NCBI GenBank assembly: GCA_027214125.1
Contig: JAPWHF010000001.1
Coordinates: 310,001-374,000 of the forward strand
Length of the DNA: 64,000 nt
Direction of reading: 5' to 3'
Source of the DNA: Zoogloeaceae bacterium G21618-S1
Lineage (GTDB): Bacteria; Pseudomonadota; Gammaproteobacteria; Burkholderiales; Rhodocyclaceae
Made by a program: the position numbers and the translations under genes. The notes under the pieces were generated by a model. The model was not told the DNA's origin, ran no database searches, and worked only from the letters and a program-made list of their open reading frames with translations. This document shows, piece after piece, positions 1 to 64,000 of the stretch (its first letter is position 1; every line of letters starts with the position of its first letter).

Positions 1-867
1 GGCTCACCCAACGCCATGGGCGTGATCCAGTTCGTCGCCGAAGCCGGCGTGCCCATGCTCGCGCCGGTCGGCACCGCCGCCGTCGTCCGCCCCATGACCG
101 ATCAGAAAAAGTGGATTTTCAAAACCACACAAAACGACGACATCATCGCCACAGCGCTGGTCGAACACATGGTCAAGGCCGGCGTCAAAACGCTCGGTTT
201 GATCGGCACCGCCGACCCCTATGGTGAAAACTGGGCCACCGTCATGGGCGATCTGGCCGCCAAGAACGGCATCACGATCGTCGCCAGCGAAAAATTCCTG
301 CGCTCCGACAACTCCGTGGCCGGCCAGTCGCTCAAACTTCTCGCCGCCAAGCCCGATGCCGTGCTCATCGCAGCCCCGGGGGGGCCGTCGGTGCTGCCAC
401 AAATTGCGCTCTTCGACCGCGGCTATAAAGGCCTGCGCTACCAGACCCACGGCGCGGCACTGCCTGCCTTCCTCAAGCTCGGTGGCGCCAAGGTCGAAGG
501 CACGATTCTCGCCGCCAGCCTGATGCTGGTGCTCGACGAAATCCCCGACAGCAATCCCTCGAAAACGGTCGCAAAAACCTATATCGCGGCCTACGAGAAG
601 CTTCACGGCAGCAAGCCCGCCACCTTCGGCGCCAACGTCTATGATGCCGGCCTGTTGCTGCAACACGCGGTGCCCGTCGCCGCGCAAAAAGGCGCACCGG
701 GCACGCCGGCCTTCCGCGCGGCGCTGCGCGATGCACTGGAGCAAACCCGGGAGCTTGTCGGTTCGCAAGGGGTTTACAACATGACGCCCGAGGACCACAG
801 CGGTTTCGATCAACGCGGTCGCGAAATGATCACGGTCAAAGACGGCCAGTGGCGCCTGCTCAAATAA
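1..867 (+). CDS. Branched-chain-amino-acid-type ABC transporter substrate-binding protein (5' truncated)
   Basis: The frame is open from the first base of the window (GSPNAMGVIQF...), so the true start and signal peptide lie to the left; about 288 residues are visible. The sequence is a LivK/Leu-Ile-Val-binding type I periplasmic fold: an EAGVPMLAP segment, a long second lobe, and a C-terminal region with a GVYNMTPEDHSG stretch typical of this family before the stop. Such proteins capture a small carboxylate or aromatic ligand in the periplasm for an ABC permease. No permease or ATPase gene is visible here, so it is either an orphan or the last gene of a transporter operon to the left. The ligand cannot be read from sequence. 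An aromatic acid or ketone would suit the neighbourhood, but that is inference. Confidence 0.85.
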   Translation, partial: GSPNAMGVIQFVAEAGVPMLAPVGTAAVVRPMTDQKKWIFKTTQNDDIIATALVEHMVKAGVKTLGLIGTADPYGENWATVMGDLAAKNGITIVASEKFLRSDNSVAGQSLKLLAAKPDAVLIAAPGGPSVLPQIALFDRGYKGLRYQTHGAALPAFLKLGGAKVEGTILAASLMLVLDEIPDSNPSKTVAKTYIAAYEKLHGSKPATFGANVYDAGLLLQHAVPVAAQKGAPGTPAFRAALRDALEQTRELVGSQGVYNMTPEDHSGFDQRGREMITVKDGQWRLLK

Positions 868-1072
868 GGCAGCATCGCCGCTCGCCACACCCGTGGCGGG
901 CGGCAAACAGCGCGTTCAACATGCCATGCCGCCGGGCCTTGCAAGCACAATGGCGCACCCTCAAACATCATCTTTTGACAAGTAAATGATTTAGTGTGGC
1001 GCAAGACGTAGAATGTCGGCAAAATCACCCGGCTATGCACTCTGACTCGCAGGCCATCCACCAGGTGCCAAC

Positions 1073-1621
1073 ATGACCACCGAACAATACGACGCACCCC
1101 ACGCTACCGACACCGATGTCATTGACCACGAAACACGCGCGACAGGTGAAGACCACGAAGCCCTGCGTCTGTGGCTGAGACTGCTCACCTGCACCAACAC
1201 CGTCGAAACCCGCTTGCGCGGTCTGCTGCGAACCGGTTTTGACAACACCCTCCCGCGTTTCGATCTTATGGCGCAGCTCGACCGAAACCCCAAGGGCATG
1301 AAAATGCGGGAACTGTCACAGCGCCTCATGGTGACCGGCGGCAACGTGACCGGCCTGACCGATAAACTGGTGGCCGACGGCCTGGTCGAGCGCGCCGACG
1401 ACCCCACCGACCGGCGCGCTTACTGGGTCCGGCTGACACCGACCGGAAAACGCACCTTCCGAAAAATGGCCAAGTCCCACGAAGCCTGGGTCGTCGAACT
1501 CTTCGGCGGCCTCTCACACGACGAGAAGACCCAGCTGCTGGAACTGCTCAATCGGCTCAAAACCCACGTCAACAACCTCAAGCTGGGCGCCCCTGAGAGC
1601 AAGTCTAAAAACCTGGAGTGA
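1073..1621 (+). CDS. MarR-family transcriptional regulator
   Basis: The 182-residue protein has a winged-helix MarR core. After a charged N-terminal tail of about 25 residues come the dimerisation helix (TRLRGLLRTGFDNTLPRF), the recognition region (MRELSQRLMVTGGNVTGLTDKL) and the wing with its hallmark ADDPTDRRAYWVRLTPTG. The ATG is preceded by an AGGTG ribosome-binding site. Many MarR proteins are ligand-relieved repressors of neighbouring catabolic or efflux genes. This gene stands alone between the ABC binding protein and the convergent DUF1329 operon. Its upstream region holds a perfect TAAAT-G-ATTTA palindrome (983-993) next to a TTGACA hexamer (975-980), which could be its own operator. 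The family call is firm; the target genes are unknown. Confidence 0.9.
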   Translation: MTTEQYDAPHATDTDVIDHETRATGEDHEALRLWLRLLTCTNTVETRLRGLLRTGFDNTLPRFDLMAQLDRNPKGMKMRELSQRLMVTGGNVTGLTDKLVADGLVERADDPTDRRAYWVRLTPTGKRTFRKMAKSHEAWVVELFGGLSHDEKTQLLELLNRLKTHVNNLKLGAPESKSKNLE

Positions 1622-1743
1622 TGAAGCACCTTGTGCGTCCCCCTTCAGATGCAACACTTCGAATGAACGGTCCCCAGCTCGCCAAATAAAGAAAAGCTTG
1701 GCAACACTTGCATCACCAGAACAAGGCGACAGCAGTCGTTCAG

Positions 1744-1783
1744 TGCGGACGCCCGAGGATGCAAAACACCTCGGGCGTCCGCA
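1744..1783. terminator. Bidirectional rho-independent terminator
   Basis: A perfect 15-bp G+C-rich stem (arms 1744-1758 and 1769-1783) encloses a 10-nt loop, with short T/A-rich flanks. It lies in the gap between two convergent genes, the MarR regulator on plus and the DUF1329 gene on minus, exactly where a shared terminator is expected. Confidence 0.8.
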
Positions 1784-1834
1784 TTTGCGACGCCATACGG
1801 CATCACAAATGGCAGGCATTTACCCCGCGCGGTC

Positions 1835-3139
1835 TTAGTCGCCGCCGCGCATGTATTGCACCTGGAACAGGTCGGCCGGATTCAGCTTGGCATCGACCTG
1901 GCCCTTGAACTGGCCGGTCGTGCAATGCTTGCTCTGCACGTCGACCATCGAGAAGGCGTCGTCGATGCCAATGCCTGCGCCCTTGTTGAGCGGCAGGTGA
2001 TGGTCCGGGTGGCTCTTGCCGACCGTCCATACCTTCCACAGTTCTCCCTTGCGGTCATAGACTTCAACCGCACCGTTGAGGTTGCCCAGCTGAGCATCCA
2101 TGTAAAACACCCGTTTCGCCACCGGATGGTTCGCATTGACTGGCGTGGCCTCAAGCACATACGCCTTTCTCAACTGCCAGGTACCGTCGAAGAAGCACTC
2201 GCCCTTGCCGCCGAAGCTCACGTATTTGTAGCCATCGCGGTCCTTGAACTCGTCGGTCAACTTCAGGTCGTTGTGGTTCCACATCGGCAGCAGGACCGTC
2301 TTGGTGCCCTTGTAGGTCCACTTCATGTCCGACACGCGACCGTTGTAGCCCTCGAAGTCTTCGATCATCAGATCAGAGCCGAGGAAGGCATCGGTGGTCT
2401 GGCCCGTGGCGAGGCGACGCACCCGGCGCTGAAACCCGAGATAGAGATAGGCGTCGTCCAGTTTCTGGTCGTCGTCGTAGCGCTGGATCAGTAGCTGGGT
2501 GTTCTTCAGATCTTGCGGCTCGAGCACTTTCACGTAAATCGCACGGAACAGATCCGACGGGTTGGGCGCGATCTCCGGCACCGGCGCGTCCTGAACACGG
2601 TGCTTGAAGTTGAGGAAGTGCATATTCATCATGATGGTGCGTTCAAGCTCGCCCGTTTCCATGTTCCGGTACTTCCAGAAAAACGGATAGATGGCGGCGT
2701 TGTCGCCCCAGTTCACACCATATTTATAGTTCCAGGCCAGCTTCTCACCGGCGCGCGGATCCTTCAGGTCTGGCTCTTCGGGGAAGGGCCGGCCGGCCAC
2801 AAACCCGGTGATGTCGCCATTGTTCGGGCCGAGCTTGGCGGTGTTGAGGTTCTTTTTGGTGGCCTCCACATAGGCCTTGTTCATTTCGAACTGGGTGGTG
2901 GCGCCCACTTTGACCTCGTAGTAGCCCTCCTTGATCATCTTGTAGATGCCGACCGCGAGCGCATCCTTGAATTGCTCGACGTTCGTTTTATTGATGACAG
3001 TACCGGCCGCCAGGCCAGCAACGCTCGGCACGCCGTTTTTGTAGGGATTGAAAGAGGCTTCGACATCCGCCTCGGTAGCGGCAAATGCGGCACTCGCCAG
3101 CCCTGCCGTCATGAGCGCCAGGCTCAGTTGCTTGATCAT
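1835..3139 (-). CDS. DUF1329 family exported protein (LolA/LolB-like)
   Basis: The 434-residue protein begins with a Sec signal peptide (MIKQLSLALMTAGLASAAFA, cleavage after AFA). The body shows DUF1329 features: paired FAAGRPFPEEP-like and PRKR/DRKG-type segments and a C-terminal YMRGGD. A GGAGA ribosome-binding site precedes the ATG. DUF1329 proteins are periplasmic or outer-membrane-associated, have a predicted lipoprotein-carrier-like fold, and almost always sit next to a DUF1302 gene, as here (12-nt gap). The pair occurs in degraders of sterols, terpenes and other hydrophobic compounds. The molecular role is unproven; handling lipid-like substrate together with the RND transporter is a reasonable inference. 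It is the last gene of a four-gene minus-strand operon. Confidence 0.85.
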   Translation of the reverse strand: MIKQLSLALMTAGLASAAFAATEADVEASFNPYKNGVPSVAGLAAGTVINKTNVEQFKDALAVGIYKMIKEGYYEVKVGATTQFEMNKAYVEATKKNLNTAKLGPNNGDITGFVAGRPFPEEPDLKDPRAGEKLAWNYKYGVNWGDNAAIYPFFWKYRNMETGELERTIMMNMHFLNFKHRVQDAPVPEIAPNPSDLFRAIYVKVLEPQDLKNTQLLIQRYDDDQKLDDAYLYLGFQRRVRRLATGQTTDAFLGSDLMIEDFEGYNGRVSDMKWTYKGTKTVLLPMWNHNDLKLTDEFKDRDGYKYVSFGGKGECFFDGTWQLRKAYVLEATPVNANHPVAKRVFYMDAQLGNLNGAVEVYDRKGELWKVWTVGKSHPDHHLPLNKGAGIGIDDAFSMVDVQSKHCTTGQFKGQVDAKLNPADLFQVQYMRGGD

Positions 3140-3151
3140 TGTTGTCTCCTA

Positions 3152-5140
3152 TCAGAACTTGTAACGCATCATGAAAAAGATGTCGTCCTCAAACATCGAC
3201 ACACCGATCGGACCAGCGCGGAAGCGGCCCAGCGGCTCGTAACTGGCCAGACCCGCCGAGTAGCCGACGTCGGCCGCCGTGCCGGTGAAGGGCGCATAGG
3301 GGTTGCACGAGCGACAGTCGTCGAAACGGTTGCGCGAATTGGACCCGCCCTTGAAGTTGGCGCCAACCACCAGCTTGAGGTTGTCGGTGACGCTCCACTC
3401 GACCTTCGGCGCGATGGCATGGGTGCGCGAGCGGAAGTCGCGCGCGATGATCAACTCGGGGCTGAGCCGGTCGTTCATCAGGAAGGCCTTGATCAGCACG
3501 GTGCCGATGAAGTTGTCTTCCCAGTCCGGCATGCCCACCGGTCCGAACTTGTTGACCGCGCCGCTCGGGGCTACCCGCGAACCAGTCTTGTAATACTCGT
3601 GGTCGAAGATGTGCTGCCAGAACAACTGCGCCGAAATGAGTGTGGTACGACGCGGGTTGATCCACGGGATGAAGGTCGGCCGGTCGATGCCGATCACGCC
3701 GCGGAACACCTTGTTCTCCGAGTACAGCCGCTCACGCGCGGTGTTGGCAAACTCCTCGCCCTGGGTGAAGGCACCTTCGAGCCGCACCGCCGCGCCGATC
3801 GACTCGGCCTCGAAGTCCATCGAGCCACCGATCAGGTTGACCCGCGGGTAGTGCACATCAAAGGCGATCAGGTTGGTCTCGGCGGCGGTCTTCGGCGCCC
3901 CGGTGAAGGGGTTGGTCGGGCCGGTCACCAGGCCGCGCAGGGACGGCAGCTGCGAGCGATAGGTCAGCGCGTTGAGCGAGAAGCTCAACCCGTCCTGCGT
4001 CACCCCTTCGAACTTGATACCCAACTGAGTGTTCGAGAGTGACCAGTCGGGCAGGTCGACATCGCGAATACCGATCTGGTGCGGGCCGAAATCGGTGGCC
4101 GTATTGCCGTTGGCAAAGTTCGCCACCGTGCCACCGTTGTCCCACAGATTGGCCATGCCGCGGAAGAAGCAGCCGGCGTCGAGGATGGCGTTGGGCGAAC
4201 CGCACTGGCCGAGGTTGTTGGGCCGGAATTTGTCGAAGTTCCAGACGATCTGCAGGTTGCGATCCTGCATCGACTCGGACGGCCCCATACGGTACTCAGC
4301 CTGGGCGATCCACATCGGAATGCGAATATCCTGCAATTCATCGTAGATATTGTTGCGCGAGTAATCGACCGGGTTGATCACGTCCAGCACGCGGAACAGG
4401 TCGGTACGCCCCCACACCACCTGCTGTTTACCCAGCTTCACGAACAGACTGTTACCGTTGTCCAACGAGATGTTCTTCTTGACGTAGGCCTCGCGGATAA
4501 AGTCCAGCCGATCGTTGAACTCCGGCATTTCCAGCTCGGACAGCGACAGATCGCCGTAGCCACCAAAGTCGCGGCAGCCTCGCTTGTCCTCATCGCAGGG
4601 CCGCACCGGCACGCCGAAGGCCACGTCGCCCGACGGAATCGAATGCCAGCGATCGCCGAGCACCCGCATGCCGTCGTTGGGGTTGGCATTGATGTCGAAG
4701 CCAAAGGCGTTGCCCGGCGGGCCGGAGCCGTTGTTCACCACACCTGCGCCATGCGACACCGTGGTCGAGCCGCCGGCGCCGGACGCGTTGCCCAGGGTGA
4801 TCGGGCCGCCGGCATCGTTGCCGAATTCGCCCTTGTTCATGCGGTAGACGCCATCCCAGGTGCCGCGCAGCACACCATGGAAACCCCAACCGTCGGCGAG
4901 ACGCTTGTCGGCCTCGACCTGCATGGTGTTGCGGAACTTGGCCAGTCCGACAGTCTTGCCGGTCGCGTCCTTGCCGCGATGGGCCGTGTGATTCTCGTAA
5001 TACACATCCACATCCCACGGCGTCGTCGAGCCGCCCATGTCGGGCAGGCCGCCAGCAACGGCCGGGCCGGCCAGCGCCGTTACGACTGCGGCGATATGAA
5101 GCCGGGTGCTCGGTGGTTTCTTGTTCGGGTACCACTTCAT
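3152..5140 (-). CDS. DUF1302 family outer-membrane protein
   Basis: The protein has 662 residues. After a basic N-terminus comes a hydrophobic signal segment (AAVVTALAGPAVAGG). The rest is rich in alternating, Gly/Asn/aromatic-containing strands typical of a beta-barrel, including VKLGKQQVVWGRTDLFRVLD, the best-recognised DUF1302 stretch. It ends in aromatic MMRYKF, the C-terminal Phe signature of outer-membrane barrels. A strong AGGAGGAG site precedes the ATG. DUF1302 proteins are thought to form outer-membrane channels that work with DUF1329 partners. The gene is followed by DUF1329 and preceded (69-nt gap) by an RND transporter, which suggests an envelope-spanning route for a hydrophobic compound. 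A second, shorter homologue lies at 60617-62398. Confidence 0.85.
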   Translation of the reverse strand: MKWYPNKKPPSTRLHIAAVVTALAGPAVAGGLPDMGGSTTPWDVDVYYENHTAHRGKDATGKTVGLAKFRNTMQVEADKRLADGWGFHGVLRGTWDGVYRMNKGEFGNDAGGPITLGNASGAGGSTTVSHGAGVVNNGSGPPGNAFGFDINANPNDGMRVLGDRWHSIPSGDVAFGVPVRPCDEDKRGCRDFGGYGDLSLSELEMPEFNDRLDFIREAYVKKNISLDNGNSLFVKLGKQQVVWGRTDLFRVLDVINPVDYSRNNIYDELQDIRIPMWIAQAEYRMGPSESMQDRNLQIVWNFDKFRPNNLGQCGSPNAILDAGCFFRGMANLWDNGGTVANFANGNTATDFGPHQIGIRDVDLPDWSLSNTQLGIKFEGVTQDGLSFSLNALTYRSQLPSLRGLVTGPTNPFTGAPKTAAETNLIAFDVHYPRVNLIGGSMDFEAESIGAAVRLEGAFTQGEEFANTARERLYSENKVFRGVIGIDRPTFIPWINPRRTTLISAQLFWQHIFDHEYYKTGSRVAPSGAVNKFGPVGMPDWEDNFIGTVLIKAFLMNDRLSPELIIARDFRSRTHAIAPKVEWSVTDNLKLVVGANFKGGSNSRNRFDDCRSCNPYAPFTGTAADVGYSAGLASYEPLGRFRAGPIGVSMFEDDIFFMMRYKF

Positions 5141-5209
5141 GGTTTATCTCCTCCTCTGGTTTTCACCGACGCGCCCCAGGGCACGCCGACGCTTGCTTGC
5201 CCTGTGTGA

Positions 5210-7600
5210 TCAGTCCGTTTCCAGCACGCCGTCCTCGTCGTAATGCGCCGCCGTCACGAAGCGCGGTTTGAACACCACGCACCAGCTCGGCACGATAAGC
5301 ACCGCGGCAATGGCATTGACGATGAGCATGAAAGACAGGAGCACCGCGGCATCCGACTGGAATCGCAGGTCCGACATGAAGATCCACATCACCACGCCGG
5401 CGATCAGCGTCACCGCGGTGAAGGAAACGGCATAGCCGGTGGTGGCCACGGCCTTGATGACCGCCTGCTTGATGTCATGGAGCACCGCAAACTCTTCGCG
5501 GATGCGGTCCATGAAATACACCGCATAGTCGATGCCGACACCGACGCCGACGGCAATCACCGGCACCGTGTTCACATTGATGCCGATGCCCGCCGCGCCC
5601 ATGTAGGCATAGGTCATCAAGGTGGAGAACAGCATCGGCAGGACCATCAGCCAACCCGCATGCAGCGAGCTGTAATAGATCATGACCAACAGGAAGGCGA
5701 GCGCCATCACTGCCGGGATGATGATCATGTGGTCGGTATGCAGCGCCTGGTTGCCGGCCGCCGTCACACCGATGATGCCGCCGCCCAGCGCGATCTCCAG
5801 ATCCGGCACCTCGGCCTTGAGCTTGCGGATGCCTTCCTCGGCCAGCGCGACGACACGGTTGATGGTGTCGGCCCGGTGGTCCTTGTAATAGAAGACCATA
5901 TTGGCTTCGCGCTCATCGGGCGTGATGAACTCCTTGAGCGCGCCGGGAATCGGGCTGGAGGCCATGTAGGCAAACATCAGGCCGCCGACTTCCTGCGCCG
6001 TGTCGGGGATCTGCATCCAGCGCGGATCGTCGTTGTGGGTGAGCTTGTTGACCACCCGCACCACGCCGGGGATGGCCTTGGTGCCACCCAGGCCGGGGTC
6101 CGACAACATGTGCGCCTGGAAGCGCTCCATCGCCGCCATCACCTCGGGCCGCTTGATGCCGCCCTTGTCGGCGGTGCGCGCCGACACATGGAGCTCTTCC
6201 GAACCCGGAAAGCGCGTGTTGATCGCCGTGGTCGACACGTTGTAGTCGTGATCGCGATGCAGCAGCGGAGAGCCGGGCTCCGACTCGCCCAACTGAACCT
6301 TGGTCACGAAATACGAGCCCCCGATCGCGCCGATCAGTGCCAGGATCAGGATCGAGCGCGCGCCGCCGTCGGTGCCGCCGGTCTTGGCCATCGCGGCGCC
6401 GAGAAAGTTGCGCACGCCCTGGTTGGCGTTCTCGGTGGTGCGCGGTTGCGGCAACACGGTCAGCGCCAGCGGCACCATGAAGTGCACCGTGAAGATCACC
6501 GAAAAACCCCAGAAGCCGGCGGCCACGCCGAGCTTGTGGTTGAACGGCGCCGCGCCCAGCACCAGCACCGCGATACCCACCGCATCAACGATGATCGCCA
6601 GCGAGCCGGGCCGGAACAACGCATCCAGCGCGTTACGCGCGGCCCGTTTGCCGTCCTTCACGATCGCCAGTTCTTCGTAATAGCGCGCGGCCAGTTGCAC
6701 CCCGTGCGAGGTGGCGCGCGCCGCAATGAGGAAGGGGATCGGCAGCGACAGCGGCTCGAGGTTGATGCCCATCATCGCCATGAAGCCCAGGCCCCAGATC
6801 GATGACAACGCAATGCCCAGCAACGGCAAGGCGATGCCATAGAGGCGGCGGAAATAGACGATCAGCAAGGTCGCGAGCAGGGCCAGCGTCCAGGCCAGGA
6901 TTTCGAGAATCTGGTTGATGTAGGTGTACACCCAACCGGTCAGCACCGGGTTGCCGGTCACGTACACCTTGTGCCCCGGCATCTCCAGCTCGGCCCGCAC
7001 CTTTTGCAACGCGTCGAAGGTGGCCTTGTAGTCGATGTCGCTCTCGTTGAGCTGCGCCTTGATCAGCGCGGCTTTCAGATCGGGCGACACCATCAGCCCA
7101 TACATCGTCGGGTTGGCGATCACGTCCTGCTTGAGCTTCTCGAGCTCGGCCACGCTGCGTTGCGACTTTTGCGGGTCGTAGTAGGACTCCGAGGCAAAGC
7201 CGCCGTATTCATCCAGAAAAATCTTGCGCGCCGTGCGGTGCGTGAGGCTGAACACCAGGTTGTGGTTCACCCCCGGCAGACTGTCCACGCCCTGGGTGGC
7301 ACGATGAATCAGATCCAGCGTGTCATTGTTGAAGATCGTGCCCTGCTCGGCCTCGATCGACATCACGATCATGTTGGCGCCGCCAAAGTTCTCCTTGAGG
7401 CGGTTGTAGACCTGGATGTAAGGATGGTTCTGCGGCAGCAGATCCGAGAAATCGGAATACACCCGCAGCTTGGGCAAGGCGGCGCCGAAGAACAGCGTCG
7501 CGATCAGGATGAGCCCGAGCACGATCTTCGGGTTGGCGAAGATCCACTCTTCGGCCCGGTGCAGCTTGTGGGTAATGGAATGCTTGAGTGCGCTGACCAT
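5210..7600 (-). CDS. RND/MMPL-family transporter (HAE3-like)
   Basis: The 796-residue inner-membrane protein has the RND plan: an N-terminal helix (IVLGLILIATLFFGAALP), a large periplasmic loop, a helix bundle, then a repeat of the same plan. The second bundle carries GVGVGIDYAVYFMDRIREE near residue 687, a sterol-sensing/MMPL-type motif with the acidic residue characteristic of proton-driven RND proteins. It is shorter than tripartite AcrB pumps (over 1000 residues) and lacks an adjacent membrane-fusion gene, which fits the hopanoid/hydrophobe-exporter (HAE3) subgroup. It lies between the YCF48 lipoprotein (10-nt gap) and DUF1302, so it probably powers movement of a hydrophobic molecule across the envelope. 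The direction of transport cannot be told from sequence. Confidence 0.9.
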   Translation of the reverse strand: MVSALKHSITHKLHRAEEWIFANPKIVLGLILIATLFFGAALPKLRVYSDFSDLLPQNHPYIQVYNRLKENFGGANMIVMSIEAEQGTIFNNDTLDLIHRATQGVDSLPGVNHNLVFSLTHRTARKIFLDEYGGFASESYYDPQKSQRSVAELEKLKQDVIANPTMYGLMVSPDLKAALIKAQLNESDIDYKATFDALQKVRAELEMPGHKVYVTGNPVLTGWVYTYINQILEILAWTLALLATLLIVYFRRLYGIALPLLGIALSSIWGLGFMAMMGINLEPLSLPIPFLIAARATSHGVQLAARYYEELAIVKDGKRAARNALDALFRPGSLAIIVDAVGIAVLVLGAAPFNHKLGVAAGFWGFSVIFTVHFMVPLALTVLPQPRTTENANQGVRNFLGAAMAKTGGTDGGARSILILALIGAIGGSYFVTKVQLGESEPGSPLLHRDHDYNVSTTAINTRFPGSEELHVSARTADKGGIKRPEVMAAMERFQAHMLSDPGLGGTKAIPGVVRVVNKLTHNDDPRWMQIPDTAQEVGGLMFAYMASSPIPGALKEFITPDEREANMVFYYKDHRADTINRVVALAEEGIRKLKAEVPDLEIALGGGIIGVTAAGNQALHTDHMIIIPAVMALAFLLVMIYYSSLHAGWLMVLPMLFSTLMTYAYMGAAGIGINVNTVPVIAVGVGVGIDYAVYFMDRIREEFAVLHDIKQAVIKAVATTGYAVSFTAVTLIAGVVMWIFMSDLRFQSDAAVLLSFMLIVNAIAAVLIVPSWCVVFKPRFVTAAHYDEDGVLETD

Positions 7601-7610
7601 GATTTCCTCC

Positions 7611-8576
7611 TCAGCGGGCCGACGTGGCGATCACGCGCAGCAGGCCGCCGGGCCCGCCAGCGACCAAGGCGGACTGCCCAAGCACCGCGGCACCGGACGC
7701 GAAGAACACCGGCAGCGGATCGGGATAGGCCACCGCCCGCCAGGCCTCGCCCTCAAGGCGCGCCACCGTGCCGCCAGCGCCCACGCCATGCGGCACCCCG
7801 TCATGCACGAACAGGCGGTACAGCGGCATGCCGGTCGCGTTGGCTTGCCGGGTCCAGTTCAATCCGCCATCGGTGGTGTGCAGCACCTGCCCGGCCAGGC
7901 CACTCACGTAGCCTTCGTCGCGGGACACGAACAACGCGTCGTAGGGGTAGAACTCGTCGGGCATGCCGCCGCGGGGGGCCCAGTGGGCGCCGCCGTCTTC
8001 CGTGACGAACACCATGCCGAACTCGGCCGTGGCAATGCCGAACTGCGCATCGACAAAGCGCAGCGCCGTGATCTGAGCGTCCTCGCCCAGATCAGTCACC
8101 TGCCAGCTCGCCCCCTCGTCAGCGCTATATGCGATCTGGGTGCGGGTGCCGGCCACCCACCAGCCACCCTGGGTGTCGCACGCGACGGTCAGCGGCACGC
8201 GGGGCTTGTCGAGTTCAGCCGCCTTCCAGTGCTGCCCATCAGCATTGGCGTGCCACACCTTGCGGTAGAAATCGACACCCAGCAACGAGCCGTCCGGGCA
8301 AACCGTCAGGCCGATCAACGACGCCGGCCCAATCGCCTCACGCCGCCAGTTGCGCCCCTGGTCGCTGGACACCAGCACCGCACCAGCTTGCAGACCAGCC
8401 ACGATCACCTGGTCATTGGAAACCAGTGACTGCACCACGTCATAGCGCTTGAGCGGTCGGGTCGCGTCCGCGGTGGCGGCTGACAAATCGGCCTCCCCGC
8501 CACAGCCGGCCAGCGCAAGCGCCGCCAGGGCTGAGGGCATCAGTCGCGCAATGCGACAGCTTCGAATGCTCACCAT
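7611..8576 (-). CDS. YCF48-related beta-propeller lipoprotein
   Basis: About 321 residues from the ATG at 8576, which follows AGGAGG with only 2 nt between; a GTG one codon later (8573) has better spacing and may be the real start. The N-terminus ends in a lipobox (ALALAGCGG), so this is a predicted lipoprotein. The body consists of repeated blades of the YCF48/photosynthesis-assembly type (DQGRNWRREA, DEGASWQVTDLG, DGGAHWAPRGG, DGGLNWTRQA), that is Asp-box-like S/T-x-D-x-G-x-x-W repeats. In proteobacteria these proteins accompany DUF1302/DUF1329/RND sets, where they may scaffold the complex. It starts the four-gene minus-strand operon. Confidence 0.85.
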   Translation of the reverse strand: MVSIRSCRIARLMPSALAALALAGCGGEADLSAATADATRPLKRYDVVQSLVSNDQVIVAGLQAGAVLVSSDQGRNWRREAIGPASLIGLTVCPDGSLLGVDFYRKVWHANADGQHWKAAELDKPRVPLTVACDTQGGWWVAGTRTQIAYSADEGASWQVTDLGEDAQITALRFVDAQFGIATAEFGMVFVTEDGGAHWAPRGGMPDEFYPYDALFVSRDEGYVSGLAGQVLHTTDGGLNWTRQANATGMPLYRLFVHDGVPHGVGAGGTVARLEGEAWRAVAYPDPLPVFFASGAAVLGQSALVAGGPGGLLRVIATSAR

Positions 8577-8589
8577 CTCCTCCTTTGTC

Positions 8590-8631
8590 GGGGCAAAAGA
8601 AGCCCCGTGCCGCATGGCGGTGCCATGCGGC
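8590..8631 (-). terminator. Tandem hairpin, probable terminator between dmpI and the YCF48 operon
   Basis: A perfect 10-bp stem with a 3-nt loop (8609-8618 with 8622-8631) is followed, in the minus direction, by a T-rich second hairpin (8602-8606 with 8590-8594). It lies between the last meta-pathway gene and the YCF48 gene. It probably ends or attenuates the phenol operon, but the T tract is weak, so partial read-through into the transporter operon is possible. Confidence 0.55.
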
Positions 8632-8689
8632 TTGTCTCGTTATGTTTTTCAGGAATGACAGCGGCGCGAGGGCCGCAAACCGGTCTGCG

Positions 8690-8881
8690 CTAGCGGCCCA
8701 GGTCCTTTGCCGAGGTGCCGGCAATGCCCCAGTTTTCTTTGGGGACGTCGTGGATCCACACCCGCACGTTCTGGGCCGGTGCACCGACGGCGTCGACCAG
8801 GGCCTGGGTGACTTTCTCGATCACCGCCCGCTTCTGTTCCTCGGTGCGGCCTTCAATCATGTAGATCTGTGCAAAAGGCAT
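8690..8881 (-). CDS. dmpI: 4-oxalocrotonate tautomerase
   Basis: This 63-residue enzyme isomerises 2-hydroxymuconate (the enol form of 4-oxalocrotonate) to its keto form in the dehydrogenase branch of catechol meta-cleavage. Pro follows the initiator Met and becomes the N-terminal catalytic base after processing. Conserved EGRTEEQK (Arg11), VRVWI (Arg39) and the WGIAG segment match DmpI/XylH of about 62 residues. A GGAGAG ribosome-binding site precedes the ATG, and dmpH ends 15 nt upstream. It is the final gene of the lower-pathway operon. Confidence 0.93.
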   Translation of the reverse strand: MPFAQIYMIEGRTEEQKRAVIEKVTQALVDAVGAPAQNVRVWIHDVPKENWGIAGTSAKDLGR

Positions 8882-8896
8882 CTCGCTCTCCTCTGC

Positions 8897-9685
8897 TCAA
8901 ATGAAGCGCAAGGACGTGCTGCCCATGCCCTGGATGCGCAAGGTGACTGAGTCGCCCGCCGCCACCGGAATGGCCTCGGTGATGCCGCCGGAGAGGATCA
9001 GCGTGCCGGCCGGAATCTCCTCACCGCGCTTGCCCAGCATGTTGGCCAGCATGGCGATGGCCGCCGCCGGATGGCCGAGCACCGCCGCGCCGGCGCCGAG
9101 CGCGACCGGCTCGCCGTTCTTCTCCAGCACCACGCCGACGGTGCGCAGATCCACATTGGCCACCGGCTGCGGCTGGCCGCCGATGACGAAGCGCGCGGCC
9201 GAGGTGTTGTCGGCCACCACGCTCTTCAGGTCGAACTTGAAATCGCGGTAGCGGCTGTCGATGACCTCGATGCCCGGCATGACGAAATCGGTCGCCGCCA
9301 GCACCGCGCCGATATGGCAGCCCGGTCCGCGCAAGGCGGTCTTGGTGACGAAGGCGATCTCCGGTTCGACCTTGGGGTGGATCAGCTCGGAGACCTTCAC
9401 CTCGCCGGCATCAGGCACGGCATAGTAGTCGGCCATGAAACCGAACACCGGCTCGGTCACGCCCATCTGCTTCATCTTGGCGTGCGAGGTCAGCCCGGCC
9501 TTGAGGCCGATGATCTTGTGACCGCGGGCGATCTTGCGCGCCCGGATCAGGTCCTGAATGGCGTAGGCGTCATCCCAATCCATGTCCGGGTAGTCGTCGG
9601 TGATCTTGTGGGTGTCCTGCGCTTCGAGCTCGCAGTTCTCAAGATGCGCCGCGAGCCGGTCGATGGTGGCGTTATCGAGCTTCAT
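8897..9685 (-). CDS. dmpH: 4-oxalocrotonate decarboxylase
   Basis: This 262-residue Mg-dependent enzyme decarboxylates 2-oxohex-3-enedioate to 2-hydroxypentadienoate. It belongs to the same FAH/hydratase-decarboxylase superfamily as DmpE, seen in the shared [19 protein letters not shown] and [10 protein letters not shown] segments and in [12 protein letters not shown] with [14 protein letters not shown]. The sequence is clearly distinct from the hydratase at 12257, so both family members are present, as in dmp and xyl operons. The start overlaps the dmpG stop by 4 nt (ATGA), which implies translational coupling. DmpH and DmpE are known to act as a complex that protects the unstable intermediate. 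Confidence 0.93.
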
Positions 9686-10713
9686 GCGATTACCTCGCGC
9701 TGTTTGGCCAGATTCATGGCAGTGTCCTCAATCATGTCTTCCTGCCCGCCGACCATGCCGCGCCGGCCCATCTCGACCAGAATGTCGCGCGCCGACACGC
9801 CGTACTTCTTCTCGGCGCGCTTGGCAAACAACAGGAAGGAGCCATACACGCCGGCATAGCCAAGGGTGAGCGCGTCGCGGTCGATGCGGATCGGGAAGTC
9901 CATGATCGGCACCACCCGGTCTTCGGCCACGTCCTGAATCTTGAACACATCCACGCCGGTCTCGATGCCCATCAAATCGCACACTGCGACCAGCACTTCC
10001 ATCGGCGTGTTGCCGGCGCCGGCACCCAGGCCGGCCGCCGCAGCGTCGATGCGGTTGGCGCCGACTTCAATCGCAGCGATCGAGTTGGCCACGCCCATGG
10101 CCAGGTTGTGGTGGCCGTGGAAGCCCAGTTCCGTCTCCGGCTTGAGCGCCTCGCGCACCGCGCCGAGCCGGGCCTTGACGGTCTCGGGCAGCAAATGGCC
10201 GGCCGAATCGGTGATGTAGATGCAGTTGGCGCCGTAGCTCTCCATCAGCTTCGCCTGCGTCACCAGCCCCTCGGGGCTGTTCATGTGCGCCATCATCAGG
10301 AAGCCGACCGTGTCCATCTCGAGCTTGCGCGCCAGGCCGATGTGCTGTTCGCTCACATCCGCCTCGGTGCTGTGGGTGGCCACGCGGATGGTGTTCACGC
10401 CGAGTTCGTGCGCCATCTTGAGATGATCGACGGTGCCGATGCCCGGCAGCAGCAGTGCCGAGACCTTGGCCTGCTTCATCAGCGGGATCACCGTCGAGAG
10501 GTATTCCTCGTCGGTGTGCGCTGGAAAACCGTAGTTCACCGAGCTGCCGCCCAGGCCGTCGCCGTGAGTCACTTCGATCAGCGGGATGCCGGCCTCGTCG
10601 AGGCCGACCGCGATGTTCTTCATTTGCTCCAGCGTCATCAGGTGGCGCTTGGGGTGCATGCCGTCACGCAGGGTCATGTCATGCACGGTAATTTTCTTGC
10701 CTTTGAGCGTCAT
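9682..10713 (-). CDS. dmpG: 4-hydroxy-2-oxovalerate aldolase
   Basis: This 343-residue class II aldolase cleaves 4-hydroxy-2-oxovalerate to pyruvate and acetaldehyde. The TIM-barrel opening [15 protein letters not shown] holds the conserved Arg16, Asp17 and His20, and a [11 protein letters not shown] metal-binding His pair lies near residue 200. The C-terminal communication domain that docks onto the dehydrogenase is present (length is typical). A clean AGGAG site precedes the ATG. DmpF ends 10 nt upstream; DmpG and DmpF form the known bifunctional complex that channels acetaldehyde. Confidence 0.95.
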
Positions 10714-10723
10714 GGCAATCTCC

Positions 10724-11635
10724 TTACGCGGGAATGGCTTGCAGGGTGAGTTCGCCCTTGAGGATTTCTTCCGCGAACATTTCGGCGGTGCGCGCGGCGG
10801 CGGCGGTCATGATGTCGAGGTTGCCGGCGTACTTGGGCAGGTAGTCGCCCAAGCCTTCAACCTCCATGAACACCGACACGCGATTGCCGTCGAACACCGG
10901 GCCATTGACCAGCCGGTAGCCGGGCACGTACTTCTGCACCTCGGCGATCATGGCGTGGATGGAGTCGGTGATCTTCTGCTGGTCCGGTTCGGTCTCGGTC
11001 AGGCAGTGCACGGTGTCGCGCATGATCAGCGGTGGCTCGGCCGGGTTGACGATGATGATCGCCTTGCCGCGCTTGGCGCCGCCCACCTTCTCCACCGCAC
11101 CGGCGGTGGTGCGGGTGAATTCATCGATGTTCTTGCGCGTGCCGGGGCCGACCGACTTGCTGCCGACGGTGGCGACGATCTCGCCATAGGCCACAGGCTG
11201 CACCCGCGACACGGCGGCAACCATCGGGATGGTCGCCTGGCCACCGCAGGTGACCATATTGACGTTCATTTCCCGCTGGCCGACGTGCTGCTTGAGATTG
11301 ACCGGCGGCACGCAGTAGGGGCCGATGGCCGCGGGCGTGAGGTCGATCATCATCGCGCCCTCGGCATTGACCTTGCGCGAGTTCTCGGCGTGCACATAGG
11401 CCGAGGTGGCATCGAAGACGATCTGCACGCCGTCGGCCTTCATGTGCGGGATCAGCCCATCCACACCCTCGGCGGTGGTCTTGAGCCCCATCTCGGCGGC
11501 GCGCTTGAGGCCGTCCGATTCCGGGTCGATGCCGACCATCCACACCGCCTCGAGCACCGGGCTGCGTTGCAGTTTGTAGAGCAGATCGGTGCCGATGTTG
11601 CCCGGCCCGATCAGCGCACATTTGATCTTGTTCAT
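10724..11635 (-). CDS. dmpF: Acetaldehyde dehydrogenase (acylating)
   Basis: This 303-residue enzyme converts acetaldehyde, NAD+ and CoA to acetyl-CoA, the last step of the pathway. The Rossmann motif GPGNIGTD is at residues 10-17. The catalytic cysteine is Cys130 in [10 protein letters not shown], and the substrate-channel partner is DmpG immediately downstream. Its start codon shares one base with the stop of the AhpD-like gene (TGATG), so translation is coupled. Length and motifs are fully standard. Confidence 0.95.
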
Positions 11636-12246
11636 CAGTGTCCTTCCTCTTGGTTGGGGCCATGCTTGCCGACGTTCCAGCCGGTCGGGCCCAGCGTCTT
11701 GCTTGCGTTTTGCAGGGGCTCGGCCTCCAGCGTGGTGGCGAGCGAATCGTTCCAGCGGTTGAAGAAGCCGAACAGGCCGATCACGCCGAGCATCTCGACG
11801 ATCTGCCCCTCGCTCCAGTGCGCGCGCAACTGGGCGAACAGTTCATCTGTCACATCGTTCGGCTGACTGGCCGCGGCCAGGGCAAAGTCGAGCGCGACCC
11901 GCTCGGCTTCGGAAAACAGCGGGCTGCTGCGGTACTCGGCGATGGCCGCCAGCTTGTCGGCACCCACGCCGTGGCGCATGGCGCTGGTGGCGGTGTGGGC
12001 CCGGCAGTACATGCAGCCGGCAGCCATGCTGGCCACATGCCCGATGAGCCGCTTGAGGCCCAGATCGACCTCGCCTGTCGGGTCATACACCCCTTTGCTC
12101 AGGGCGATCAGACCCCGTGCGAGACTCGAACGGTGTGCCATGGTGAGCAGGCTGTTGGGCACGAAACCGAGCGTCTTCTCGAAGAAGGCGAAGTCCGCCG
12201 CCAGTTCGTGCGACGCATCGATGATCAGGGGGTCGAGTCGCGCCAT
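11635..12246 (-). CDS. Carboxymuconolactone decarboxylase/AhpD-like protein
   Basis: 203 residues from the ATG at 12246, chosen because GGAG lies 8 nt upstream; an upstream in-frame ATG lacks a site. An AhpD/CMD alpha-helical core is recognisable, with CMYCRAHTA giving Cys78, Cys81 and His84, the redox or proton-relay motif of the superfamily. Proteins of this sort include alkylhydroperoxidase-like enzymes and true decarboxylases. The gene sits inside the meta-pathway operon between dmpE (10-nt gap) and dmpF (1-nt overlap). It is not part of the canonical dmpCDEFGHI order. A role in peroxide defence during dioxygenase turnover, or an accessory ring-fission step, is possible; neither is shown by sequence. 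Confidence 0.85.
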
Positions 12247-12256
12247 GGTTGTCTCC

Positions 12257-13039
12257 TCAGACGAAGCGCACCGAGCAACCGCCAATACCGCCGATGCTCA
12301 CGCGCAGGTTGTCGCCAGCGGCCACCGGCACCATCGCGCCGAGCGCGCCAGAGAGCACCACTTCGCCGGCCTTGAGGCCGATGCCGAGCGAACCGAGCAT
12401 GTTGACCAGCCACACCACGGCATTGACCGGGTGTGCCAGGGTGGCGGCGCCGGCGCCGGTAACGACGATCTCGCCGTTCTTCTCGAGCACCATGCCGCAG
12501 GTGGCCAGATCGACCTCGCGCGGGTCGACCATGCGATCACCGAGCACAAACACGCCGCAGGAGGCGTTGTCCGCCACGGTGTCCTGGATCTTGATTTTCC
12601 AGTCGCGGATGCGTGAATCGACGATCTCGAAGCAGGCCATCACGCCCTCGGTGGCGCGCAGCACATCGGCCGCGGTCACACCCGGCCCCTGCAGGTCGTG
12701 CTTGAGTACGAAGGCGATTTCCCCCTCGGCCTTGGGCTGGATCAGCGTGTTCATCGGGATCGATTCGCCCTCGTTGAACACCATGCCGTCGGTGAGCCAG
12801 CCAAAGTCCGGCTGATGCACGCCAAGCATGTTCATCACCGCCTTCGAGGTGACGCCGATCTTCTTGCCGATCACCGTCTCGCCGGCTTCGATGCGCCGCG
12901 CCAGCATGCGCTGCTGAATCTGGTAGGCGTCCTCGATGGTGATCTCGGGGTGGCGCTCGGTCAGCGGCGCGAGCACCTCGCCGGTGGAGAGCGCGGTGTA
13001 GAGCTCGTCGCCGAGGCGGTTGATCAGGTCCTGTTCCAT
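12257..13039 (-). CDS. dmpE: 2-keto-4-pentenoate hydratase
   Basis: The 260-residue hydratase adds water to 2-hydroxypentadienoate to give 4-hydroxy-2-oxovalerate. Family segments are VIGKKIGVTSKAVMNMLGV, KAEGEIAFVLKHDL with metal-binding acidic residues, CFEIVDSRIRDWKI and VADNASCGVFVLG. Together with dmpH it supplies the hydratase-decarboxylase pair. The ATG follows a GAGAGA stretch just after the dmpD stop. Where the hydrolase and dehydrogenase branches converge, this is the first common enzyme. Confidence 0.93.
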   Translation of the reverse strand: MEQDLINRLGDELYTALSTGEVLAPLTERHPEITIEDAYQIQQRMLARRIEAGETVIGKKIGVTSKAVMNMLGVHQPDFGWLTDGMVFNEGESIPMNTLIQPKAEGEIAFVLKHDLQGPGVTAADVLRATEGVMACFEIVDSRIRDWKIKIQDTVADNASCGVFVLGDRMVDPREVDLATCGMVLEKNGEIVVTGAGAATLAHPVNAVVWLVNMLGSLGIGLKAGEVVLSGALGAMVPVAAGDNLRVSIGGIGGCSVRFV

Positions 13040-13048
13040 GGGTCTCTC

Positions 13049-13894
13049 TCAGTGCGTGGATTCGGGGGTGGCTTCGGCCAGGAAGTCGCCCACCTGGCGG
13101 GCGAAGCGCGCGGCGTGTTCGATCTGCGTCCAGTGGCCGCAGCGGCCGAAGACATGCAACTGGGCGCGGTCGATCCACTGCGCCAGGGTCAGCGAATTGG
13201 CCAGCGGAATGATCCGGTCGTCGCGGCCGTGGATCACCAGCGTCTCGTGCGCGATGGCGCGGATGTCGGCCTCGGCGCTCGCCATGGCGTCCACCCAGCG
13301 CTGGCGCGGGGCCGGGAACATGGCGGCGAAGCTCTCCTGAAAGCCGGGGCGGATACTCGCGTCGAAACGCAATTGGGCCAGCTCGTCGTTCACCAGCGTG
13401 CGATCCCAGGCAAACAGGTCGAGCAGCGTGCGCATGTTATCGAGGCTCGGCGTGTAGCCCCACACCGCGTCCAGCCCGGCGGTGATCTCGAAGGGCACGC
13501 CGACGCTGCCCATCAGCACCAGCCGGCGCACGCGCTGCGGGTGGCGAATCGCCAGCGCCAGGGCCAGCGCGCCGCCAAAGGAGTTGCCCACCAGATCGGC
13601 CTGATCGATATCGAGCGCATCGAGCACGCCGACGGCCTGGGCCACCCAGTTGTCCATTGTGTAGTCGTAGCCGTCGGGCCGGGCGGAGAAGCCGAAGCCG
13701 GCCATGTCCGGCGCGATCACCCGCGCCTGCCTGGCCAGCGCGGGCATCACCAGGCGCCAGTTGGCCCAGGCCGACACACCCGGCCCGGAGCCGTGGATCA
13801 TCAGCGCCGGAAAGCCCGTGCCCATGTCGTGCACATTGGTCTCGATGCCGGCCGCGACAATGCGCTGACCGATCTCGGGGCTGGCGGCGGTCAT
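13049..13894 (-). CDS. dmpD: 2-hydroxymuconic semialdehyde hydrolase (alpha/beta hydrolase)
   Basis: 281 residues from the ATG at 13894; earlier in-frame codons overlap dmpC and show no homology. The alpha/beta hydrolase fold has the oxyanion segment MIHGSGPGVSAWANWR, the nucleophile elbow LVGNSFGGAL (Ser), the acid in HGRDDRIIP and the His in FGRCGHWTQIEHA. It hydrolyses ring-fission products to 2-hydroxypentadienoate plus formate, or another acid from substituted catechols. The gene starts 8 nt after the dmpC stop with no good Shine-Dalgarno; translation may depend on coupling, or a nearby GTG may be used. Confidence 0.92.
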   Translation of the reverse strand: MTAASPEIGQRIVAAGIETNVHDMGTGFPALMIHGSGPGVSAWANWRLVMPALARQARVIAPDMAGFGFSARPDGYDYTMDNWVAQAVGVLDALDIDQADLVGNSFGGALALALAIRHPQRVRRLVLMGSVGVPFEITAGLDAVWGYTPSLDNMRTLLDLFAWDRTLVNDELAQLRFDASIRPGFQESFAAMFPAPRQRWVDAMASAEADIRAIAHETLVIHGRDDRIIPLANSLTLAQWIDRAQLHVFGRCGHWTQIEHAARFARQVGDFLAEATPESTH

Positions 13895-13902
13895 GACGGC
13901 GC

Positions 13903-15357
13903 TCACAGCTTGATGCACACGTTCTTGAGTTCGGTGTAGAACTCGAGCGAATGCACCCCGCCCTCGCGGCCGATGCCCGATTGCTTGGCCCCACCGAAGG
14001 GGGTGCGCAGGTCGCGCAGAAACCAGCTGTTGACCCACACCAGCCCCACCTCGAGCCGGCCGGCCACGCGGTGGGCGCGGGTCAGATCCTGAGTCCACAC
14101 CGAGGCGGCCAGCCCGTACTGCGTGTCGTTGGCGCGACGGACGATTTCGTCTTCGCTGTCAAAGGGCTGGATCAGGGCGCAGGGGCCGAAGATCTCTTCG
14201 CGCGCAATCGCCGAGTCGTCATCCAGCCCGGTCCACAAGGTGGGCTGCACCCAGGCACCTTCGGCCATCACACCGGGCATCTGCGCCGCGCCGCCCCCGG
14301 TCACCACGGTCGCACCCAACTCGCGCGCCTTGGCGTAGTAGGACAAGACCTTGTTCTTGTGTTCCTGCGAAATCAGCGGGCCGAGACCGGTCTCCGGATC
14401 CTCCGGGCGGCCAAGACGCAAGCCTTCGGCGCCGGCCTTGAGCGCGGCAACGAACCTGTCGAAGATCGGCCGCTCGACATACACCCGCTCGGTGCCCAGG
14501 CAAACCTGGCCGCAGTTGGCGAACACCGAGCGCATGGTGCCCTCGATGGCAGCATCGAAATCGCAGTCGGCAAACACGATGGCCGGGTTCTTGCCGCCCA
14601 TCTCCAGCGACACCGGACGCGAGCCGGTGGCCGCGGCCTTCATGATGGCCTCGCCGGTGCGGGTCTCGCCGGTGAAGGTGATGGCATCGACCTGCGGGTG
14701 AGTAGTGACGAATTCGCCCGCCGAGCCCGGCCCGAAACCATGCACCACGTTGTAGACGCCCTTGGGCACGCCGGCGGCATTCATCACCTCGCCGAGTAGT
14801 GCGGCAGTCTGCGGCGTCTCTTCGGAGGGCTTGACCACCACCGTGTTGCCGCAGGCCAGCGCGGGACCGACCTTCCAGGTCATCAGCAACAGTGGCAGGT
14901 TCCACGGGCAGATCACCCCGACCACGCCCACCGGCCGGCGCAGCGCATAGTTGAGCGCGCCACGCCCGTCGGGCGTCGCCATCTCGAAGAACTCGCTGGG
15001 CACGTTCTTGACCACGTCGGCAAAGATCTTGAAGTTCGCCGCGCCGCGCGGGATGTCGATATGCCGCGCCAGACTCATCGGCTTGCCGGTGTCGGCACAT
15101 TCGGCAGCGAGGAATTCATCGAAACGGGCGTTGATGCCATCGGCTACCGCATAGAGGATATCGACACGCTCGCCCACGGTCATGCGCCCCCAAGGGCCGT
15201 CGAGGGCCGCGCGGGCCGCCGCCACGGCGGCGTCCACCTCGGCCTTGCCGGCTTCGTGCACCGCGCCGATCACCGTGTTGTCGAGCGGCGAGCGCTTCTC
15301 GAAGGTCTTCGCGGTGCTGACGTATTCGCCGTTGATGAAATTGCGGATCTGGTTCAT
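13903..15357 (-). CDS. dmpC: 2-hydroxymuconic semialdehyde dehydrogenase
   Basis: The 484-residue ALDH-superfamily enzyme oxidises 2-hydroxymuconic semialdehyde to 2-hydroxymuconate with NAD+. It shows the FINGEYV opening, GVVGVICPWNLPLL, catalytic Glu in SLEMGGKNPAIVF (near 251) and catalytic Cys in NCGQVCLGTERVYV (near 284), ending with GREGGVHSLEFYTELKNVCIKL. The N-terminus and length match DmpC/XylG. It is preceded by the GlcG-like gene (7-nt gap) and starts the canonical CDE order of the lower pathway. Confidence 0.95.
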   Translation of the reverse strand: MNQIRNFINGEYVSTAKTFEKRSPLDNTVIGAVHEAGKAEVDAAVAAARAALDGPWGRMTVGERVDILYAVADGINARFDEFLAAECADTGKPMSLARHIDIPRGAANFKIFADVVKNVPSEFFEMATPDGRGALNYALRRPVGVVGVICPWNLPLLLMTWKVGPALACGNTVVVKPSEETPQTAALLGEVMNAAGVPKGVYNVVHGFGPGSAGEFVTTHPQVDAITFTGETRTGEAIMKAAATGSRPVSLEMGGKNPAIVFADCDFDAAIEGTMRSVFANCGQVCLGTERVYVERPIFDRFVAALKAGAEGLRLGRPEDPETGLGPLISQEHKNKVLSYYAKARELGATVVTGGGAAQMPGVMAEGAWVQPTLWTGLDDDSAIAREEIFGPCALIQPFDSEDEIVRRANDTQYGLAASVWTQDLTRAHRVAGRLEVGLVWVNSWFLRDLRTPFGGAKQSGIGREGGVHSLEFYTELKNVCIKL

Positions 15358-15364
15358 GTGTCGT

Positions 15365-15832
15365 TCAACCCTGTTCGTTGTCTTGTGTCACTTCCGCCCC
15401 GATGACCGCCAAAGCGGCCCGGGCGCAAGCCTCGTCCTGTTCTTCAGAAGCGCCTGAGACGCCCACCCCGCCGATCAGCACGCCGTCGATACGGATCGGC
15501 AGCCCACCGCCAAACACCACCAGCCTCGGCCGCGCCGAAAAACCGAGCTTCATGCCTTCGTCGTGACCGACAACCTTCATCCAGTCGCCCGTCGGGAAAC
15601 CGAATCCCGCGGCCGTGTAGGCCTTGTCGATGGCGATATCGATCGACTGAACGAAGGCCCCCGGCATGCGCAGGAAGGCCGCCAGATTGCCGCCGCTGTC
15701 GGCCACTGCCACGTTGATGCGCACCCCGAGTTCGCGGGCATGTGCAACTGCCGCGCTCACGGCCTGCGCCGCTGCGTCGCAGCCAATGACTGCCTGGGTG
15801 ACCACCACGGATTCGCGCTGAACCGATGCCAT
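15365..15832 (-). CDS. GlcG/HbpS-family (DUF336) heme-binding-like protein
   Basis: 155 residues from the ATG at 15832, where family homology begins (MASVQRESVVV); an upstream ATG at 15895 would lie beyond the predicted promoter. DUF336 features include ELGVRINVAVADSGGNLAAF, DIAIDKAYTAAGF, GGGLPIRIDGVLIGGVGVSGA and a C-terminal EEQDEACARAAL. Relatives bind heme or act in glycolate and aromatic operons, and a similar open frame occurs in several phenol or catechol meta clusters. Its biochemical role here is unknown. It is the first gene of the lower-pathway operon, read from the promoter at 15864-15892. Confidence 0.85.
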   Translation of the reverse strand: MASVQRESVVVTQAVIGCDAAAQAVSAAVAHARELGVRINVAVADSGGNLAAFLRMPGAFVQSIDIAIDKAYTAAGFGFPTGDWMKVVGHDEGMKLGFSARPRLVVFGGGLPIRIDGVLIGGVGVSGASEEQDEACARAALAVIGAEVTQDNEQG

Positions 15833-15857
15833 GACTGTTTGCCTTTCGCCTTTGTTG

Positions 15858-15892
15858 ATACGAACAATATTTCGTATTATTCTCGACGTCAA
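15858..15892 (-). promoter_or_regulatory. Predicted sigma70 promoter and operator of the lower meta-pathway operon
   Basis: On the minus strand TTGACG (15887-15892) is separated by 17 nt from TATTGT (15864-15869). An inverted repeat ATACGAA-N6-TTCGTAT (15858-15877) covers the -10 element, the usual place for a repressor. The divergent GntR gene starts 110 bp away and is the obvious candidate to bind it. Spacing and overlap are seen directly; the regulator assignment is inference. Confidence 0.6.
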
Positions 15893-15911
15893 CACATTTT
15901 CTCGAGATTTT
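15882..15911. repeat. 30-bp promoter-associated direct repeat, copy A
   Basis: The segment matches 19434-19463 at 29 of 30 positions, in the same orientation. It contains the -35 hexamer and the palindrome TCTCGAGA at 15900-15907, 7 bp upstream of the -35. Confidence 0.8.
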
Positions 15912-15986
15912 TATATTTCACCGAACATTGCTGTTTCGATAGAATGAGCACGTCATTCGCGCACCCGCAAAGGAACAAGGATCGCC

Positions 15987-16745
15987 ATGAGCGACGCAGC
16001 CTTGAACAACACCACCGCCGCCCCTGATACGGGCATGGAACCCAAGACCCTGGTCGAAGGCGCCTACCGCCGCCTGCGGCGGAACATCGTCGAGGGCGTG
16101 CATCCGCCGGGCGAAAAGCTCCGGGTCGAACACCTCAAGGAGCAGTACGACGTCGGCGCCGGCACGCTGCGCGAGGCGCTGCAACTGCTGGTCACCGACG
16201 CCCTCGTGGTCGCCCAGGGCCAGCGGGGGTTTCGCGTTGCGCCCATTTCGCTGAAGGACTTCGAGGACATCACCCGCACCCGCGTGCTGATCGAGACCGA
16301 AGCGCTGCGCCAGTCCATCGCCCTGGGCGACGACGACTGGGAAGGCCGGGTACTGGCCGCGTTCCATCGCTTGTCGCGGGCCGAAGAGCGCCTTGACGAC
16401 GAGGCCAGCGCGCGGGAAGACTGGGAGGAGCGCAACCGGGTCTTCCATGAGGTGCTGATCAGCGCCTGTCCGTCGCGCTGGATCCAGCACTTTCAGCAGA
16501 TCCTGTATCGGCAGTCGGAGCGCTATCGGCGCCTGAGCCTGTTCCGCAACCCGATCCCGCGCGACGTGCACGCCGAACACCAGTTGCTGTGCGACACCAC
16601 CGTTGCCCGTGACAGCGAGGCGGCCTGCAAGGTGCTCACCGAACACATCCTGCGCACGCTCGACGCCGTTCGGCACATGCCGACCGAGTTCCTGACGGCG
16701 GCTGCACCGGTATCTCTGGCCCGCCAGAAGGCCGATCAGGCGTGA
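15987..16745 (+). CDS. GntR/FCD-family regulator (AphS/PhcS-like)
   Basis: The 252-residue protein has a GntR winged helix at about 25-90 (AYRRLRRNIVEGVHPPGEKLR, YDVGAGTLREALQLL, GQRGFRVAPIS) followed by an all-helical FCD ligand-binding domain with conserved RVLIETEALRQ, NRVFHEVLI and VHAEHQLL (metal-ligand His positions). GntR repressors of this type (AphS of Comamonas TA441, PhcS of strain R5) hold phenol operons silent. It is divergent from the lower-pathway operon, and the shared 154-bp gap holds a palindrome over the opposing -10. AAGGA lies 5-8 nt before the ATG. It is co-transcribed with the next gene (4-nt overlap). Confidence 0.88.
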   Translation: MSDAALNNTTAAPDTGMEPKTLVEGAYRRLRRNIVEGVHPPGEKLRVEHLKEQYDVGAGTLREALQLLVTDALVVAQGQRGFRVAPISLKDFEDITRTRVLIETEALRQSIALGDDDWEGRVLAAFHRLSRAEERLDDEASAREDWEERNRVFHEVLISACPSRWIQHFQQILYRQSERYRRLSLFRNPIPRDVHAEHQLLCDTTVARDSEAACKVLTEHILRTLDAVRHMPTEFLTAAAPVSLARQKADQA

Positions 16746-17284
16746 GCAGCCCAGTTGTCCGGGTGGCACATCGGCGAGTTCGGCCGCAGTGCGCCAAGGC
16801 CTATGAAGCGCTGGTGCGCGGCATGTTTGAAGATGCACGGCAATTACCTGGCTTCCTGGGTGCGGAACTGACGCCGCCACTTGGCGACGGCAATGAATAC
16901 CGGGTGGCGCTGAAGTTCGCCACCGATGCTGATCTCGAACGCTGGAATCTTTCGGAGGCACGCGCGCTATGGCATACGCGCCTCGCCCCACTGGCCGACG
17001 GCGACCCCGAATACCACTTGCTGTCGGGCATGGAGGCATGGTTCGTGCCGCCGCCGGTGCCCTCGGCACACCCACCCTCACGGGCGCGCATGACGGTGGT
17101 GACCTGGCTGGGGATTTTCCCCACCGTGTCGCTGCTGCTCTACGTCCTCGGCCCGGTGCTCGCGCCCCTGCCCTTCTTGCTGCGCACGGCCATCCTCACC
17201 GCCGTCGTGGTGCCGTGCATGACCTACCTCGTCATGCCGCGGCTGACCCGCGCGCTGCGCGACTGGTTGCAGGCGGGCAGCTGA
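16742..17284 (+). CDS. Antibiotic-biosynthesis-monooxygenase-domain membrane protein
   Basis: 180 residues from a GTG that overlaps the GntR stop by 4 nt (GTGA). The N-terminal 100 residues form a ferredoxin-like ABM domain (EALVRGMFEDARQLPGFLGAEL, LKFATDADLERWNLSEAR). The C-terminus carries two transmembrane helices (VVTWLGIFPTVSLLLYVLGPV and FLLRTAILTAVVVPCMTYLVM) and a short basic tail. This ABM plus two-helix layout matches a widespread uncharacterised family. Function is unknown. Coupling to the regulator and convergence on dmpB (29-nt gap) suggest a membrane-associated accessory role in aromatic metabolism. Confidence 0.75.
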   Translation: MSSPVVRVAHRRVRPQCAKAYEALVRGMFEDARQLPGFLGAELTPPLGDGNEYRVALKFATDADLERWNLSEARALWHTRLAPLADGDPEYHLLSGMEAWFVPPPVPSAHPPSRARMTVVTWLGIFPTVSLLLYVLGPVLAPLPFLLRTAILTAVVVPCMTYLVMPRLTRALRDWLQAGS

Positions 17285-17313
17285 CAACGCGTCGTGCTGC
17301 CCGCTCGGCACCG

Positions 17314-18240
17314 TCAAGACACCACGCTGAGGAAGCGCTCATTGAGCTTGCGGTCATGGTAGAACACCGCCGGGCCTACCTGATCGAAGGTCCACTTGAT
17401 CGGCTGCTGGTCCGGATAGGTCTGGTAGCCGCCACAGAAGGTCTCGAAGCGGTTGCCTGAGGGATCGAAGGCGTAGATGGTGGTGCCGCGCGTGACGCCA
17501 TGGCGGGTCGGGCCGATGTCGATCGACACCCGGTTCATGGACATGATGTCGGCCGCCCGCAGCACCTGCTCCCAACTCTCGAGCAGGAATGAAACGTGAT
17601 GCAGCTTGCCCGGCTCCGGGTGGCGCACGAAGGCGATGTCGTGTGCCTTATTCGAGCAGGTCAGCCAGATCGCCAGATCGGCCTCGCCATCGTCCATCAG
17701 CACATGCTCGACCAGATAGAAGCCCAGCACGTCTTCGAAGATCTTGCGGGCGCCGTCAATGTCCGGCCCATATAACAGGCAGTGGTCGAAGCGCACCGGG
17801 TTGATACCCTTGGCGTCGGGCACCCAGACTTCCGGATTGACGTAGGGCATGCCGTTGCCGACGTCGGTCTTCTCGGCATACAGCTCGATCTGGTGGCCCG
17901 TGGGAATCTCGAAACGCACGCGCTCGCCGGTCTCGAGCATCTCGCCCGCGGCGATGCGCTCGGTGTGCACGCCGTAGGCACGCAGGTCGGCATCGAGTTT
18001 GTCGAGCGTCGCTTGGTCGGCCACCTTGAAGCCGACGAAGTCGACGCCGGCTTCATCGGCCTCGCGGATGATGAAGCTGTTGTGGTCCCGCTCGTCCTGG
18101 GTCTTGAAGTAGACCCGGCCCTGCGTATCGCGGCCCATCTCCTTCAGGCCGATAACGTTGGTGTAGAAATCGATGCTTTGCTGGAGGTCCAGCACCCGCA
18201 TCTGAAAATGGCCAGGGCGCAACACGCCGGTGACTGCCAT
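17314..18240 (-). CDS. dmpB: Catechol 2,3-dioxygenase, copy 1
   Basis: This 308-residue type I extradiol dioxygenase opens catechol to 2-hydroxymuconic semialdehyde using Fe(II). Both vicinal-oxygen-chelate domains are present. Iron ligands are visible as His153 (RFDHCLL), the His pair at 214-215 (KLHHVSF) and Glu266 (NRFETF). GGAAGGAG precedes the ATG. It is the downstream member of a tandem pair; its paralogue begins at 19341 and ends 174 nt before it. The two are near identical in the metal-binding C-terminal half but clearly diverged in the N-terminal half. Both look intact, so different catechols or expression levels may be served. Confidence 0.95.
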   Translation of the reverse strand: MAVTGVLRPGHFQMRVLDLQQSIDFYTNVIGLKEMGRDTQGRVYFKTQDERDHNSFIIREADEAGVDFVGFKVADQATLDKLDADLRAYGVHTERIAAGEMLETGERVRFEIPTGHQIELYAEKTDVGNGMPYVNPEVWVPDAKGINPVRFDHCLLYGPDIDGARKIFEDVLGFYLVEHVLMDDGEADLAIWLTCSNKAHDIAFVRHPEPGKLHHVSFLLESWEQVLRAADIMSMNRVSIDIGPTRHGVTRGTTIYAFDPSGNRFETFCGGYQTYPDQQPIKWTFDQVGPAVFYHDRKLNERFLSVVS

Positions 18241-18379
18241 GATGGTCTCCTTCCTTTATTCCGTTATGCCCTTTTATGATCTGATGTCGTCCCGTGCGGA
18301 CATCTGGTGTCGGGCGTGTCATGTCGCGTCCGGCCCAGGCCGGCACGACTTTTCTCTCTCTGCGGGGAAGTCAAACCAC

Positions 18380-18400
18380 GGGGCCGCATCACACGGCCCC
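18380..18400 (-). terminator. Hairpin between the two catechol dioxygenase genes
   Basis: A 7-bp G+C stem (18380-18386 with 18394-18400) and 7-nt loop lie just after the stop of the upstream dioxygenase. There is no good T tract on the minus strand, so it may be an mRNA-stabilising or partial termination structure that sets different levels for the two copies. Confidence 0.4.
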
Positions 18401-18414
18401 GGCACTGCAATCAC

Positions 18415-19341
18415 TCAGCTCACGACGGCCAGGAAACGCTCGTTGAGCACGCGGTCGTGGTAGAAGATCGCCGGCCCCACCTGATCGAAAGTCCAGGTGA
18501 TCGGATGGTTGTCCGGGTAGGTCTGGTAGCCGCCCGAGAAGGTCTCGAAGCGATTGCCACTCGGGTCGAAAGCGTAGATGGTCGTCCCGCGCGTGATGCC
18601 GTGGCGGGTCGGGCCGATGTCGATTGACACCCGGTTCATGGACATGATGTCGGCGGCCCGCAGTACCTGCTCCCAGCTCTCGAGCAGGAAGGACACATGG
18701 TGCAGCTTGCCCGGCTCCGGGTGCATCACGAAGGCGATGTCGTGCGCCTTGTTCGAGCACGACAGGAACACGGCCAGGTTGCTCTTGCCGTCTTCCATCA
18801 ACACGTTCTCGGTGGTGTAGAAACCCAGTACCTCGGTAAACAACTTCTCTACCTCAGTGATGTTCGGCCCGTACAGCAGGCAGTGGTCGAAGCGCACCGG
18901 GTTGATGCCCTTCTGATCCTGCACCCACACCTCGGGGTTGGTGTAAGGCATGCCATTGCCCACGTCGGTCTTGTCGGCATACAACTCGAAGTGATGGCCT
19001 GTCGGCGCCTGGAAGATCACACGCTCACCGGTCTCGAGCATTTCGCCCGCCGGGATGCGCTCGGTGCTGAGCCCGAAGGCGCGAATATCGGCCTCCAGCC
19101 GGTCCAGCGTGGCAGCGTCCGCCACCTTGAAGGCCATCGCGTCGATGCCGGCCTCGTCGGCTTCGCGCAGAACGACCGAGTTGTGATCGCGCTCGTCCCA
19201 GGCCTTGAGATAGACGCGACCTTGAGCATCGCGCCCCACTTCCTGCAGGCCCAGCACGTCACGGTAATGCTTGACGCCCTCTTCAAGATCGAGGACGCGA
19301 AGCCGGACATGGCCGGGTCTGAGAACACCATTGATCGCCAT
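18415..19341 (-). CDS. dmpB: Catechol 2,3-dioxygenase, copy 2
   Basis: A second 308-residue extradiol dioxygenase with the same iron ligands (RFDHCLL, KLHHVSF, NRFETF) and a GAAGGAG ribosome-binding site. Compared with the copy at 17314, residues from about 197 to 277 differ at only about three positions, while the first 190 residues differ at many (for example [20 protein letters not shown] against GHFQMRVLDLQQSIDFYTNV). The gene is read from its own predicted promoter (19416-19444) as well as possibly from the phenol hydroxylase operon. Duplicated C23O genes occur in several aromatic degraders, usually with different preference for substituted catechols. The preference here cannot be read from sequence. 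Confidence 0.95.
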
Positions 19342-19415
19342 TTTATGTCTCCTTCTGCTGTATCGAGCGCCCTCGCCGGGCCGCCCGTCCGCAGTTTTGT
19401 TATGTCATGGAATGA

Positions 19416-19444
19416 AAGATATTTGTCTATTATCTCGACGTCAA
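19416..19444 (-). promoter_or_regulatory. Predicted sigma70 promoter for the catechol dioxygenase pair
   Basis: On the minus strand TTGACG (19439-19444), a 17-nt spacer and TATCTT (19416-19421) lie 75-103 nt upstream of the dioxygenase ATG. The -35 region is in a 30-bp repeat shared with the lower-pathway promoter at 15864-15892. The ATACGAA palindrome found there is degenerate here. Confidence 0.55.
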
Positions 19445-19463
19445 CATATTTTCTCGAGATTTT
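19434..19463. repeat. 30-bp promoter-associated direct repeat, copy B
   Basis: It matches 15882-15911 with one mismatch. It contains TCTCGAGA at 19452-19459 and runs into the dmpP stop codon (19462-19464). Weaker similarity continues about 20 bp further into the spacer and -10 region. Confidence 0.8.
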
Positions 19464-20517
19464 AAATTCGCTTGAACAACGGACTGCGTACCTGCTGCGC
19501 ATCGGCCGCGGAAATGAACTTCTCGGTGTAGATGTCGTTCTCGAACAGTCGCCCCTGCATCAGCGCACCGATGCAGGCATCGATCATCAGCGGCGGGCCG
19601 CACAGATAGGCCTTGTGGCCGCGGAAGTCGTTGTCGAAGTGGGCCGTCGCCGCCTCGTGCACATAGCCGCGAAAACCGCCCCAGTCCGTCCCCGCCGGCT
19701 CATCTGACAGCGCCGGCACATAGCTGAAATTGGCATGGCGCTCGGCCAGCGCGAGGAAGTCGTCGTGGTAGTACAGCTCGGCGCGGGTACGCTGGCCATA
19801 CACCAGCGTGATGGGCAGTTCGCAGCCCGATTCGAGCAAGTCGAGAATCATGCTGCGCGGACTCGACAAGCCCGATCCGCCGGCCATGAAGATCAAGGGC
19901 AGTTGTGCCGACTTGCGCACGAAGAAGCGCCCGTAAGGCCCGGACAGCGTCAGCCGGTCGCCCACCGCCAGGCGCTCGTGCAGCCAGGTGGTACCCGCCC
20001 CGCCGGGCACGATCCGCACATTCAGCTCGACCTCACGGCCACTGCTCGGTGAATTGGCCAGGGAGAAAGCGCGCGAGCCGACGTCGCCGGGAATGTCGAC
20101 GTTGATGTATTGCCCGGCCTGGAAATGCATCGGCTCATCGAGGGTGAGGAAGATGCCCTTGATGGTCGGCGTGAGCGCTTCGATACGGCTCACGGTGCCG
20201 GGAAAGTCGCGCACCGGAATCGATTCGGCGTCGGGTTCTTCGTCGACGTCCGCCTCGATGGTCACATCACTTTGCAAGGTGGCGCAGCAGGCCAGTGTCT
20301 TGCCTTCGTCACGCTCAAAGTCCATCAAGGCGAAACTCGACGCTTCACCATGCTCGACTTCGCCTTCGAGCACGTCGATCTTGCAGGTCGCGCACAGGCC
20401 GTGACAACAGGCGTGCGGCAACCAGATGCCGGCACGCAGCGCGGCGTCGAGAATGGTCTGATCATCCTCGACCTCGATGGTCGTGCCGAGCGGTTCTATG
20501 GTCAGTTCGTAGCTCAT
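19462..20517 (-). CDS. dmpP: Phenol hydroxylase P5 component, FAD/[2Fe-2S] reductase
   Basis: This 351-residue reductase passes electrons from NADH to the DmpLNO oxygenase. An N-terminal plant-type ferredoxin domain has cluster cysteines in HACCHGLCATCK (Cys37/38, 42, 45) and Cys77 (LACCATL). The FAD domain has RAFSLANSPSSGR and the NAD domain has MAGGSGLSSPRSM, VYGQRTRAELYY and YLCGPPLMIDACI. Length matches DmpP (353). It is the last gene of the hydroxylase block; its stop lies inside the promoter repeat for the dioxygenases. The ribosome-binding site is a weak AGGA. Confidence 0.95.
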   Translation of the reverse strand: MSYELTIEPLGTTIEVEDDQTILDAALRAGIWLPHACCHGLCATCKIDVLEGEVEHGEASSFALMDFERDEGKTLACCATLQSDVTIEADVDEEPDAESIPVRDFPGTVSRIEALTPTIKGIFLTLDEPMHFQAGQYINVDIPGDVGSRAFSLANSPSSGREVELNVRIVPGGAGTTWLHERLAVGDRLTLSGPYGRFFVRKSAQLPLIFMAGGSGLSSPRSMILDLLESGCELPITLVYGQRTRAELYYHDDFLALAERHANFSYVPALSDEPAGTDWGGFRGYVHEAATAHFDNDFRGHKAYLCGPPLMIDACIGALMQGRLFENDIYTEKFISAADAQQVRSPLFKRI

Positions 20518-20578
20518 TCCTGTTCTCTCTCGGGGGTCCGGTCGGGCGCCCTGCGTCAGACAGGGCGCACGGCACGGA

Positions 20579-20938
20579 TCAGCTGCAGGCGCCCTTGATG
20601 CCGGTCAGCCCGGGCGTGCGAAAGCGGATCACATCCTTGTGGCCCAGGCCGTTGTCCGCCAGCGACTTGTTGAAGTCAGGCGTCCAGGGCTGGCCGGACT
20701 TGAACCACTGCGCCGCCGCCCAGTCGATCTTTGCGAAATCGGGGTGGTAGCCGAAGGCCGCGGGCAAGACCTGCTCCACCACGTCGCCAAAGCGCATGGC
20801 CGGCGGAAACGGAAAGGCAAACGGCGCGCAAAACAGCAAGTGGTCTTCCCAGCCGACATAGAGCAACTGGTTACCGTGGAAATTCTCGACCCGGTCGGCC
20901 GGCTCGAACTGGTAGTCCTTGAGGGCAGTCACTGCCAT
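20579..20938 (-). CDS. dmpO: Phenol hydroxylase P4 component, oxygenase gamma subunit
   Basis: 119 residues from the ATG at 20938, which has GGAG 7 nt upstream; an earlier in-frame ATG (20986) has no site. The sequence matches the small DmpO/PhN-gamma subunit: VTALKDYQFEPADRVENFHGNQLLYVGW, HLLFCAPFAFPFPPAMRFGDVV and the C-terminal DVIRFRTPGLTGIKGACS. It is one of three subunits of the (alpha-beta-gamma)2 hydroxylase that oxidises phenol to catechol. It lies in the canonical position between dmpN (54-nt gap) and dmpP. Confidence 0.94.
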   Translation of the reverse strand: MAVTALKDYQFEPADRVENFHGNQLLYVGWEDHLLFCAPFAFPFPPAMRFGDVVEQVLPAAFGYHPDFAKIDWAAAQWFKSGQPWTPDFNKSLADNGLGHKDVIRFRTPGLTGIKGACS

Positions 20939-20992
20939 GGATGTCTCCTTGATTCTCATGACCGACCCCGTTACCGGGGCCGGCATCGTCGG

Positions 20993-22546
20993 TCAGTCGT
21001 TCGAGGTGGCCACACCGCGCCAGGCGTCGAAGTTCTTCTGGTCTTCGGAGCCTTCGAAGTCGAGGTTGTCGCGCCCGAAATTCATGTGGTAGTACGCAAG
21101 CACGGCGGCCAGCGGGTCAAAGCCCTCGGCGGTCGGGTCGGTGCCTTCGGGAAAGCAATTGCCCTGGTAGATCTGATGCACCGGCAGCCAGGACTGGATG
21201 TACTTCTCCGGCTCGTGCTCGAAGATCGCTTTGCAGTGATCGGAACAGAAGTGGTACTTGTCGTCCTTGTACTGCGTCTCGCGGTAGCAGATCTTGGTCG
21301 GGTCATCCGGCTCGGTGAACAACATCGGGATCTGGCACACCTGGCACAGCATGGGCAGCGTTTTGTTGTAGAAACGGTTGCCCTTGGCGGCCTCGTCGCG
21401 CCAGTACTCGAGGCGCGGGCGGTAGTATTTGTCGAAGCTGTCGGGGTACTTCTCGGACAGCCAGTTCATCTCGTCTTCGTCCGGCGTCCAGGTGTGGAAG
21501 GCCGCTGCCGCGCCATAGTTGTAGAAGGTCGCCCAGGCCTGGTGCGAGAGGTGCTCCTTCTCCTTGGTGATGTCTTCGATGCACTTGGGCATGGTGATGC
21601 CGTAGCGGGCCAGGTCCTTGAACAGCGCACCGCCGTTTTCCTCGAAATACACCTCCCAGGCTTCCTTCCAGCTCATGATCCGCTTGGGCAGCATGTAGTC
21701 CATCATCATCGCCACCAGGGTCAGCACGCGGGTGCCGCGCCAGGCCCACTTGTCGATCCAGCGCTGCACGATGGGCAGGTTGTCCGGGTCCTGCTCGAGC
21801 ATGAACTTGATGACTTCGAGACCGAGTGTCATATGCCGCGCTTCGTCCGACTGCGCCGAAAATCCGAAGGTCATCGCGCTCATGTCGCCGTTGTAGGCCG
21901 CGCCCGACACAAAGGGCACGAACAGCAGGTTGGTGAGCACGTATTCAAAACTGAAGCCGATCGCCACCATGAACTCGAAGGGGCCGGCCGTGATGGCGTC
22001 ATCGAAGAAGCTCTTGGGCACCGACAGGTACCACACACGGTCATGCATGTGACGGAAGTCGTGCAGGCCGTTGTAGTACTTGTTGTAGTTCGACAGTGAG
22101 TGCACCTGCGTCTGGGCGTGGCGGATCTCGTCGATCGATTGCATCAGGCAGGCCACCCGCGGGCCGGCTCCCGGCAGCTGACGGCCCACATGCGCAAAGC
22201 CGCGGTGCGCCATGTATTCGAGCGGCGACACCCCGGTGAGGAACAGCTTGACGGTGTTGATGTAGCGCGCGTCGGTCACCGACAGGTGGCCATTGTTCTG
22301 CGCATAGGCGTCGATGATGGCGTAGAGCTTGCGTTCCTTCTCGGCCTGGTATTTCCAGTACGCGTCCATGGTCAGACGGAAGGGGTCTTCCCACTTGTCC
22401 CAGTCATGGATCTTGATGCCTTCGTACTTGGCGTACGGATACACATCGTCCTTCGACTGGTAGGAGGGCTCCCAGTCCAGCCCGCGCGTCATGTGGCTGT
22501 ACTTTTCCTTCAGGCTGAGCTTCTTCTTCGGTACGTTCATGTCCAT
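20993..22546 (-). CDS. dmpN: Phenol hydroxylase P3 component, di-iron oxygenase alpha subunit
   Basis: This 517-residue catalytic subunit of the soluble di-iron monooxygenase hydroxylates phenol to catechol. The di-iron ligands can be placed at Glu110 (SPLEYMAH), Glu140/His143 (IDEIRHAQ), Glu201 (FEYVL) and Glu235/His238 (SDEARHMT). A C-terminal structural zinc site (LCQVCQIP with FCSDHCK) is typical of phenol and toluene hydroxylases. GGAG precedes MDMNVPKKK; the third-residue Met is an alternative start. Order and length match DmpN. Confidence 0.96.
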   Translation of the reverse strand: MDMNVPKKKLSLKEKYSHMTRGLDWEPSYQSKDDVYPYAKYEGIKIHDWDKWEDPFRLTMDAYWKYQAEKERKLYAIIDAYAQNNGHLSVTDARYINTVKLFLTGVSPLEYMAHRGFAHVGRQLPGAGPRVACLMQSIDEIRHAQTQVHSLSNYNKYYNGLHDFRHMHDRVWYLSVPKSFFDDAITAGPFEFMVAIGFSFEYVLTNLLFVPFVSGAAYNGDMSAMTFGFSAQSDEARHMTLGLEVIKFMLEQDPDNLPIVQRWIDKWAWRGTRVLTLVAMMMDYMLPKRIMSWKEAWEVYFEENGGALFKDLARYGITMPKCIEDITKEKEHLSHQAWATFYNYGAAAAFHTWTPDEDEMNWLSEKYPDSFDKYYRPRLEYWRDEAAKGNRFYNKTLPMLCQVCQIPMLFTEPDDPTKICYRETQYKDDKYHFCSDHCKAIFEHEPEKYIQSWLPVHQIYQGNCFPEGTDPTAEGFDPLAAVLAYYHMNFGRDNLDFEGSEDQKNFDAWRGVATSND

Positions 22547-22563
22547 GAGTGTTCTCCTCGCCC

Positions 22564-22833
22564 TCAGGCATTCCAGTGCAGGGTCAGTTCGTCGTCCGTC
22601 TCGTCGATGTGGCCGGACAGGGAGATGAGATTGATGTGCAGCTCCTGCAGATCGAAGCTGCGGCCGATCAGGGCCTCGATGGTTTCGCGGCGCACCGTGA
22701 GCGAGCCCTCGGCATCGATCTTCACCATCGCCGGCGAGGGATGGACCACCGCATGCGGGTTGTCCTCGGTAATCGCCTCGATGATGGCGCGGGTGTCTTC
22801 ATTGGCTTGCAGCGCCAGGAATACGTTTGACAT
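22564..22833 (-). CDS. dmpM: Phenol hydroxylase P2 component, regulatory protein
   Basis: The 89-residue cofactor-free effector protein binds the hydroxylase and tunes electron transfer and catalysis. The family core is MSNVFLALQANEDTRAII, VHPSPAMVKIDAEGSLTV and a C-terminal DETDDELTLHWNA. An AGGAGG-type site precedes the ATG. It lies between dmpL (12-nt gap) and dmpN (17-nt gap), as in every known operon of this kind. Confidence 0.95.
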   Translation of the reverse strand: MSNVFLALQANEDTRAIIEAITEDNPHAVVHPSPAMVKIDAEGSLTVRRETIEALIGRSFDLQELHINLISLSGHIDETDDELTLHWNA

Positions 22834-22845
22834 GGCGAGGCCTCC

Positions 22846-23841
22846 TCAGACCGTCATGCCGGCTTTCGCCAGACGGGTGTTGAACTGCTCGACCTGCTCG
22901 GCCACGACCGTGTCGGCACGCCCGCCGACGGCGATCTGCGCCACCGGCATCAGCGCGCTGGCGGCGCGATCACGCCAATGGGTGGTCCACTTTTCGAGCA
23001 AAGCCTTGTTCTCGGCGGATTCGCCGGCAGCCGTCTTGAGCGTCGCATCGACCCAGCGTCGGGTCTCGCCAAACCACTCGGTCATGAACTGGGTCAGCAG
23101 CGCGATGGCCGTCCCCCCCTCGGACGAGAGCACGTCATCGACAATGGTTTCGTACACCAGCGGGTAGAGCAGGCCGTCGAGCGCCACGTTCTGCGCCACG
23201 AACAACTCGATCGGGTCCTTGAGAACAAAACTGTCCTCCACGTAGCGCCGCAGCCCCTGCCACGCGTCGCCCGTCATCCAGGCGTCCTTTGCCGCATCCA
23301 GTTCCTCTTCCGAACCGAGCAGCAAACCGACCCGCGTCAGGTACTGGGCAATGCCGAGGTGATCCATGGCGTGATAGATGCACGGCTGGGTAAACGCCGT
23401 GCCATAGCCATAGGCGCACATTGAGGCGTTGTTCAGATTGCCGCCCCATGCCACATGCCGCAAAGGCACCAGCAACTTCAGCGACGTCGCCTTCACTTCA
23501 TCATTGAGCATCGCGGCCAGGCCACGGGTCTCGACGAAATTGAAGTTCGCTTCCGCCGTGTCCTGCTGCTTGGCGCGGGCCAGCGTATAAGTCCCGTAGT
23601 AGAACTGGCGCGGATCCTTGAACGCATACCAGTCGGCCATCTTGATCGCCGTGCGCGTGGCATCGAAGATCTCGTGCTCCGGGTCCCAGGTCGGGCGGTA
23701 GTGGAAATTCGCCGCCGCCTGCATGTCGAAAGTCCCCTCCTGGTAGCGAGACGCCGGCTTGTCGGCACCCAGCCGACGGGCCACATGATCAAAAGTGTTA
23801 CGCAGCGGCTTGATCGATACCGTTCGCAGATCCATCTGCAT
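22846..23841 (-). CDS. dmpL: Phenol hydroxylase P1 component, oxygenase beta subunit
   Basis: This 331-residue subunit of the di-iron hydroxylase has the alpha-like helical fold but no iron ligands. Family segments are YQEGTFDMQAAANFHYRPTWDPE, NFNFVETRGLAAMLNDE, VAWGGNLNNASMCAYGYGTA and IYHAMDHLGIAQYL. GAGGAG lies before MQMDLRT; the Met two codons later is also usable. It sits between dmpK (38-nt gap) and dmpM. Confidence 0.95.
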   Translation of the reverse strand: MQMDLRTVSIKPLRNTFDHVARRLGADKPASRYQEGTFDMQAAANFHYRPTWDPEHEIFDATRTAIKMADWYAFKDPRQFYYGTYTLARAKQQDTAEANFNFVETRGLAAMLNDEVKATSLKLLVPLRHVAWGGNLNNASMCAYGYGTAFTQPCIYHAMDHLGIAQYLTRVGLLLGSEEELDAAKDAWMTGDAWQGLRRYVEDSFVLKDPIELFVAQNVALDGLLYPLVYETIVDDVLSSEGGTAIALLTQFMTEWFGETRRWVDATLKTAAGESAENKALLEKWTTHWRDRAASALMPVAQIAVGGRADTVVAEQVEQFNTRLAKAGMTV

Positions 23842-23879
23842 TTATGTCTCCTCTTATTGCTCTGGCCGGAAATGCCGGT

Positions 23880-24149
23880 TCATTGCTTGTCGCGAAAACG
23901 CTCATGGGTGGCATCACGCAGGCGCCACTCCCAGTCCGCCCCGGTGTCGGCCAGCGGGCGCGGGCCTTCCAGGAAAATCACGTCGTTGTTGGTGCAAAAT
24001 GCCTCGAAGGCTTCGGCCGGCAGCAGCATCTCGACGTACAGCTCAGGCAAACCAATCGAGAACTCAAACTCGACCAGACCGCTCGCCCGTCGCTCCACGA
24101 CGCGAACGTACTTTTTGCTCACATCGATCCGCATCTCCGCCTGCGCCAT
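23880..24149 (-). CDS. dmpK: Phenol hydroxylase P0 component, assembly protein
   Basis: 89 residues from the ATG at 24149, preceded by GGAG with a 6-nt spacer; further in-frame ATGs upstream (24161, 24197) lack a site, and 24197 falls on the sigma54 element. The protein matches DmpK (about 92 residues), which assists assembly of the iron-loaded oxygenase: MRIDVSKKYVRVVERRASGLVEFEFSIG, ELYVEMLLPAEAFEAFC and a C-terminal ADWEWRLRDATHE. It is the first gene of the hydroxylase operon behind the predicted sigma54 promoter. Confidence 0.92.
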   Translation of the reverse strand: MAQAEMRIDVSKKYVRVVERRASGLVEFEFSIGLPELYVEMLLPAEAFEAFCTNNDVIFLEGPRPLADTGADWEWRLRDATHERFRDKQ

Positions 24150-24196
24150 TCCGTTCTCCATTTGATAAGCACCAACGCGCTGTTGCTGACCTATCA

Positions 24197-24213
24197 CTCA
24201 AGGCCTGTGCCAG
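24197..24213 (-). promoter_or_regulatory. Sigma54-type promoter of the phenol hydroxylase operon
   Basis: On the minus strand the sequence reads CTGGCACAGGCCTTGAG: a consensus -24 TGGCAC and, with exact 10-bp spacing, TTGA instead of TTGC at -12. Transcription would start near 24186, giving a leader of about 37 nt before dmpK. The activator sites lie 75-120 bp further upstream. Confidence 0.65.
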
Positions 24214-24253
24214 TTGCGCCAAGCATCTGTTTTTAACCGGATATTTTTGTTTT

Positions 24254-24261
24254 TCTCGAGA
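24254..24261. promoter_or_regulatory. TCTCGAGA palindrome upstream of the sigma54 promoter
   Basis: One of four TCTCGAGA sites in the phenol gene control regions. Here it is about 42 bp upstream of the -24 element within an A+T-rich stretch (24240-24285) that would also suit IHF-assisted DNA bending. Confidence 0.5.
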
Positions 24262-24288
24262 TTTTTATAAAAAAGTAAAACTTATGAG

Positions 24289-24334
24289 GTGATCAATTGA
24301 TCAAATGCCTGAACTCGGTTCATCAAATGATCAA
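24289..24334. promoter_or_regulatory. Paired upstream activating sequences for the DmpR-type activator
   Basis: Two 16-mers, GTGATCAATTGATCAA (24289-24304) and TTCATCAAATGATCAA (24319-24334), match the XylR/DmpR UAS palindrome TTGATCAATTGATCAA with one and two mismatches. Their centres are 30 bp apart, about three helical turns, and roughly 110 and 140 bp upstream of the predicted dmpK start site. That is the arrangement known for Po and Pu promoters. Confidence 0.8.
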
Positions 24335-24373
24335 TCGTGTTTTGTGCTTTGCAACAATGACTTAGCCGCAACC

Positions 24374-24403
24374 GACAAAGAAAAACCCGGCATGGCGCCG
24401 GGT
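24374..24403 (-). terminator. Rho-independent terminator after dmpQ
   Basis: A 7-bp stem (24397-24403 with 24385-24391, loop 5 nt) is followed on the minus strand by TTTTTCTTTG. It closes the dmpQ transcript before the activator sites, so the hydroxylase operon depends on its own promoter. Confidence 0.75.
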
Positions 24404-24427
24404 CGAGGGGGACTCAAAAGAATGATC

Positions 24428-24799
24428 TCACCGTGGAACATCGAGGCGCGCCGCGCTCGGTGTCTCGGAGCGCGACTGAGCTGCCGCCAGGCACTTGAGC
24501 ATCTTGCCGAGCACCTCCAGATCGAGATCGGAAGACGGAAACAACTTGCACGCCAGCACGATGCCGACCGCCTCTTCGGCTTCGGATACACAGGCGCGAC
24601 TCATCTTGCGTGCCGTGTATTGACCCGAACGCACCCGCACGCGGCACACACCGCATCCACCGCCGCGGCAGCCGACCGGAATGCCGCGATAGCCCAACAA
24701 CTCCATGGCATGCAACACGTTTTCGTCTGACCGGCACACAAAACGATCTGCGGTATTGAGCAGACGGATCGTGAATCGCCGCACTTCCTGCTTGACCAT
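24428..24799 (-). CDS. dmpQ: [2Fe-2S] ferredoxin (XylT/DmpQ-like)
   Basis: The 123-residue ferredoxin has cluster cysteines Cys44, Cys49, Cys52 and Cys84 (GCRGGGCGVCR ... LACK), the plant-type spacing seen in XylT. Proteins of this group reduce the oxidised iron of catechol 2,3-dioxygenase and so reactivate it after attack by substituted catechols. Here the gene lies upstream of dmpK as a separate minus-strand unit, with its own terminator, rather than next to dmpB. It carries a C-terminal extension of about 35 residues beyond the core domain. Confidence 0.85.
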   Translation of the reverse strand: MVKQEVRRFTIRLLNTADRFVCRSDENVLHAMELLGYRGIPVGCRGGGCGVCRVRVRSGQYTARKMSRACVSEAEEAVGIVLACKLFPSSDLDLEVLGKMLKCLAAAQSRSETPSAARLDVPR

Positions 24800-24816
24800 G
24801 TGGCACTCGCTATTAA

Positions 24817-24853
24817 TCTCGAGATTTCATACAATACGCGGAAACTCGTCCAA
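24817..24853 (-). promoter_or_regulatory. Candidate sigma70 promoter of dmpQ with TCTCGAGA over the start site
   Basis: The minus strand has TTGGAC (24848-24853), a 16-nt spacer and TATGAA (24826-24831). The palindrome AATCTCGAGATT (core 24817-24824) lies just downstream, over the expected start site and about 18 nt before the dmpQ ATG. Confidence 0.4.
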
Positions 24854-25002
24854 AGAAAATCCTTCGTATTACAAAAGACATCCGCCGTGAAATCTGTCGG
24901 GACGGAGGACGGACACGCGCAGTTCAGGGCGCAATCGGTGCTATAAGAAAGGGACTCGGAATACCTGACAGACGAGCACATACCGAGCCCCGAGGAGGCC
25001 AT

Positions 25003-26685
25003 GTGGCGGGAATCGAATACCCGGAAATCAATGACTTGCGCAGTCTTGTGCGCTTTTCATCCGAAGATGGTCTGATCTGGCTGGATCAGAACCGCATGGT
25101 GTTGATGCACACCGCGTCGCTGAGTGAGCTCCGCAAAGAGCTGATCACGTCGCTGGGCAACGAACAGGCGCGTCGGGTCCTCACCCGAATGGGCTACGCC
25201 GCCGGGGTGCGCGACGCCGAACTGGCGCGCAAGATCCGGGGCCATCAGAGCTTGAAGGACGCGTTTGTCGTCGGCCCCCAGCTGCACATGCTCGAAGGCA
25301 GCGTCCAGGTCGAAACGGTCCGCCTCAACATGGACATCGACAAGGGCGAATTTGACGGCGAGTTCATCTGGCATAACTCCTGGGAGGCCGAAGTCCACCT
25401 CTCGGAGTTCGGCCACGCCGCCGACCCTATCTGCTGGATGGAGCTGGGCTACGCCTCGGGTTACACCACCGCCTTCATGGGGCGCTTCATTCTCTTCAAG
25501 GAAGTCGAGTGTGCGGCCACCGGCACCAACCACTGCCGCATCGTCGGCCGCCCCGCCGAAGCCTGGCCGGATGCCGACGCCTATCTGCCCTATTTTGAGG
25601 AAGACTCGGTCCTCGGCAAGCTGCTTGAACTGCGCGACCAGGTCGACGCGCTACGCTCCACGCTGTGCAAGAACCGCCCGATCACCAACCTGATCGGCGC
25701 CTCGACGGGTTTCCAGAATGCCATTTCGCTCATCACCAAGGCAGCCGCAACCAATGTCACGGTACTGCTGCTGGGCGAAACCGGGGTCGGCAAAGAGCGC
25801 TTTGCACGAACCCTGCATGAGCTCGGTGCCCGCAAGGACGCCCCCTTTGTCGCCATCAACTGTGCCGCCCTGCCCCACGATCTGATCGAATCCGAACTCT
25901 TCGGTGTCGAAAAAGGCGCCTACACCGGCGCCGATACTTCGCGCGCCGGCAAGTTTGAACGCGCGGACGGCGGCACCCTGTTTCTCGACGAAATCGGCGA
26001 ACTCCCGGCCGCCGCGCAAGCCAAGTTGCTGCGCGCCCTGCAAGAAGGCGAAATCGAACGGTTGGGCGGCGACCAGGTCCGCAAGGTCAATGTCCGGCTG
26101 GTCGCGGCAACCAACGTCAATCTCCAGGAAGCCGTCAAGGAAGGGCGCTTTCGCAACGATCTGTACTACCGACTCAACGTCTATCCGGTCACCATCCCGC
26201 CCCTGCGCGAACGTGCCTCTGACATCCCCTTGCTGGTCGACGCACTGCTGAAACGATTCACCGCACTGCACGACAAGAAGCTCATGGGCATCACCGACAA
26301 AGCGCTCCGAGCGCTGGGCGACTACGCGTGGCCGGGCAACATCCGTGAGCTGGAAAACATCATCGAACGCGGCGTCATTCTTGCCCCCCAGCACGACTGG
26401 ATCGAACTGGAGCACCTGTTTACAAGCCCGGCACAATACGATCAGTTCCCGATCGGCGTTGGTGCGGATGGCGTCTTGAGCAACAAGGCCCCGCACGAAA
26501 TCAATGATCTCGCCACCCTTCTTTCGCAAAGCGGCAGATCACTGCACGATATCGAAAACCTGATGATCAACCATGCCGTCACGCAATCCGGCGGGAACCT
26601 CGCCAAAGCCGCCCGAGCCCTCGGCATATCGCGGCCACAACTGTCCTACCGACTGAAAAAACTCTCCGACACATCTTCCGCGTAA
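25003..26685 (+). CDS. dmpR: Sigma54-dependent phenol-responsive activator (DmpR/XylR family)
   Basis: 560 residues from a GTG at 25003; GAGGAGG lies 4 nt before it, while the ATG at 25001 is out of frame. The N-terminal sensor domain (1-205) ends in a V4R module ([18 protein letters not shown], Cys144, Cys170, Cys178). A short linker ([15 protein letters not shown]) leads to the AAA+ domain with Walker A GETGVGKE (258-265), GAYTGA (305-310, a Phe-to-Tyr variant of GAFTGA) and Walker B GTLFLDE. The C-terminal Fis-type helix-turn-helix is [20 protein letters not shown]. Phenols binding the sensor relieve repression of ATPase activity, activating sigma54 RNA polymerase at the hydroxylase promoter. 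The gene is divergent from dmpQ; an IS3 remnant follows its stop. Confidence 0.94.
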
Positions 26686-26734
26686 GGCCAGCGGGCTGTC
26701 GTGGTTCAATTTCCTCCGACACCTCGACAGGCGG

Positions 26735-27281
26735 ATGATCCATCACGTGCTGGATCGGCAATTCAGGCCGACCACGATCAATGCCGCGTGGGTCTCGGAT
26801 ATTCCCTACGCTGGCTGGCTCTACCCGGCGGCGGTGATGGATCTGTACTCGCGCAAAATCGTCGGCTGGGCGATGGCGCCGAGCATGCATGCCGAGCTGG
26901 TTTGTTCCGCCTTGAAGATGGCCATTACACGGCACCAAGCGCCGGCCGGGTTGATTGTGCATTCGGACCGTGGCAAGTCAGTACACCAGCGCCACCCATC
27001 GCGAACCGCTGAGCCGTCATGGCTTGCTGGTCAGCATGAGCCGTAAGGGCAACTGCTGGGACAACGCCGTGATGGAACGCTTCTTCCTGAATCTGAAGAT
27101 GGACCGCGTTTGGCAGCAAGACTATGCAAACCATGCCGAGGCCAGCCGAAATGTCACCGACGACATCGTCGGTTTCTACAACACCGTCCGCTTGCATTCG
27201 ACGCTGGGCTACATGGTGCCCTCCGCGTACGAACGCAACGACGCCGCAAAACAGCTTATCGAGGCGTCGGAAAAAACTTGA
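26735..27281 (+). pseudogene. IS3-family transposase (orfB) remnant, frameshifted
   Basis: The first part reads HHVLDRQFRPTTINAAWVSDI...MDLYSRKIVGWAM up to HSDRG, and the second part resumes one frame over as SQYTSATHREPL...SRKGNCWDNAVMERFF...HSTLGYMVPSAYE. All three DDE acidic positions survive (WVSDI, HSDRG, NAVMERFF). A single extra base at about 26974-26975 breaks the frame, however, and the first half of orfB and all of orfA are missing. No convincing terminal inverted repeats or target duplication could be read. It starts within about 60 bp of the dmpR stop and is inactive. Confidence 0.85.
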
Positions 27282-27454
27282 CCACTACACCTGTTCACTG
27301 GCCCCGTTTTGACGGGCGTCCCAGCCGCCGTTGCGCACAAGGAATGCCGGTCGGATGTGTGCCGGCCTTGGTCGGCTCCCGCCCCGTTCTGCAGAGGCGA
27401 CGTCTGTCACACTGGAGCGCGAGCTCTCGCAAACGCCCCTGACGTCGGCCTCCT

Positions 27455-28492
27455 TCAATCCCGATCGAGTCTCACCAATAGCTTGCCCCGATTTCCCCCG
27501 TTGAACAGCAGCTTGAGCGACGGGAAGGCGTGTTCGATGCCCTCGACCACATGGGCCTGATACTTGAGCCGACCGGCCTGGAACCAACGGGTCAGATCGC
27601 GCTCGCAACGGTGCTGATCGGCGCCACCGAGGAAGTCGAAGACCACAAAACCTTCCATGCGGGCGCGGCGCATGAGCAGCATGAAGTGGTTCTTCACGCC
27701 ATAGAGGGCGTCCGGGTCCTCGATGTTGTCGTAATCGGAGATGCCGCCGCAGATCACGACGCGGGCGCCCATGGCCAGATGCGCGAGCGCGGCATCGAGG
27801 ATGGGGCCGCCGACGTTGTCGAAAAAGATGTCCACGCCATCGGGACAGGTCCGGCCGATGGCCTCGAGGACGTTCTCGGCCTTGTAGTCGATGGCGGCGT
27901 CAAAACCCAATTCATTCACCAGCATGGCGCATTTCTCGGCGCCACCCGCAATGCCGACCACGCGGCAGCCGGCAATTTTGGCAATCTGCCCGGCCTGAAC
28001 GCCGGTGGCCCCGGCAGCGCCGGAGATCAGCACCGTATCACCCGGGCGCGGCTGACCCTTGAGCAATAGACCGTAATAGGCGGTATGCGCGTTCATCGCC
28101 AACGCGCAGATCGATGCTTCGAGCGACACCTCGGTCGGTGCCGGCATCTTCATCATGAAGGCGGTGCGATCGGGGTTGATGATCGAATACCGCGCCCACT
28201 GCATCAGCCCGTAGGCGATATCGCCCTCGGCCCAGCCCGGCGCGCGGGACTTGTCCACCACCCCGATGATGAAACCGCGCATGGGGTCGCCGAGCGGGAT
28301 GGGCGGCAGATAGGTGTAGCGCGGCGACAGCCACACCCGGTTGGTCGGGTCGAGGGAGAGATACACCCCACGCACCCGGATCTCGCCCTCGCCCGGCTCC
28401 GGCATGGGCTGCTCGCGCAGCACCAGATTGTCGTCGCTCATCGGGCCATCGGCATGGCGGTTCATCACCCAGACCGCGTTCGTTTGTGTCAT
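27455..28492 (-). CDS. NADP-dependent MDR-family oxidoreductase (zinc-free)
   Basis: 345 residues from the ATG at 28492 (AAGGAG upstream); a longer frame overlaps the next gene without homology. It is a medium-chain dehydrogenase/reductase of the leukotriene-B4/curcumin-reductase type: VYLSLDPTNRVWLSP, NAHTAYYGLLLKGQPRPGDTVLISGAAGATG with the NADP-binding AGATGVQAGQIAK, and DIFFDNVGGPILD. The zinc ligands of alcohol dehydrogenases are absent. Such enzymes reduce the double bond of enones or quinone-like substrates. It is the last gene of the ketone-carboxylase operon (34-nt gap after the ligase). Its substrate there is not evident. Confidence 0.85.
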   Translation of the reverse strand: MTQTNAVWVMNRHADGPMSDDNLVLREQPMPEPGEGEIRVRGVYLSLDPTNRVWLSPRYTYLPPIPLGDPMRGFIIGVVDKSRAPGWAEGDIAYGLMQWARYSIINPDRTAFMMKMPAPTEVSLEASICALAMNAHTAYYGLLLKGQPRPGDTVLISGAAGATGVQAGQIAKIAGCRVVGIAGGAEKCAMLVNELGFDAAIDYKAENVLEAIGRTCPDGVDIFFDNVGGPILDAALAHLAMGARVVICGGISDYDNIEDPDALYGVKNHFMLLMRRARMEGFVVFDFLGGADQHRCERDLTRWFQAGRLKYQAHVVEGIEHAFPSLKLLFNGGNRGKLLVRLDRD

Positions 28493-28526
28493 ATCTCCTG
28501 CTCCTTCGGGTTTTTGTCGGTGCGGG

Positions 28527-30524
28527 CTAAAGCGTGTAATCCGGGCAATCCCGGGCGAAAGCGATGTAATCGTCGAGTGCATCGGGGTTGGCCATGGAAT
28601 CCGGATTGGCCGCCTTCGCCACCGGCACGCCCATCAGTAGTTTGCGCACCGGCACTTCCATTTTCTTGCCGGTGAGGGTGTAGGGAATCCGGTCCATGGC
28701 ATAGATGCGATCCGGCACATGGCGGGGGGAATACTCGCTGCGCAGCCGATCGCAGATCCGTTTTTCCATCGCCGCGTCCAGGACTACGCCGGGGTCGAGT
28801 TTCACGAACAGGGGCATGAAAAATCGCCCCCCCGACAGGTCGAGGCACACGATCAGGCTATCGGCCACACCCTCGATCGCCTCGACACAGCGATAGATGT
28901 CGGCTGTGCCGATTCTGACCCCGAAGCGGTTGAGCGTCGAGTCAGAGCGCCCATAGATGTAGCAGCCGCCGCGGGCGTTGATCTTGAGATAGTCACCGTG
29001 ACGCCACAGGCCGGGATAGACCTCGAAGTACGATTCCCGAAAACGCGTGTCGCCCTCATCATTCCAGAAACACAGGGGCATCGAGGGCATGGGCTGACAC
29101 ACTACCAGTTCGGCCACCTCGCCCACCACTGGCGCACCGGCCTCGTCAAGCGCCTTCACGTCGACGCCCAGCATCCGCGCCTGGATTTCGCCGGCATACA
29201 CCGGCAGCGTCGGCGAGGCGCCCACAAAGCCGGTGGCCACATCGGTGCCACCACTTTGCGAGGTGAGCCACAGGTCCGGGTTAATGTTCTCGTAACACCA
29301 CACCATGGATTCGGGCGTCACCGGCGAGCCGCCCAGCAAAATGCCCTCGATGCGCGACAAGTCGTAGGTCTCGCTCGGATGGATGCCCCCCTTGGCCATC
29401 ATGCCCACATAGGTGGGGCTGGCGCCGAAGAAGGTGGTGCCGGTGTCAGCGGCCATGCGCCACAACACGTCCGGGTCGGGATGGGCCGGGTTGCCGTCAT
29501 AGAGCACAGCAGCGGCGCCCGACAGCAGCGAGCCAACGACGATGTTCCACATCACCCAACCGGTGGTGCTGTAGAAGAACATCACCCCGCCAGGCTTGAG
29601 GTTGAAGTGAAAGTGGGAGAGCTTGAGCATCTCCAGGGTGATGCCGCCATGGCCATGCACGATGGGCTTGGGCAGGCCGGTGGTGCCGGAGGAATAGACG
29701 ATCCACAGGGGATGCTCGAAGGGCGTGGGCGCGAATTCGAAGCCCGGCACGTCCACCCCGTCCGGCACCACATCCGGCCACCGGGCAACGCGCACGCCGG
29801 GCGTGGCCTCGAGGCCGGGATCATCCGGATTCAGATAGGGCAGGCAGACGATGGTCTCCAGCGTCGGCAGGCTGGCGGCGATTTCGCGGGATTCGGGCCG
29901 GCGGTCGAAGTCCTTGCCGCCGTAGCGATAGCCGTCAATGGTGAATAACACCTTGGGCCGGATCTGCACGAAGCGGTCGAGCACGCTCTTGACGCCGAAA
30001 TCCGGCGAGCAGCTCGACCAGATCGCCCCCACCGCCGCCGTGGCCAGCATCGCCACCGCCGCCTGCGGGGTGTTGGGCAGGTAGGACACCACCCGGTCGC
30101 CCTGCTCCACCCCGGACTCGCGCAGCCAGGTGGCCAGGCACCGCACCTGACGGGCCAGTTCATCCCATGTCATGTGCTGAAGCGGATTGAGTTCCGACAG
30201 ATGATGCAGGGCCACCTCGCCCGGCCGGGCCTGGCGCAGCAGCTGTTCGGCGAAGTTCACCTGCGCGCCCGGAAACCAGCGCGCACCCGGCATCACCGGG
30301 TTTTCGAGCACGGCGCGGTAAGGGGTCGGCGAGCTGATGCCGAAGTAGTCCCACAGCGCTTCCCAGAACGCCGCCACGTCCTTCACCGACCAGGCCCACA
30401 GGGCGGGATAGTCGGCGCAGTCCACCCCGCGCTCGCGGCGCAGCCAGTCAATAAACGCCGTGACATTCGAGCTGTCGACGAAGGCCTCACTCGGTGTCCA
30501 CAACAAATCGCCTTCATTGACCAT
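28527..30524 (-). CDS. Acetoacetyl-CoA-synthetase-like ligase (benzoylacetate-CoA ligase candidate)
   Basis: 665 residues from the ATG at 30524 (GAGGAG, 7-nt spacer). An N-terminal ACAS_N-type region precedes an AMP-binding domain with YSSGTTGLPKPIVHGHGG near residue 278, STTGWVMWN and GRSDSTLNRFGVRIGT, ending with the acyl-transfer lysine region YTLTGKKMEVPVRK. It is the family of acetoacetate-CoA ligases, which also contains the benzoylacetate-CoA ligase (Bal) of Aromatoleum. Position directly after a ketone carboxylase and a dehydrogenase points to activation of the beta-keto acid made by the carboxylase. Acetoacetate and benzoylacetate cannot be told apart by eye. Confidence 0.88.
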   Translation of the reverse strand: MVNEGDLLWTPSEAFVDSSNVTAFIDWLRRERGVDCADYPALWAWSVKDVAAFWEALWDYFGISSPTPYRAVLENPVMPGARWFPGAQVNFAEQLLRQARPGEVALHHLSELNPLQHMTWDELARQVRCLATWLRESGVEQGDRVVSYLPNTPQAAVAMLATAAVGAIWSSCSPDFGVKSVLDRFVQIRPKVLFTIDGYRYGGKDFDRRPESREIAASLPTLETIVCLPYLNPDDPGLEATPGVRVARWPDVVPDGVDVPGFEFAPTPFEHPLWIVYSSGTTGLPKPIVHGHGGITLEMLKLSHFHFNLKPGGVMFFYSTTGWVMWNIVVGSLLSGAAAVLYDGNPAHPDPDVLWRMAADTGTTFFGASPTYVGMMAKGGIHPSETYDLSRIEGILLGGSPVTPESMVWCYENINPDLWLTSQSGGTDVATGFVGASPTLPVYAGEIQARMLGVDVKALDEAGAPVVGEVAELVVCQPMPSMPLCFWNDEGDTRFRESYFEVYPGLWRHGDYLKINARGGCYIYGRSDSTLNRFGVRIGTADIYRCVEAIEGVADSLIVCLDLSGGRFFMPLFVKLDPGVVLDAAMEKRICDRLRSEYSPRHVPDRIYAMDRIPYTLTGKKMEVPVRKLLMGVPVAKAANPDSMANPDALDDYIAFARDCPDYTL

Positions 30525-30551
30525 ATCGCGTCTCCTCAATCGTTCTTGTTA

Positions 30552-31370
30552 TCAGGTCGCCGTCCAGCCGCCATCGACCGGCAGCTCCACGCCGGTGATC
30601 CAGGACGAGGCCTCCGCCGCAAGGAAGCGCACCGCATGGGCGATGTCCGCCGGCTCGCCCATGCGCCCGATGGGATGGGCCTGGAGGAAAGCGGCGCGGA
30701 TCTCGTCGAGCGAGGCGGTGCCGCCGGACAGGGCCTGGTTCTTGTGCAGGAAGGAATCGGCCATCTGGCTGGCGACCACCCCGGGATGGATGGAGTTGCA
30801 CCGAATGCCGTAGCCGAGGCGGCCGCATTCGACCGCCACATCCTTGGTGATCATCCGCACCGCGCCTTTACTCGCACCATAGGCCGAGAGCCAGGGCACG
30901 CCGATCAGCCCGGCCACCGAGGACATGTTGATGATCGAGCCGCCGCACCCGGCCGCACCGCCGGGGCGCATGGCGATCACCGCCTGCTTGCAGCCCAGGA
31001 ACACGCCGTCCACGTTGATCGCCATGAGACGGCGGAAGTCGTCGAGACTCACCTCGGTGATCGCGCCCATGATCTCGATGCCGGCGTTGTTCACCAGCAC
31101 GTCGAGGCCGCCGAAGCTGTCGATGGTGGCCGCGATAGCGCGCTCCCAGTCGGCTTCACGGGTGACATCGAGCGGGTGATAGTCCGCCTCGGCACCGTTG
31201 GCGCGCAGGCTGGCGGCCGTATCGCGACCGATGTCGTCGAGCACATCGGTGAGCATCACCCGCGCCCCGGCATTGGCCAGATGGCGGGCACATTCGGCAC
31301 CGATGCCGCGCGCCGCGCCGGTGATCAGCGCGACCTTGCCGTCGAGGCGGAAGGGATCAGCGGCACTCAT
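30552..31370 (-). CDS. Short-chain dehydrogenase/reductase (secondary alcohol dehydrogenase candidate)
   Basis: The 272-residue classical SDR has the NAD-binding TGAARGIG at 17-24, an Asp in MLTDVLDD (42) favouring NAD over NADP, NNAG at 94-97, catalytic Ser150/151 (INMSSVAGL), and Tyr164/Lys168 in YGASK. The C-terminal half resembles hydroxysteroid and cyclic-alcohol dehydrogenases. It overlaps the preceding subunit gene by 4 nt, so it belongs to the carboxylase operon. In ethylbenzene degradation by Aromatoleum, an SDR (Ped) oxidises 1-phenylethanol to acetophenone next to apc genes. An equivalent step from a secondary alcohol to the ketone is the natural inference. Confidence 0.9.
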   Translation of the reverse strand: MSAADPFRLDGKVALITGAARGIGAECARHLANAGARVMLTDVLDDIGRDTAASLRANGAEADYHPLDVTREADWERAIAATIDSFGGLDVLVNNAGIEIMGAITEVSLDDFRRLMAINVDGVFLGCKQAVIAMRPGGAAGCGGSIINMSSVAGLIGVPWLSAYGASKGAVRMITKDVAVECGRLGYGIRCNSIHPGVVASQMADSFLHKNQALSGGTASLDEIRAAFLQAHPIGRMGEPADIAHAVRFLAAEASSWITGVELPVDGGWTAT

Positions 31371-32248
31371 GCGCTCACCTCCGCCAGTTCCGCCTGACGA
31401 TCGCGTCGACGCAGCACGGCGAGGCGATCGAGCACGGTCTCGGGCACCGCGTCGGCGGGAATCGACGCATGGTAGAGGCGCGCGGCCGGGGGCGCAGACG
31501 TCTCGCCGTCGGCCTGCCAGAAGGCCGGCGCCACGTTCAGCTCGCGCCCGCCCGCCGGCGCGATCCGCAGATCGATGGCGTTGGCGTCATTCACCGGCAG
31601 CAGGCCGGCCGGATCGAGCAGGCCGATGGCCCAGCGAAAATGCCGGCAGGTCTTGAACACCGAATCATAAAGTGACAGGTCGTCGGCGTTGCGTGCACCG
31701 TTGTCGGCCGACTCGCACAGCAGCACCAGATCGACGCCCGCCGAGGCGAACTCACCGAGGAAGTTGGCCACATACACCGCCGCGCCGTCGATCTCGTCCG
31801 GGTCGTTCGCCACATCTGCCGCCATCGGTTCGCCATGAGCCACGGCGTAGGCGGCGGCCAGCCACTGGCGCGGCGAGGGCAGCACCAGCGCCACCGGGCG
31901 CTCACTATCGGCGGCGCGCAGCGGCCCCAGCAGGGCCGACACCGCCTGGCGCAGGCCGGCGTCCTCGAGCAGGCGGCGCAGCGGGTAGGCCGGCCGCTTC
32001 TTCTCGCCCATGGCGGCCGACAGGGCCGGATTGGCCCGCAGCAGCGCCTCGGCGATACGCGCCACCGGCACTGTGATCACGTCGGAACCCAACAGCCCCT
32101 GGGCCTTGCCATGGAAGGCGGCAAAGGCCGCGTCATCCAGCCAGGGCACACCGCTGGCGCCGGCCAGCCGTGCCCCCGCATAGTCGTAGAAATCCAGCCA
32201 CACCAGCGGCTCACCGCCGGCCAGTCGGTCCATGAAAGAAGTACTCAT
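31367..32248 (-). CDS. ApcE-like accessory subunit of ketone carboxylase
   Basis: The 293-residue protein (about 31 kDa) has no recognisable catalytic motif. A strong GGGAGGA site precedes the ATG. It is hydrophilic and Ala-rich, with RPVALVLPSPRQWLAAAYAVAHGEP and an acidic FLGEFASAGVDLVLLCESADNG block that look like a globular alpha/beta fold. The call rests mainly on position and size. In Aromatoleum the acetophenone carboxylase operon has the order 70, 15, 87, 75 and 34 kDa, and the separable 34-kDa subunit (ApcE) follows the HyuB-like subunit and is required for activity. Here it directly follows the HyuB-like gene and overlaps the SDR by 4 nt. Confidence 0.65.
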   Translation of the reverse strand: MSTSFMDRLAGGEPLVWLDFYDYAGARLAGASGVPWLDDAAFAAFHGKAQGLLGSDVITVPVARIAEALLRANPALSAAMGEKKRPAYPLRRLLEDAGLRQAVSALLGPLRAADSERPVALVLPSPRQWLAAAYAVAHGEPMAADVANDPDEIDGAAVYVANFLGEFASAGVDLVLLCESADNGARNADDLSLYDSVFKTCRHFRWAIGLLDPAGLLPVNDANAIDLRIAPAGGRELNVAPAFWQADGETSAPPAARLYHASIPADAVPETVLDRLAVLRRRDRQAELAEVSA

Positions 32249-32272
32249 CGGAATCCTCCCGCAGGATATCGG

Positions 32273-34540
32273 TCAGCCACGCCCGGCCGTCGCGGCGGCC
32301 AGTTGCGCTTCGAGTTCGGCAATACGCACATCCTTGGGGTTGGGCATCATCACGCCTTGCACCGCGCCCCGCTGCATCACCACACGGCCAGCCCCCTGGC
32401 CCGCGTAGATACGGGTGGGGTCGTCCCAGCTGCCGTAATACGGCAGATCCTCGGGCGGCTCGGGGCGCACCCACTCGGCCACGAATTCGTCGAAAGGCTT
32501 GCCCCGGCGCTTGCGCGACTCGCGCTCGGCGGCGCGGGCGGCACGGGTGGCCTCCACATCGAGCACCAGTGAGTCGGTGTCATACACGACGTGATAGAGC
32601 GCGCGCGCGGTCTCGTGGGAGATAAGGTCTTCTTCCAGATCGCGGATCACCAGATTCGGATCGCGGTCGAGCACGTCGCCATAACCGGCGCCGGCGCCCT
32701 GGCAGATCATGTAGACCTCGCCCTCCTGCACCGGCTCGAAGGTCATCCCCATGTCGTAGGCGCCGTATTTGGCGCCGGGGATGGCCTGCTCGTTCATGAG
32801 CTCGACCAGGTCGAACTTGAAACTGCGCGGATCGGTCTTTAGGGTGTCGAAGACATTCACCTCGCGGATCTTGCACAAGGTGTACACCGGCGAGGCGTAG
32901 CCGCCAAAAAGCCCGTAGGCACTCGGATGCAGCGAGCCGGTGCCGCCGGTCATGAAGCCCCAGAAACCTGCGTCTCGACTGGTGATGAGCTGCTCGTAGC
33001 CGAGGCCGCCGCGATACTTGCCGAAGCCGACCCGGTCCTTGGTCAGATGCTGGGCCACCAGCCGCAGCACCGGCAGCTCCTCCTCGATCAGCTCCTGCTC
33101 GCCGGTGTCGCACATGTAGCCGAAGCACGGCGCCACCGCATGCTCGCCATCACGGTTTTCGCGCGCGCCGCCGCCGTTGCCGTTGATGTCGGCGCAGAAG
33201 TTGCCGGTCACCTCGCCATGCTGGGTGACGCCGCCGTAAATAAAGGTGTAGGGCTGATTGAAGTGCGAGGAGTAGATCGCGGTGTAGCGGGTCGGGCAGC
33301 TGTACATGAACTTCGCCAGCGCGATGGTCGGCAGGGTGAAAGACTTGAACAGGGGAATCAGGCTCATGCAGTTGGGCGCGTCAAAGGACGAGTCCAGCAG
33401 CGAGTTCTCGTCCGAGAGCACCTCCACCGCCGAGAAGCAGGCCATGTTGTGAGGCAGGTCCGGCCAGATGTAAAGCAGGTAGGCGGTGGCGATGCAGGTC
33501 TTGAGCGAGGCCAGGGTCGTATTGATGGAGCGGTTGGTGAACTCGGGGCTGGAGCCGCGCACATCCAGGATCATGTGCTCGCCCTTGACCGTAACGGTGA
33601 GGTTGTACTTGATCAGCACGTTCTCGCGCAGGGTGCCGTCAATGAAGGCATGGGTGCGCACGGTACCGTCGGGCATCTCGCGGATGCGTCGGCGCACCTC
33701 CACGTCCACGTCCTCAATGTTCTTGCGCAGGCAGGCGATGAGGTTTTCCTTGCCGTACTCGGCAATCACCGAGCGGATGCGCTCGATCAGGCGCAGGCAG
33801 GCATGCAGCTTGACCTTCACGTCCTCGTACTGGAGCTTGGGGTCGCGCACCGAGTTCTGCAAGAAGGTGAGCAGATCGCGCCGCACCTGGTTGTTCTCGA
33901 CGATGCGAAACGGCGGCATCTTGAGCCCCTCGTCCCACTTGCTCTCGGCCGCCGCCGGCATGCCGCCGGGCTCGCAAGCGCCGTTCTCGCCCTCGTGAAT
34001 GGTCGAGGACACCCAGCAGATCACCTCGCCCTCGTGGAACACCGGCATGATCATGCTCTGGTCGGTGTTGTGGATGTTGCCGTAGCGCGAGTCGTTATGG
34101 ATGAAGCCGTCGCCCTCACGCAGGCCCACCGTCGGGTCGTGCGCCCAATACTTGGCGATGAACTTGAGCGGGTAGTGACACACGCCGGAGAACACCACCA
34201 CACCCTTGGGGCTGATCGACGACAGATCGCCGGTAGCGGTGTAGACCGCGGTCACCAGATCACCCCATTTGGCACCCGGCGCGGTGCCCATTTGTTCGAC
34301 CATGTCGTAGGTCTCATCAAGCGCCGCATGCAGGCGGCCACGCACCAGATTGAGCGCGTGCGGGTCGAGTTCGCTGTTGAGCAACGCGTCCTCGACCTCG
34401 GTGCGTGGGCCGATGTGGTGATCGCGCATGATCGCCGGGTCGGGCCCATAGAACAGCGAGTTCTCTTCCAGGAAGGTATCCAGCAAGGCCTGCTCGTCGG
34501 CACTCAAGGCCGCTTTCATTTGATTGTCGGTATGTCCCAT
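32273..34540 (-). CDS. Hydantoinase B/oxoprolinase-family carboxylase subunit (ApcD-like)
   Basis: 755 residues from the ATG at 34540 (GGAG upstream); longer frames have no homology there. HyuB-family features include GDGFIHNDSRYGNIHNTDQSM with metal or substrate-binding residues, DVRGSSPEFTNRSINTTLAS and GVTQHGEVTGNFCADINGNGGG. In acetone and acetophenone carboxylases this type of subunit binds the phosphorylated ketone and carboxyphosphate. It pairs with the HyuA-like subunit upstream (32-nt gap). The size (about 84 kDa) and operon context match a carboxylase rather than a hydantoinase, because two HyuA genes and a zinc-ribbon subunit accompany it. Confidence 0.85.
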   Translation of the reverse strand: MGHTDNQMKAALSADEQALLDTFLEENSLFYGPDPAIMRDHHIGPRTEVEDALLNSELDPHALNLVRGRLHAALDETYDMVEQMGTAPGAKWGDLVTAVYTATGDLSSISPKGVVVFSGVCHYPLKFIAKYWAHDPTVGLREGDGFIHNDSRYGNIHNTDQSMIMPVFHEGEVICWVSSTIHEGENGACEPGGMPAAAESKWDEGLKMPPFRIVENNQVRRDLLTFLQNSVRDPKLQYEDVKVKLHACLRLIERIRSVIAEYGKENLIACLRKNIEDVDVEVRRRIREMPDGTVRTHAFIDGTLRENVLIKYNLTVTVKGEHMILDVRGSSPEFTNRSINTTLASLKTCIATAYLLYIWPDLPHNMACFSAVEVLSDENSLLDSSFDAPNCMSLIPLFKSFTLPTIALAKFMYSCPTRYTAIYSSHFNQPYTFIYGGVTQHGEVTGNFCADINGNGGGARENRDGEHAVAPCFGYMCDTGEQELIEEELPVLRLVAQHLTKDRVGFGKYRGGLGYEQLITSRDAGFWGFMTGGTGSLHPSAYGLFGGYASPVYTLCKIREVNVFDTLKTDPRSFKFDLVELMNEQAIPGAKYGAYDMGMTFEPVQEGEVYMICQGAGAGYGDVLDRDPNLVIRDLEEDLISHETARALYHVVYDTDSLVLDVEATRAARAAERESRKRRGKPFDEFVAEWVRPEPPEDLPYYGSWDDPTRIYAGQGAGRVVMQRGAVQGVMMPNPKDVRIAELEAQLAAATAGRG

Positions 34541-34572
34541 TTCGGTCTCCGCGAAGTGCTCTTTTGAGGGCG

Positions 34573-36708
34573 TCAGTCGGCGAGTTGCTTGAACCACACC
34601 GCGCCCTGACCGGCGGCCCGGTACTGCCAGCCGGGTTCGACGAGGTAAGTGGTTGCCGTGGTCACGACGATGGCCGGGCCGACGATACGAGTGCCCTCCT
34701 CGAGCGCCGCGTCGTCGTAGATGGGTGTCTCGACTGCGCCATCGACACCGACAAAATGGCAGGCCCGACTGCCCACCGGCGCGCCCGGCGCCTTGTCCGG
34801 CCCGGTCGGCTTGATGCCGGCGAAGCGCACGGTCTCCAGTTCTACGTAGGCGCACACCCGGATGGTGTTGATGCGCACGCCGGCTTCGGGCGCCTGACTC
34901 CCGGCACCGAAGCGGTCGCCGTAACTGGTGTGGAACTGGTCCATAAGCTTGAGCACGTCGGCCATGCTGGCCAGGCGGCTGAGCTCGGTGACCACCGCGG
35001 TCTCGACCCGCTGGTTGCCGTAGCGCATGTCGAGTTCGAGTCGGTAGCGGATGTCCTCGGTCCGCATACCCTGGCGCGTCAGGTCTTCACTACCGCGCAT
35101 TTCCAGATCGGCGACGATCTCGTTGAAGCGGGTGTAATCGTTGAACAGCTGCTTGCGATTCGAGTCGAACAACACCATGAACACCGAAGATTCGTGGATG
35201 TGCATCTGGTGCATGTTTCCGGCGCCGCAGGCCGAGAACACCGAGCTGTAGGGCGGCGCCAGAATATGGCCAATGCCAAGGCTGCGGGCGATGCCACAGG
35301 CGTGCAGCGGGCCATTGCCGCCGTAAGCGAGCATGGTGAACTGGCCGGGGTCATAGCCGCGGGCACGCAACTCGGCGGCCATGCCGTTGGCCATGTTGGC
35401 ATCCACGGTCTGCTTGATGAGCTTGCACACCTCGATGGTGTCCAGATCGAGCTCATCGCACAGGGAATCTTCAATGGCACGCTTGGCCCTGCGCGGGTTG
35501 AGCTTGATCTTGCCGCCGGCGTAGTTTTCGGGGTCGAGATAGCCGAGCAGCAGGTCGGTGTCGGTCACCGTGGGCTTGAGGCCGCCGCGGTCGTAACTGG
35601 CCGGGCCGGGGTCGGACCCGGCACTTTCGGGGCCCACCTTGACGGTGTTGTACATCCGATCAAACGTAGCCACCGAGCCGCCACCGGCACCGAGCGTGAC
35701 CAGGTGCACCATGGGCACGCTCACCATCCAGCGCTCGATCACCGGGTTGAAGTCATAGTGCTTCACCCCGCCTTCGACCACGATGCCGATGTCGAAACTG
35801 GTGCCACCCATATCGGTGGCAACCACGTTACCCAGACCTGCCTCCATGGCCAGGTGTTCAGAAGCCGCCACCCCCGACACCGGGCCTGAATGCACGGTCT
35901 GCAAGGCATCGGTGGAGTTGAGCTGGGCCATGCCGCCGGAGTTGTGCACCACCAGCATGGGGCGCTGGTAGCCGGAATTGCGCAAATTCAGCTCCAGCGT
36001 GCCGAGCCCGTGGTACATGACCTTGTGCAAGAAGGCATCCATGATCGCCGACATGCCGCGCACATACTCGCCCTTGCGCCCCGCCACCTGGTGCGAGAGC
36101 ACGATGGGCAACGCACCGAGCATATGGGCCGGATATTCCTCAAGAAATATCTCGCGCACGCGCAGCTCGTGATCGGGGTTCACCACGCTGTTGGCCAGCA
36201 TCACCACCAGCGCCTCAGCGCCCTTGTCTACCAGCTCACGCAGTTGCAGGCGCAGGTCATCCTCGTCGATGTCCATCACCACCGCGCCCTTGTAGTCGAT
36301 GCGCTCGCGCACCTGTCGAATCATGGGGATGGGCACCAGCGGATCGGGTCGGGCAGCGTTGGGGATATCCATCTGCCGGCTGATATCCAGCCCCTCGCCG
36401 TAGCCGCGGCCGCGCGAGATTGGCAGCACGCTCTTGAAACCGGCAGTGACCAGCACCGCCACTTTCGGTCCTCGCCGCTGGATCAGCGCGTTGGTGCCAA
36501 GCGTGGTCGCGTAGCGCACCGAGTCCACTTCGGAGAGCAGTGCCTCGCGATCAACCCCCAGGTCGCCACAGGCATAGTCGAGCGCCTCGTTAAAGCCCAG
36601 CGCCAGGTTGTGATGCGTGGTCAGCGCCTTGCGCTGCACATAATTGCCGTCCCACACGACGAAGCAGTCGGTGAAGGTGCCACCGATATCGACAGCCACA
36701 CGTTTCAT
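34573..36708 (-). CDS. Hydantoinase A-family ATP-dependent carboxylase subunit (ApcC-like)
   Basis: This 711-residue protein of the HyuA/oxoprolinase ATPase fold has the N-terminal phosphate loop VDIGGTFTDCFVVWDG, SVRYATTLGTNALIQRRGP, VATDMGGTSFDIGIVVEGG (second nucleotide loop) and AYGGNGPLHACGIARSLG. In acetophenone carboxylase two HyuA-type subunits phosphorylate the ketone and bicarbonate, each with its own ATP site. This is the larger of the two here; the other is at 37177-39111. GGAAG precedes the ATG. The small zinc-ribbon subunit gene lies 21 nt upstream. Confidence 0.87.
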   Translation of the reverse strand: MKRVAVDIGGTFTDCFVVWDGNYVQRKALTTHHNLALGFNEALDYACGDLGVDREALLSEVDSVRYATTLGTNALIQRRGPKVAVLVTAGFKSVLPISRGRGYGEGLDISRQMDIPNAARPDPLVPIPMIRQVRERIDYKGAVVMDIDEDDLRLQLRELVDKGAEALVVMLANSVVNPDHELRVREIFLEEYPAHMLGALPIVLSHQVAGRKGEYVRGMSAIMDAFLHKVMYHGLGTLELNLRNSGYQRPMLVVHNSGGMAQLNSTDALQTVHSGPVSGVAASEHLAMEAGLGNVVATDMGGTSFDIGIVVEGGVKHYDFNPVIERWMVSVPMVHLVTLGAGGGSVATFDRMYNTVKVGPESAGSDPGPASYDRGGLKPTVTDTDLLLGYLDPENYAGGKIKLNPRRAKRAIEDSLCDELDLDTIEVCKLIKQTVDANMANGMAAELRARGYDPGQFTMLAYGGNGPLHACGIARSLGIGHILAPPYSSVFSACGAGNMHQMHIHESSVFMVLFDSNRKQLFNDYTRFNEIVADLEMRGSEDLTRQGMRTEDIRYRLELDMRYGNQRVETAVVTELSRLASMADVLKLMDQFHTSYGDRFGAGSQAPEAGVRINTIRVCAYVELETVRFAGIKPTGPDKAPGAPVGSRACHFVGVDGAVETPIYDDAALEEGTRIVGPAIVVTTATTYLVEPGWQYRAAGQGAVWFKQLAD

Positions 36709-36729
36709 GATTGTTCTTCCTCGTGCCAG

Positions 36730-37140
36730 TTAGTGGGCGTGGGTTTCGCGCAGTTTGCGAATGCGCTCGTCGTCGTCCGGAATCTCGACAGACGCGGGCG
36801 CCGGTCGGTCTTTCCACTGGGCCCGCAAGGCGTCGATGTCGAATTCCATGTCATGCAGCGGCGGATGGCCGGGCACGGTGTACTCGGTCTCGACCAGCGT
36901 GCCGCAGGAGGGGCAGTAGTATTCGAGCAGCGCACACCAGGCGGGGTCCGGCGCGAAGCTGCGCTGATACTTGGTGGTGTCGAGCAAGGGCTTGTGGATC
37001 TCGCGCGGATTTCGGTCATACACCAGCAAGCCCTTCTTGTAGTTCTCGCGGGCGCTCTGGATCACATGGCCGCAGCAGCGGCATTCCCACATCTCGCGAT
37101 CGAGGTCGATCGCCAGGTATTCGGTCATCGGTATTTTCAT
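36730..37140 (-). CDS. Acetone/acetophenone carboxylase gamma-type zinc subunit
   Basis: The 136-residue protein (about 15 kDa) carries two cysteine pairs, ECRCCGH (Cys20, Cys22, Cys23, His25) and YYCPSCGT (Cys76, Cys79), which form a zinc ribbon. This is the Acetone_carb_G family. Acetophenone carboxylase contains one zinc per core complex and a 15-kDa subunit, matching this gene. A GGAG site precedes the ATG. It is placed between the two HyuA-like genes, exactly as the 15-kDa subunit is in the apc operon. This gene is the best single piece of evidence that the cluster is a carboxylase and not a hydantoinase. Confidence 0.88.
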   Translation of the reverse strand: MKIPMTEYLAIDLDREMWECRCCGHVIQSARENYKKGLLVYDRNPREIHKPLLDTTKYQRSFAPDPAWCALLEYYCPSCGTLVETEYTVPGHPPLHDMEFDIDALRAQWKDRPAPASVEIPDDDERIRKLRETHAH

Positions 37141-37176
37141 TGTGTGTCTCCTCGGATGTCGGCGTGGCGTTTCTGG

Positions 37177-39111
37177 CTAGTCGGCTTTTTCAAGCACCAG
37201 GTCCATGCCACCGGCAAAGCGGTAACGCCAACCGGCCGGCACGCGGCAGGTGAAGAAGTCTTCCTCGAGAATCGCCGGGCCCTGGCCACACGACCCGGCG
37301 CGGTTGTCGGCTATGCGCACCAGCGGCACATCACGGGCATCGTCGCCGGGCAGGCACACCCGCCGGGTACCGGCCGCGACCGCATCGTGCGCCTCACCGC
37401 CATCGACCGCTTCGAAGGCCACATGCTCGATCGGCTTGGTCACGCGCATCGACACCGACAAGTGTTCACCCGCCGCCAGTGCCACGTTCAAGGGCTGACC
37501 CAGCGTGTGGACCAGCGGATGCGCCTCCCCCGTGGCATCGATGCGATTGAGCGACACCGCTTGCTCGCACTCGTCGAGCTCGAAGCCCTCGGCATACATG
37601 TCGCGGCTGGCCCGGCTGAGCAGGCTGGCGATCATCTCGTCGAGCGCATCCTGGTCGGCGCTGGGCAGATTGGCCTCGTAGTGATGGGCGATATCGCTGA
37701 AGCCGAGCCCAAAGGCGCTGAACACCGCGGCCAGGGCCGGCACGATCACCCGGCGCACGCCGAGCCGGTCGGCCACATCGCAGATCAGCAGCGGCCCGCC
37801 CCCACCGAAGGCGGCCAGCGTGGTGTCCGGGGTGATCTCGGTGAAATGGCGAATGCTGTCGGCGACCTTGCCCACCCAGGCCCGCTCCATGGCGGTGAGC
37901 GCGTCGGGGATTGTCAGGCCGACAGCGGTCGCCACGTTCTCCTTGATCGCTGCCTCGGCGCGACCGGCATCAAGAGTGAGTTCGCCACCGAAATACGACT
38001 TCGGGTCGAGAATGCCGGTCAGCAGGCACACATCGGTGATGCTCGCCAGCTTGCCGCCCAGTCCGAAGCACGCCGGGCCAGGCTGCGCGCCGACGCTCTC
38101 GGGGCCGACCTTGATATGGCCGCCCTCCGCGCGAATGATCGAACCGCCGCCGACGCCCACACTCACCACATCCACCAGTGGCAGGCTGATTTCGACCGAC
38201 TCCACCTCACCGTAGCGCAGGCTGCGCAAGCGGTCGTTCTCGACCAGACCGATATCAGTGGTGGTGCCACCCACATCGACCGTCACCAGACGCGCCGCCC
38301 CATGCTGTGACGCCAGCGCACGTGCCCCTTCCATGCCACCGCGCGGGCCGGAGCTGTAAGTCTTGAGCGCCACCGTCTTGGCCACCCGGGCCGAATCGCC
38401 GTCGTTGCGGAAGATCAGCAACGGAGTCTTGAAGCGATGTTCGCGAAGAATGTTTTCGGCGTGATAGAGGAAGGTTTCCATGGCCGGATGGAGGAAGGCG
38501 TTGAAGGCCGCCGTCCAGATCCGTCGGGCGTCATCCATGTCGCTGCCGATCTCGTGTGAAAAAAGCACCGGAATCGCCCCGAGCAAATGGGAGGGGAACT
38601 TACGCAGGATGATCCGGCGAATCCGCTTTTCCTCGGCCTCGTGATCCGGACCGATGATGCCGACCACGAGTCGGTTGGCCCCGGCCGAGGCGAGCGCGTT
38701 GACCACCCGCACTACATCGGCCTCGAAGGCCGCGCCTTCGAGCGACAGGTCGATGGACGCGACACGCTGGTCAAACAAGGCGTCGAACATGTCCTCGCCG
38801 CCAGGTGAATGTCGCAACACATCGACCGAAATGCCGACCGGCAACACCAACCCGAGTCGCGGGCCCTTGCGTTCGACCAAGGCATTGGTGCCCTGGGTGG
38901 TCGAGTAACGGATGTAATCGGTTGTCCGCAGCAACTCGACGACGTTTTCATCGCCGTAGATTTCCCTCGACGCCTTCTTCAGCCCTTCGAAAAAGCACTT
39001 GCTCAAATCGTAGGGCGTGGTCAGGGTCTTGGTGCGGAAGATGGTCCCGCCTTCGACAACAACGATATCCGTCAGCGTGCCACCGTTATCTATATTGATG
39101 AGTTTTCCCAC
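37177..39111 (-). CDS. Hydantoinase A-family ATP-dependent carboxylase subunit (ApcA-like)
   Basis: 644 residues from the GTG at 39111, chosen because AGAGG lies 7 nt upstream and homology starts at once ([18 protein letters not shown]); an ATG at 39147 has no site. It is a second HyuA-type ATPase with [50 protein letters not shown] and [17 protein letters not shown]. It is clearly diverged from the one at 34573. Size (about 69 kDa) fits the 70-kDa subunit that opens the apc operon. It is the first gene of an eight-gene minus-strand run and is divergent from the MalT-like regulator (273-bp gap). Confidence 0.86.
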
Positions 39112-39384
39112 GTACGCACCTCTGGAACGGGGTTGATGAAGAGCCATTCGATGGACGCATTGTTTTGGAATTGGCCGCTCGCCACATCGTTAATAGGGAT
39201 GATTTTTCAGACGCGGGGAGATACCCACAATGGACGACGAATTGCCACGGAAATCACGGTAAAAGTAGTCTTCGGCGTGCCATGCGCCGGGGCGGCGATA
39301 TACTCCAAAAGACGAATACGCCCCCACCCGCAACGATCCGACGGTGGCGGGTCGACACAAAAAAAGACGCAAGGAGACACACCT

Positions 39385-42120
39385 GTGAATCGGGACCCGG
39401 AAACCGAGGTCGGCGCCCAGCCCGCACGGATCAGGCTGAGTGCGGCCAAGCTCAGCCCGCCCACGCTCACGCCCAACTCGGTGGCCAGGGCCGCGCCGGT
39501 TCCGGATCTGATCCCGTCACATGTGAAGCTGGCCTTGTTCCTCGCCCCCGCCGGATTCGGCAAAACCACCGCCATGCTGCAATGGGAGGCGCGCGCGCGC
39601 GCCTCGGGCATCGGCACCGGCTGGGTGACCCTCGACGCGCAGGACAACGACGCCAGCCGCTTCCTCAGCTACCTGGTCGCCGCCCTCGACGCCTGCGGTG
39701 GCGAGAACCGCCATGACACCGCACCGGGTTCCCTGTTCGACTCGCAGACCGCGCCACTGGGCGCGCTGCTCGACGCGGTGGACCGCCTGTCGGCCGAGGG
39801 CGTGGACTTCGCCCTCTTCCTGGACGATTTCGAGACCATCACCAACGGCGCCATCCACGAGATCGTGCGCCAGTTCATCGACCACCTGCCCGCCGGCAGC
39901 CAGCTGGTGATCGGCAGCCGCACCACCCCGCCGCTGGGCCTGGGCAAGTTGCGCGCCCGCGAGCAACTGGTAGAAGTGGGCGCCGACCTGCTGCGCTTCT
40001 CCCTCGACGAGGCTCGCCACTACCTCACCGGTGTGCGCCAACTGCATATCAGCGACCGGGACGTGGCCGAACTGCACCGCTGCACCGAGGGCTGGGCCAC
40101 CGCCATCCAGCTGGCCTCCTTGTTCCTCGACGGGCAGCGCGACATCGGCGCCTTCATTCGCGGCTTCAGCGGCGACCAGGCCGCCATCGCCGACTACCTG
40201 GCCGAGGACGTGTTCAACCGCCAGAGCGAATCGGTGCAGGACTTCCTGCTCAAGACCAGCATCCTGGGCAACCTCAACCCCGAGATCTGCAACGCCCTCA
40301 CCGGCCGCCCCGACGGCGCCGCCATGCTCGACCAGATCGAGCGCGCCAACCTGTTTCTGGTGTCGCTGGACAGCGCACGCATGGCCTACCGCTACCACAA
40401 CCTGTTCGCGGATTTCCTGCGCAGCCACCTGATGCGCCGCCATCCCGACCAGGTCGCCGAACTGCACAACCGCGCCGCCGCCTGGTACGAAGCCGAGGGC
40501 GTGCTCACCACCGCGCTCGAACATGCCCTGGCTGCCGGCAACATGACGCTGGCCGCCACCCTGCTCGACCGGGTGGCCGAAACCCTGATCTACGAAGGCC
40601 GGGTCGCCACCCTCATCCGCCAGGTAGAGGCCCTGCCCAAGCAACACCTCGAAGGCCTGCTCAAGGTGCGCCTGGCCTACGCCTGGGCGCTCACCTTCGC
40701 CCATCGCTACCAGGAAGCGAAACTGGTGCTCGCCAGCCTGGAACAGAACAAGACCCGGCTCGACGAGCGCTCCCGCGACGGCATCCTCACCCTCGGCCCC
40801 TGCGTGCTGCTGTGGTCCGACCGCATCGACGAATGCCTGGTGATCGCCGCCGAAAACCTGCCCAAGCTCTCGGGCCGGGACGATTTCTCCCATGGCGCGC
40901 TGCTCAACATCTACGCCATGTGCCTGAGCATCGAGGGCAACTTCGGCCAGGCCCGCGAAATGCTCGGCACCGCCAAACGGCGCATGGCCCGCGCCAACAG
41001 CGACTACGGCCTGGTCTACGCCGACTGCATCGACGGCATCATCAGCTTCACCCAGGGCCGGCTGCGCGCCGCGCTGGCTCAGTTCGAAACCGTCTATCGC
41101 TACGCCAGCCAGCGCTCGCGCTATTCGAGCGCCAGCGCGGTCGCGGCGGTGTACCTGGCCGAAGCCTGGTACGAAGAAAACAACGTGGACGCGGCCGAGG
41201 AGATCCTGCGCGAATACCTGCTGCTGATCCGCCAGACCGGCCTGCCCGACCACATCATCGTCGCCCACCGCCTGCTCAGCCGCATCGAAGCCCGACGCGG
41301 CAGCCTTGACGAGGCCCAGTACCAGCTCAGCGAAATGGAGCGCCTCGGCCTGTCGCGCGGCTCCGGCCGGGTGGTGGGCGGCGCGCGCCTGGAACGGGCG
41401 CGCATCGCCATGAACCTGGGCGACCTCAACCTGGCCGCCAGCATCATCAAGCAAGAGGAAGTGGACCTGGGCTGGCGCAGCTCGGTGAGCGGCCGGCCGC
41501 CGGCCAACGAACTCGACGACATCCGTCTGCATGCGATCCGGCTCAAACTCATGCAGCGTGCCGGTGGCGAAGCCATGGTGCTGCTGCAGCGCGAATTCGA
41601 GCAACTCGACAAGGCCGGCGGCATGAGCCGGCGCCGGCTGCTGGCCACCCTGCTGCAGGCGCGGGCACAGCAACTCACCGGCGACCTCGCCGCCGCCCGC
41701 CGCCACCTGACCGAGGTGCTACGCTTTGCCGCCGAAGAAGACCTGCAACGCACCCTGCTCGACGAAGACTACCTGCTCGCCGGCCTGTTCGACGAGCTGG
41801 GGCCAACCCTCGACCCCCAGACCGGCCCCGCCGCCACCTTCCTCAACCGGCTACGCGGCCGACCGGCCCCGGCCAACACGCCGCAACCAAACAGCACCGA
41901 CACCCCGGTGATGGCGGACACGGGCGTGGACGCCCTCACCCAGCGAGAAATGCAGATCCTGTCGCTGGTGGCCGAAGGCCTGTCGAACCGGGAGATGGCC
42001 AACAAACTCTTCCTCTCCGAAGCCACCGTGAAGACCCACATGCGCAACATCAACTCCAAGCTCGCAGTACACAGCCGCACCCAGGCCATCGCCCTGGCGC
42101 GTAGTCGGCAGTTGATCTAG
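39385..42120 (+). CDS. MalT-like LuxR-family regulator (large ATP-binding)
   Basis: 911 residues from a GTG at 39385 (AGGAG, 8-nt spacer); the frame is open further upstream but carries no homology and overlaps the carboxylase gene. Walker [10 protein letters not shown] is at 54-62 and an NB-ARC/STAND-type ATPase region follows (FLDDFETI). A long all-helical, TPR-like sensor of about 500 residues comes next. The last 63 residues are a LuxR helix-turn-helix ([34 protein letters not shown]). Such proteins are signal-activated ATPases of the MalT/LAL group. Divergence from the carboxylase operon makes it the likely activator, sensing the ketone, alcohol or a CoA product. Confidence 0.9.
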
Positions 42121-42269
42121 TCGCCGCTCGTGACGGAAGGGGTGAGACGATCCGCCAAGCGTTCCGCTTGAAGGACTGCTTCGCATAAAAACCAGACGGA
42201 AGGGCAATATCGGCTAGTCGGCCGTTGCTGTCATCCAAAAAAGCCCCCTGTCTGACGGCAGTAGATCCG

Positions 42270-43238
42270 TTATCTGACGTTCGGATCTGTTTGATCAACT
42301 ACGCTACGGCCTTGGTACGACATCAGAATGAAAGGCTTTGCGATTTCGAGATCGACTTGGCTGGCTACGGACAACTCTAAGTCGCCCGTCCCCCAGTGGC
42401 CTTGCTCACTGACGTCGCGACCGGTGGGTGGGAATGGCTTCAGCGTGCTGGGCGTGAGGTGCAAATAGAGAACCAGGCGGTTCTTTTGCGCCACGACCGT
42501 TGCGAAATTCTTAAGTCGCTTGAACGCAACGTACAGTCGTAGTTCTTTGCGTTGCACGTCGTCGCCCAAGGACATTACGTAGTCCTCCAGTGAGGACAGC
42601 AATTCGGTCAGATGGGCTGGAAGTAAGGGCAACCACTCAGCGAATGAGCGATCACGCTGAGCTGGTTTGGTTTGAATCGAATCGGCCGGTGACAGCCGGG
42701 CCGGTTTGGTGGCGGGAGTTTTGCCGTTGGCGCTGCTGGTCGCGTTGACGAGCTCTAATAGCAGCAGCTCGTCGCCGAAACGCCGATAGCGGATCAGCTC
42801 GATATTGCGGTTGATCTGCTGCACGGCATGCCCATCGTATTTCGTGAAGTCCGCTGCAATACACACCAAACGGGGTGCGCTCCAGTCGATGGCATCTGCT
42901 GCCGCCTTCCCCAGCGCGTCCATCACCAGCAGCTTGAACTCGGCCTGATGATCCATCAACCAATCCAGATAGAACAGGCCCTGGTTGATGACGTTTTCAC
43001 CCACCGAGCGCTTGTACTCCAAGATCACTGGGCAGTTGTTCTCGTCCAACCCGAGCGAGTCGATGCGACCGCCGTGCGTCTTGCCCGTTGAGTATTCTGT
43101 AGCCAGAAAACGAATGCCGAGCAAGGGCACCAAATTGGCCTCGATCAGCGTTTGCAGCGGCTTCTCCAGGTCGGAGGCATCGCCCTGCAGTTCGAAGGCC
43201 ATGCCAGCTTGGAGGCGGAAGAGTTTGATGTCGCTCAT
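42270..43238 (-). CDS. PD-(D/E)XK-like nuclease with DUF5655-type C-terminus
   Basis: 322 residues. The N-terminal third has GGRIDSLGLDENNCPVILEYKRS, giving Asp60, Glu74 and Lys76 in the D-x(n)-E-x-K layout of PD-(D/E)XK nucleases (NucS/DUF91-like). It continues with GENVINQGLFYLDWLMDHQAEF, typical of this family. The C-terminal third (AEWLPLLPAHLTELLSSLEDYVMSLGDDVQRKELRLYVAFKRLKNF, described by position about 205-250) resembles the DUF5655 module. Genes of this type are often linked to restriction and phage-defence loci. It is last in the run, 3 nt after the HNH gene, so it is co-transcribed. Its substrate is unknown. Confidence 0.75.
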   Translation of the reverse strand: MSDIKLFRLQAGMAFELQGDASDLEKPLQTLIEANLVPLLGIRFLATEYSTGKTHGGRIDSLGLDENNCPVILEYKRSVGENVINQGLFYLDWLMDHQAEFKLLVMDALGKAAADAIDWSAPRLVCIAADFTKYDGHAVQQINRNIELIRYRRFGDELLLLELVNATSSANGKTPATKPARLSPADSIQTKPAQRDRSFAEWLPLLPAHLTELLSSLEDYVMSLGDDVQRKELRLYVAFKRLKNFATVVAQKNRLVLYLHLTPSTLKPFPPTGRDVSEQGHWGTGDLELSVASQVDLEIAKPFILMSYQGRSVVDQTDPNVR

Positions 43239-43241
43239 CGT

Positions 43242-44078
43242 TCATCTCGTCGTCGTAACGTCCTCGGGCTGGGCACAAAATGCCCCCGCTCCCATGGCGA
43301 TCAGTTTTGCGCGCGCTGCCCGTGCATATGGGGCGCTCGTGGTTGTTGCCCGGCGCAATTGCTCCTGCAAGCGGTCAACCGCAGCCATGTCAGTGCCTGC
43401 GTCCACAATGTCCATTAGGTTTTCGTAGCCGTCCTTGACTTCTCGCATCGCGCGCTTACGCGCTGTGATGAGATTCCCGAGGTTGAGCCCGTAGATCTCA
43501 ATTGACTTGCTGGCTCGCATCTGTTTCGTTGCCCCAAGACAAGTCTTGCTTTCAACCGCACGGCCATCGTCTGGGTCGATGTCGATGAGGGCGACGTCCT
43601 CTCTCACTGTGGGATCAAGAAGAACGGGCAGCTCTTTGTCTTGGCAGCGATCATCCCATGTGGCACACGGGCTGCCGTCAAGCAGTGGAAACCAGCTTCC
43701 TTTGCCCACGGTTTCTTCTGTGGCCTCGTCAGTGCTTAGGCGATTTGATCTTCCTGCCGAGTATCGGAAGTTGTCGATCGAGAACGCCAGCCATGGATAT
43801 CCATCGTCTTCAGCCGCGTCTGATCGCTTGGCCGCCTTCTTTGGCCGGAAGTGATCCACGTCGAAGAAGGACTGGGGATCATTGCTTTCAGAGTACCAAC
43901 ACTTGCCGTGGGACATCTTGGCCAGGTGCTTACCAAACGCCCGCCAGATGTGTGCTTTTTTTTCGATGTAAGCCTTCCGATCTGCAGGCGCCTTAGCCTC
44001 AAGTTCCTTTTGCGCACGTGCTGCTACATCAAGCAGCTTCTTGGGTATCAGGTTCGGATCGCATTTTACAAAGATCAA
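43242..44078 (-). CDS. HNH endonuclease (PtuB-like, Septu/retron-associated type)
   Basis: The 278-residue protein has its HNH site split as GKCWYSE (Cys60) and VDHFRPKKAA (74-83), the C-x-Y-C/S-E ... DxEHFRPK layout of the TIGR02646-type nucleases that accompany Septu and Ec78-type retron ATPases. Its start overlaps the stop of the AAA ATPase by 4 nt (ATGA), so the two are coupled. In Septu, PtuB is the nuclease effector controlled by the ATPase PtuA. No reverse transcriptase is present, which argues against a retron. The nuclease call is strong; the defence role is by analogy. Confidence 0.8.
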   Translation of the reverse strand: MIFVKCDPNLIPKKLLDVAARAQKELEAKAPADRKAYIEKKAHIWRAFGKHLAKMSHGKCWYSESNDPQSFFDVDHFRPKKAAKRSDAAEDDGYPWLAFSIDNFRYSAGRSNRLSTDEATEETVGKGSWFPLLDGSPCATWDDRCQDKELPVLLDPTVREDVALIDIDPDDGRAVESKTCLGATKQMRASKSIEIYGLNLGNLITARKRAMREVKDGYENLMDIVDAGTDMAAVDRLQEQLRRATTTSAPYARAARAKLIAMGAGAFCAQPEDVTTTR

Positions 44079-45670
44079 GGCTCTACCCTGTCGTCCATGA
44101 GCTTTTTAATAAGCAGCTTCATGCCTTGATGGCGGCGCTCGATTTGTTCGGGCGTCAGTGGGGGGCGATCGGCATACCTCACGTCGTGCCAAGCCCTCAG
44201 AAAATCCTGGTAGAGAGGCTCGCGGTCTTCGTAGAGGAATCCCCGGCGCGCAAGCTCATCATTCAATTCAATCAATCGACGCTCATCCTCGTCTGACCTC
44301 TTGGGCGCATGCGCCAAAGCGTTTCGGTCATCAACGAGCTGCTGAGTCTCAACGTCTAGGCTGGTACGTAAGGAGAAGATTTCAGTGAGCGTGGCTGTAA
44401 ACCCCATGCCCTTTGGGTCAGCATACGGCGCTGATGCAACAACCCGGCCATCTTCGGACTGTGTGATCACCCGGACCTCGCTTCGGGAAAGCGCCGATAT
44501 CGTCAACGGGTTGTGGGAGGTCAGCACGATGTGACAGTGTTCCCTCTCGGCGGCTATGTCAGTCCAGTCCTCGATGAGGTTTAGGTAGCTGTGCTGCCAA
44601 TGCGGGTTGAGGTGTGTGTCGGGCTCGTCGAGCAGGAATAGCGCACGCTTGCCACGCGAAACCCGGATAAGGCCCAGCACCATCAACAACTGCCGCTCAC
44701 CGTCAGACAGGTCGGCGAAGCCCACGTCGCCACTCGCGTCGTTGTTGCGTATTACCCACACCTGGATCTCGCGGATCAGGTCAGAGATATCAACCGCCTC
44801 CAGCGCGTAGAACATCTCTCGCTCGTTTTTAAACTGCTTGGCTAGTTGATTTAAGTGTTCAATTGACCGCAAGAACGCTGCGTACTGCGGCTCGACTTGC
44901 TTCTTGTCTCGATAGTCATCTACCGCGTTCCCGTCCAGCGCGAAGGGATGGAAGGCGAGCTCCTTGAAGCGCCGGACAGTTCGACCCGCAGGGCCGCCCG
45001 CGCCCCAGAGATCTTCTGCGCCCTGCTTCTTGCTTCCCGTGTACCAAGACGGCTCTCGGAACAATGCCAGAAGCGAATGGAAGCCAGTAATACCCAGTCG
45101 ATCGGCCAGCTCAGCGGCGACCTTCGGTGCTGGGAATGAAAACAGCGCCATTAGTGCCAAGACCCCGTGGATGGGCCGGCAGTAAAACAGCCTGCGGCCC
45201 ACCTGAGCCTGCGCGACTTTGGTCGCATCATCTTCGCGCTTGATTGCGTTGTAGTAGCGTCGCTGGTGGCTGTCGAACAGCGCTTCCAGCCGTCGGCTGC
45301 CGCCTGAGTAATAGCCGAACACCAAGTCCGGAAACCACTCGACCTTGCGCTTCTCGAATTCGGTGCGCGTGACTTCTTGCCCATCGACAGTAATGGCTGG
45401 CTCGCCAGGGAAGTTGCTCAGGCACACGCGTGGTGGCTCCGGCACGGTGGCGCCCGGTGGCTGGATGCGATAGGTCACTCGGTACTGAAAGCGCGGCTCA
45501 TTGCGCCGCAGGTCCACCCAGCGAAAGACCTGGGTAATAGCCTCAAGGAGGTTGGACTTGCCGGCGCCGTTCTGGCCGATCAACACCGTGGTGAGCTGGC
45601 GTTCATCGAAGTCCAGCTCCAGCCCGCGAAGATTCTTGAAACCGTCGATGCTGACCTTATCCAGCCGCAT
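44075..45670 (-). CDS. AAA/ABC-type ATPase (PtuA-like)
   Basis: The 531-residue RecF/SMC-type ATPase has Walker A GQNGAGKS at 32-39, an ABC-signature region (FADLSDGERQLLMVLGLIRVSRG) and Walker B ALFLLDEPDTHLNP near 345, then a D-loop His (TSHNPLTISAL). The C-terminal region contains a helical segment with ALAHAPKRSDEDERRLIELNDEL. Its HNH partner follows with a 4-nt overlap, matching the PtuA-PtuB (Septu) pair. The start overlaps the 3' end of hsdS by 14 nt, so this pair is embedded in the restriction operon rather than standing alone. Confidence 0.83.
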   Translation of the reverse strand: MRLDKVSIDGFKNLRGLELDFDERQLTTVLIGQNGAGKSNLLEAITQVFRWVDLRRNEPRFQYRVTYRIQPPGATVPEPPRVCLSNFPGEPAITVDGQEVTRTEFEKRKVEWFPDLVFGYYSGGSRRLEALFDSHQRRYYNAIKREDDATKVAQAQVGRRLFYCRPIHGVLALMALFSFPAPKVAAELADRLGITGFHSLLALFREPSWYTGSKKQGAEDLWGAGGPAGRTVRRFKELAFHPFALDGNAVDDYRDKKQVEPQYAAFLRSIEHLNQLAKQFKNEREMFYALEAVDISDLIREIQVWVIRNNDASGDVGFADLSDGERQLLMVLGLIRVSRGKRALFLLDEPDTHLNPHWQHSYLNLIEDWTDIAAEREHCHIVLTSHNPLTISALSRSEVRVITQSEDGRVVASAPYADPKGMGFTATLTEIFSLRTSLDVETQQLVDDRNALAHAPKRSDEDERRLIELNDELARRGFLYEDREPLYQDFLRAWHDVRYADRPPLTPEQIERRHQGMKLLIKKLMDDRVEP

Positions 45671-47261
45671 GCCCGGGCTCCAGCGTGGTTTGGTTGTCCG
45701 TCACGTGGCCTTGCTCCACCTCCCAAGCCAGTTGCTTGTAGAAATCGGCGACTGGCAGCTCGGACACTTTGAAAAGCGCATCGGCGCTAGTGGGCGTCCC
45801 AATGCGGCGAAGGTGCTCGGCGAGGTAGGGCTGGCCCATCACATCGTCATCTTGGCGGCTCTTGGTCATGGCAGCGGTCTCTTTGGGGGCACGCGGCAGG
45901 CGGCCGCGTCGGGGTGTGCGGGACGATGCGGTGTCCGTGCGCGCGTTGCGTTGGGTGGCAATGCGGGCCAGTAGGACGCTTGCCGGCTCGTCTCTCGGGT
46001 CTTGCGGGACGAGCTCGCCGCGGAAGGCTTTGGCTAGGGCTAAGGGGGCGAGTCGGCGTGTATGCTCCGCGGCTACCGTGTGCCGTTGCTCCACCTGACT
46101 CAATGCGCGAAGCAGCCGATCCGCCCGCCGTACGATCTCTAGTTGCTCATCCATGGGTGGCAGATGAACCGGCGCTGACATGACCGTCTGCTGGTTGATC
46201 TTGGGCATGTTGCCGGCCGTGCCAGTGGCGTGGTCGCGGAAGTACCTTCTCGTAGACTCAGTACTCAGCAGGAGGTAGAGAAATCGGCCGTCCACGCGGT
46301 TGTTGGCGCGGCACTTCATCATCAGGTCGGGATAGATGAAGGTCTGTGACGGACCGTCAAAGATTGCACTCACACCGACGTACTCAAGCGTGTTCGCACG
46401 CTGAATCAGGATGTCCCCAGGCTCCAGCCAAAGGTGGGAATCGGGTGGAACCGATTCATCGATGAACTTCGTGTGTTGCGACAGGAAGCGTCCGGAGGTG
46501 GTCGCTGAAAGCGTCAAGGAACGAACCGACGTCTCGTAGTCAACCGCCCTGGGCGAGTAGCCATTTCTCGGCTTGCCGTCGAGCAAGTCACCGATGCTGG
46601 TGGGGATCCAAGCGGAGGTTTCGCGTTCGTCGCGCCAATCAGCTGTAAGCGAACCGTCGCTCGCCGCGCCCAGCACCGCCTTCCGGAACCGCTTGAGCAA
46701 CGCCGGAATAGCCTCCAACCGGTCCTGGCAGGCTTGGATGCGCGCCAGCAGGGTGTCGAGTTGGTCGGCGATGCGGGTCTGTTCCGCTGCGGGGGCGATC
46801 CTGAGGGGAAGCGTCGCCGCTGCCGCTCCCGAAAGCTCCTTGAACGTCGTTCCCGTTGCAATGGCCTCAGCCTCGGGCTTGAGGTGCTTCAGCTGCCAGT
46901 ACACGAATCGAGGATCGATCTCCGCAGGCAGTACGAAACTTTTGAACCCCTGGTTCGTCGAGATCTCGTTGGCGGCGATGGCCACGTAGCCGATCGGCGC
47001 CCGGCTGGAGAAGAGCACGGTGCCTTTGGGCATCAACGTTGCGCCGCAGCGTGCGAGGCCGGCTTCGGACAAGTCGCGCGCGCCACGCGAAATGAACTGA
47101 CCTCGATATCCGCTCAGGTCCGCTGGCGTCACCCAGGGAATGCCATGACCCACCGGAGCGAAGTTGTCTGGGTCATGCGACGGGGGCGTCCCGCCGCCCA
47201 CGACGCGCGCCACCGATCCAATCGGTGCAACGTCCCAGCCCTCTGGAAGTGCTGTAGTCAC
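45657..47261 (-). CDS. hsdS: Type I restriction-modification specificity subunit
   Basis: 534 residues with two target-recognition domains: the first (GWDVAPIGSVARVVGGGTPPS ... FVYWQLKHLK) and the second (WIPTSIGDLLDGKPRNGYSP ... FLYLLLSTESTRRYF). Each is followed by a conserved helix with PLRIAPAAEQTRIADQLDTLLARI or PVHLPPMDEQLEIVRRADRLLRAL. A C-terminal extension of about 130 residues (from PQDPRDEPASVLLARI) is longer than in short HsdS proteins, and a distinct final segment starts near MTKSRQDDD. It sets DNA sequence specificity for HsdM and HsdR. It overlaps hsdM by 4 nt and the ATPase gene by 14 nt. Confidence 0.92.
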   Translation of the reverse strand: MTTALPEGWDVAPIGSVARVVGGGTPPSHDPDNFAPVGHGIPWVTPADLSGYRGQFISRGARDLSEAGLARCGATLMPKGTVLFSSRAPIGYVAIAANEISTNQGFKSFVLPAEIDPRFVYWQLKHLKPEAEAIATGTTFKELSGAAAATLPLRIAPAAEQTRIADQLDTLLARIQACQDRLEAIPALLKRFRKAVLGAASDGSLTADWRDERETSAWIPTSIGDLLDGKPRNGYSPRAVDYETSVRSLTLSATTSGRFLSQHTKFIDESVPPDSHLWLEPGDILIQRANTLEYVGVSAIFDGPSQTFIYPDLMMKCRANNRVDGRFLYLLLSTESTRRYFRDHATGTAGNMPKINQQTVMSAPVHLPPMDEQLEIVRRADRLLRALSQVEQRHTVAAEHTRRLAPLALAKAFRGELVPQDPRDEPASVLLARIATQRNARTDTASSRTPRRGRLPRAPKETAAMTKSRQDDDVMGQPYLAEHLRRIGTPTSADALFKVSELPVADFYKQLAWEVEQGHVTDNQTTLEPGHAAG

Positions 47262-48853
47262 CGATGCGCCTCCGAAAGACTTTCCACTTCCCCGCCCTCC
47301 GCGAGCAAATCTTCGAGCGGGCTATCCGGATCCTCGCCCAGTTCTTCTATCAGTGCGCGCAGCTCAAGAACGGCCGTGTTGAGTTCGCGGAGTGCAAGCC
47401 GGGCAATCGCGGAAGGCTCATCCCGCAACTGAAGCGCTGTGTGCGCGCTGTCGTCCTTCAGCCAGCTGATGTCCAAGCTGTCGCCTCGCTGCGCGATCTG
47501 CTCGCGCGTGAAGCGCCGCCAGCGCCCCGCCTCGCCTGCGTCTTGGCGCGCGGACAGCGCGGCCGGGCCGCCGTGCGGATCGCTGCCGAACACGTCCTCG
47601 AACTTGTCGCGCAGCTGGCTGGTCGGGGCATCAGCCGACGTGCGGAAGTAGTCGCGGGTGAAGGGCGTGCGCTTGCCGAAAACTGGCATGTTGGCGCGCA
47701 TGTCATACACCCACACCTCCTTGGTATTGCCCTTGTCCGTCTCCCCGCGGGTGAAGAACAGCACGTTGGTCTTCACGCCTTGGGCGTAGAAGATGCCGGT
47801 TGGTAGGCGCAGGATGGTGTGCAGGTTGCACTTGTCCATCAGGTCGCGCCGGATGTCGGTGCCGATGTTGCTCTCGAAGAGCACGTTGTCGGGCAGGACC
47901 ACCGCGGCACGCCCACCAGGTTTGAGCGCGCGATAGATGTGCTGCAGGAAGGCGAACTGTTTGTTGCTCGTGATGTAGGTGAGATCGCCGCGGGTAGGCA
48001 CGCCACCGCCCTTCTTTGTGCCGAACGGTGGGTTGCTGAGGATGAGCGTTGCCGGCGGCAGTTGCGTGTGGTCGTCGCTCAGCGTGTCGCCGTAGGTCAC
48101 GCCGCCTTCGATACCGTGAAGCAGCATGTTCATCAGCGCCAGGCGGTGCGTGTCTTGCACCAACTCCATGCCGTGGAAGGTCTGATGCCGGTAAGCGCGC
48201 TGCGCTTCATCGCTGAGACTATCGAAGTCGTTGTGCTGGCGGAGGTAGTTGTTAGCGGCGATGAGAAAGCCGCAGGTGCCAGCGGCCGGGTCCTGGATGA
48301 CATCGCCCAACTGCGGCTTCATCACGCTGACGATGCTGTCGATCAGGTGGCGTGGAGTGAAATACTGGCCCGCGCCGCTTTTCTTCTCACCGGCGTTGCG
48401 TTCCAGCAGGTCTTCGTACAGGTCGCCCAGGTCGTCGCGGTCAACGCTGTACCAGTCGAGGCTGTCGATGTCGGTCACGAGCTTGTTCAGCGTGGCCGGC
48501 TTGGTGATGAAGGTGTTGGCGTTGGCGTAAATTTCCTGCACCGCGTCGCGGCCGTGCAAACCGTAGTCCAGCAACATTTCTTTGTATATATCGAGGCGAT
48601 CAGGCGCCGAGGCGTTGAGCAGATCGTCCCAGCGGATGCCGGGTTGCTCGACCTTTGGCGCGCCCTTGGTTCGCTCGACGGCTTTCCATACCTTGAGCCG
48701 GTCTTCCTGCCCGGTTTCTTTCATCATCTTGAGAAACAGCAGGTAGGTCAGCTCGCTGAGGTATTGGTGGTAGGTAACGCCGTCGTCACGAAGAATGTGG
48801 CAGAGCGACCAGAGTTTTGCACCAATATCGAGTGCGGCAGTGTGGTTGGTCAT
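47258..48853 (-). CDS. hsdM: Type I restriction-modification DNA methyltransferase subunit
   Basis: This 531-residue N6-adenine methyltransferase has an N-terminal HsdM_N helical domain (LWSLCHILRDDGVTYHQYLSELTYLLFLKMM), S-adenosylmethionine motif I (DPAAGTCGFLIAAN, near 184) and catalytic motif IV (LILSNPPFGTKKGG, near 272). These define an N6_Mtase of type I systems. It lies 17 nt downstream of hsdR and overlaps hsdS by 4 nt, forming the R-M-S order. It protects host DNA and helps target recognition. Confidence 0.95.
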   Translation of the reverse strand: MTNHTAALDIGAKLWSLCHILRDDGVTYHQYLSELTYLLFLKMMKETGQEDRLKVWKAVERTKGAPKVEQPGIRWDDLLNASAPDRLDIYKEMLLDYGLHGRDAVQEIYANANTFITKPATLNKLVTDIDSLDWYSVDRDDLGDLYEDLLERNAGEKKSGAGQYFTPRHLIDSIVSVMKPQLGDVIQDPAAGTCGFLIAANNYLRQHNDFDSLSDEAQRAYRHQTFHGMELVQDTHRLALMNMLLHGIEGGVTYGDTLSDDHTQLPPATLILSNPPFGTKKGGGVPTRGDLTYITSNKQFAFLQHIYRALKPGGRAAVVLPDNVLFESNIGTDIRRDLMDKCNLHTILRLPTGIFYAQGVKTNVLFFTRGETDKGNTKEVWVYDMRANMPVFGKRTPFTRDYFRTSADAPTSQLRDKFEDVFGSDPHGGPAALSARQDAGEAGRWRRFTREQIAQRGDSLDISWLKDDSAHTALQLRDEPSAIARLALRELNTAVLELRALIEELGEDPDSPLEDLLAEGGEVESLSEAHR

Positions 48854-48870
48854 GAGATCGGGATTTGGCG

Positions 48871-51800
48871 TTAAGCAGATTTAGGTTGAGAAGCCCACAG
48901 CGCATCGTTGAATGCGGCCAGCACGGGCTGGAGTTTGCCGTTGAAGATCTTATCGAGTCGATTGAAACCGCCACCTTCGCGTTTGAAGATGAGGTCTGGA
49001 TCATCCAGTGCCTCACGGTCTACCAGCACATTGGCTTTGGTCTGAGCAGCAATGCGCTTGAGCCAGTCGCGTTGCGGCGTGGTCCAGGTAGTGCCTGCGG
49101 GTGGATTCGCCAGCAGATGCTGAAGTGCGTGGTCTACGCGTTCGCTGTAAGGCAAGAGCGGATCGCCGATGGCCGCCTGGCGGATGTAGCCGACGATGCG
49201 GGCAGCGATATCCTGGTTGGTGAGTTCGCGCCACGCGGTGGCCAGGTTGGTTTCGGTATAGCCCGCGGCGTCTAGGGCAAGCACCAATTCGCGCAATTGG
49301 GCGCGGGTAAGGTCGCGCGGGCGCGTGAGCACGGTCAATAGCGCGGGGATGTCGTTACCGTGGCTCTTGAGGTAGTCGCCGAACTCGCGCAGGTAGTCCT
49401 CGGGCTTATGTGCCTTGCCATAACCACGCTCGATGCGCTCGAAGCGGTCTGGGTGATCGGAAACATACAAGGTGTGGGGCGTGCCATCGGATTTGCGATC
49501 GAGCAACTCACCGAGGCCGGGGTTCTGGATGAACCAGTTGGCGACGTCGCCCAGTGGCATGGCTTTCAGCGCTTGAATAAAGGCATCTGGTGACATGCCG
49601 GCTTTGGCTTCGAAAGCCTCGACGTTCTCTGCCGTGAGGTGCCGCTTCTTGCGTTGCAGCTTGGCGAGGAATTGGTCGCGCGCGAGGGCTGTTGCGGACT
49701 CGTCTTTGAGAGAGGCGAGTTCCTCGGCCAGTTGGGTGAAACCAATCTTGGGATTGACGACCACCGGTTGCATGGCGGTCATGTCGCCGACAGCCTCGAA
49801 GATGCGCACAGCGTCGAAGACGCGGAACGATTCCTTTTCCTCGGCCCCGTTGAAATTACATAGCCGGGTGGCACGGCCGAGCATCTGGTCGAACAGGATG
49901 CGGCTATTCACCTGACGCAAGAAGACGAGGTTGCAGATCTCGGGCACGTCCACACCGGTGGTGAGCAGGTCCACGGTAACGGCGACGTTGGGCTGGCGTT
50001 CGTTCTTGTAGCGCCGGATCAGTTGCAAGGGCTTGTCCGCGGCGCCGGTGATCTTGATGACTGCGTCGTCCTCAACACTGCCATATTGCTTGGCAAAGGC
50101 TTGCTTGAGCAGATCGACCACCATGTCGGCATGGCTGTCGCTGACGCAAAAGACGAGTGTCTTGCGCCGTGACGCCGGGTCTAGTTCTTGTGCAAGGTAA
50201 TCGCAGATCACTTCGTTGAACGCACGGGTGATGACCTTGCGGTTGAAGTCGTCCACCTTGAGCTTGATCTCGTCAGGTGCCTTGAATAACTCGACCTGTT
50301 GGCGGCCGGTGTCATATACCTTGACCTCTTCGCCCACTCGCCAGGTCATGCCGTGCGTGGAGAGCTCGGTGTGGATTTGCACCGGCGGTTCGAAATCTAC
50401 TAGGTAGCCGTCGATCACCGCTTCGCGATAGGTGTAGGTGAAAGCCGGTGCGCCGAAAATCTGTGTTGTGTGCAGGGCAGGCGTGGCCGTGAGCCCGATC
50501 TTGACCGCATCAAAGTAATCGAGGATCCGCCGGTATTTGGAAATGTAGTCGTCGTAGCCACGGAAACTGAGCTCAGTATCCGACAACTCGCGGTCGAGCA
50601 GATAGCCGCGGTGGCATTCATCGACCACGATGCAGTCGTATTGATCGATTGGCGGCGGCAAGACATCGTCGGTGGTGTAGAGGACGCGCTGGACCATTCC
50701 TTGGACGGTGGCGATGTGAACGGCTGTGTCTTCGTCTGGCTGCTGATGCTCCAATTCCTTGATGCCGAAGATATCGGCGAAGGTCTGCAGCTTTTCCATT
50801 CGCGTGTCTTTGAACGCGTTGGCGGCCTGTTCGCCAAGGGCCGAGCGGTCCACCAGGAAGAGGATGCGACGAAAGCGTTTCGCCTTCAGTAATCGGTAAA
50901 TTAAGGCGATGCAGGTTTTTGTTTTGCCGGTGCCGGTTGCCATAGCCAGAAGAATGGCGAGCTGACCGCTACCGATGGCACCTTCAACGGCACGAATGGC
51001 TTGCTCTTGGTACGGACGCAAGGGGAAACCATAGTCGCAAGGAGTGGCGTCCAGTTCGGCGTGGGCTTGGTCGATCTCCTGCTGAAGGAGCCCCTTGAGA
51101 CCCTCTGGGGTGTACCAGCCGTCGAGTGCGTGACTCAGATTTTCGGGGCGGCGTAGATCGCAGAACCAAACGCCGCTTTGGTGTGACAGCTGACGAAGGT
51201 AAGGACGCCCGTTCGACGAAAATGCGAAAGGCACTCTAAACGCGCCTTCGGCGCCGTAGTTGGATCCTGGCAGCTCAGTTTCAGCCGAAGCCTTGAACCC
51301 CCGGCTGTAACGCTTGGCTTGTTGCAAGGCGCTAGAGACGTCGAGGTTCTTTCGCTTGGCCTCAATGACCGCGACGGGCTGCAAGCCGATAAACAATACG
51401 TAGTCTGCCGGCCCCGTTTCCGTCGGCCATTCAGCGATGGCAAGGTTCTGGCCTCGCTGAGGTCTGGCGCCATTGGAAAAACTCAGATTGCGAGAGTCGA
51501 CGGTCCAACCAGCCGCAGCGAGCTGTTCGTCGATGATCTTGCGAGTATCTGATTCGCTCAGTTTGAGGGTTGCCGCAGCGTTATTGGCCGCTTCGACCAG
51601 CTGTGCAACAGTTTGCGACGGCTGGGACGCGGCTTGTGCCTGAGCCGCCTCAAGACGTTGAGTGAGCTCGTGCTTTGCCGTTTCGGCCTCGGCGGCCATC
51701 GACTCCCAGAAAGCGCGCTCTTCTTCAGTCTGCTGTGCGTGTGCCTGTATTGCTTCAAGCGCTTGAGTCGCGTTTTGGTGGGCAGCTCGAAAGGCTTGCA

Positions 51801-52281
51801 GCTCTTGCTGCAAGGCATCCAACTCCGCCTTGAGTTCGGCGTTTTCGTCGCTCGGTGGTGCAGGCGGCACGAAGGGCCCAGACTTAAACGCCGGGTCTTT
51901 AAATGTGCGGTGGAACCAAACGCCTAGTTGCCACGCCAAGCGCATTGCCACCAAGGCCGTGCGGTGGTCTCCCGCGAGATTGTGGTTCGCGTCGTTTCCG
52001 GCCTTGCGAATTTCGTGGAAGAGTCCGCCAACCTCTCTTGGAAGGATGCCGTGGTCTTGCAGCCGGCGCAGCAAGTCGACCTGTCTTTCGTCCGCCGATG
52101 TGAATACGCCGACGCGGGATGCTGCTGACTGCGCCAAGCCTTCAGCAAGTTGTCGAAGTTTCAGTAGGCAGGTGTTCGGGTCATCGGCAAAGTAGCGCTC
52201 GGCGAGCATTCCCAAGCGTTCAAGCTGCTCGTCGTGGGCTTGAAGTTGCGAGAAGTTGCTTTGTTGGCGAGCACGGTTCAT
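48871..52281 (-). CDS. hsdR: Type I restriction endonuclease, HsdR translocase/nuclease subunit
   Basis: 1136 residues. An N-terminal DUF4145-like helical domain (LERLGMLAERYFADDPNTCL) and a coiled coil (about 145-225) precede a PD-(D/E)XK nuclease with QPVAVIEAKRKNLDVSSA near 304. The SF2 helicase motor follows, with ATGTGKTKT near 448, DECHRGYLLDRE near 552, GLTATPALHT and the C-terminal helicase half (TTGVDVPEICNLVFLRQVNS). An EcoEI-type C-terminus completes it. It cuts unmethylated DNA after ATP-driven translocation. The Fic gene ends 9 nt upstream. Confidence 0.95.
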   Translation of the reverse strand: MNRARQQSNFSQLQAHDEQLERLGMLAERYFADDPNTCLLKLRQLAEGLAQSAASRVGVFTSADERQVDLLRRLQDHGILPREVGGLFHEIRKAGNDANHNLAGDHRTALVAMRLAWQLGVWFHRTFKDPAFKSGPFVPPAPPSDENAELKAELDALQQELQAFRAAHQNATQALEAIQAHAQQTEEERAFWESMAAEAETAKHELTQRLEAAQAQAASQPSQTVAQLVEAANNAAATLKLSESDTRKIIDEQLAAAGWTVDSRNLSFSNGARPQRGQNLAIAEWPTETGPADYVLFIGLQPVAVIEAKRKNLDVSSALQQAKRYSRGFKASAETELPGSNYGAEGAFRVPFAFSSNGRPYLRQLSHQSGVWFCDLRRPENLSHALDGWYTPEGLKGLLQQEIDQAHAELDATPCDYGFPLRPYQEQAIRAVEGAIGSGQLAILLAMATGTGKTKTCIALIYRLLKAKRFRRILFLVDRSALGEQAANAFKDTRMEKLQTFADIFGIKELEHQQPDEDTAVHIATVQGMVQRVLYTTDDVLPPPIDQYDCIVVDECHRGYLLDRELSDTELSFRGYDDYISKYRRILDYFDAVKIGLTATPALHTTQIFGAPAFTYTYREAVIDGYLVDFEPPVQIHTELSTHGMTWRVGEEVKVYDTGRQQVELFKAPDEIKLKVDDFNRKVITRAFNEVICDYLAQELDPASRRKTLVFCVSDSHADMVVDLLKQAFAKQYGSVEDDAVIKITGAADKPLQLIRRYKNERQPNVAVTVDLLTTGVDVPEICNLVFLRQVNSRILFDQMLGRATRLCNFNGAEEKESFRVFDAVRIFEAVGDMTAMQPVVVNPKIGFTQLAEELASLKDESATALARDQFLAKLQRKKRHLTAENVEAFEAKAGMSPDAFIQALKAMPLGDVANWFIQNPGLGELLDRKSDGTPHTLYVSDHPDRFERIERGYGKAHKPEDYLREFGDYLKSHGNDIPALLTVLTRPRDLTRAQLRELVLALDAAGYTETNLATAWRELTNQDIAARIVGYIRQAAIGDPLLPYSERVDHALQHLLANPPAGTTWTTPQRDWLKRIAAQTKANVLVDREALDDPDLIFKREGGGFNRLDKIFNGKLQPVLAAFNDALWASQPKSA

Positions 52282-52290
52282 GGCGCTTCC

Positions 52291-53361
52291 TTATCGCAGC
52301 TCGTACCAGACGCCTCTGCCGGCACCATGTTGCGCAAGATGTCCTTGTTCAACCAGCGCACGAAAATGCTGCTTGAGCGTGTTGCGATTTCCGTCAGTGA
52401 GACGGATTGCGTCGCCCATGGTGATGCGGCCGTGCTCTCGGGCGAACTCAACGATTTGAAGCGAAAGCTCGGGAAGTGACGCCAATACGAGCTTTTCACG
52501 CTCGACCTTTCGGTTTAGCCGACGCACTTGTTCGGCCAGGGCGCGCAGGAAGAAAACCAACCACGGTTGCCAATTCGGTGCGTCGCTGCGAATCGTTCCT
52601 TGGGTTTGCCGTAGCGCTAGATAGTAAGCCTCTTTGCTCTGCTCGATGACGCTCTCGAGCGAGCTGTATGGGACATAAGCGTATCCCGCCTGCAGGAGCA
52701 AAAGCGTGGTCAGAACCCGGCTCAGACGTCCGTTTCCATCTTGGAAAGGATGGATCTCCAAGAAGACCACAACCAAAATACCGATCAACAATAGCGGGTG
52801 AAGTCGGGTCGTCGCACGTGCTTCGTTGAACCAGTCGATCAACTCCGTCATGAGGGCTGGCGTATCGAAAGGTGTGGCGGTTGCGAAAACGACGCCGAGT
52901 TGGTTTCCATCCTCGTCGAAGGCGACCACGCTGTTCGTGGAGGTCTTGTAATTGCCCCGGTGCCAGGCGTCTTTCTCACTGTATGTGAGCAGGTCGCGGT
53001 GCAATTGCTTAACGTGGTTTTCGGTCAAGGCGATGTCTCGCCACGACGAGAACACAAGCTCCATGACTTCCGCGTAGCCTGCAACTTCTTGCTCGTCTCG
53101 GGTGGTGAAGGACTTGATCTGGAGATTGGAGAGTAGACGCTCAACATCGCGATCGGACAGTCGGCTACCCTCAATGCGGGTCGAAGAGCCGATACTCTCG
53201 ATCGTGGCGACTCGGCGCAATGCTGAAAGACGATCCGGTGCAAGCGTGCCAAGAGCACGCCAAGCGCCCTTGAACTCATCGATACCAGCGATGAGGCTCA
53301 GGATTTCGGGCGTTATCTGAACGGCATTAGAGCGGATCATGGGAACCAATACTACATCCAT
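52291..53361 (-). CDS. Fic-domain AMPylase-like protein with N-terminal self-inhibitory motif
   Basis: The 356-residue protein has Fic active-site motif HPFQDGNGR at 204-212 (His204, conserved DGNGR). The inhibitory helix motif S-x3-E-G is at 60-65 (STRIEG) near the N-terminus, so this is a class II Fic protein that restrains itself. A C-terminal winged helix (ITMGDAIRLTDGNRNTLKQHF) is common in this subgroup. Fic enzymes transfer AMP or another phosphate-containing group to protein hydroxyls. The gene opens the defence run, 9 nt before hsdR, and may act as a regulator or abortive-infection effector; that role is inference. No convincing ribosome-binding site was seen at 53361, and an internal Met (residue 8) is possible. 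Confidence 0.88.
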   Translation of the reverse strand: MDVVLVPMIRSNAVQITPEILSLIAGIDEFKGAWRALGTLAPDRLSALRRVATIESIGSSTRIEGSRLSDRDVERLLSNLQIKSFTTRDEQEVAGYAEVMELVFSSWRDIALTENHVKQLHRDLLTYSEKDAWHRGNYKTSTNSVVAFDEDGNQLGVVFATATPFDTPALMTELIDWFNEARATTRLHPLLLIGILVVVFLEIHPFQDGNGRLSRVLTTLLLLQAGYAYVPYSSLESVIEQSKEAYYLALRQTQGTIRSDAPNWQPWLVFFLRALAEQVRRLNRKVEREKLVLASLPELSLQIVEFAREHGRITMGDAIRLTDGNRNTLKQHFRALVEQGHLAQHGAGRGVWYELR

Positions 53362-53516
53362 TCACACCCATTTTTACAGAACTATAATTTCGCCAACGAT
53401 TCGCCACGCACTTTGGCTGCACCAGAGGACTGTGTGGCGTTGCAGAAGATCGCTAGTTGACTGATCTGCGTTGCCCGCCGAACCCCTCCTGACGAACCCG
53501 GCGGACTGAAAACGCC

Positions 53517-54131
53517 TCAAATCTCAATCTGTTCTGAGATTTCCAAGGCATCATCGACTTCGATGCCGAGGTATCTCACGGTGCTCTCCAGCTTCGCATG
53601 ACCAAGCAATAGCTGAACTGCCCGGAGGTTCTTCGTACGCTTGTATATCAGCGTCGCTTTCGTCCTGCGCATGGAGTGAGTGCCGTAGGCCGATGGATCA
53701 AGCCCTGCGGCGGCGACCCAATGGTCGACGATCCTAGCGTACTGACGTGTCGACAAGTGCGGCGAGCTGTGTAGCCGACTGGGAAACAAAAAATCGTGCA
53801 CTTGTAGCTTCGCCGATTCAAGCCATGCAGCGATGGCGTTGCGTGTTGGTTCTGTTAGTTCGAACTGCACTGGGCGTTTGGTCTTTCGCTGAATGACCAT
53901 TGCACGCGCGAGGACTTGCCCCCCGTGCGTTACATCGTGAACGCGAATATTTACGAGGTCACACCCGCGCAACTTGCTGTCGATGGCCAGATTGAACAGG
54001 GCCAGATCGCGTACTTGATGGTCGTTCTGGAGGTTGATCCGGATAGTCCATATCTCCTTGGGCTTGAGTGGTGCCTTCTGGCCCACCAGTTTTCCTTTAT
54101 TCCACGAGTCCCTTTGCTCACAGGATTCCAT
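53517..54131 (-). CDS. Tyrosine-type site-specific recombinase (integrase)
   Basis: The 204-residue protein has the catalytic set Arg55 (KLRGCDLV), Lys84 region (QRKTKRP), His152/Arg155 (THSMRRTK), His178 (LGHAKLEST) and nucleophile Tyr187 (VRYLGIEVDDAL). It lacks a normal N-terminal core-binding domain, so it is short; similar single-domain integrases are widespread near genomic islands. All catalytic residues are intact. It lies at the right edge of the lower-G+C block and 155 nt from the Fic gene, the expected place for the enzyme that inserted the island. Confidence 0.92.
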   Translation of the reverse strand: MESCEQRDSWNKGKLVGQKAPLKPKEIWTIRINLQNDHQVRDLALFNLAIDSKLRGCDLVNIRVHDVTHGGQVLARAMVIQRKTKRPVQFELTEPTRNAIAAWLESAKLQVHDFLFPSRLHSSPHLSTRQYARIVDHWVAAAGLDPSAYGTHSMRRTKATLIYKRTKNLRAVQLLLGHAKLESTVRYLGIEVDDALEISEQIEI

Positions 54132-54477
54132 GACGGTCTCCTTGGCTGTTGATCGGACTTCTATTCTGGGTCGGGACTTGCGGTACAGCCAGGAGTGGCT
54201 GCGGTGAGATTTGGGCTTGAGGGTCGGCTTACTGACGGGTTGCTGCCGCTTCAGAATAAATCGGCGAGCGACCGGAACGGCCGAGGAGCACTCAATCAGC
54301 AGTCAGCCTGTACGGCAGCTCGGCTCAGAAACCTGCCACTGATCCGTCGAGACGCTGAATGTCTCTTGAGGATCGACAGCTACCGCAAAAGGCACACCCG
54401 CCACCACGAAGGCTCCGAGGGAGCCCTTCATGGTTGCTCTCATCGCCTGTGACAAAGGCATCGCTGGATCTCACCTT
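54132..54477. other. Non-coding junction between the integrase and the CaiB-type gene
   Basis: This 346-bp stretch holds no convincing gene. Short open frames on the plus strand have no recognisable motif, codon pattern or ribosome-binding site. No tRNA or strong terminator could be read. It is the likely right border of the island and would hold any attachment site. Confidence 0.5.
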
Positions 54478-55614
54478 TCATGGCGCCCGGCACCCCAGCT
54501 CGCGCAGAAGGGCTTCGTTGTCAGCCCCCGGCGCTGGCACCGCCCCGCCCACCGCCCCCGGCGTCCGGCCAAAGCGTGGTGCCGGCGCCGGCTGGGTGAT
54601 GCCATCGACCTCGATGAACGCTTCGCGCGCCCGGTTGTGCGGATGGTCCGGCGCTTCATCCAGCGACAGCACGGGCGCCACGCAGGCATCGCTCCCCTCG
54701 AACAGCGCGCACCAGGCCTCCCGCGTGCGGGTGGCGAAAATCGCTTCGAGCCGGGCATGCTGGGCCGGCCAGCGTGCCGGGTCGTATTGCGCTTGCCAGT
54801 CGGCATCGTCCAGCCCCAGCACCTCGCCCAGGGCGCGGTAGAACGGCGGCTCGATGGGGCCGAGGGACAGCCACAGGCCGTCGGCGCAGCGATACACGTT
54901 GTAGAAATGGGCCTCGCCGCCGAGCACGTTGTGCTGCTGCCACAGGCCGGCCGCGTTGGCGCCATGGATGAGCGCGCCGAGCACGGCGGCGCCGTCGGTG
55001 ATGGCGGCGTCCACCACCTGGCCGGTGCCGGAGCGCTGGGCTTCGAGTAGCGCACTGACGACACCAAAGGCGAGAAACATGGCGCCGCCGGCCATGTCGC
55101 CGACGATGGTGGGCGGCACCCAGGGCGTGCCGTCGGAGCCCTTGCGGCCCAGGTCGAGCAGGCCGCTGAGGGCGACGTAGTTGATGTCATGGCCGGCCGA
55201 CTGCGCCAGCGGCCCGGTCTGGCCCCAACCGGTCATGCGGCCGAACACCAGCTTGGGGTTGCGGGCGAGGCAGACGTCCGGCCCCAGACCGAGGCGCTCC
55301 ATCACGCCGGGGCGGAAGCCTTCGATGAGCGCGTCGGCGGTCTCGATGAGCGCCAGCACGGTGTCGATGGCGGCCGGGTCCTTGAGGTCGAGGGCCAGCG
55401 AGCGCTTGCCGCGATGGGTGATGGTGAAGCGGCCCAGATCGAGTAGCGTGGGTTTGGCGGACGGGTCGATGGCGCGGGGCCGTTCCACCAGGATCACCTC
55501 GGCGCCCATGTCGGCGAGCATCATGCCGCAGAAGGGCGCTGGGCCGATGCCGGCGAATTCGACCACCCGCAGGCCGGCCAGCGGCCCCTGCCCGGCTGGC
55601 TTATTGTGCGGCAT
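54478..55614 (-). CDS. CaiB/BaiF-family CoA-transferase/alpha-methylacyl-CoA racemase
   Basis: The 378-residue protein has the AMACR signature: [27 protein letters not shown] at 14-40, [39 protein letters not shown] (His142, Asp143) and [10 protein letters not shown] (Asp173). The 30-residue spacing of His142 and Asp173 equals that of the His-Asp catalytic pair of bacterial methylacyl-CoA racemases. This argues for racemisation of 2-methylacyl-CoA rather than CoA transfer. It overlaps the preceding thiolase by 14 nt. It closes the operon and would adjust stereochemistry before acyl-CoA oxidation of a methyl-branched side chain. Confidence 0.88.
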
Positions 55615-56782
55615 ACAAGGTCACCACGCAGGCGCCGCCGAGGCCGAGATTGTGTTGCAGACCGAGCCGGGCGCCCGCCACCTGGGTGGGGCCGGCCGTA
55701 CCGCGCAGCTGCCGGGTCAGCTCGTAGCACTGAGCCAGGCCGGTGGCGCCGAGCGGATGCCCCTTGGAGAGCAGGCCACCGGAGGGATTGGTGACCACCG
55801 CGCCGCCATAGGTGTTGTCGCCGTCCATCACGAAGCGCTCGCCCTCGCCTACCGGGCACAGGCCGAGCCCTTCGTAGGTGATGAGCTCGTTGTGGGCGAA
55901 GCAGTCGTGCAGCTCGCACACATCGATGTCGTCGGGGCCGATGCCGGCCTGGGTGTAGACCGCCTGCGCGGCCTCGCGGGTCATGCCGGCGCCGACCAGT
56001 TCGATCATGCTGCGATCCTCGAAGGTGCCGGGGCGGTCGGTGGTCATGGCCTGGGCGGCGATGGCCACCCGGGTGTCGATGCCGTGGCGACGGGCGAAAT
56101 CCTCGGACACCAGGATCGCCGCCGCACCGCCGCAGGTGGGCGGGCAGGCCATCATGCGGGTCATCACGCCGGGCCACACGGGCACATCGTTCATCACGTC
56201 CTCGGTGCTCACCACCTTGCGGAACAGGGCCAACGGGTTGTTGGCGGCATGGCGGCTGGCCTTGGCGCGAATGGCGGCGAAGGTCTCCAAGCGGGTGCCG
56301 TAGCGCTGCATGTGCTCGCGCCCGGCGCCGCCGAAGTAGCGCAGCGCCAGCGGCAGCGCCTCATCCACCAGCTCGCCGCACAAGGCCTCGAAGCGGGCGA
56401 AAGGGGACGGCCGGTCGGTGTATTTCTCCACGATCGCGCCCCGCGCCATCTGCTCGAAGCCTACCGCCAGCACGCACTCGGCGATGCCATGCTCGATGGC
56501 CTGGCGGGCCAGGAACAGCGCGGTCGAACCGGTGGAGCAGTTGTTGTTCACATTCACCACCGGGATGCCGCTCATGCCGACCTGGTAGAGGGCCAGCTGG
56601 CCGGCGGTGGAGTCGCCATACACATAGCCGGCGTAGGCCTGCTGCACCTGGGCGTAGTCGATGCCGGCATCGGCGAGGGCAAGGCGGATAGCCGCCGCAC
56701 CCATGTGGTCGTAGCTGTCGCTGGCGCCGGGCTTGGCGAAGGGCACCATGCCCACCCCGGCGACGATGGTCTTGTTTGTCAT
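55601..56782 (-). CDS. SCP2/SCPx-type thiolase
   Basis: The 393-residue thiolase of the nonspecific-lipid-transfer type has nucleophile Cys82 in [22 protein letters not shown] with a conserved His/Cys, and [10 protein letters not shown] near 341 (catalytic His). SCPx thiolases cleave 3-ketoacyl-CoAs with branched or sterol side chains. The neighbouring racemase and acyl-CoA dehydrogenase support side-chain beta-oxidation. No DUF35/OB-fold partner gene is visible, unlike for the Ltp-type aldolases of steroid degradation. It begins 12 nt after the acyl-CoA dehydrogenase gene, so the four enzymes are co-transcribed. Confidence 0.88.
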
Positions 56783-56794
56783 GTCTTCTCTCCC

Positions 56795-57931
56795 TCAGGC
56801 CCGCGTCACCGCGCGGCCGATCACCAGACGCTGGATGTCGCTGGTGCCTTCGTAGATCTGGGTGGCGCGCACATCACGATAAATGCGCTCCACCGGAAAG
56901 TCAGTGGTGTAACCATAGCCGCCGTGCACCTGGACTGCCGCCGAGGCCACCTGTTCGGCCATCTCGGAGGCGAACAGCTTGGCCATGGAGGCCTCTTTCA
57001 GGCATGGCTGGCCGGCGTCCTTGAGGCTGGCCGCATGCCACACCAGCTGGCGCGCCGCTTCGAGTTGCGTCGCCATGTCGGCGAGGCGGAACAACACCGC
57101 CTGATGCTCGACGATGGGCACGCCGAAGGCCTCGCGCTCATGGGCGTAGCGGATTGCCGCCTCGTGCGCGGCGCGGGCCATGCCCACCGCCTGGGCGCCG
57201 ATGCCGATGCGCCCGGCTTCCAGATTGGCCAGGGCGATGCGGTAGCCGTCGCCCTCGGCGCCAATCAGGGCATCGGCCGGCACCCGGCACTCGTCGAACA
57301 GAATCTGCGCCGTGTCCGAGGCATGCTGGCCCATCTTCTCCTCGATGCGGGCGACCACGTAGCCCGGCGTGTCGGTGGGCACAAGAAAGCACGAGAGCCC
57401 CTTCTTGCCGGCGGCCGGGTCGGTGACCGCGAACACGATGGCCACATCGGCATGGCTGCCGGTGGTGATGAACTGCTTGTTGCCCTTGATGACCCAATGA
57501 TCGCCGTCACGCGTGGCAGTGGTGCGGATGGCGGAGGCGTCCGACCCCACATGGGGCTCGGAGAGGCAGAAGCAGCCCAGCCACTCGCCACTGGCGAGCT
57601 TGCGCAGGTAGCGGTCCTTCTGCGCCTCGGAGCCAAAGGCCAGCGGAATGCCGCAGGCGAGCGAATTTTGCACGCACACGATGCTCGACAAGGCGCCATG
57701 GCCGGCGGCGATCTCCTCCACCGCCACCACCAGCGACAGGTAGTCCAGCCCGGCGCCGCCCCAGGCCTCGGGCACGGTCATGCCGAGCACGCCCAGCTCA
57801 CCCAGTTCGGTGAGTGCCTCGCGCGGGAAGTGATGCTCGCGCTCCCAGCGGTCGGCGTTGGGCGCCAGTTCGGCGGAGGCATAGCGGCGCAACATCTCGC
57901 GCAGCATGTCCTGTTCTTCGTTCAACAACAT
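56795..57931 (-). CDS. Acyl-CoA dehydrogenase
   Basis: The 378-residue flavoprotein has the family signatures CLSEPHVGSDASAI, HADVAIVFAV, VHGGYGYTTDFPVERIYRD and the catalytic Glu in YEGTSDIQRLVIGRA near 363. It forms the 2,3-double bond of an acyl-CoA. The gene lies between the two thiolase genes, with gaps of 12 nt on each side. Fatty acyl, branched and aromatic-side-chain substrates cannot be distinguished by eye; the racemase next to it suggests a 2-methyl-branched substrate. Confidence 0.93.
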   Translation of the reverse strand: MLLNEEQDMLREMLRRYASAELAPNADRWEREHHFPREALTELGELGVLGMTVPEAWGGAGLDYLSLVVAVEEIAAGHGALSSIVCVQNSLACGIPLAFGSEAQKDRYLRKLASGEWLGCFCLSEPHVGSDASAIRTTATRDGDHWVIKGNKQFITTGSHADVAIVFAVTDPAAGKKGLSCFLVPTDTPGYVVARIEEKMGQHASDTAQILFDECRVPADALIGAEGDGYRIALANLEAGRIGIGAQAVGMARAAHEAAIRYAHEREAFGVPIVEHQAVLFRLADMATQLEAARQLVWHAASLKDAGQPCLKEASMAKLFASEMAEQVASAAVQVHGGYGYTTDFPVERIYRDVRATQIYEGTSDIQRLVIGRAVTRA

Positions 57932-57943
57932 GGTGTGTCTCCC

Positions 57944-59125
57944 TCAGGGAATCTCGATGGCCATGGCGGTGGCTTCGCCGCCGCCGATACACAGGGCAGC
58001 CACGCCGCGCTTGAGGCCGCGCCGACGCAGCGCATGGATGAGCGTGACCAGCAGGCGCGCGCCGGTGGCGCCGATGGGATGGCCCATGGCACAGGCGCCA
58101 CCGAGCACGTTCACCTTGTGCGCCGGCAGGTCCAGCGCGTCCATGGCCAGCAGGGTCACCACGGCGAAGGCCTCGTTGACCTCGAACAGGTCCACCTCCC
58201 CTATCGACCAGCCCGCTTTCGCGAGCACCCGCTCGATGGCGGGGATGGGGGCGGTGGGGAATTCCCCGGGCGCGGCGGCGAACCCGGCGCTGGCGACGAT
58301 GCGGGCGATGGGTACGAGGCCCCGACGGCGGGCGGCGGCCTCGTTCGCCAGCACCAGCGCGGCGGCGCCGTCGGAGATGGACGAGGCATTGGCGGCGGTG
58401 ACCGTGCCGCCAGCGCGAAAGACCGGCTTCACGCTGGCGATCTTGGCCAGATCGCAGCGGCCCGGCGTTTCGTCGGTGTCGATGGTGGTCTCGCCCTTGC
58501 GGCCACGGATGACCACCGACGCGATCTCGTCGACGAAGTCGCCCTCGATGATGGCCGTCTGCGCACGGCGCACCGACTCGGCGGCAAAGGCGTCCTGGCG
58601 GTCGCGGCCGATGCCAGTGGCCTCGGCGACCAGATCGGCGTAATGGCCCATGAGCTGGCCTTCGTAGGCGTCCTCCAGACCGTCATGGAACATGTGGTCG
58701 AGCACCTGACCATGGCCGAGGCGGTAGCCGGCCCGGGCTTTGCTCAGCAGATAGGGCGCGTTGCTCATGGACTCCATGCCGCCTGCAACGCCAAAGTTCG
58801 CATGCCCGGCGAGGATGGCGTCGTGTACCTGCAGGGCCGCCTTCATGCCCGAGCCGCACATCTTGCTCACGGTGGAACACGGTACCGAGGCCGGCAGGCC
58901 GGCGCCGAGCACCGCCTGGCGCGCGGGCGCCTGCTTGAGGCCACCGAACAGGCAGCAGCCCATCACGGCCTCGTCGATATCGCTGCCGGCGAGGCCGGAT
59001 TGATCGAGGGCGGCGGCGATGGCGGTGGCGCCGAGTTGCGGGGCGGTGAGCCCGGACAGGGCCCCCTGGAAGGCGCCGATCGGCGTGCGCCGGGCGCCGA
59101 GGATGACGATGGAGGAATCGGACAT
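57944..59125 (-). CDS. Thiolase (acetyl-CoA acetyltransferase family)
   Basis: The 393-residue biosynthetic/degradative thiolase has active-site Cys90 (STVSKMCGSGMKA), catalytic His in AMGHPIGATGARL and second Cys in AALCIGGGEATA. The N-terminus VILGARRTPIGAF is typical. It is the first enzyme gene of the acyl-CoA block and follows DUF1329 by 39 nt. Two thiolases of different subfamilies in one operon suggest two cleavage steps or substrates of different length; no hydratase or 3-hydroxyacyl-CoA dehydrogenase is present in the window. Confidence 0.93.
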   Translation of the reverse strand: MSDSSIVILGARRTPIGAFQGALSGLTAPQLGATAIAAALDQSGLAGSDIDEAVMGCCLFGGLKQAPARQAVLGAGLPASVPCSTVSKMCGSGMKAALQVHDAILAGHANFGVAGGMESMSNAPYLLSKARAGYRLGHGQVLDHMFHDGLEDAYEGQLMGHYADLVAEATGIGRDRQDAFAAESVRRAQTAIIEGDFVDEIASVVIRGRKGETTIDTDETPGRCDLAKIASVKPVFRAGGTVTAANASSISDGAAALVLANEAAARRRGLVPIARIVASAGFAAAPGEFPTAPIPAIERVLAKAGWSIGEVDLFEVNEAFAVVTLLAMDALDLPAHKVNVLGGACAMGHPIGATGARLLVTLIHALRRRGLKRGVAALCIGGGEATAMAIEIP

Positions 59126-59164
59126 GGGGTTCTCGCTAGGGAAGGTCTTGGTTGAAAGCCACGC

Positions 59165-60544
59165 TCAGCGCCCCAGGCGCTGGATGGCGGCGGTGGTCAG
59201 GTAGCGCTCGAGGATGGCCGCATCGTTCACCCGCATGTGCTCGCCCCCGGGCAGCGTGCGCACCTGCTCGATGCGCGTCATGCGCCCGGTCTGCACATTG
59301 CAGGCATGCACGGTGGACCAGGACCAGTAGGGATGGCGGCCATCCATCACCCGCGCGTCGCCGTCCTCGTACACCGAATAGGCGCCGTCGAAGAAGCGAA
59401 AGGGCTCGCCGCGGCGGTCGTAGGAGGTCATGGCCAGCGGCAGCAGGGTGCGGGCGTCGAACCACACCCGCTTGCGGCTGACCGGCGCGCGCGGATAGCC
59501 GGTGGGCTCGGCATCGATCACGATCACCTCGGGCACCAGCTCAACCGTGGTGTCCCAGAAGCGGTTGTCCTTCGGGCCGCCATGGGTGCGGTGTTCCCAA
59601 TTGGGATGGCCCGCATCCCAGCCACCGGACACCGCCCCCAAAAAGGGGCCGCGCCCCACCACCCGGTAGTTGCCCCAGGTGAGGAAGGGGTCGCCCGCCG
59701 CCCAGGCGTCGGAGAGATACAGCTCGGAGCCCGGATTGAGGGGCTCGAAGCGCTGGTTGGTGGGAAAGCGGCGTACCCGCTTGAAGGCCGGCAGGTAGCC
59801 GTAGAGCTCCGGGAAGCGAGACTGGTCGTAGGGCCAGATGCTCAGATACGCCGTGCCCTGGATATCGCCCGGTTCGACGAAGAACACCGACTGCAGGCGC
59901 AGGGTGTCTTCCAGCCCCGGCAGGTAGGGATGGGGGTCGAGGCTGGCGCGGGCCACGGTGGCCATCTCGGCCCAACCGCTGGCGTACTGGTACAGCACAG
60001 TGCCGTCCACGTCGAGATCGTATTCGCGGCTCACATACAGCGCGGCATCGTGACGGCCCCAGCTCAGCGTGTGAGCGGCAAACACCTCAAGGGCGGACGT
60101 CGGCTCGGGAAAAGGGTTGCCGCCAATCCACGGCGTGCCGTCACGGGTGACGACATTGCCGCTGGCATCGAAGCGGGCCTGGCCGCGATGGCGCAAGCTT
60201 GCTTCGAGATAGTCGGGGGGATTGAGCTTGAACAGATCGGTGGTGGTCGGCGCCAACGAAAGGCGCCGCCCCTGAGTGGCGATTTGGTGATAGCGCACCG
60301 GGTCCAGCAAGTCCTTCACCAGGCCCACGTTGTCGCGATCGATAACATCCCCGGACGAGAGCTTGCCGCGGGTGTACTCCTCAATCGACACGAGCTCATC
60401 AGGATAGGCGGCGGCGATCGAGCCGGTGCGCCAAAGTGCCGACCACGCCGAACCGAACACCCCGGCACGCAGCAGCCCCCTGGCAGAGTTCGCCAAAAAG
60501 CTTCGACGGGCATGCGCCCGACCGCGGCATCCGCTGATACTCAT
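59165..60544 (-). CDS. DUF1329 family exported protein with twin-arginine signal
   Basis: The 459-residue DUF1329 protein starts with ARRSFLANSARGLLRAGVFGSAW, in which the Arg pair (13-14) and following hydrophobic stretch resemble a Tat signal rather than the Sec signal of the copy at 1835. The core has WIGGNPFPEPTSALEV, PGSELYLSDAWAAGDPFLTWGNY and AEPTGYPRAPVSRKRVWFDART. It is 72 nt downstream of the DUF1302 gene, with a hairpin in between, and precedes the thiolase block. A further DUF1329 fragment at the window edge shares much of the C-terminal half (YLSDAWAAGDP, PRAPV-KRV). Function as a periplasmic hydrophobic-substrate carrier is only suggested by context. Confidence 0.86.
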   Translation of the reverse strand: MSISGCRGRAHARRSFLANSARGLLRAGVFGSAWSALWRTGSIAAAYPDELVSIEEYTRGKLSSGDVIDRDNVGLVKDLLDPVRYHQIATQGRRLSLAPTTTDLFKLNPPDYLEASLRHRGQARFDASGNVVTRDGTPWIGGNPFPEPTSALEVFAAHTLSWGRHDAALYVSREYDLDVDGTVLYQYASGWAEMATVARASLDPHPYLPGLEDTLRLQSVFFVEPGDIQGTAYLSIWPYDQSRFPELYGYLPAFKRVRRFPTNQRFEPLNPGSELYLSDAWAAGDPFLTWGNYRVVGRGPFLGAVSGGWDAGHPNWEHRTHGGPKDNRFWDTTVELVPEVIVIDAEPTGYPRAPVSRKRVWFDARTLLPLAMTSYDRRGEPFRFFDGAYSVYEDGDARVMDGRHPYWSWSTVHACNVQTGRMTRIEQVRTLPGGEHMRVNDAAILERYLTTAAIQRLGR

Positions 60545-60571
60545 CGCATGAATCCATAGCTGGGAATAAAC

Positions 60572-60598
60572 CCGGCATCACATCGCGTGTGACGCCGG
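60572..60598 (-). terminator. Hairpin between DUF1302 and DUF1329 genes
   Basis: An 11-bp stem with one U-G wobble in the minus-strand RNA (60588-60598 with 60572-60582) and a 5-nt loop, followed by GTTTATT. It may terminate or attenuate transcription in the operon; an mRNA-processing role is also possible. Confidence 0.45.
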
Positions 60599-60616
60599 CA
60601 AAGAGCGGTGACCCGC

Positions 60617-62398
60617 TCAGAAGGAGATCGTGGCGCGGGCGAACACTTCGTTGGCGTACTCAAGCCCCTGGGCGAAATTACGGTTGTCCTGGGCGCCGTA
60701 GCTCTTGAGGACATTGGCGTAGACATCGAGCTGGAAATCCTGATTTGGCTTCCATTTCACGCCGGGCTGGAACAACCAGCCGCCTTTCAGATCGGTGAGC
60801 ACGGTCATGTCGAAGCGCCAGGCAAGGGTCGGCGAAGGTTGTTGAAGCGCGAAAGCCACGGCATTGAATCCGCCGCTCTGCCCGTTCGGGCGCTCACCGG
60901 CGACGTTGTTCACGCCCACCAGCGATCGGCCAAACAGATCGCTGGCCGACTTGTGCAACCACTGGGCCACCATGTAGGTGGCAGGCACCGAATTGCTGAA
61001 CTTGTGATATTTCTCGGCAATAAAGGCGAACTGGGTCTCGTCGTTCTCAATGTAGTGACGCGATAACGTCGGATTGGTGAATTTCTTGTTCGGCGTATAG
61101 GACAGCTCAAAGCGGCCGATCAACTGATCCATGAGCGAATCCGGCTCGCCCTCGAACACGTGATTGATACCGAAGCCGAGCACGGTTTCACGAGGGAACT
61201 CGCGCACCAGGTGACCGCGCAGGCTGCCGGTAGTAAAGAAGGTATCGAGAATGCACCCGCCCGAGGCCTTGTCCACCCGGATTGCTCCCACCGCAGAAGA
61301 CGGTGCTCCACAGCCGGCAGCGACCGCGTTGGCACCCAGGCCGACCGTCCCCGGAAATTCATTGAGCGCGGTCTCCAGCGCACCGAGGCCATCGAGCCGG
61401 GTGGCGGCGGCGTAGCTATACCATTCGGCCGCGCTGAACACGCCCGTGTTGGTGCCACCCTGAAAGGCTGACCCTGCCAAGGTGCCGGCACCATTGGCCA
61501 GTGTCCACTTATAGACGCCGTCGGGATTGTTGCGACGGACCGCAAAAGCATGGACATCGAAATCGCCAACCTTGCCCTTCAACCGTGCGCCGAAATTCCA
61601 CTTGTTGCGGGCGTCGTCGAAGCCTGGCCGCTCCTGAATGGTGAACTGCGCCGGAATCGGGTTGTAGGGCGAGTTCGCCCCAGGCACGACCGAGGCCTGA
61701 AACTTCTGTGCAAAGCCTTCGACTTCCCAGTCATCGGTCACCCGGTAGCTGCCGCGAATGCCCAGTGACGGCACGCGCGAGTCAGAATATTCTTCCGCGG
61801 CCACGCCGAGCACCGAGTGGCGACGCAGGTCGAGGCCATTGGGCACGTCGGCAACGCGGAAAAACAGCGCCTCACCCCAGGCAATTTGCTGATTGCCAAA
61901 GCGCAGCCACAGTGGGCCGCTGCTGTAATCGGCATAAGCCACCGGGAGGTCCAGCATCCAGTCCTTGCCGTTGGCTTCCAGTGGCGTGGCCTTGGTGGTG
62001 GCGTAAAACTCCTGCTCGAAGGTGTTGCGATTGTCGAACGCGTCTTCGACCCGGCCGATCTCGTCGGCAATGCCGCGCAGCTTGAAGTGCGCCGACCAGT
62101 TGTCCGAGAGCCGGCCATCGACATTCAACTCGAAACGGGTTTGAAAAAGGTTGAAAGTATTGTCCTTGGTATGCGAGTCGGGCCGCGTGATGTTGCCACC
62201 GAAGAGGCCGGTATTGGCGACGGTAACGCCGTTGTAGGTATTGCCCTGCTGGTTGTTGATGTTGCTGTCGCCCGAGGTCTTGACCGCCACTTCCTGGCGA
62301 ATGAAACCCGATGCCGACCAATCGGCGGCCAGTGCTGTCCCGGTGCCCGACAGGCATGCTGCCGCCATCGCGCTTGTTGCCACTATTCTGGTTTTCAC
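60617..62398 (-). CDS. DUF1302 family outer-membrane protein, second copy
   Basis: 593 residues from a GTG at 62398 with GGAGG 7 nt upstream; the frame continues upstream without homology. A signal peptide (KTRIVATSAMAAACLSG...ALAA) leads to a beta-barrel with DWSASGFIRQEVAVKTSG, LWLRFGNQQIAWGEALFFRVAD (compare VKLGKQQVVWGRTDLFRVLD in the copy at 3152) and a C-terminal FARATISF with terminal Phe. The same QQIxWGxxxxFRVxD motif in both confirms the family. It lies between the YCF48 gene and DUF1329, repeating the order of the left-hand module without the RND transporter. Confidence 0.87.
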   Translation of the reverse strand: MKTRIVATSAMAAACLSGTGTALAADWSASGFIRQEVAVKTSGDSNINNQQGNTYNGVTVANTGLFGGNITRPDSHTKDNTFNLFQTRFELNVDGRLSDNWSAHFKLRGIADEIGRVEDAFDNRNTFEQEFYATTKATPLEANGKDWMLDLPVAYADYSSGPLWLRFGNQQIAWGEALFFRVADVPNGLDLRRHSVLGVAAEEYSDSRVPSLGIRGSYRVTDDWEVEGFAQKFQASVVPGANSPYNPIPAQFTIQERPGFDDARNKWNFGARLKGKVGDFDVHAFAVRRNNPDGVYKWTLANGAGTLAGSAFQGGTNTGVFSAAEWYSYAAATRLDGLGALETALNEFPGTVGLGANAVAAGCGAPSSAVGAIRVDKASGGCILDTFFTTGSLRGHLVREFPRETVLGFGINHVFEGEPDSLMDQLIGRFELSYTPNKKFTNPTLSRHYIENDETQFAFIAEKYHKFSNSVPATYMVAQWLHKSASDLFGRSLVGVNNVAGERPNGQSGGFNAVAFALQQPSPTLAWRFDMTVLTDLKGGWLFQPGVKWKPNQDFQLDVYANVLKSYGAQDNRNFAQGLEYANEVFARATISF

Positions 62399-62439
62399 TT
62401 TGGAGCCTCCTCTGTACGTACTTTTGGTGTCGTGCGTGT

Positions 62440-63417
62440 CTAACGCTGAATCGAAAGAATCGTGCCGCCCGAGCCAACGACGAGCACCCGGCGGGCGTCG
62501 TTCTCGCGCTGGAATCCGGTCACAGCCAGATGCCAGCCGATGCGGGCCGGTGCCGACGTGTCGGCGCGCCAACTGTTGCCACCGTTGCCGGAGTACAAAA
62601 TGGTGTAAATGCCAGCCGCGACGACACGGCCGCCCGGCCGCGCCCACACGCTTGTCAGGATCGCCGCCGTGCCGCTGGGAAGCTCTGTCCAGCTCGCGCC
62701 ATCGTCGGTGGATCGCAAGATCACGCCCTCTTGGCCGACCGCGTAGAGGCGTCCGTCATCTGTCATCGCAAGGCCAAACAAGGACCGGCGCCCCTTGTGC
62801 AGGGTCTGCCAGTTCGCCCCGCCGTCACGCGACCGGATGACCAACTCGAACTCACCTACCAGCGTGACCTCGCCGCGGGCATCCACATGAACGTCGTAGA
62901 GATGCGGCTCCGCCCAGTCGCCGGTCAGCGCCTCCCAATCCAGTGTGAGCGCCGTCCATGTCTTGCCCCAGTCCCGGGTCTGCAACACCGTGCCGAAGCC
63001 GCCCACCGCATAACCGGTGCCGACAGCATTGACATCGACAGCAAGCAGACGCGCATCGGTTGGCACCTCGGCGCGCTGCCAATGCTGACAATCGGCGGCA
63101 TACACGATGACGCCCTGCTGACCGCTGGCAATGCAATGACCGGCCTTGCGAGAGACCGCGAGCAAGGCAACATCAGTGGGCGGTTTGCCCTGACGCTGCC
63201 AGGTGTCACCGCCGTCATCGCTGTGGACGACCATGCCGAAATCACCGACGGCGATCAGCTCGCGTCCCTCGCCGCCGAGCGCATACAAGGTGTCATGAGC
63301 GACACCGTTGAAGACGGTATCCGGGGGAGGCATCTCGCCGCCAAGCGCCGGGCCGCAGAGCGCAGCCACGAACACGAGGGCGAGACGATGGGCGTGACGG
63401 CGCAGACTCATGGACAT
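62440..63417 (-). CDS. YCF48-related beta-propeller protein, second copy
   Basis: The 325-residue protein has a signal peptide (LALVFVAALCGPALGG) without a lipobox Cys, unlike the left-hand homologue. Repeated blades with Asp-box-like motifs follow: DDGGDTWQRQG, DWGKTWTALT, DGGANWQTLHKG, DDGASWTELPSG and GNGGNSWRADT. The third-residue Met is an alternative start. It lies 11 nt after the edge DUF1329 gene and 41 nt before DUF1302. The repeated co-occurrence with DUF1302/DUF1329 supports a shared envelope complex. Confidence 0.85.
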   Translation of the reverse strand: MSMSLRRHAHRLALVFVAALCGPALGGEMPPPDTVFNGVAHDTLYALGGEGRELIAVGDFGMVVHSDDGGDTWQRQGKPPTDVALLAVSRKAGHCIASGQQGVIVYAADCQHWQRAEVPTDARLLAVDVNAVGTGYAVGGFGTVLQTRDWGKTWTALTLDWEALTGDWAEPHLYDVHVDARGEVTLVGEFELVIRSRDGGANWQTLHKGRRSLFGLAMTDDGRLYAVGQEGVILRSTDDGASWTELPSGTAAILTSVWARPGGRVVAAGIYTILYSGNGGNSWRADTSAPARIGWHLAVTGFQRENDARRVLVVGSGGTILSIQR

Positions 63418-63428
63418 GCCCTGCCCGC

Positions 63429-64000
63429 TCAGGCGCCAAGGCGCCGGATGGCCTGCGGCGTCATGTACTTCTCATACAGCCCGTCGATATTGCGCCCCGA
63501 GGAGATGCCCCCGACGATGGACTTGACCTGGTTGAAGCGCGACATGCGGTTGGTTTGCACGTCGTGGCTATGGACACCGGTCCATGTCCAGGTCGTGTGA
63601 TTGCCGGTCATGTCGCGCTGGTCGCCTTTCTCGTACAGGCTGTAGGCGGGCTCGAAACTCTTGAACAACTCGCCGCGGCGATCGTAGGTATGGCAACCGA
63701 TGTAGATCATGTTGCGGGCGTCGATAAACACCCGCTTTTTGCCCACCGGCGCCCGCGGATAGCCGATCGGCTCTGCCTCGACGATGAGCACCTCGGGGCA
63801 CAGCTCCATGCAGGTATCCGAGAAAGTCTTGCCGGCCGCCCCACCATGCACCGGCGGCTCCCAGTTGGGGTGCTCCGGATGCCAGTTCTCGGAGACCGCG
63901 GCGAGCATGGGTCGGCGCTCGACAAGTTTGAAATTGCCCCAGGTGAGCATGGGATCGCCCGCCGCCCAGGCGTCGGACAGATACACGGTGATGCCGGCCA
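63429..64000 (-). CDS. DUF1329 family protein, C-terminal part (cut by window edge)
   Basis: The frame is open to the right edge and ends at 63429; about 190 residues are visible. It begins in AGITVYLSDAWAAGDPMLTWGNFKLV and ends in MTPQAIRRLGA. Segments match the DUF1329 protein at 59165 closely (YLSDAWAAGDP, HPNWE, AEPIGYPRAPVGKKRVFIDARN, YDRRGE). It is probably the most upstream gene visible of the second operon, so this operon has two DUF1329 genes. Confidence 0.88.
   Translation of the reverse strand, partial: AGITVYLSDAWAAGDPMLTWGNFKLVERRPMLAAVSENWHPEHPNWEPPVHGGAAGKTFSDTCMELCPEVLIVEAEPIGYPRAPVGKKRVFIDARNMIYIGCHTYDRRGELFKSFEPAYSLYEKGDQRDMTGNHTTWTWTGVHSHDVQTNRMSRFNQVKSIVGGISSGRNIDGLYEKYMTPQAIRRLGA

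Follow-up and report, generated by a model that had tools for sequence, protein, structure and literature searches.

A Septu-like ptuA-ptuB pair fixed behind hsdS in type I restriction-modification loci of several phyla, and a winged-helix tail domain on HsdS

The fixed unit in the loci described here is hsdS-ptuA-ptuB, which lies in type I restriction-modification (R-M) loci of several phyla. The HsdS of these loci carries an additional C-terminal domain, predicted to be a winged helix, whose evolution is coupled to that of PtuA. The unit was analysed in a window, the whole stretch of 64,000 nucleotides under study, where it is part of a seven-gene composite that is not one fixed system. By analogy with a known type I operon, PtuAB may be a latent nuclease that guards the restriction enzyme.

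Results

A seven-gene run with a Septu-like pair behind hsdS

According to the ORF list, seven genes encoding Fic, HsdR, HsdM, HsdS, PtuA, PtuB and a DUF5655 protein (also matched as PDC-S18) follow one another on the minus strand (Table 1). They are separated by gaps of 9 nt (Fic/HsdR), 17 nt (HsdR/HsdM) and 3 nt (PtuB/DUF5655 protein), or overlap by 4 nt (HsdM/HsdS and PtuA/PtuB) and 14 nt (HsdS/PtuA). An earlier note on this DNA had described a tight minus-strand run of seven genes, which the ORF coordinates and profile matches bear out. The type I gene set is complete, with HsdR, HsdM and HsdS each full-length, and HsdR matched the domains EcoEI_R_C, ResIII and HSDR_N. Fic matched PF02661 (2.3e-17) and the SoFic profile PDLC03963 (6.7e-47), and its SSTRIEG sequence is presumably a class II inhibitory-type motif. 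The Walker A (GQNGAGKS), signature (LSDGE) and Walker B (LLDEPD) motifs were all found in PtuA, and residues H76, N103 and N112 of PtuB are invariant across 7 aligned sequences, the window's own among them. Judged from these sequences, PtuAB is a Septu-like pair inside an R-M locus, with a predicted anti-phage role. The same note had called the terminal protein a nuclease with a DUF5655 tail; the DUF5655 tail stands, and the case for a nuclease is a NucS_C match below the cut-off (19.4 bits against 24) and a D...ExK pattern spotted by eye. Sequence searches of the PDB found neither a match to PtuB at E 1 nor one to the DUF5655 protein at E 0.1. Promoter and terminator scans gave signals no higher than shuffles, and no tRNA was found in the window.

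Table 1. Features of the window (positions counted from its first nucleotide).
Feature	Position	Strand	Description
Variable island	42121..54269	.	Between conserved flanks; in relative G006 about 6.1 kb of other DNA including Fic
Tyrosine recombinase ORF	53517..54131	-	204 aa; island edge; profile matches
Fic	52291..53361	-	356 aa; HPFQDGNGR motif and N-terminal SSTRIEG; profile matches
HsdR, type I restriction subunit	48871..52281	-	1136 aa; NF008521, 1556 bits (cut-off 729)
HsdM, type I methyltransferase subunit	47258..48853	-	531 aa; PF02384, 2.2e-71
HsdS, type I specificity subunit	45657..47261	-	534 aa; PF01420, 8.2e-29; extra C-terminal winged-helix domain
HsdS disordered linker	45840..45920	-	Residues 448-474; sole listed segment with pLDDT < 50
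hsdS internal in-frame ATG (Met465)	45867..45869	-	Boundary of linker and domain; candidate start codon for a separate winged-helix protein of 70 aa
HsdS winged-helix tail domain	45660..45845	-	Residues 473-534 by domain HMM; helices and strands at 479-529
PtuA, ABC/RecF-like ATPase	44075..45670	-	531 aa; PADLOC PDLC00293, 3.8e-174
PtuB, HNH nuclease	43242..44078	-	278 aa; TTG start; PADLOC PDLC00343, 2.5e-88
PDC-S18 protein	42270..43238	-	322 aa; NucS-like region and DUF5655 tail; PDC-S18 PDLC04946, 9.5e-139; Pfam DUF5655, 42.2 bits

hsdS stays beside ptuA

Genomes were scanned with two conserved peptide patterns, and the best 80 of 100 confirmed places were kept. Across 107 fetched loci and the window, hsdS is immediately followed by ptuA in 35 of the 36 PtuA rows that score 450 bits or more and in 60 of the 63 that score 220 bits or more. 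The scoring HMM was itself iterated on these loci, and the window (also as L002) and one other locus (L005, identical to L057) are each counted twice. The sole miss among the 36, L047, runs off its contig. Of 41 loci with the winged-helix tail (winged-helix loci), 26 have hsdM upstream and 11 have it downstream of ptuAB, and in 4 it was not seen, so that hsdS stays beside ptuA while hsdM moves. The 41-locus counts and the internal-start statistics below omit the repeats of the window (L002, L109, L139 and L144), L154 (same as L153) and L146 (the genome of L151). L005 is additionally omitted from the 41-locus neighbour counts, and L002 and L005 are still present in the adjacency counts. Near copies such as L005 and L057, which share the same PtuA and tail, remain in in-sample counts and are dropped from the non-redundant count.

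In a PtuA tree of 97 rows, a single clade of 44 rows, with a support of 93 by a quick method, takes in 42 tail-labelled rows. This hsdS-linked clade spans several phyla and includes L046 and the cut contig L047; the starred branches of the tree force at least two changes of tail label. L051, with a short PtuA, stands outside the tree and has clade members as its best BLASTP matches.

A winged-helix tail domain on HsdS

The HsdS of the window, at 534 aa, is 70 aa longer than EcoKI HsdS (464 aa). Neither the extra length nor the C-terminal domain appears in the earlier note. The tail domain is predicted as a winged helix by AF2 both alone (pLDDT 73) and within full HsdS, where its blocks reach pLDDT 87-91 after the disordered linker (Table 1), and its predicted topology, helix-strand-helix-helix-strand-strand, is that of the winged-helix fold. 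Its best Foldseek matches are winged-helix regulators (best E 0.019, none < 0.001), and the domain HMM gave three weak matches, two to RNase R HTH_12 and one to HTH_11. Pfam gave zero matches for the window's tail and no consistent family among 27 tails scanned.

The domain is present in 41 of 42 distinct HsdS adjoining a PtuA of the hsdS-linked clade. Tails were found on 35 HsdS of the first locus set, and all 7 further distinct clade loci, newly fetched, carry one as well. In a leave-out test, which relied on one joint alignment, 34 of the 35 tails were recognised by HMMs built only from tails less than 40% identical. None of 29 control HsdS carries the domain; two of these controls, L131 and L132, are short or cut, and in three more (L108, L112 and L123) a different PtuA-like ATPase lies downstream, scoring 91, 35 and 65 bits. 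The tail as a general HsdS feature was rejected on this count. Of the 63 HsdS that immediately precede a PtuA-like ATPase of any kind, 27 gave no tail-domain match. Among the HsdS examined, the domain is confined to the hsdS-linked PtuA clade. The one exception within the clade, L046, has hsdS-ptuA-ptuB and no tail domain, and L052 and L053, just outside, likewise lack it; R-M-linked PtuAB is therefore not always in need of the tail. The gap in L046 holds a 41-aa ORF with no match to the domain HMM. The tail as a separate gene was also rejected: no ORF of its own of at least 30 aa was found in the loci examined, the 51-aa ORF in L143 being a contig edge. Among the matches listed in a literature search of titles and abstract openings, with subscription papers mostly outside reach, no hsdS winged-helix tail, hsdS internal start or PtuAB-hsdS link is reported.

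Tail and PtuA evolve in a coupled manner. In the 33 of 43 loci that had all parts, tail distances correlate with those of PtuA (rho 0.72), HsdM (0.51) and the HsdS core (0.36). The partial correlation of tail and PtuA given HsdM is 0.59 (0 of 500 permutations), and that of tail and HsdM given PtuA is 0.12 (17 of 500). Because the domain and ptuA are neighbours, this coupling may partly reflect co-inheritance.

An internal start signature in hsdS

Relatives of the window's hsdS carry the signature of an internal start. An in-frame ATG or GTG with a Shine-Dalgarno motif lies at the start of the tail in 27 of 43 genes, compared with 4 and 1 in the other frames; five shifted control windows gave 1-5, and about 5 were expected. 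The motif rule was set before, and the codon window after, the later genes were known. Among non-redundant genes the motif is present in 14 of 27, and synonymous shuffles gave a mean of 8.7, with 0 of 400 reaching 14. The strict motif was found in 7 of 8 later-fetched genes and was missed in 15 of 35 genes of the first set. The window is among these failures: its Met465 ATG follows AAAGAG, a weak Shine-Dalgarno sequence that fails the strict test. GTG replaces the ATG of near relatives, with the motif kept, in L043, L044 and L138 (versus L036, L039 and L060) and in L152 and L153 (versus L033 and L057).

Since an in-frame start with a Shine-Dalgarno motif occurs in 27 of 43 genes, hsdS may also yield the tail as a free protein. 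More broadly, hsdS of the clade would be a two-product gene, giving a specificity subunit and a free winged-helix regulator (antitoxin or sensor) of PtuAB and so tying restriction to an abortive response in several phyla; we rate this at a little under even chances. Alternatively, a separate winged-helix gene may have been fused to hsdS long ago, with the old ribosome site lingering and the fused protein alone at work. The strict motif is indeed missing in 13 of the 27 non-redundant genes and in the window. However, synonymous codons favour the motif beyond the shuffles, it is retained through the ATG-to-GTG swaps among near relatives, and the loci examined hold no separate tail ORF, which together make a relic of this kind rather unlikely.

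A guard model for PtuAB

By analogy with PrrC, we favour a model in which a Septu-like effector guards the type I R-M enzyme: PtuAB would be a latent nuclease, held by the enzyme through the HsdS tail and released when restriction is countered. The R-M enzyme would use the C-terminal winged helix, on its flexible linker, as an adaptor to bind the PtuA-PtuB complex and keep it silent. The adaptor would act as part of HsdS and probably also as a free protein, about 70 aa long, that begins at the internal start. A phage that inhibits or occupies the type I enzyme would cause PtuAB to be released or licensed; PtuA would respond via its ATPase, and PtuB (HNH) would cut nucleic acid (tRNA or phage DNA), stopping the infected cell. 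Binding, silencing, trigger and target are what we infer, and we give the model an even chance. As a counter-point to a silencing adaptor, a winged helix could bind DNA instead.

The tail might also recruit PtuAB rather than silence it. PtuAB would then be brought to DNA under the type I enzyme as a second nuclease beside HsdR, and the HNH enzyme would cut non-self DNA near recognition sites. Fusion of the tail to the specificity subunit and its co-evolution with PtuA are consistent with recruitment, as is the fact that HsdR was not seen in 20 of the 41 winged-helix loci, many of these fetched stretches being cut. But HsdR was seen in the other 21, where a second enzyme cutting DNA would be superfluous; any free tail protein would act as a competitor of recruitment, and retron-Eco7 PtuAB is reported to deplete tRNA-Tyr (PMC11555353). 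We consider recruitment unlikely.

Fic and the DUF5655 protein are optional

The earlier note had proposed a search for the seven-gene order in other genomes. The full order was found in L028, from Ca. Accumulibacter appositus, with a 4-nt Fic/HsdR overlap, which disproves uniqueness to one genome. It is present in 2 of the 41 winged-helix loci. A neighbouring Fic gene was seen on the same strand in 3 of the 41 and on the other strand in a further 2, and PDC-S18 occurs in 5; the Fic and PDC-S18 counts are lower bounds because many contigs are cut. In the relative G006, the same site holds a 90% identical Fic in inverted orientation, and the stretch searched contains no other gene of the seven. 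Of 41 plasmid records with a PDC-S18 match, three were read; PDC-S18 adjoins other type I loci in two of these and has no R-M neighbours in the third (staphylococcal). The order hsdS-ptuA-ptuB-S18 is also found in genome G058 (L003, L184), where the contig is cut upstream. Fic is a separable, optional passenger and the DUF5655 protein a recurrent, optional passenger of type I loci, each occasional, and the claim that both are integral is not supported. The Septu-like pair had been tied to hsdS, and this holds in the window and in the PtuA clade across several phyla. From the layered defence suggested for the run, restriction first and an abortive or nuclease response second survives as what we see as the most likely reading.

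The R-M genes, PtuAB, Fic and the DUF5655 protein could instead be independent modules that share an island, perhaps a promoter, without mechanistic link. The same-site Fic of G006 and the staphylococcal PDC-S18 agree with this, which holds for Fic, perhaps for the DUF5655 protein and hardly for PtuAB; the hsdS-ptuA adjacency over several phyla, the clade-specific HsdS domain and the coupled evolution argue against it, and as an account of the whole run it is improbable. A single integrated system of all seven genes is more improbable still, since the orders in L028 (with its Fic/HsdR overlap) and G058 are outweighed by the counts in the 41 loci.

Discussion

If the guard model is true, a classical restriction specificity subunit would also control a toxic nuclease pair, and these loci would extend the PrrC principle to a second, widespread case in which a candidate coupling domain is identified. 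The model would account for how different sensors can come to govern PtuAB, which occurs both with retrons and on its own. Restriction specificity genes would join the defence genes with two in-frame products, and annotation may overlook a small protein at hsdS-ptuAB loci. The HsdS tail and its possible free form hint at how one defence could guard another.

Several known labels were tried for the pair and rejected. MADS (MAD2 85.3 of 720 bits, MAD5 40.7 of 400) and PARIS (AriA 84.8 bits versus PtuA 578.5) fall short. TIGR04435, the restriction system-associated AAA ATPase, is like PtuA here an AAA family linked to restriction, and as NCBI already names it by that association, R-M linkage of such ATPases is not new. 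The window's PtuA scores 119.1 bits against its cut-off of 300, and L027, one locus with this product name, falls in a separate clade of the PtuA tree.

As in Septu, PtuA and PtuB form an adjacent pair that matches the PADLOC profiles (Table 1). Unlike Septu, the pair is not standalone and sits behind hsdS, here and, whenever the gene upstream can be seen, throughout the clade; pairs without hsdS (such as L009, L017, L082, L088 and L089) are not part of the clade. According to a report cited in PMC11555353, Septu of E. coli ATCC25922 acts on nicked phage DNA. Such action needs no R-M partner and counts against the guard model. Type I-A retrons (Ec78/Eco7) likewise place a PtuAB effector pair under another module's control, RT-msDNA in their case, whereas the controller here would be the type I enzyme; retron-Eco7 PtuAB is toxic unless RT and msr-msd are present (PMC11555353). 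The retron label itself was rejected: PtuA and PtuB reach 70.4 of 500 and 31.2 of 150 bits for the NCBIfam retron-type cut-offs, and no reverse transcriptase match was found in the eight proteins scanned (operon and recombinase).

Internal in-frame starts that give shorter second proteins are described for McrB-S from mcrB (PMC12707154) and Cas11b from cas8b (PMC11899642). Those products were reported from experiment, whereas the hsdS-derived winged-helix protein is a sequence prediction.

In PrrC-EcoprrI, where an anticodon nuclease sits within a type IC R-M locus, an ABC-type ATPase effector gene lies inside a type I operon, as here, and a guard function for the restriction enzyme is proposed. 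PrrC is a single protein with a separate nuclease domain, whereas here the ATPase and the HNH nuclease are two Septu-like proteins and HsdS has an added winged helix. No PrrC or RloC name appears among the matches listed for PtuA (best 25 of 147; best 25 of 56), the top match by far being PtuA (578 bits). PrrC in EcoprrI provides the precedent (PMC3874165, PMC12707154) for an effector proposed to guard a type I restriction enzyme.

The seven-gene run and its insertion site

ORF calling in the window placed seven minus-strand genes in one run from 53361 to 42270 (see table), separated by gaps of 9, 17, and 3 nt or overlapping by 4, 14, and 4 nt. Inspection of the translations by eye found apparently intact motifs in HsdM (NPPF), HsdR (EAK and GTGKT), Fic (HPFQDGNGR with SSTRIEG), and PtuA (Walker A, Walker B, and the signature). 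PtuB residues H76, N103, and N112 are unchanged in all 7 aligned sequences, including that of the window. Promoter- and terminator-like sites showed no excess over chance in a site scan.

Genes of the run, in order, and associated features
Feature	Position (nt)	Remark	Evidence
Fic		first gene of run	profile searches
HsdR			NF008521 match, 1556 bits vs cut-off 729
HsdM			profile searches
HsdS			profile searches
PtuA			PDLC00293, 3.8e-174
PtuB			PDLC00343, 2.5e-88
PDC-S18 with DUF5655 tail			PDLC04946, 9.5e-139
Tyrosine recombinase ORF, 204 aa	53517-54131	directly upstream of Fic, near island edge	profile searches
Window insert	about 42121-54269		flanks common to G006

The limits of the insert follow from the same-genus relative G006, in which both flanks are kept at 94-96% identity around 6.1 kb of different DNA. 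This DNA contains a Fic gene, 90% identical and inverted, and gave no HMM match to the other six genes of the run; Fic can thus stand without the rest. At the same G006 site (L183, 2663-5272), an 869-aa ORF resembling a haemagglutinin or contact toxin by eye adjoins the Fic gene. A tRNA search of the window found none.

hsdS, ptuA, and ptuB form the conserved core

PtuA relatives were collected from genome loci (the best 80 of 100), plasmids (17 records with a match, six of them read), 101 genomes of relatives, 398 genomes of the phylum, and viral contigs. In the initial 107 loci plus the window, hsdS is immediately followed by ptuA in 35 of the 36 PtuA rows scoring at least 450 bits, in 60/63 at 220 bits or more, and in 63/96 at 100 bits or more, with ptuB next in 35, 44, and 49 of these cases, respectively (counts that include the window twice and in which L005 and L057 are identical). 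Of the 41 distinct loci whose HsdS bears the C-terminal tail described below, 26 have hsdM upstream and 11 have it downstream of ptuAB; in the other 4 it was not seen. HsdR was seen in 21. Three of the 41 (the window, L028, and L024) have Fic as a neighbour on the same strand, and 2 more have it on the opposite strand. The DUF5655 protein PDC-S18 (S18) occurs in five (the window, L003, L028, L057, and L153), and S18-like ORFs are also present in L047, on a contig that starts within ptuA, and in L006, which falls outside the PtuA clade defined below. The complete seven-gene order is found in the window and in L028, where the contig stops inside S18. Three of 41 plasmid records matching S18 were read: the gene is directly behind hsdS in Cupriavidus, adjoins a divergent type I locus in Rhizobium, and has no R-M neighbours in Staphylococcus.

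The hsdS-ptuA-ptuB core also occurs on six IMG/VR contigs (L152-L157), which represent five distinct loci. The module may therefore be carried by viruses or prophages, unless the contigs derive from host DNA. Genes are interrupted in one genome (PtuA; L146 and L151) and in L029 (HsdR, HsdS, and PtuB), reflecting either decay of the module in some lineages or assembly errors.

A winged-helix tail of HsdS accompanies one PtuA clade

The window HsdS has 534 aa, and its alignment with EcoKI HsdS (464 aa) spans residues 4-427. Beyond a variable linker, alignment revealed a tail domain common to 35 HsdS of the loci fetched first. A tail HMM matches these and the window's second copy; it matched neither the remaining 27 of 63 HsdS directly upstream of a PtuA-like ATPase nor any of 29 control HsdS, which were obtained from 150 genomes of the order using family NF007278. 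Leave-out models recognised 34 of the 35 tails, failing on L026. Among 274 genomes of the class that were searched, 5 gave matches: the window's own genome; G334, with hits on two contig pieces of which one overlaps ptuA; and three with weak hits, which fall on winged-helix domains, in two cases of RNase R and in one of a WYL regulator. AlphaFold2 models the tail by itself as a winged helix (pLDDT 73). In its model of full HsdS the core is confident, residues 448-474 form a linker with pLDDT below 50, and residues 479-529 form a winged helix with blocks of 87-91. The best Foldseek matches of the tail are winged-helix regulators (E 0.019; none below 0.001).

A quick tree of 97 PtuA-like rows places the 42 tail-labelled rows within one clade of 44, with support of 93, below the 95 mark; L146 and L151 represent one genome, and the L143 label comes from a tail fragment. 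The other two members are L046, whose hsdS lacks the tail, and L047, where the contig is cut. All 7 distinct clade loci fetched later have the tail; overall it is present in 41 of the 42 distinct clade loci with hsdS in view, L046 being the exception. The nearest outsiders (L052, L053, and L056) are all R-M-linked and tailless. Clade origins, several of them metagenome bins, include Pseudomonadota, Chloroflexota, Spirochaetota, Verrucomicrobiota, Planctomycetota, Bacteroidota, and Melainabacteria.

All parts were available for 33 of 43 loci. In these, the tail's tree distances track those of PtuA (0.72) more closely than those of PtuB (0.54), HsdM (0.51), or the HsdS core (0.36). Controlling for HsdM, the partial correlation between tail and PtuA is 0.59 (0/500 permutations); controlling for PtuA, that between tail and HsdM is 0.12 (17/500). 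A coupling domain would look like this, evolving with PtuA and not with HsdS.

By eye, the HsdS at L048 7777-9987 apparently has two tail-like domains in tandem. Also by eye, a different-looking HsdS tail, in several cases resembling YxxIKxWVFEALxxGxLxQ, stands beside another R-M-linked ATPase clade (L027 5326-6906, L068, L075, L077, and L079); the ATPase of L027 is annotated as restriction system-associated AAA. This tail is possibly a second, parallel adaptor.

A candidate internal start precedes the tail

At the linker/domain boundary, an AAGGAG-like sequence precedes an in-frame ATG or GTG in many hsdS genes. A strict rule requires GGAG, GAGG, AGGA, or AAGG at a distance of 3-11 nt upstream of ATG/GTG. 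Applied to a window of 36 codons, it is passed by 20 of the 35 first-set genes, whereas the remainder of these genes predicts 3.7 and synonymous-codon shuffles average 12.6 (0/400 reach 20); a slightly different window likewise gave 20/35. The synonymous excess is moderate because the amino acids at the site already favour the motif. Later-fetched genes pass in 7 of 8 cases (1.05 expected; shuffles 3.0, with 7 reached by 1/400), and tails less than 60% identical in 14 of 27 (3.1 expected; shuffles 8.7, 0/400). Of 43 pooled genes, 27 pass in the reading frame of hsdS, against 4 and 1 in the two other frames and 5, 4, 4, 1, and 1 in five upstream-shifted windows. In the window itself, the ATG at 45869 is preceded by AAAGAG and fails the strict rule; the relatives L028, L003, and L029 pass. 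Predicted free products measure 69-84 aa in most passing genes and are longer in L023 (98 aa), L043 (99 aa), and L048 (147 aa).

Comparison with known systems

PrrC is reported to sit in a type IC locus, where the restriction enzyme keeps it bound until T4 Stp inhibits that enzyme and so frees it (PMC3874165; PMC12707154). PtuAB of retron-Eco7 is reported to be toxic without the retron RT and RNA, and to deplete tRNA-Tyr (PMC11555353); Septu EcB88 is reported to cut tRNA-Tyr in its variable loop (PMC13096335). By analogy, the type I enzyme would take the retron's place as controller of PtuAB, with the winged-helix tail as the putative handle; the target of PtuB here may be either tRNA or DNA. 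The tail made separately from the internal start could be an antitoxin-like buffer; internal starts in defence genes are reported for McrB-S (PMC12707154) and Cas11b (PMC11899642).

Among the top matches in open-licence literature, we saw neither the hsdS winged-helix domain, nor its tie to the PtuA clade, nor the internal start. The parts of the locus are known, since the NCBI family name TIGR04435 shows that restriction-linked AAA ATPases have already been noticed and PADLOC already includes Septu and PDC-S18. We regard the locus as a variation on the type I enzyme that carries an embedded effector.
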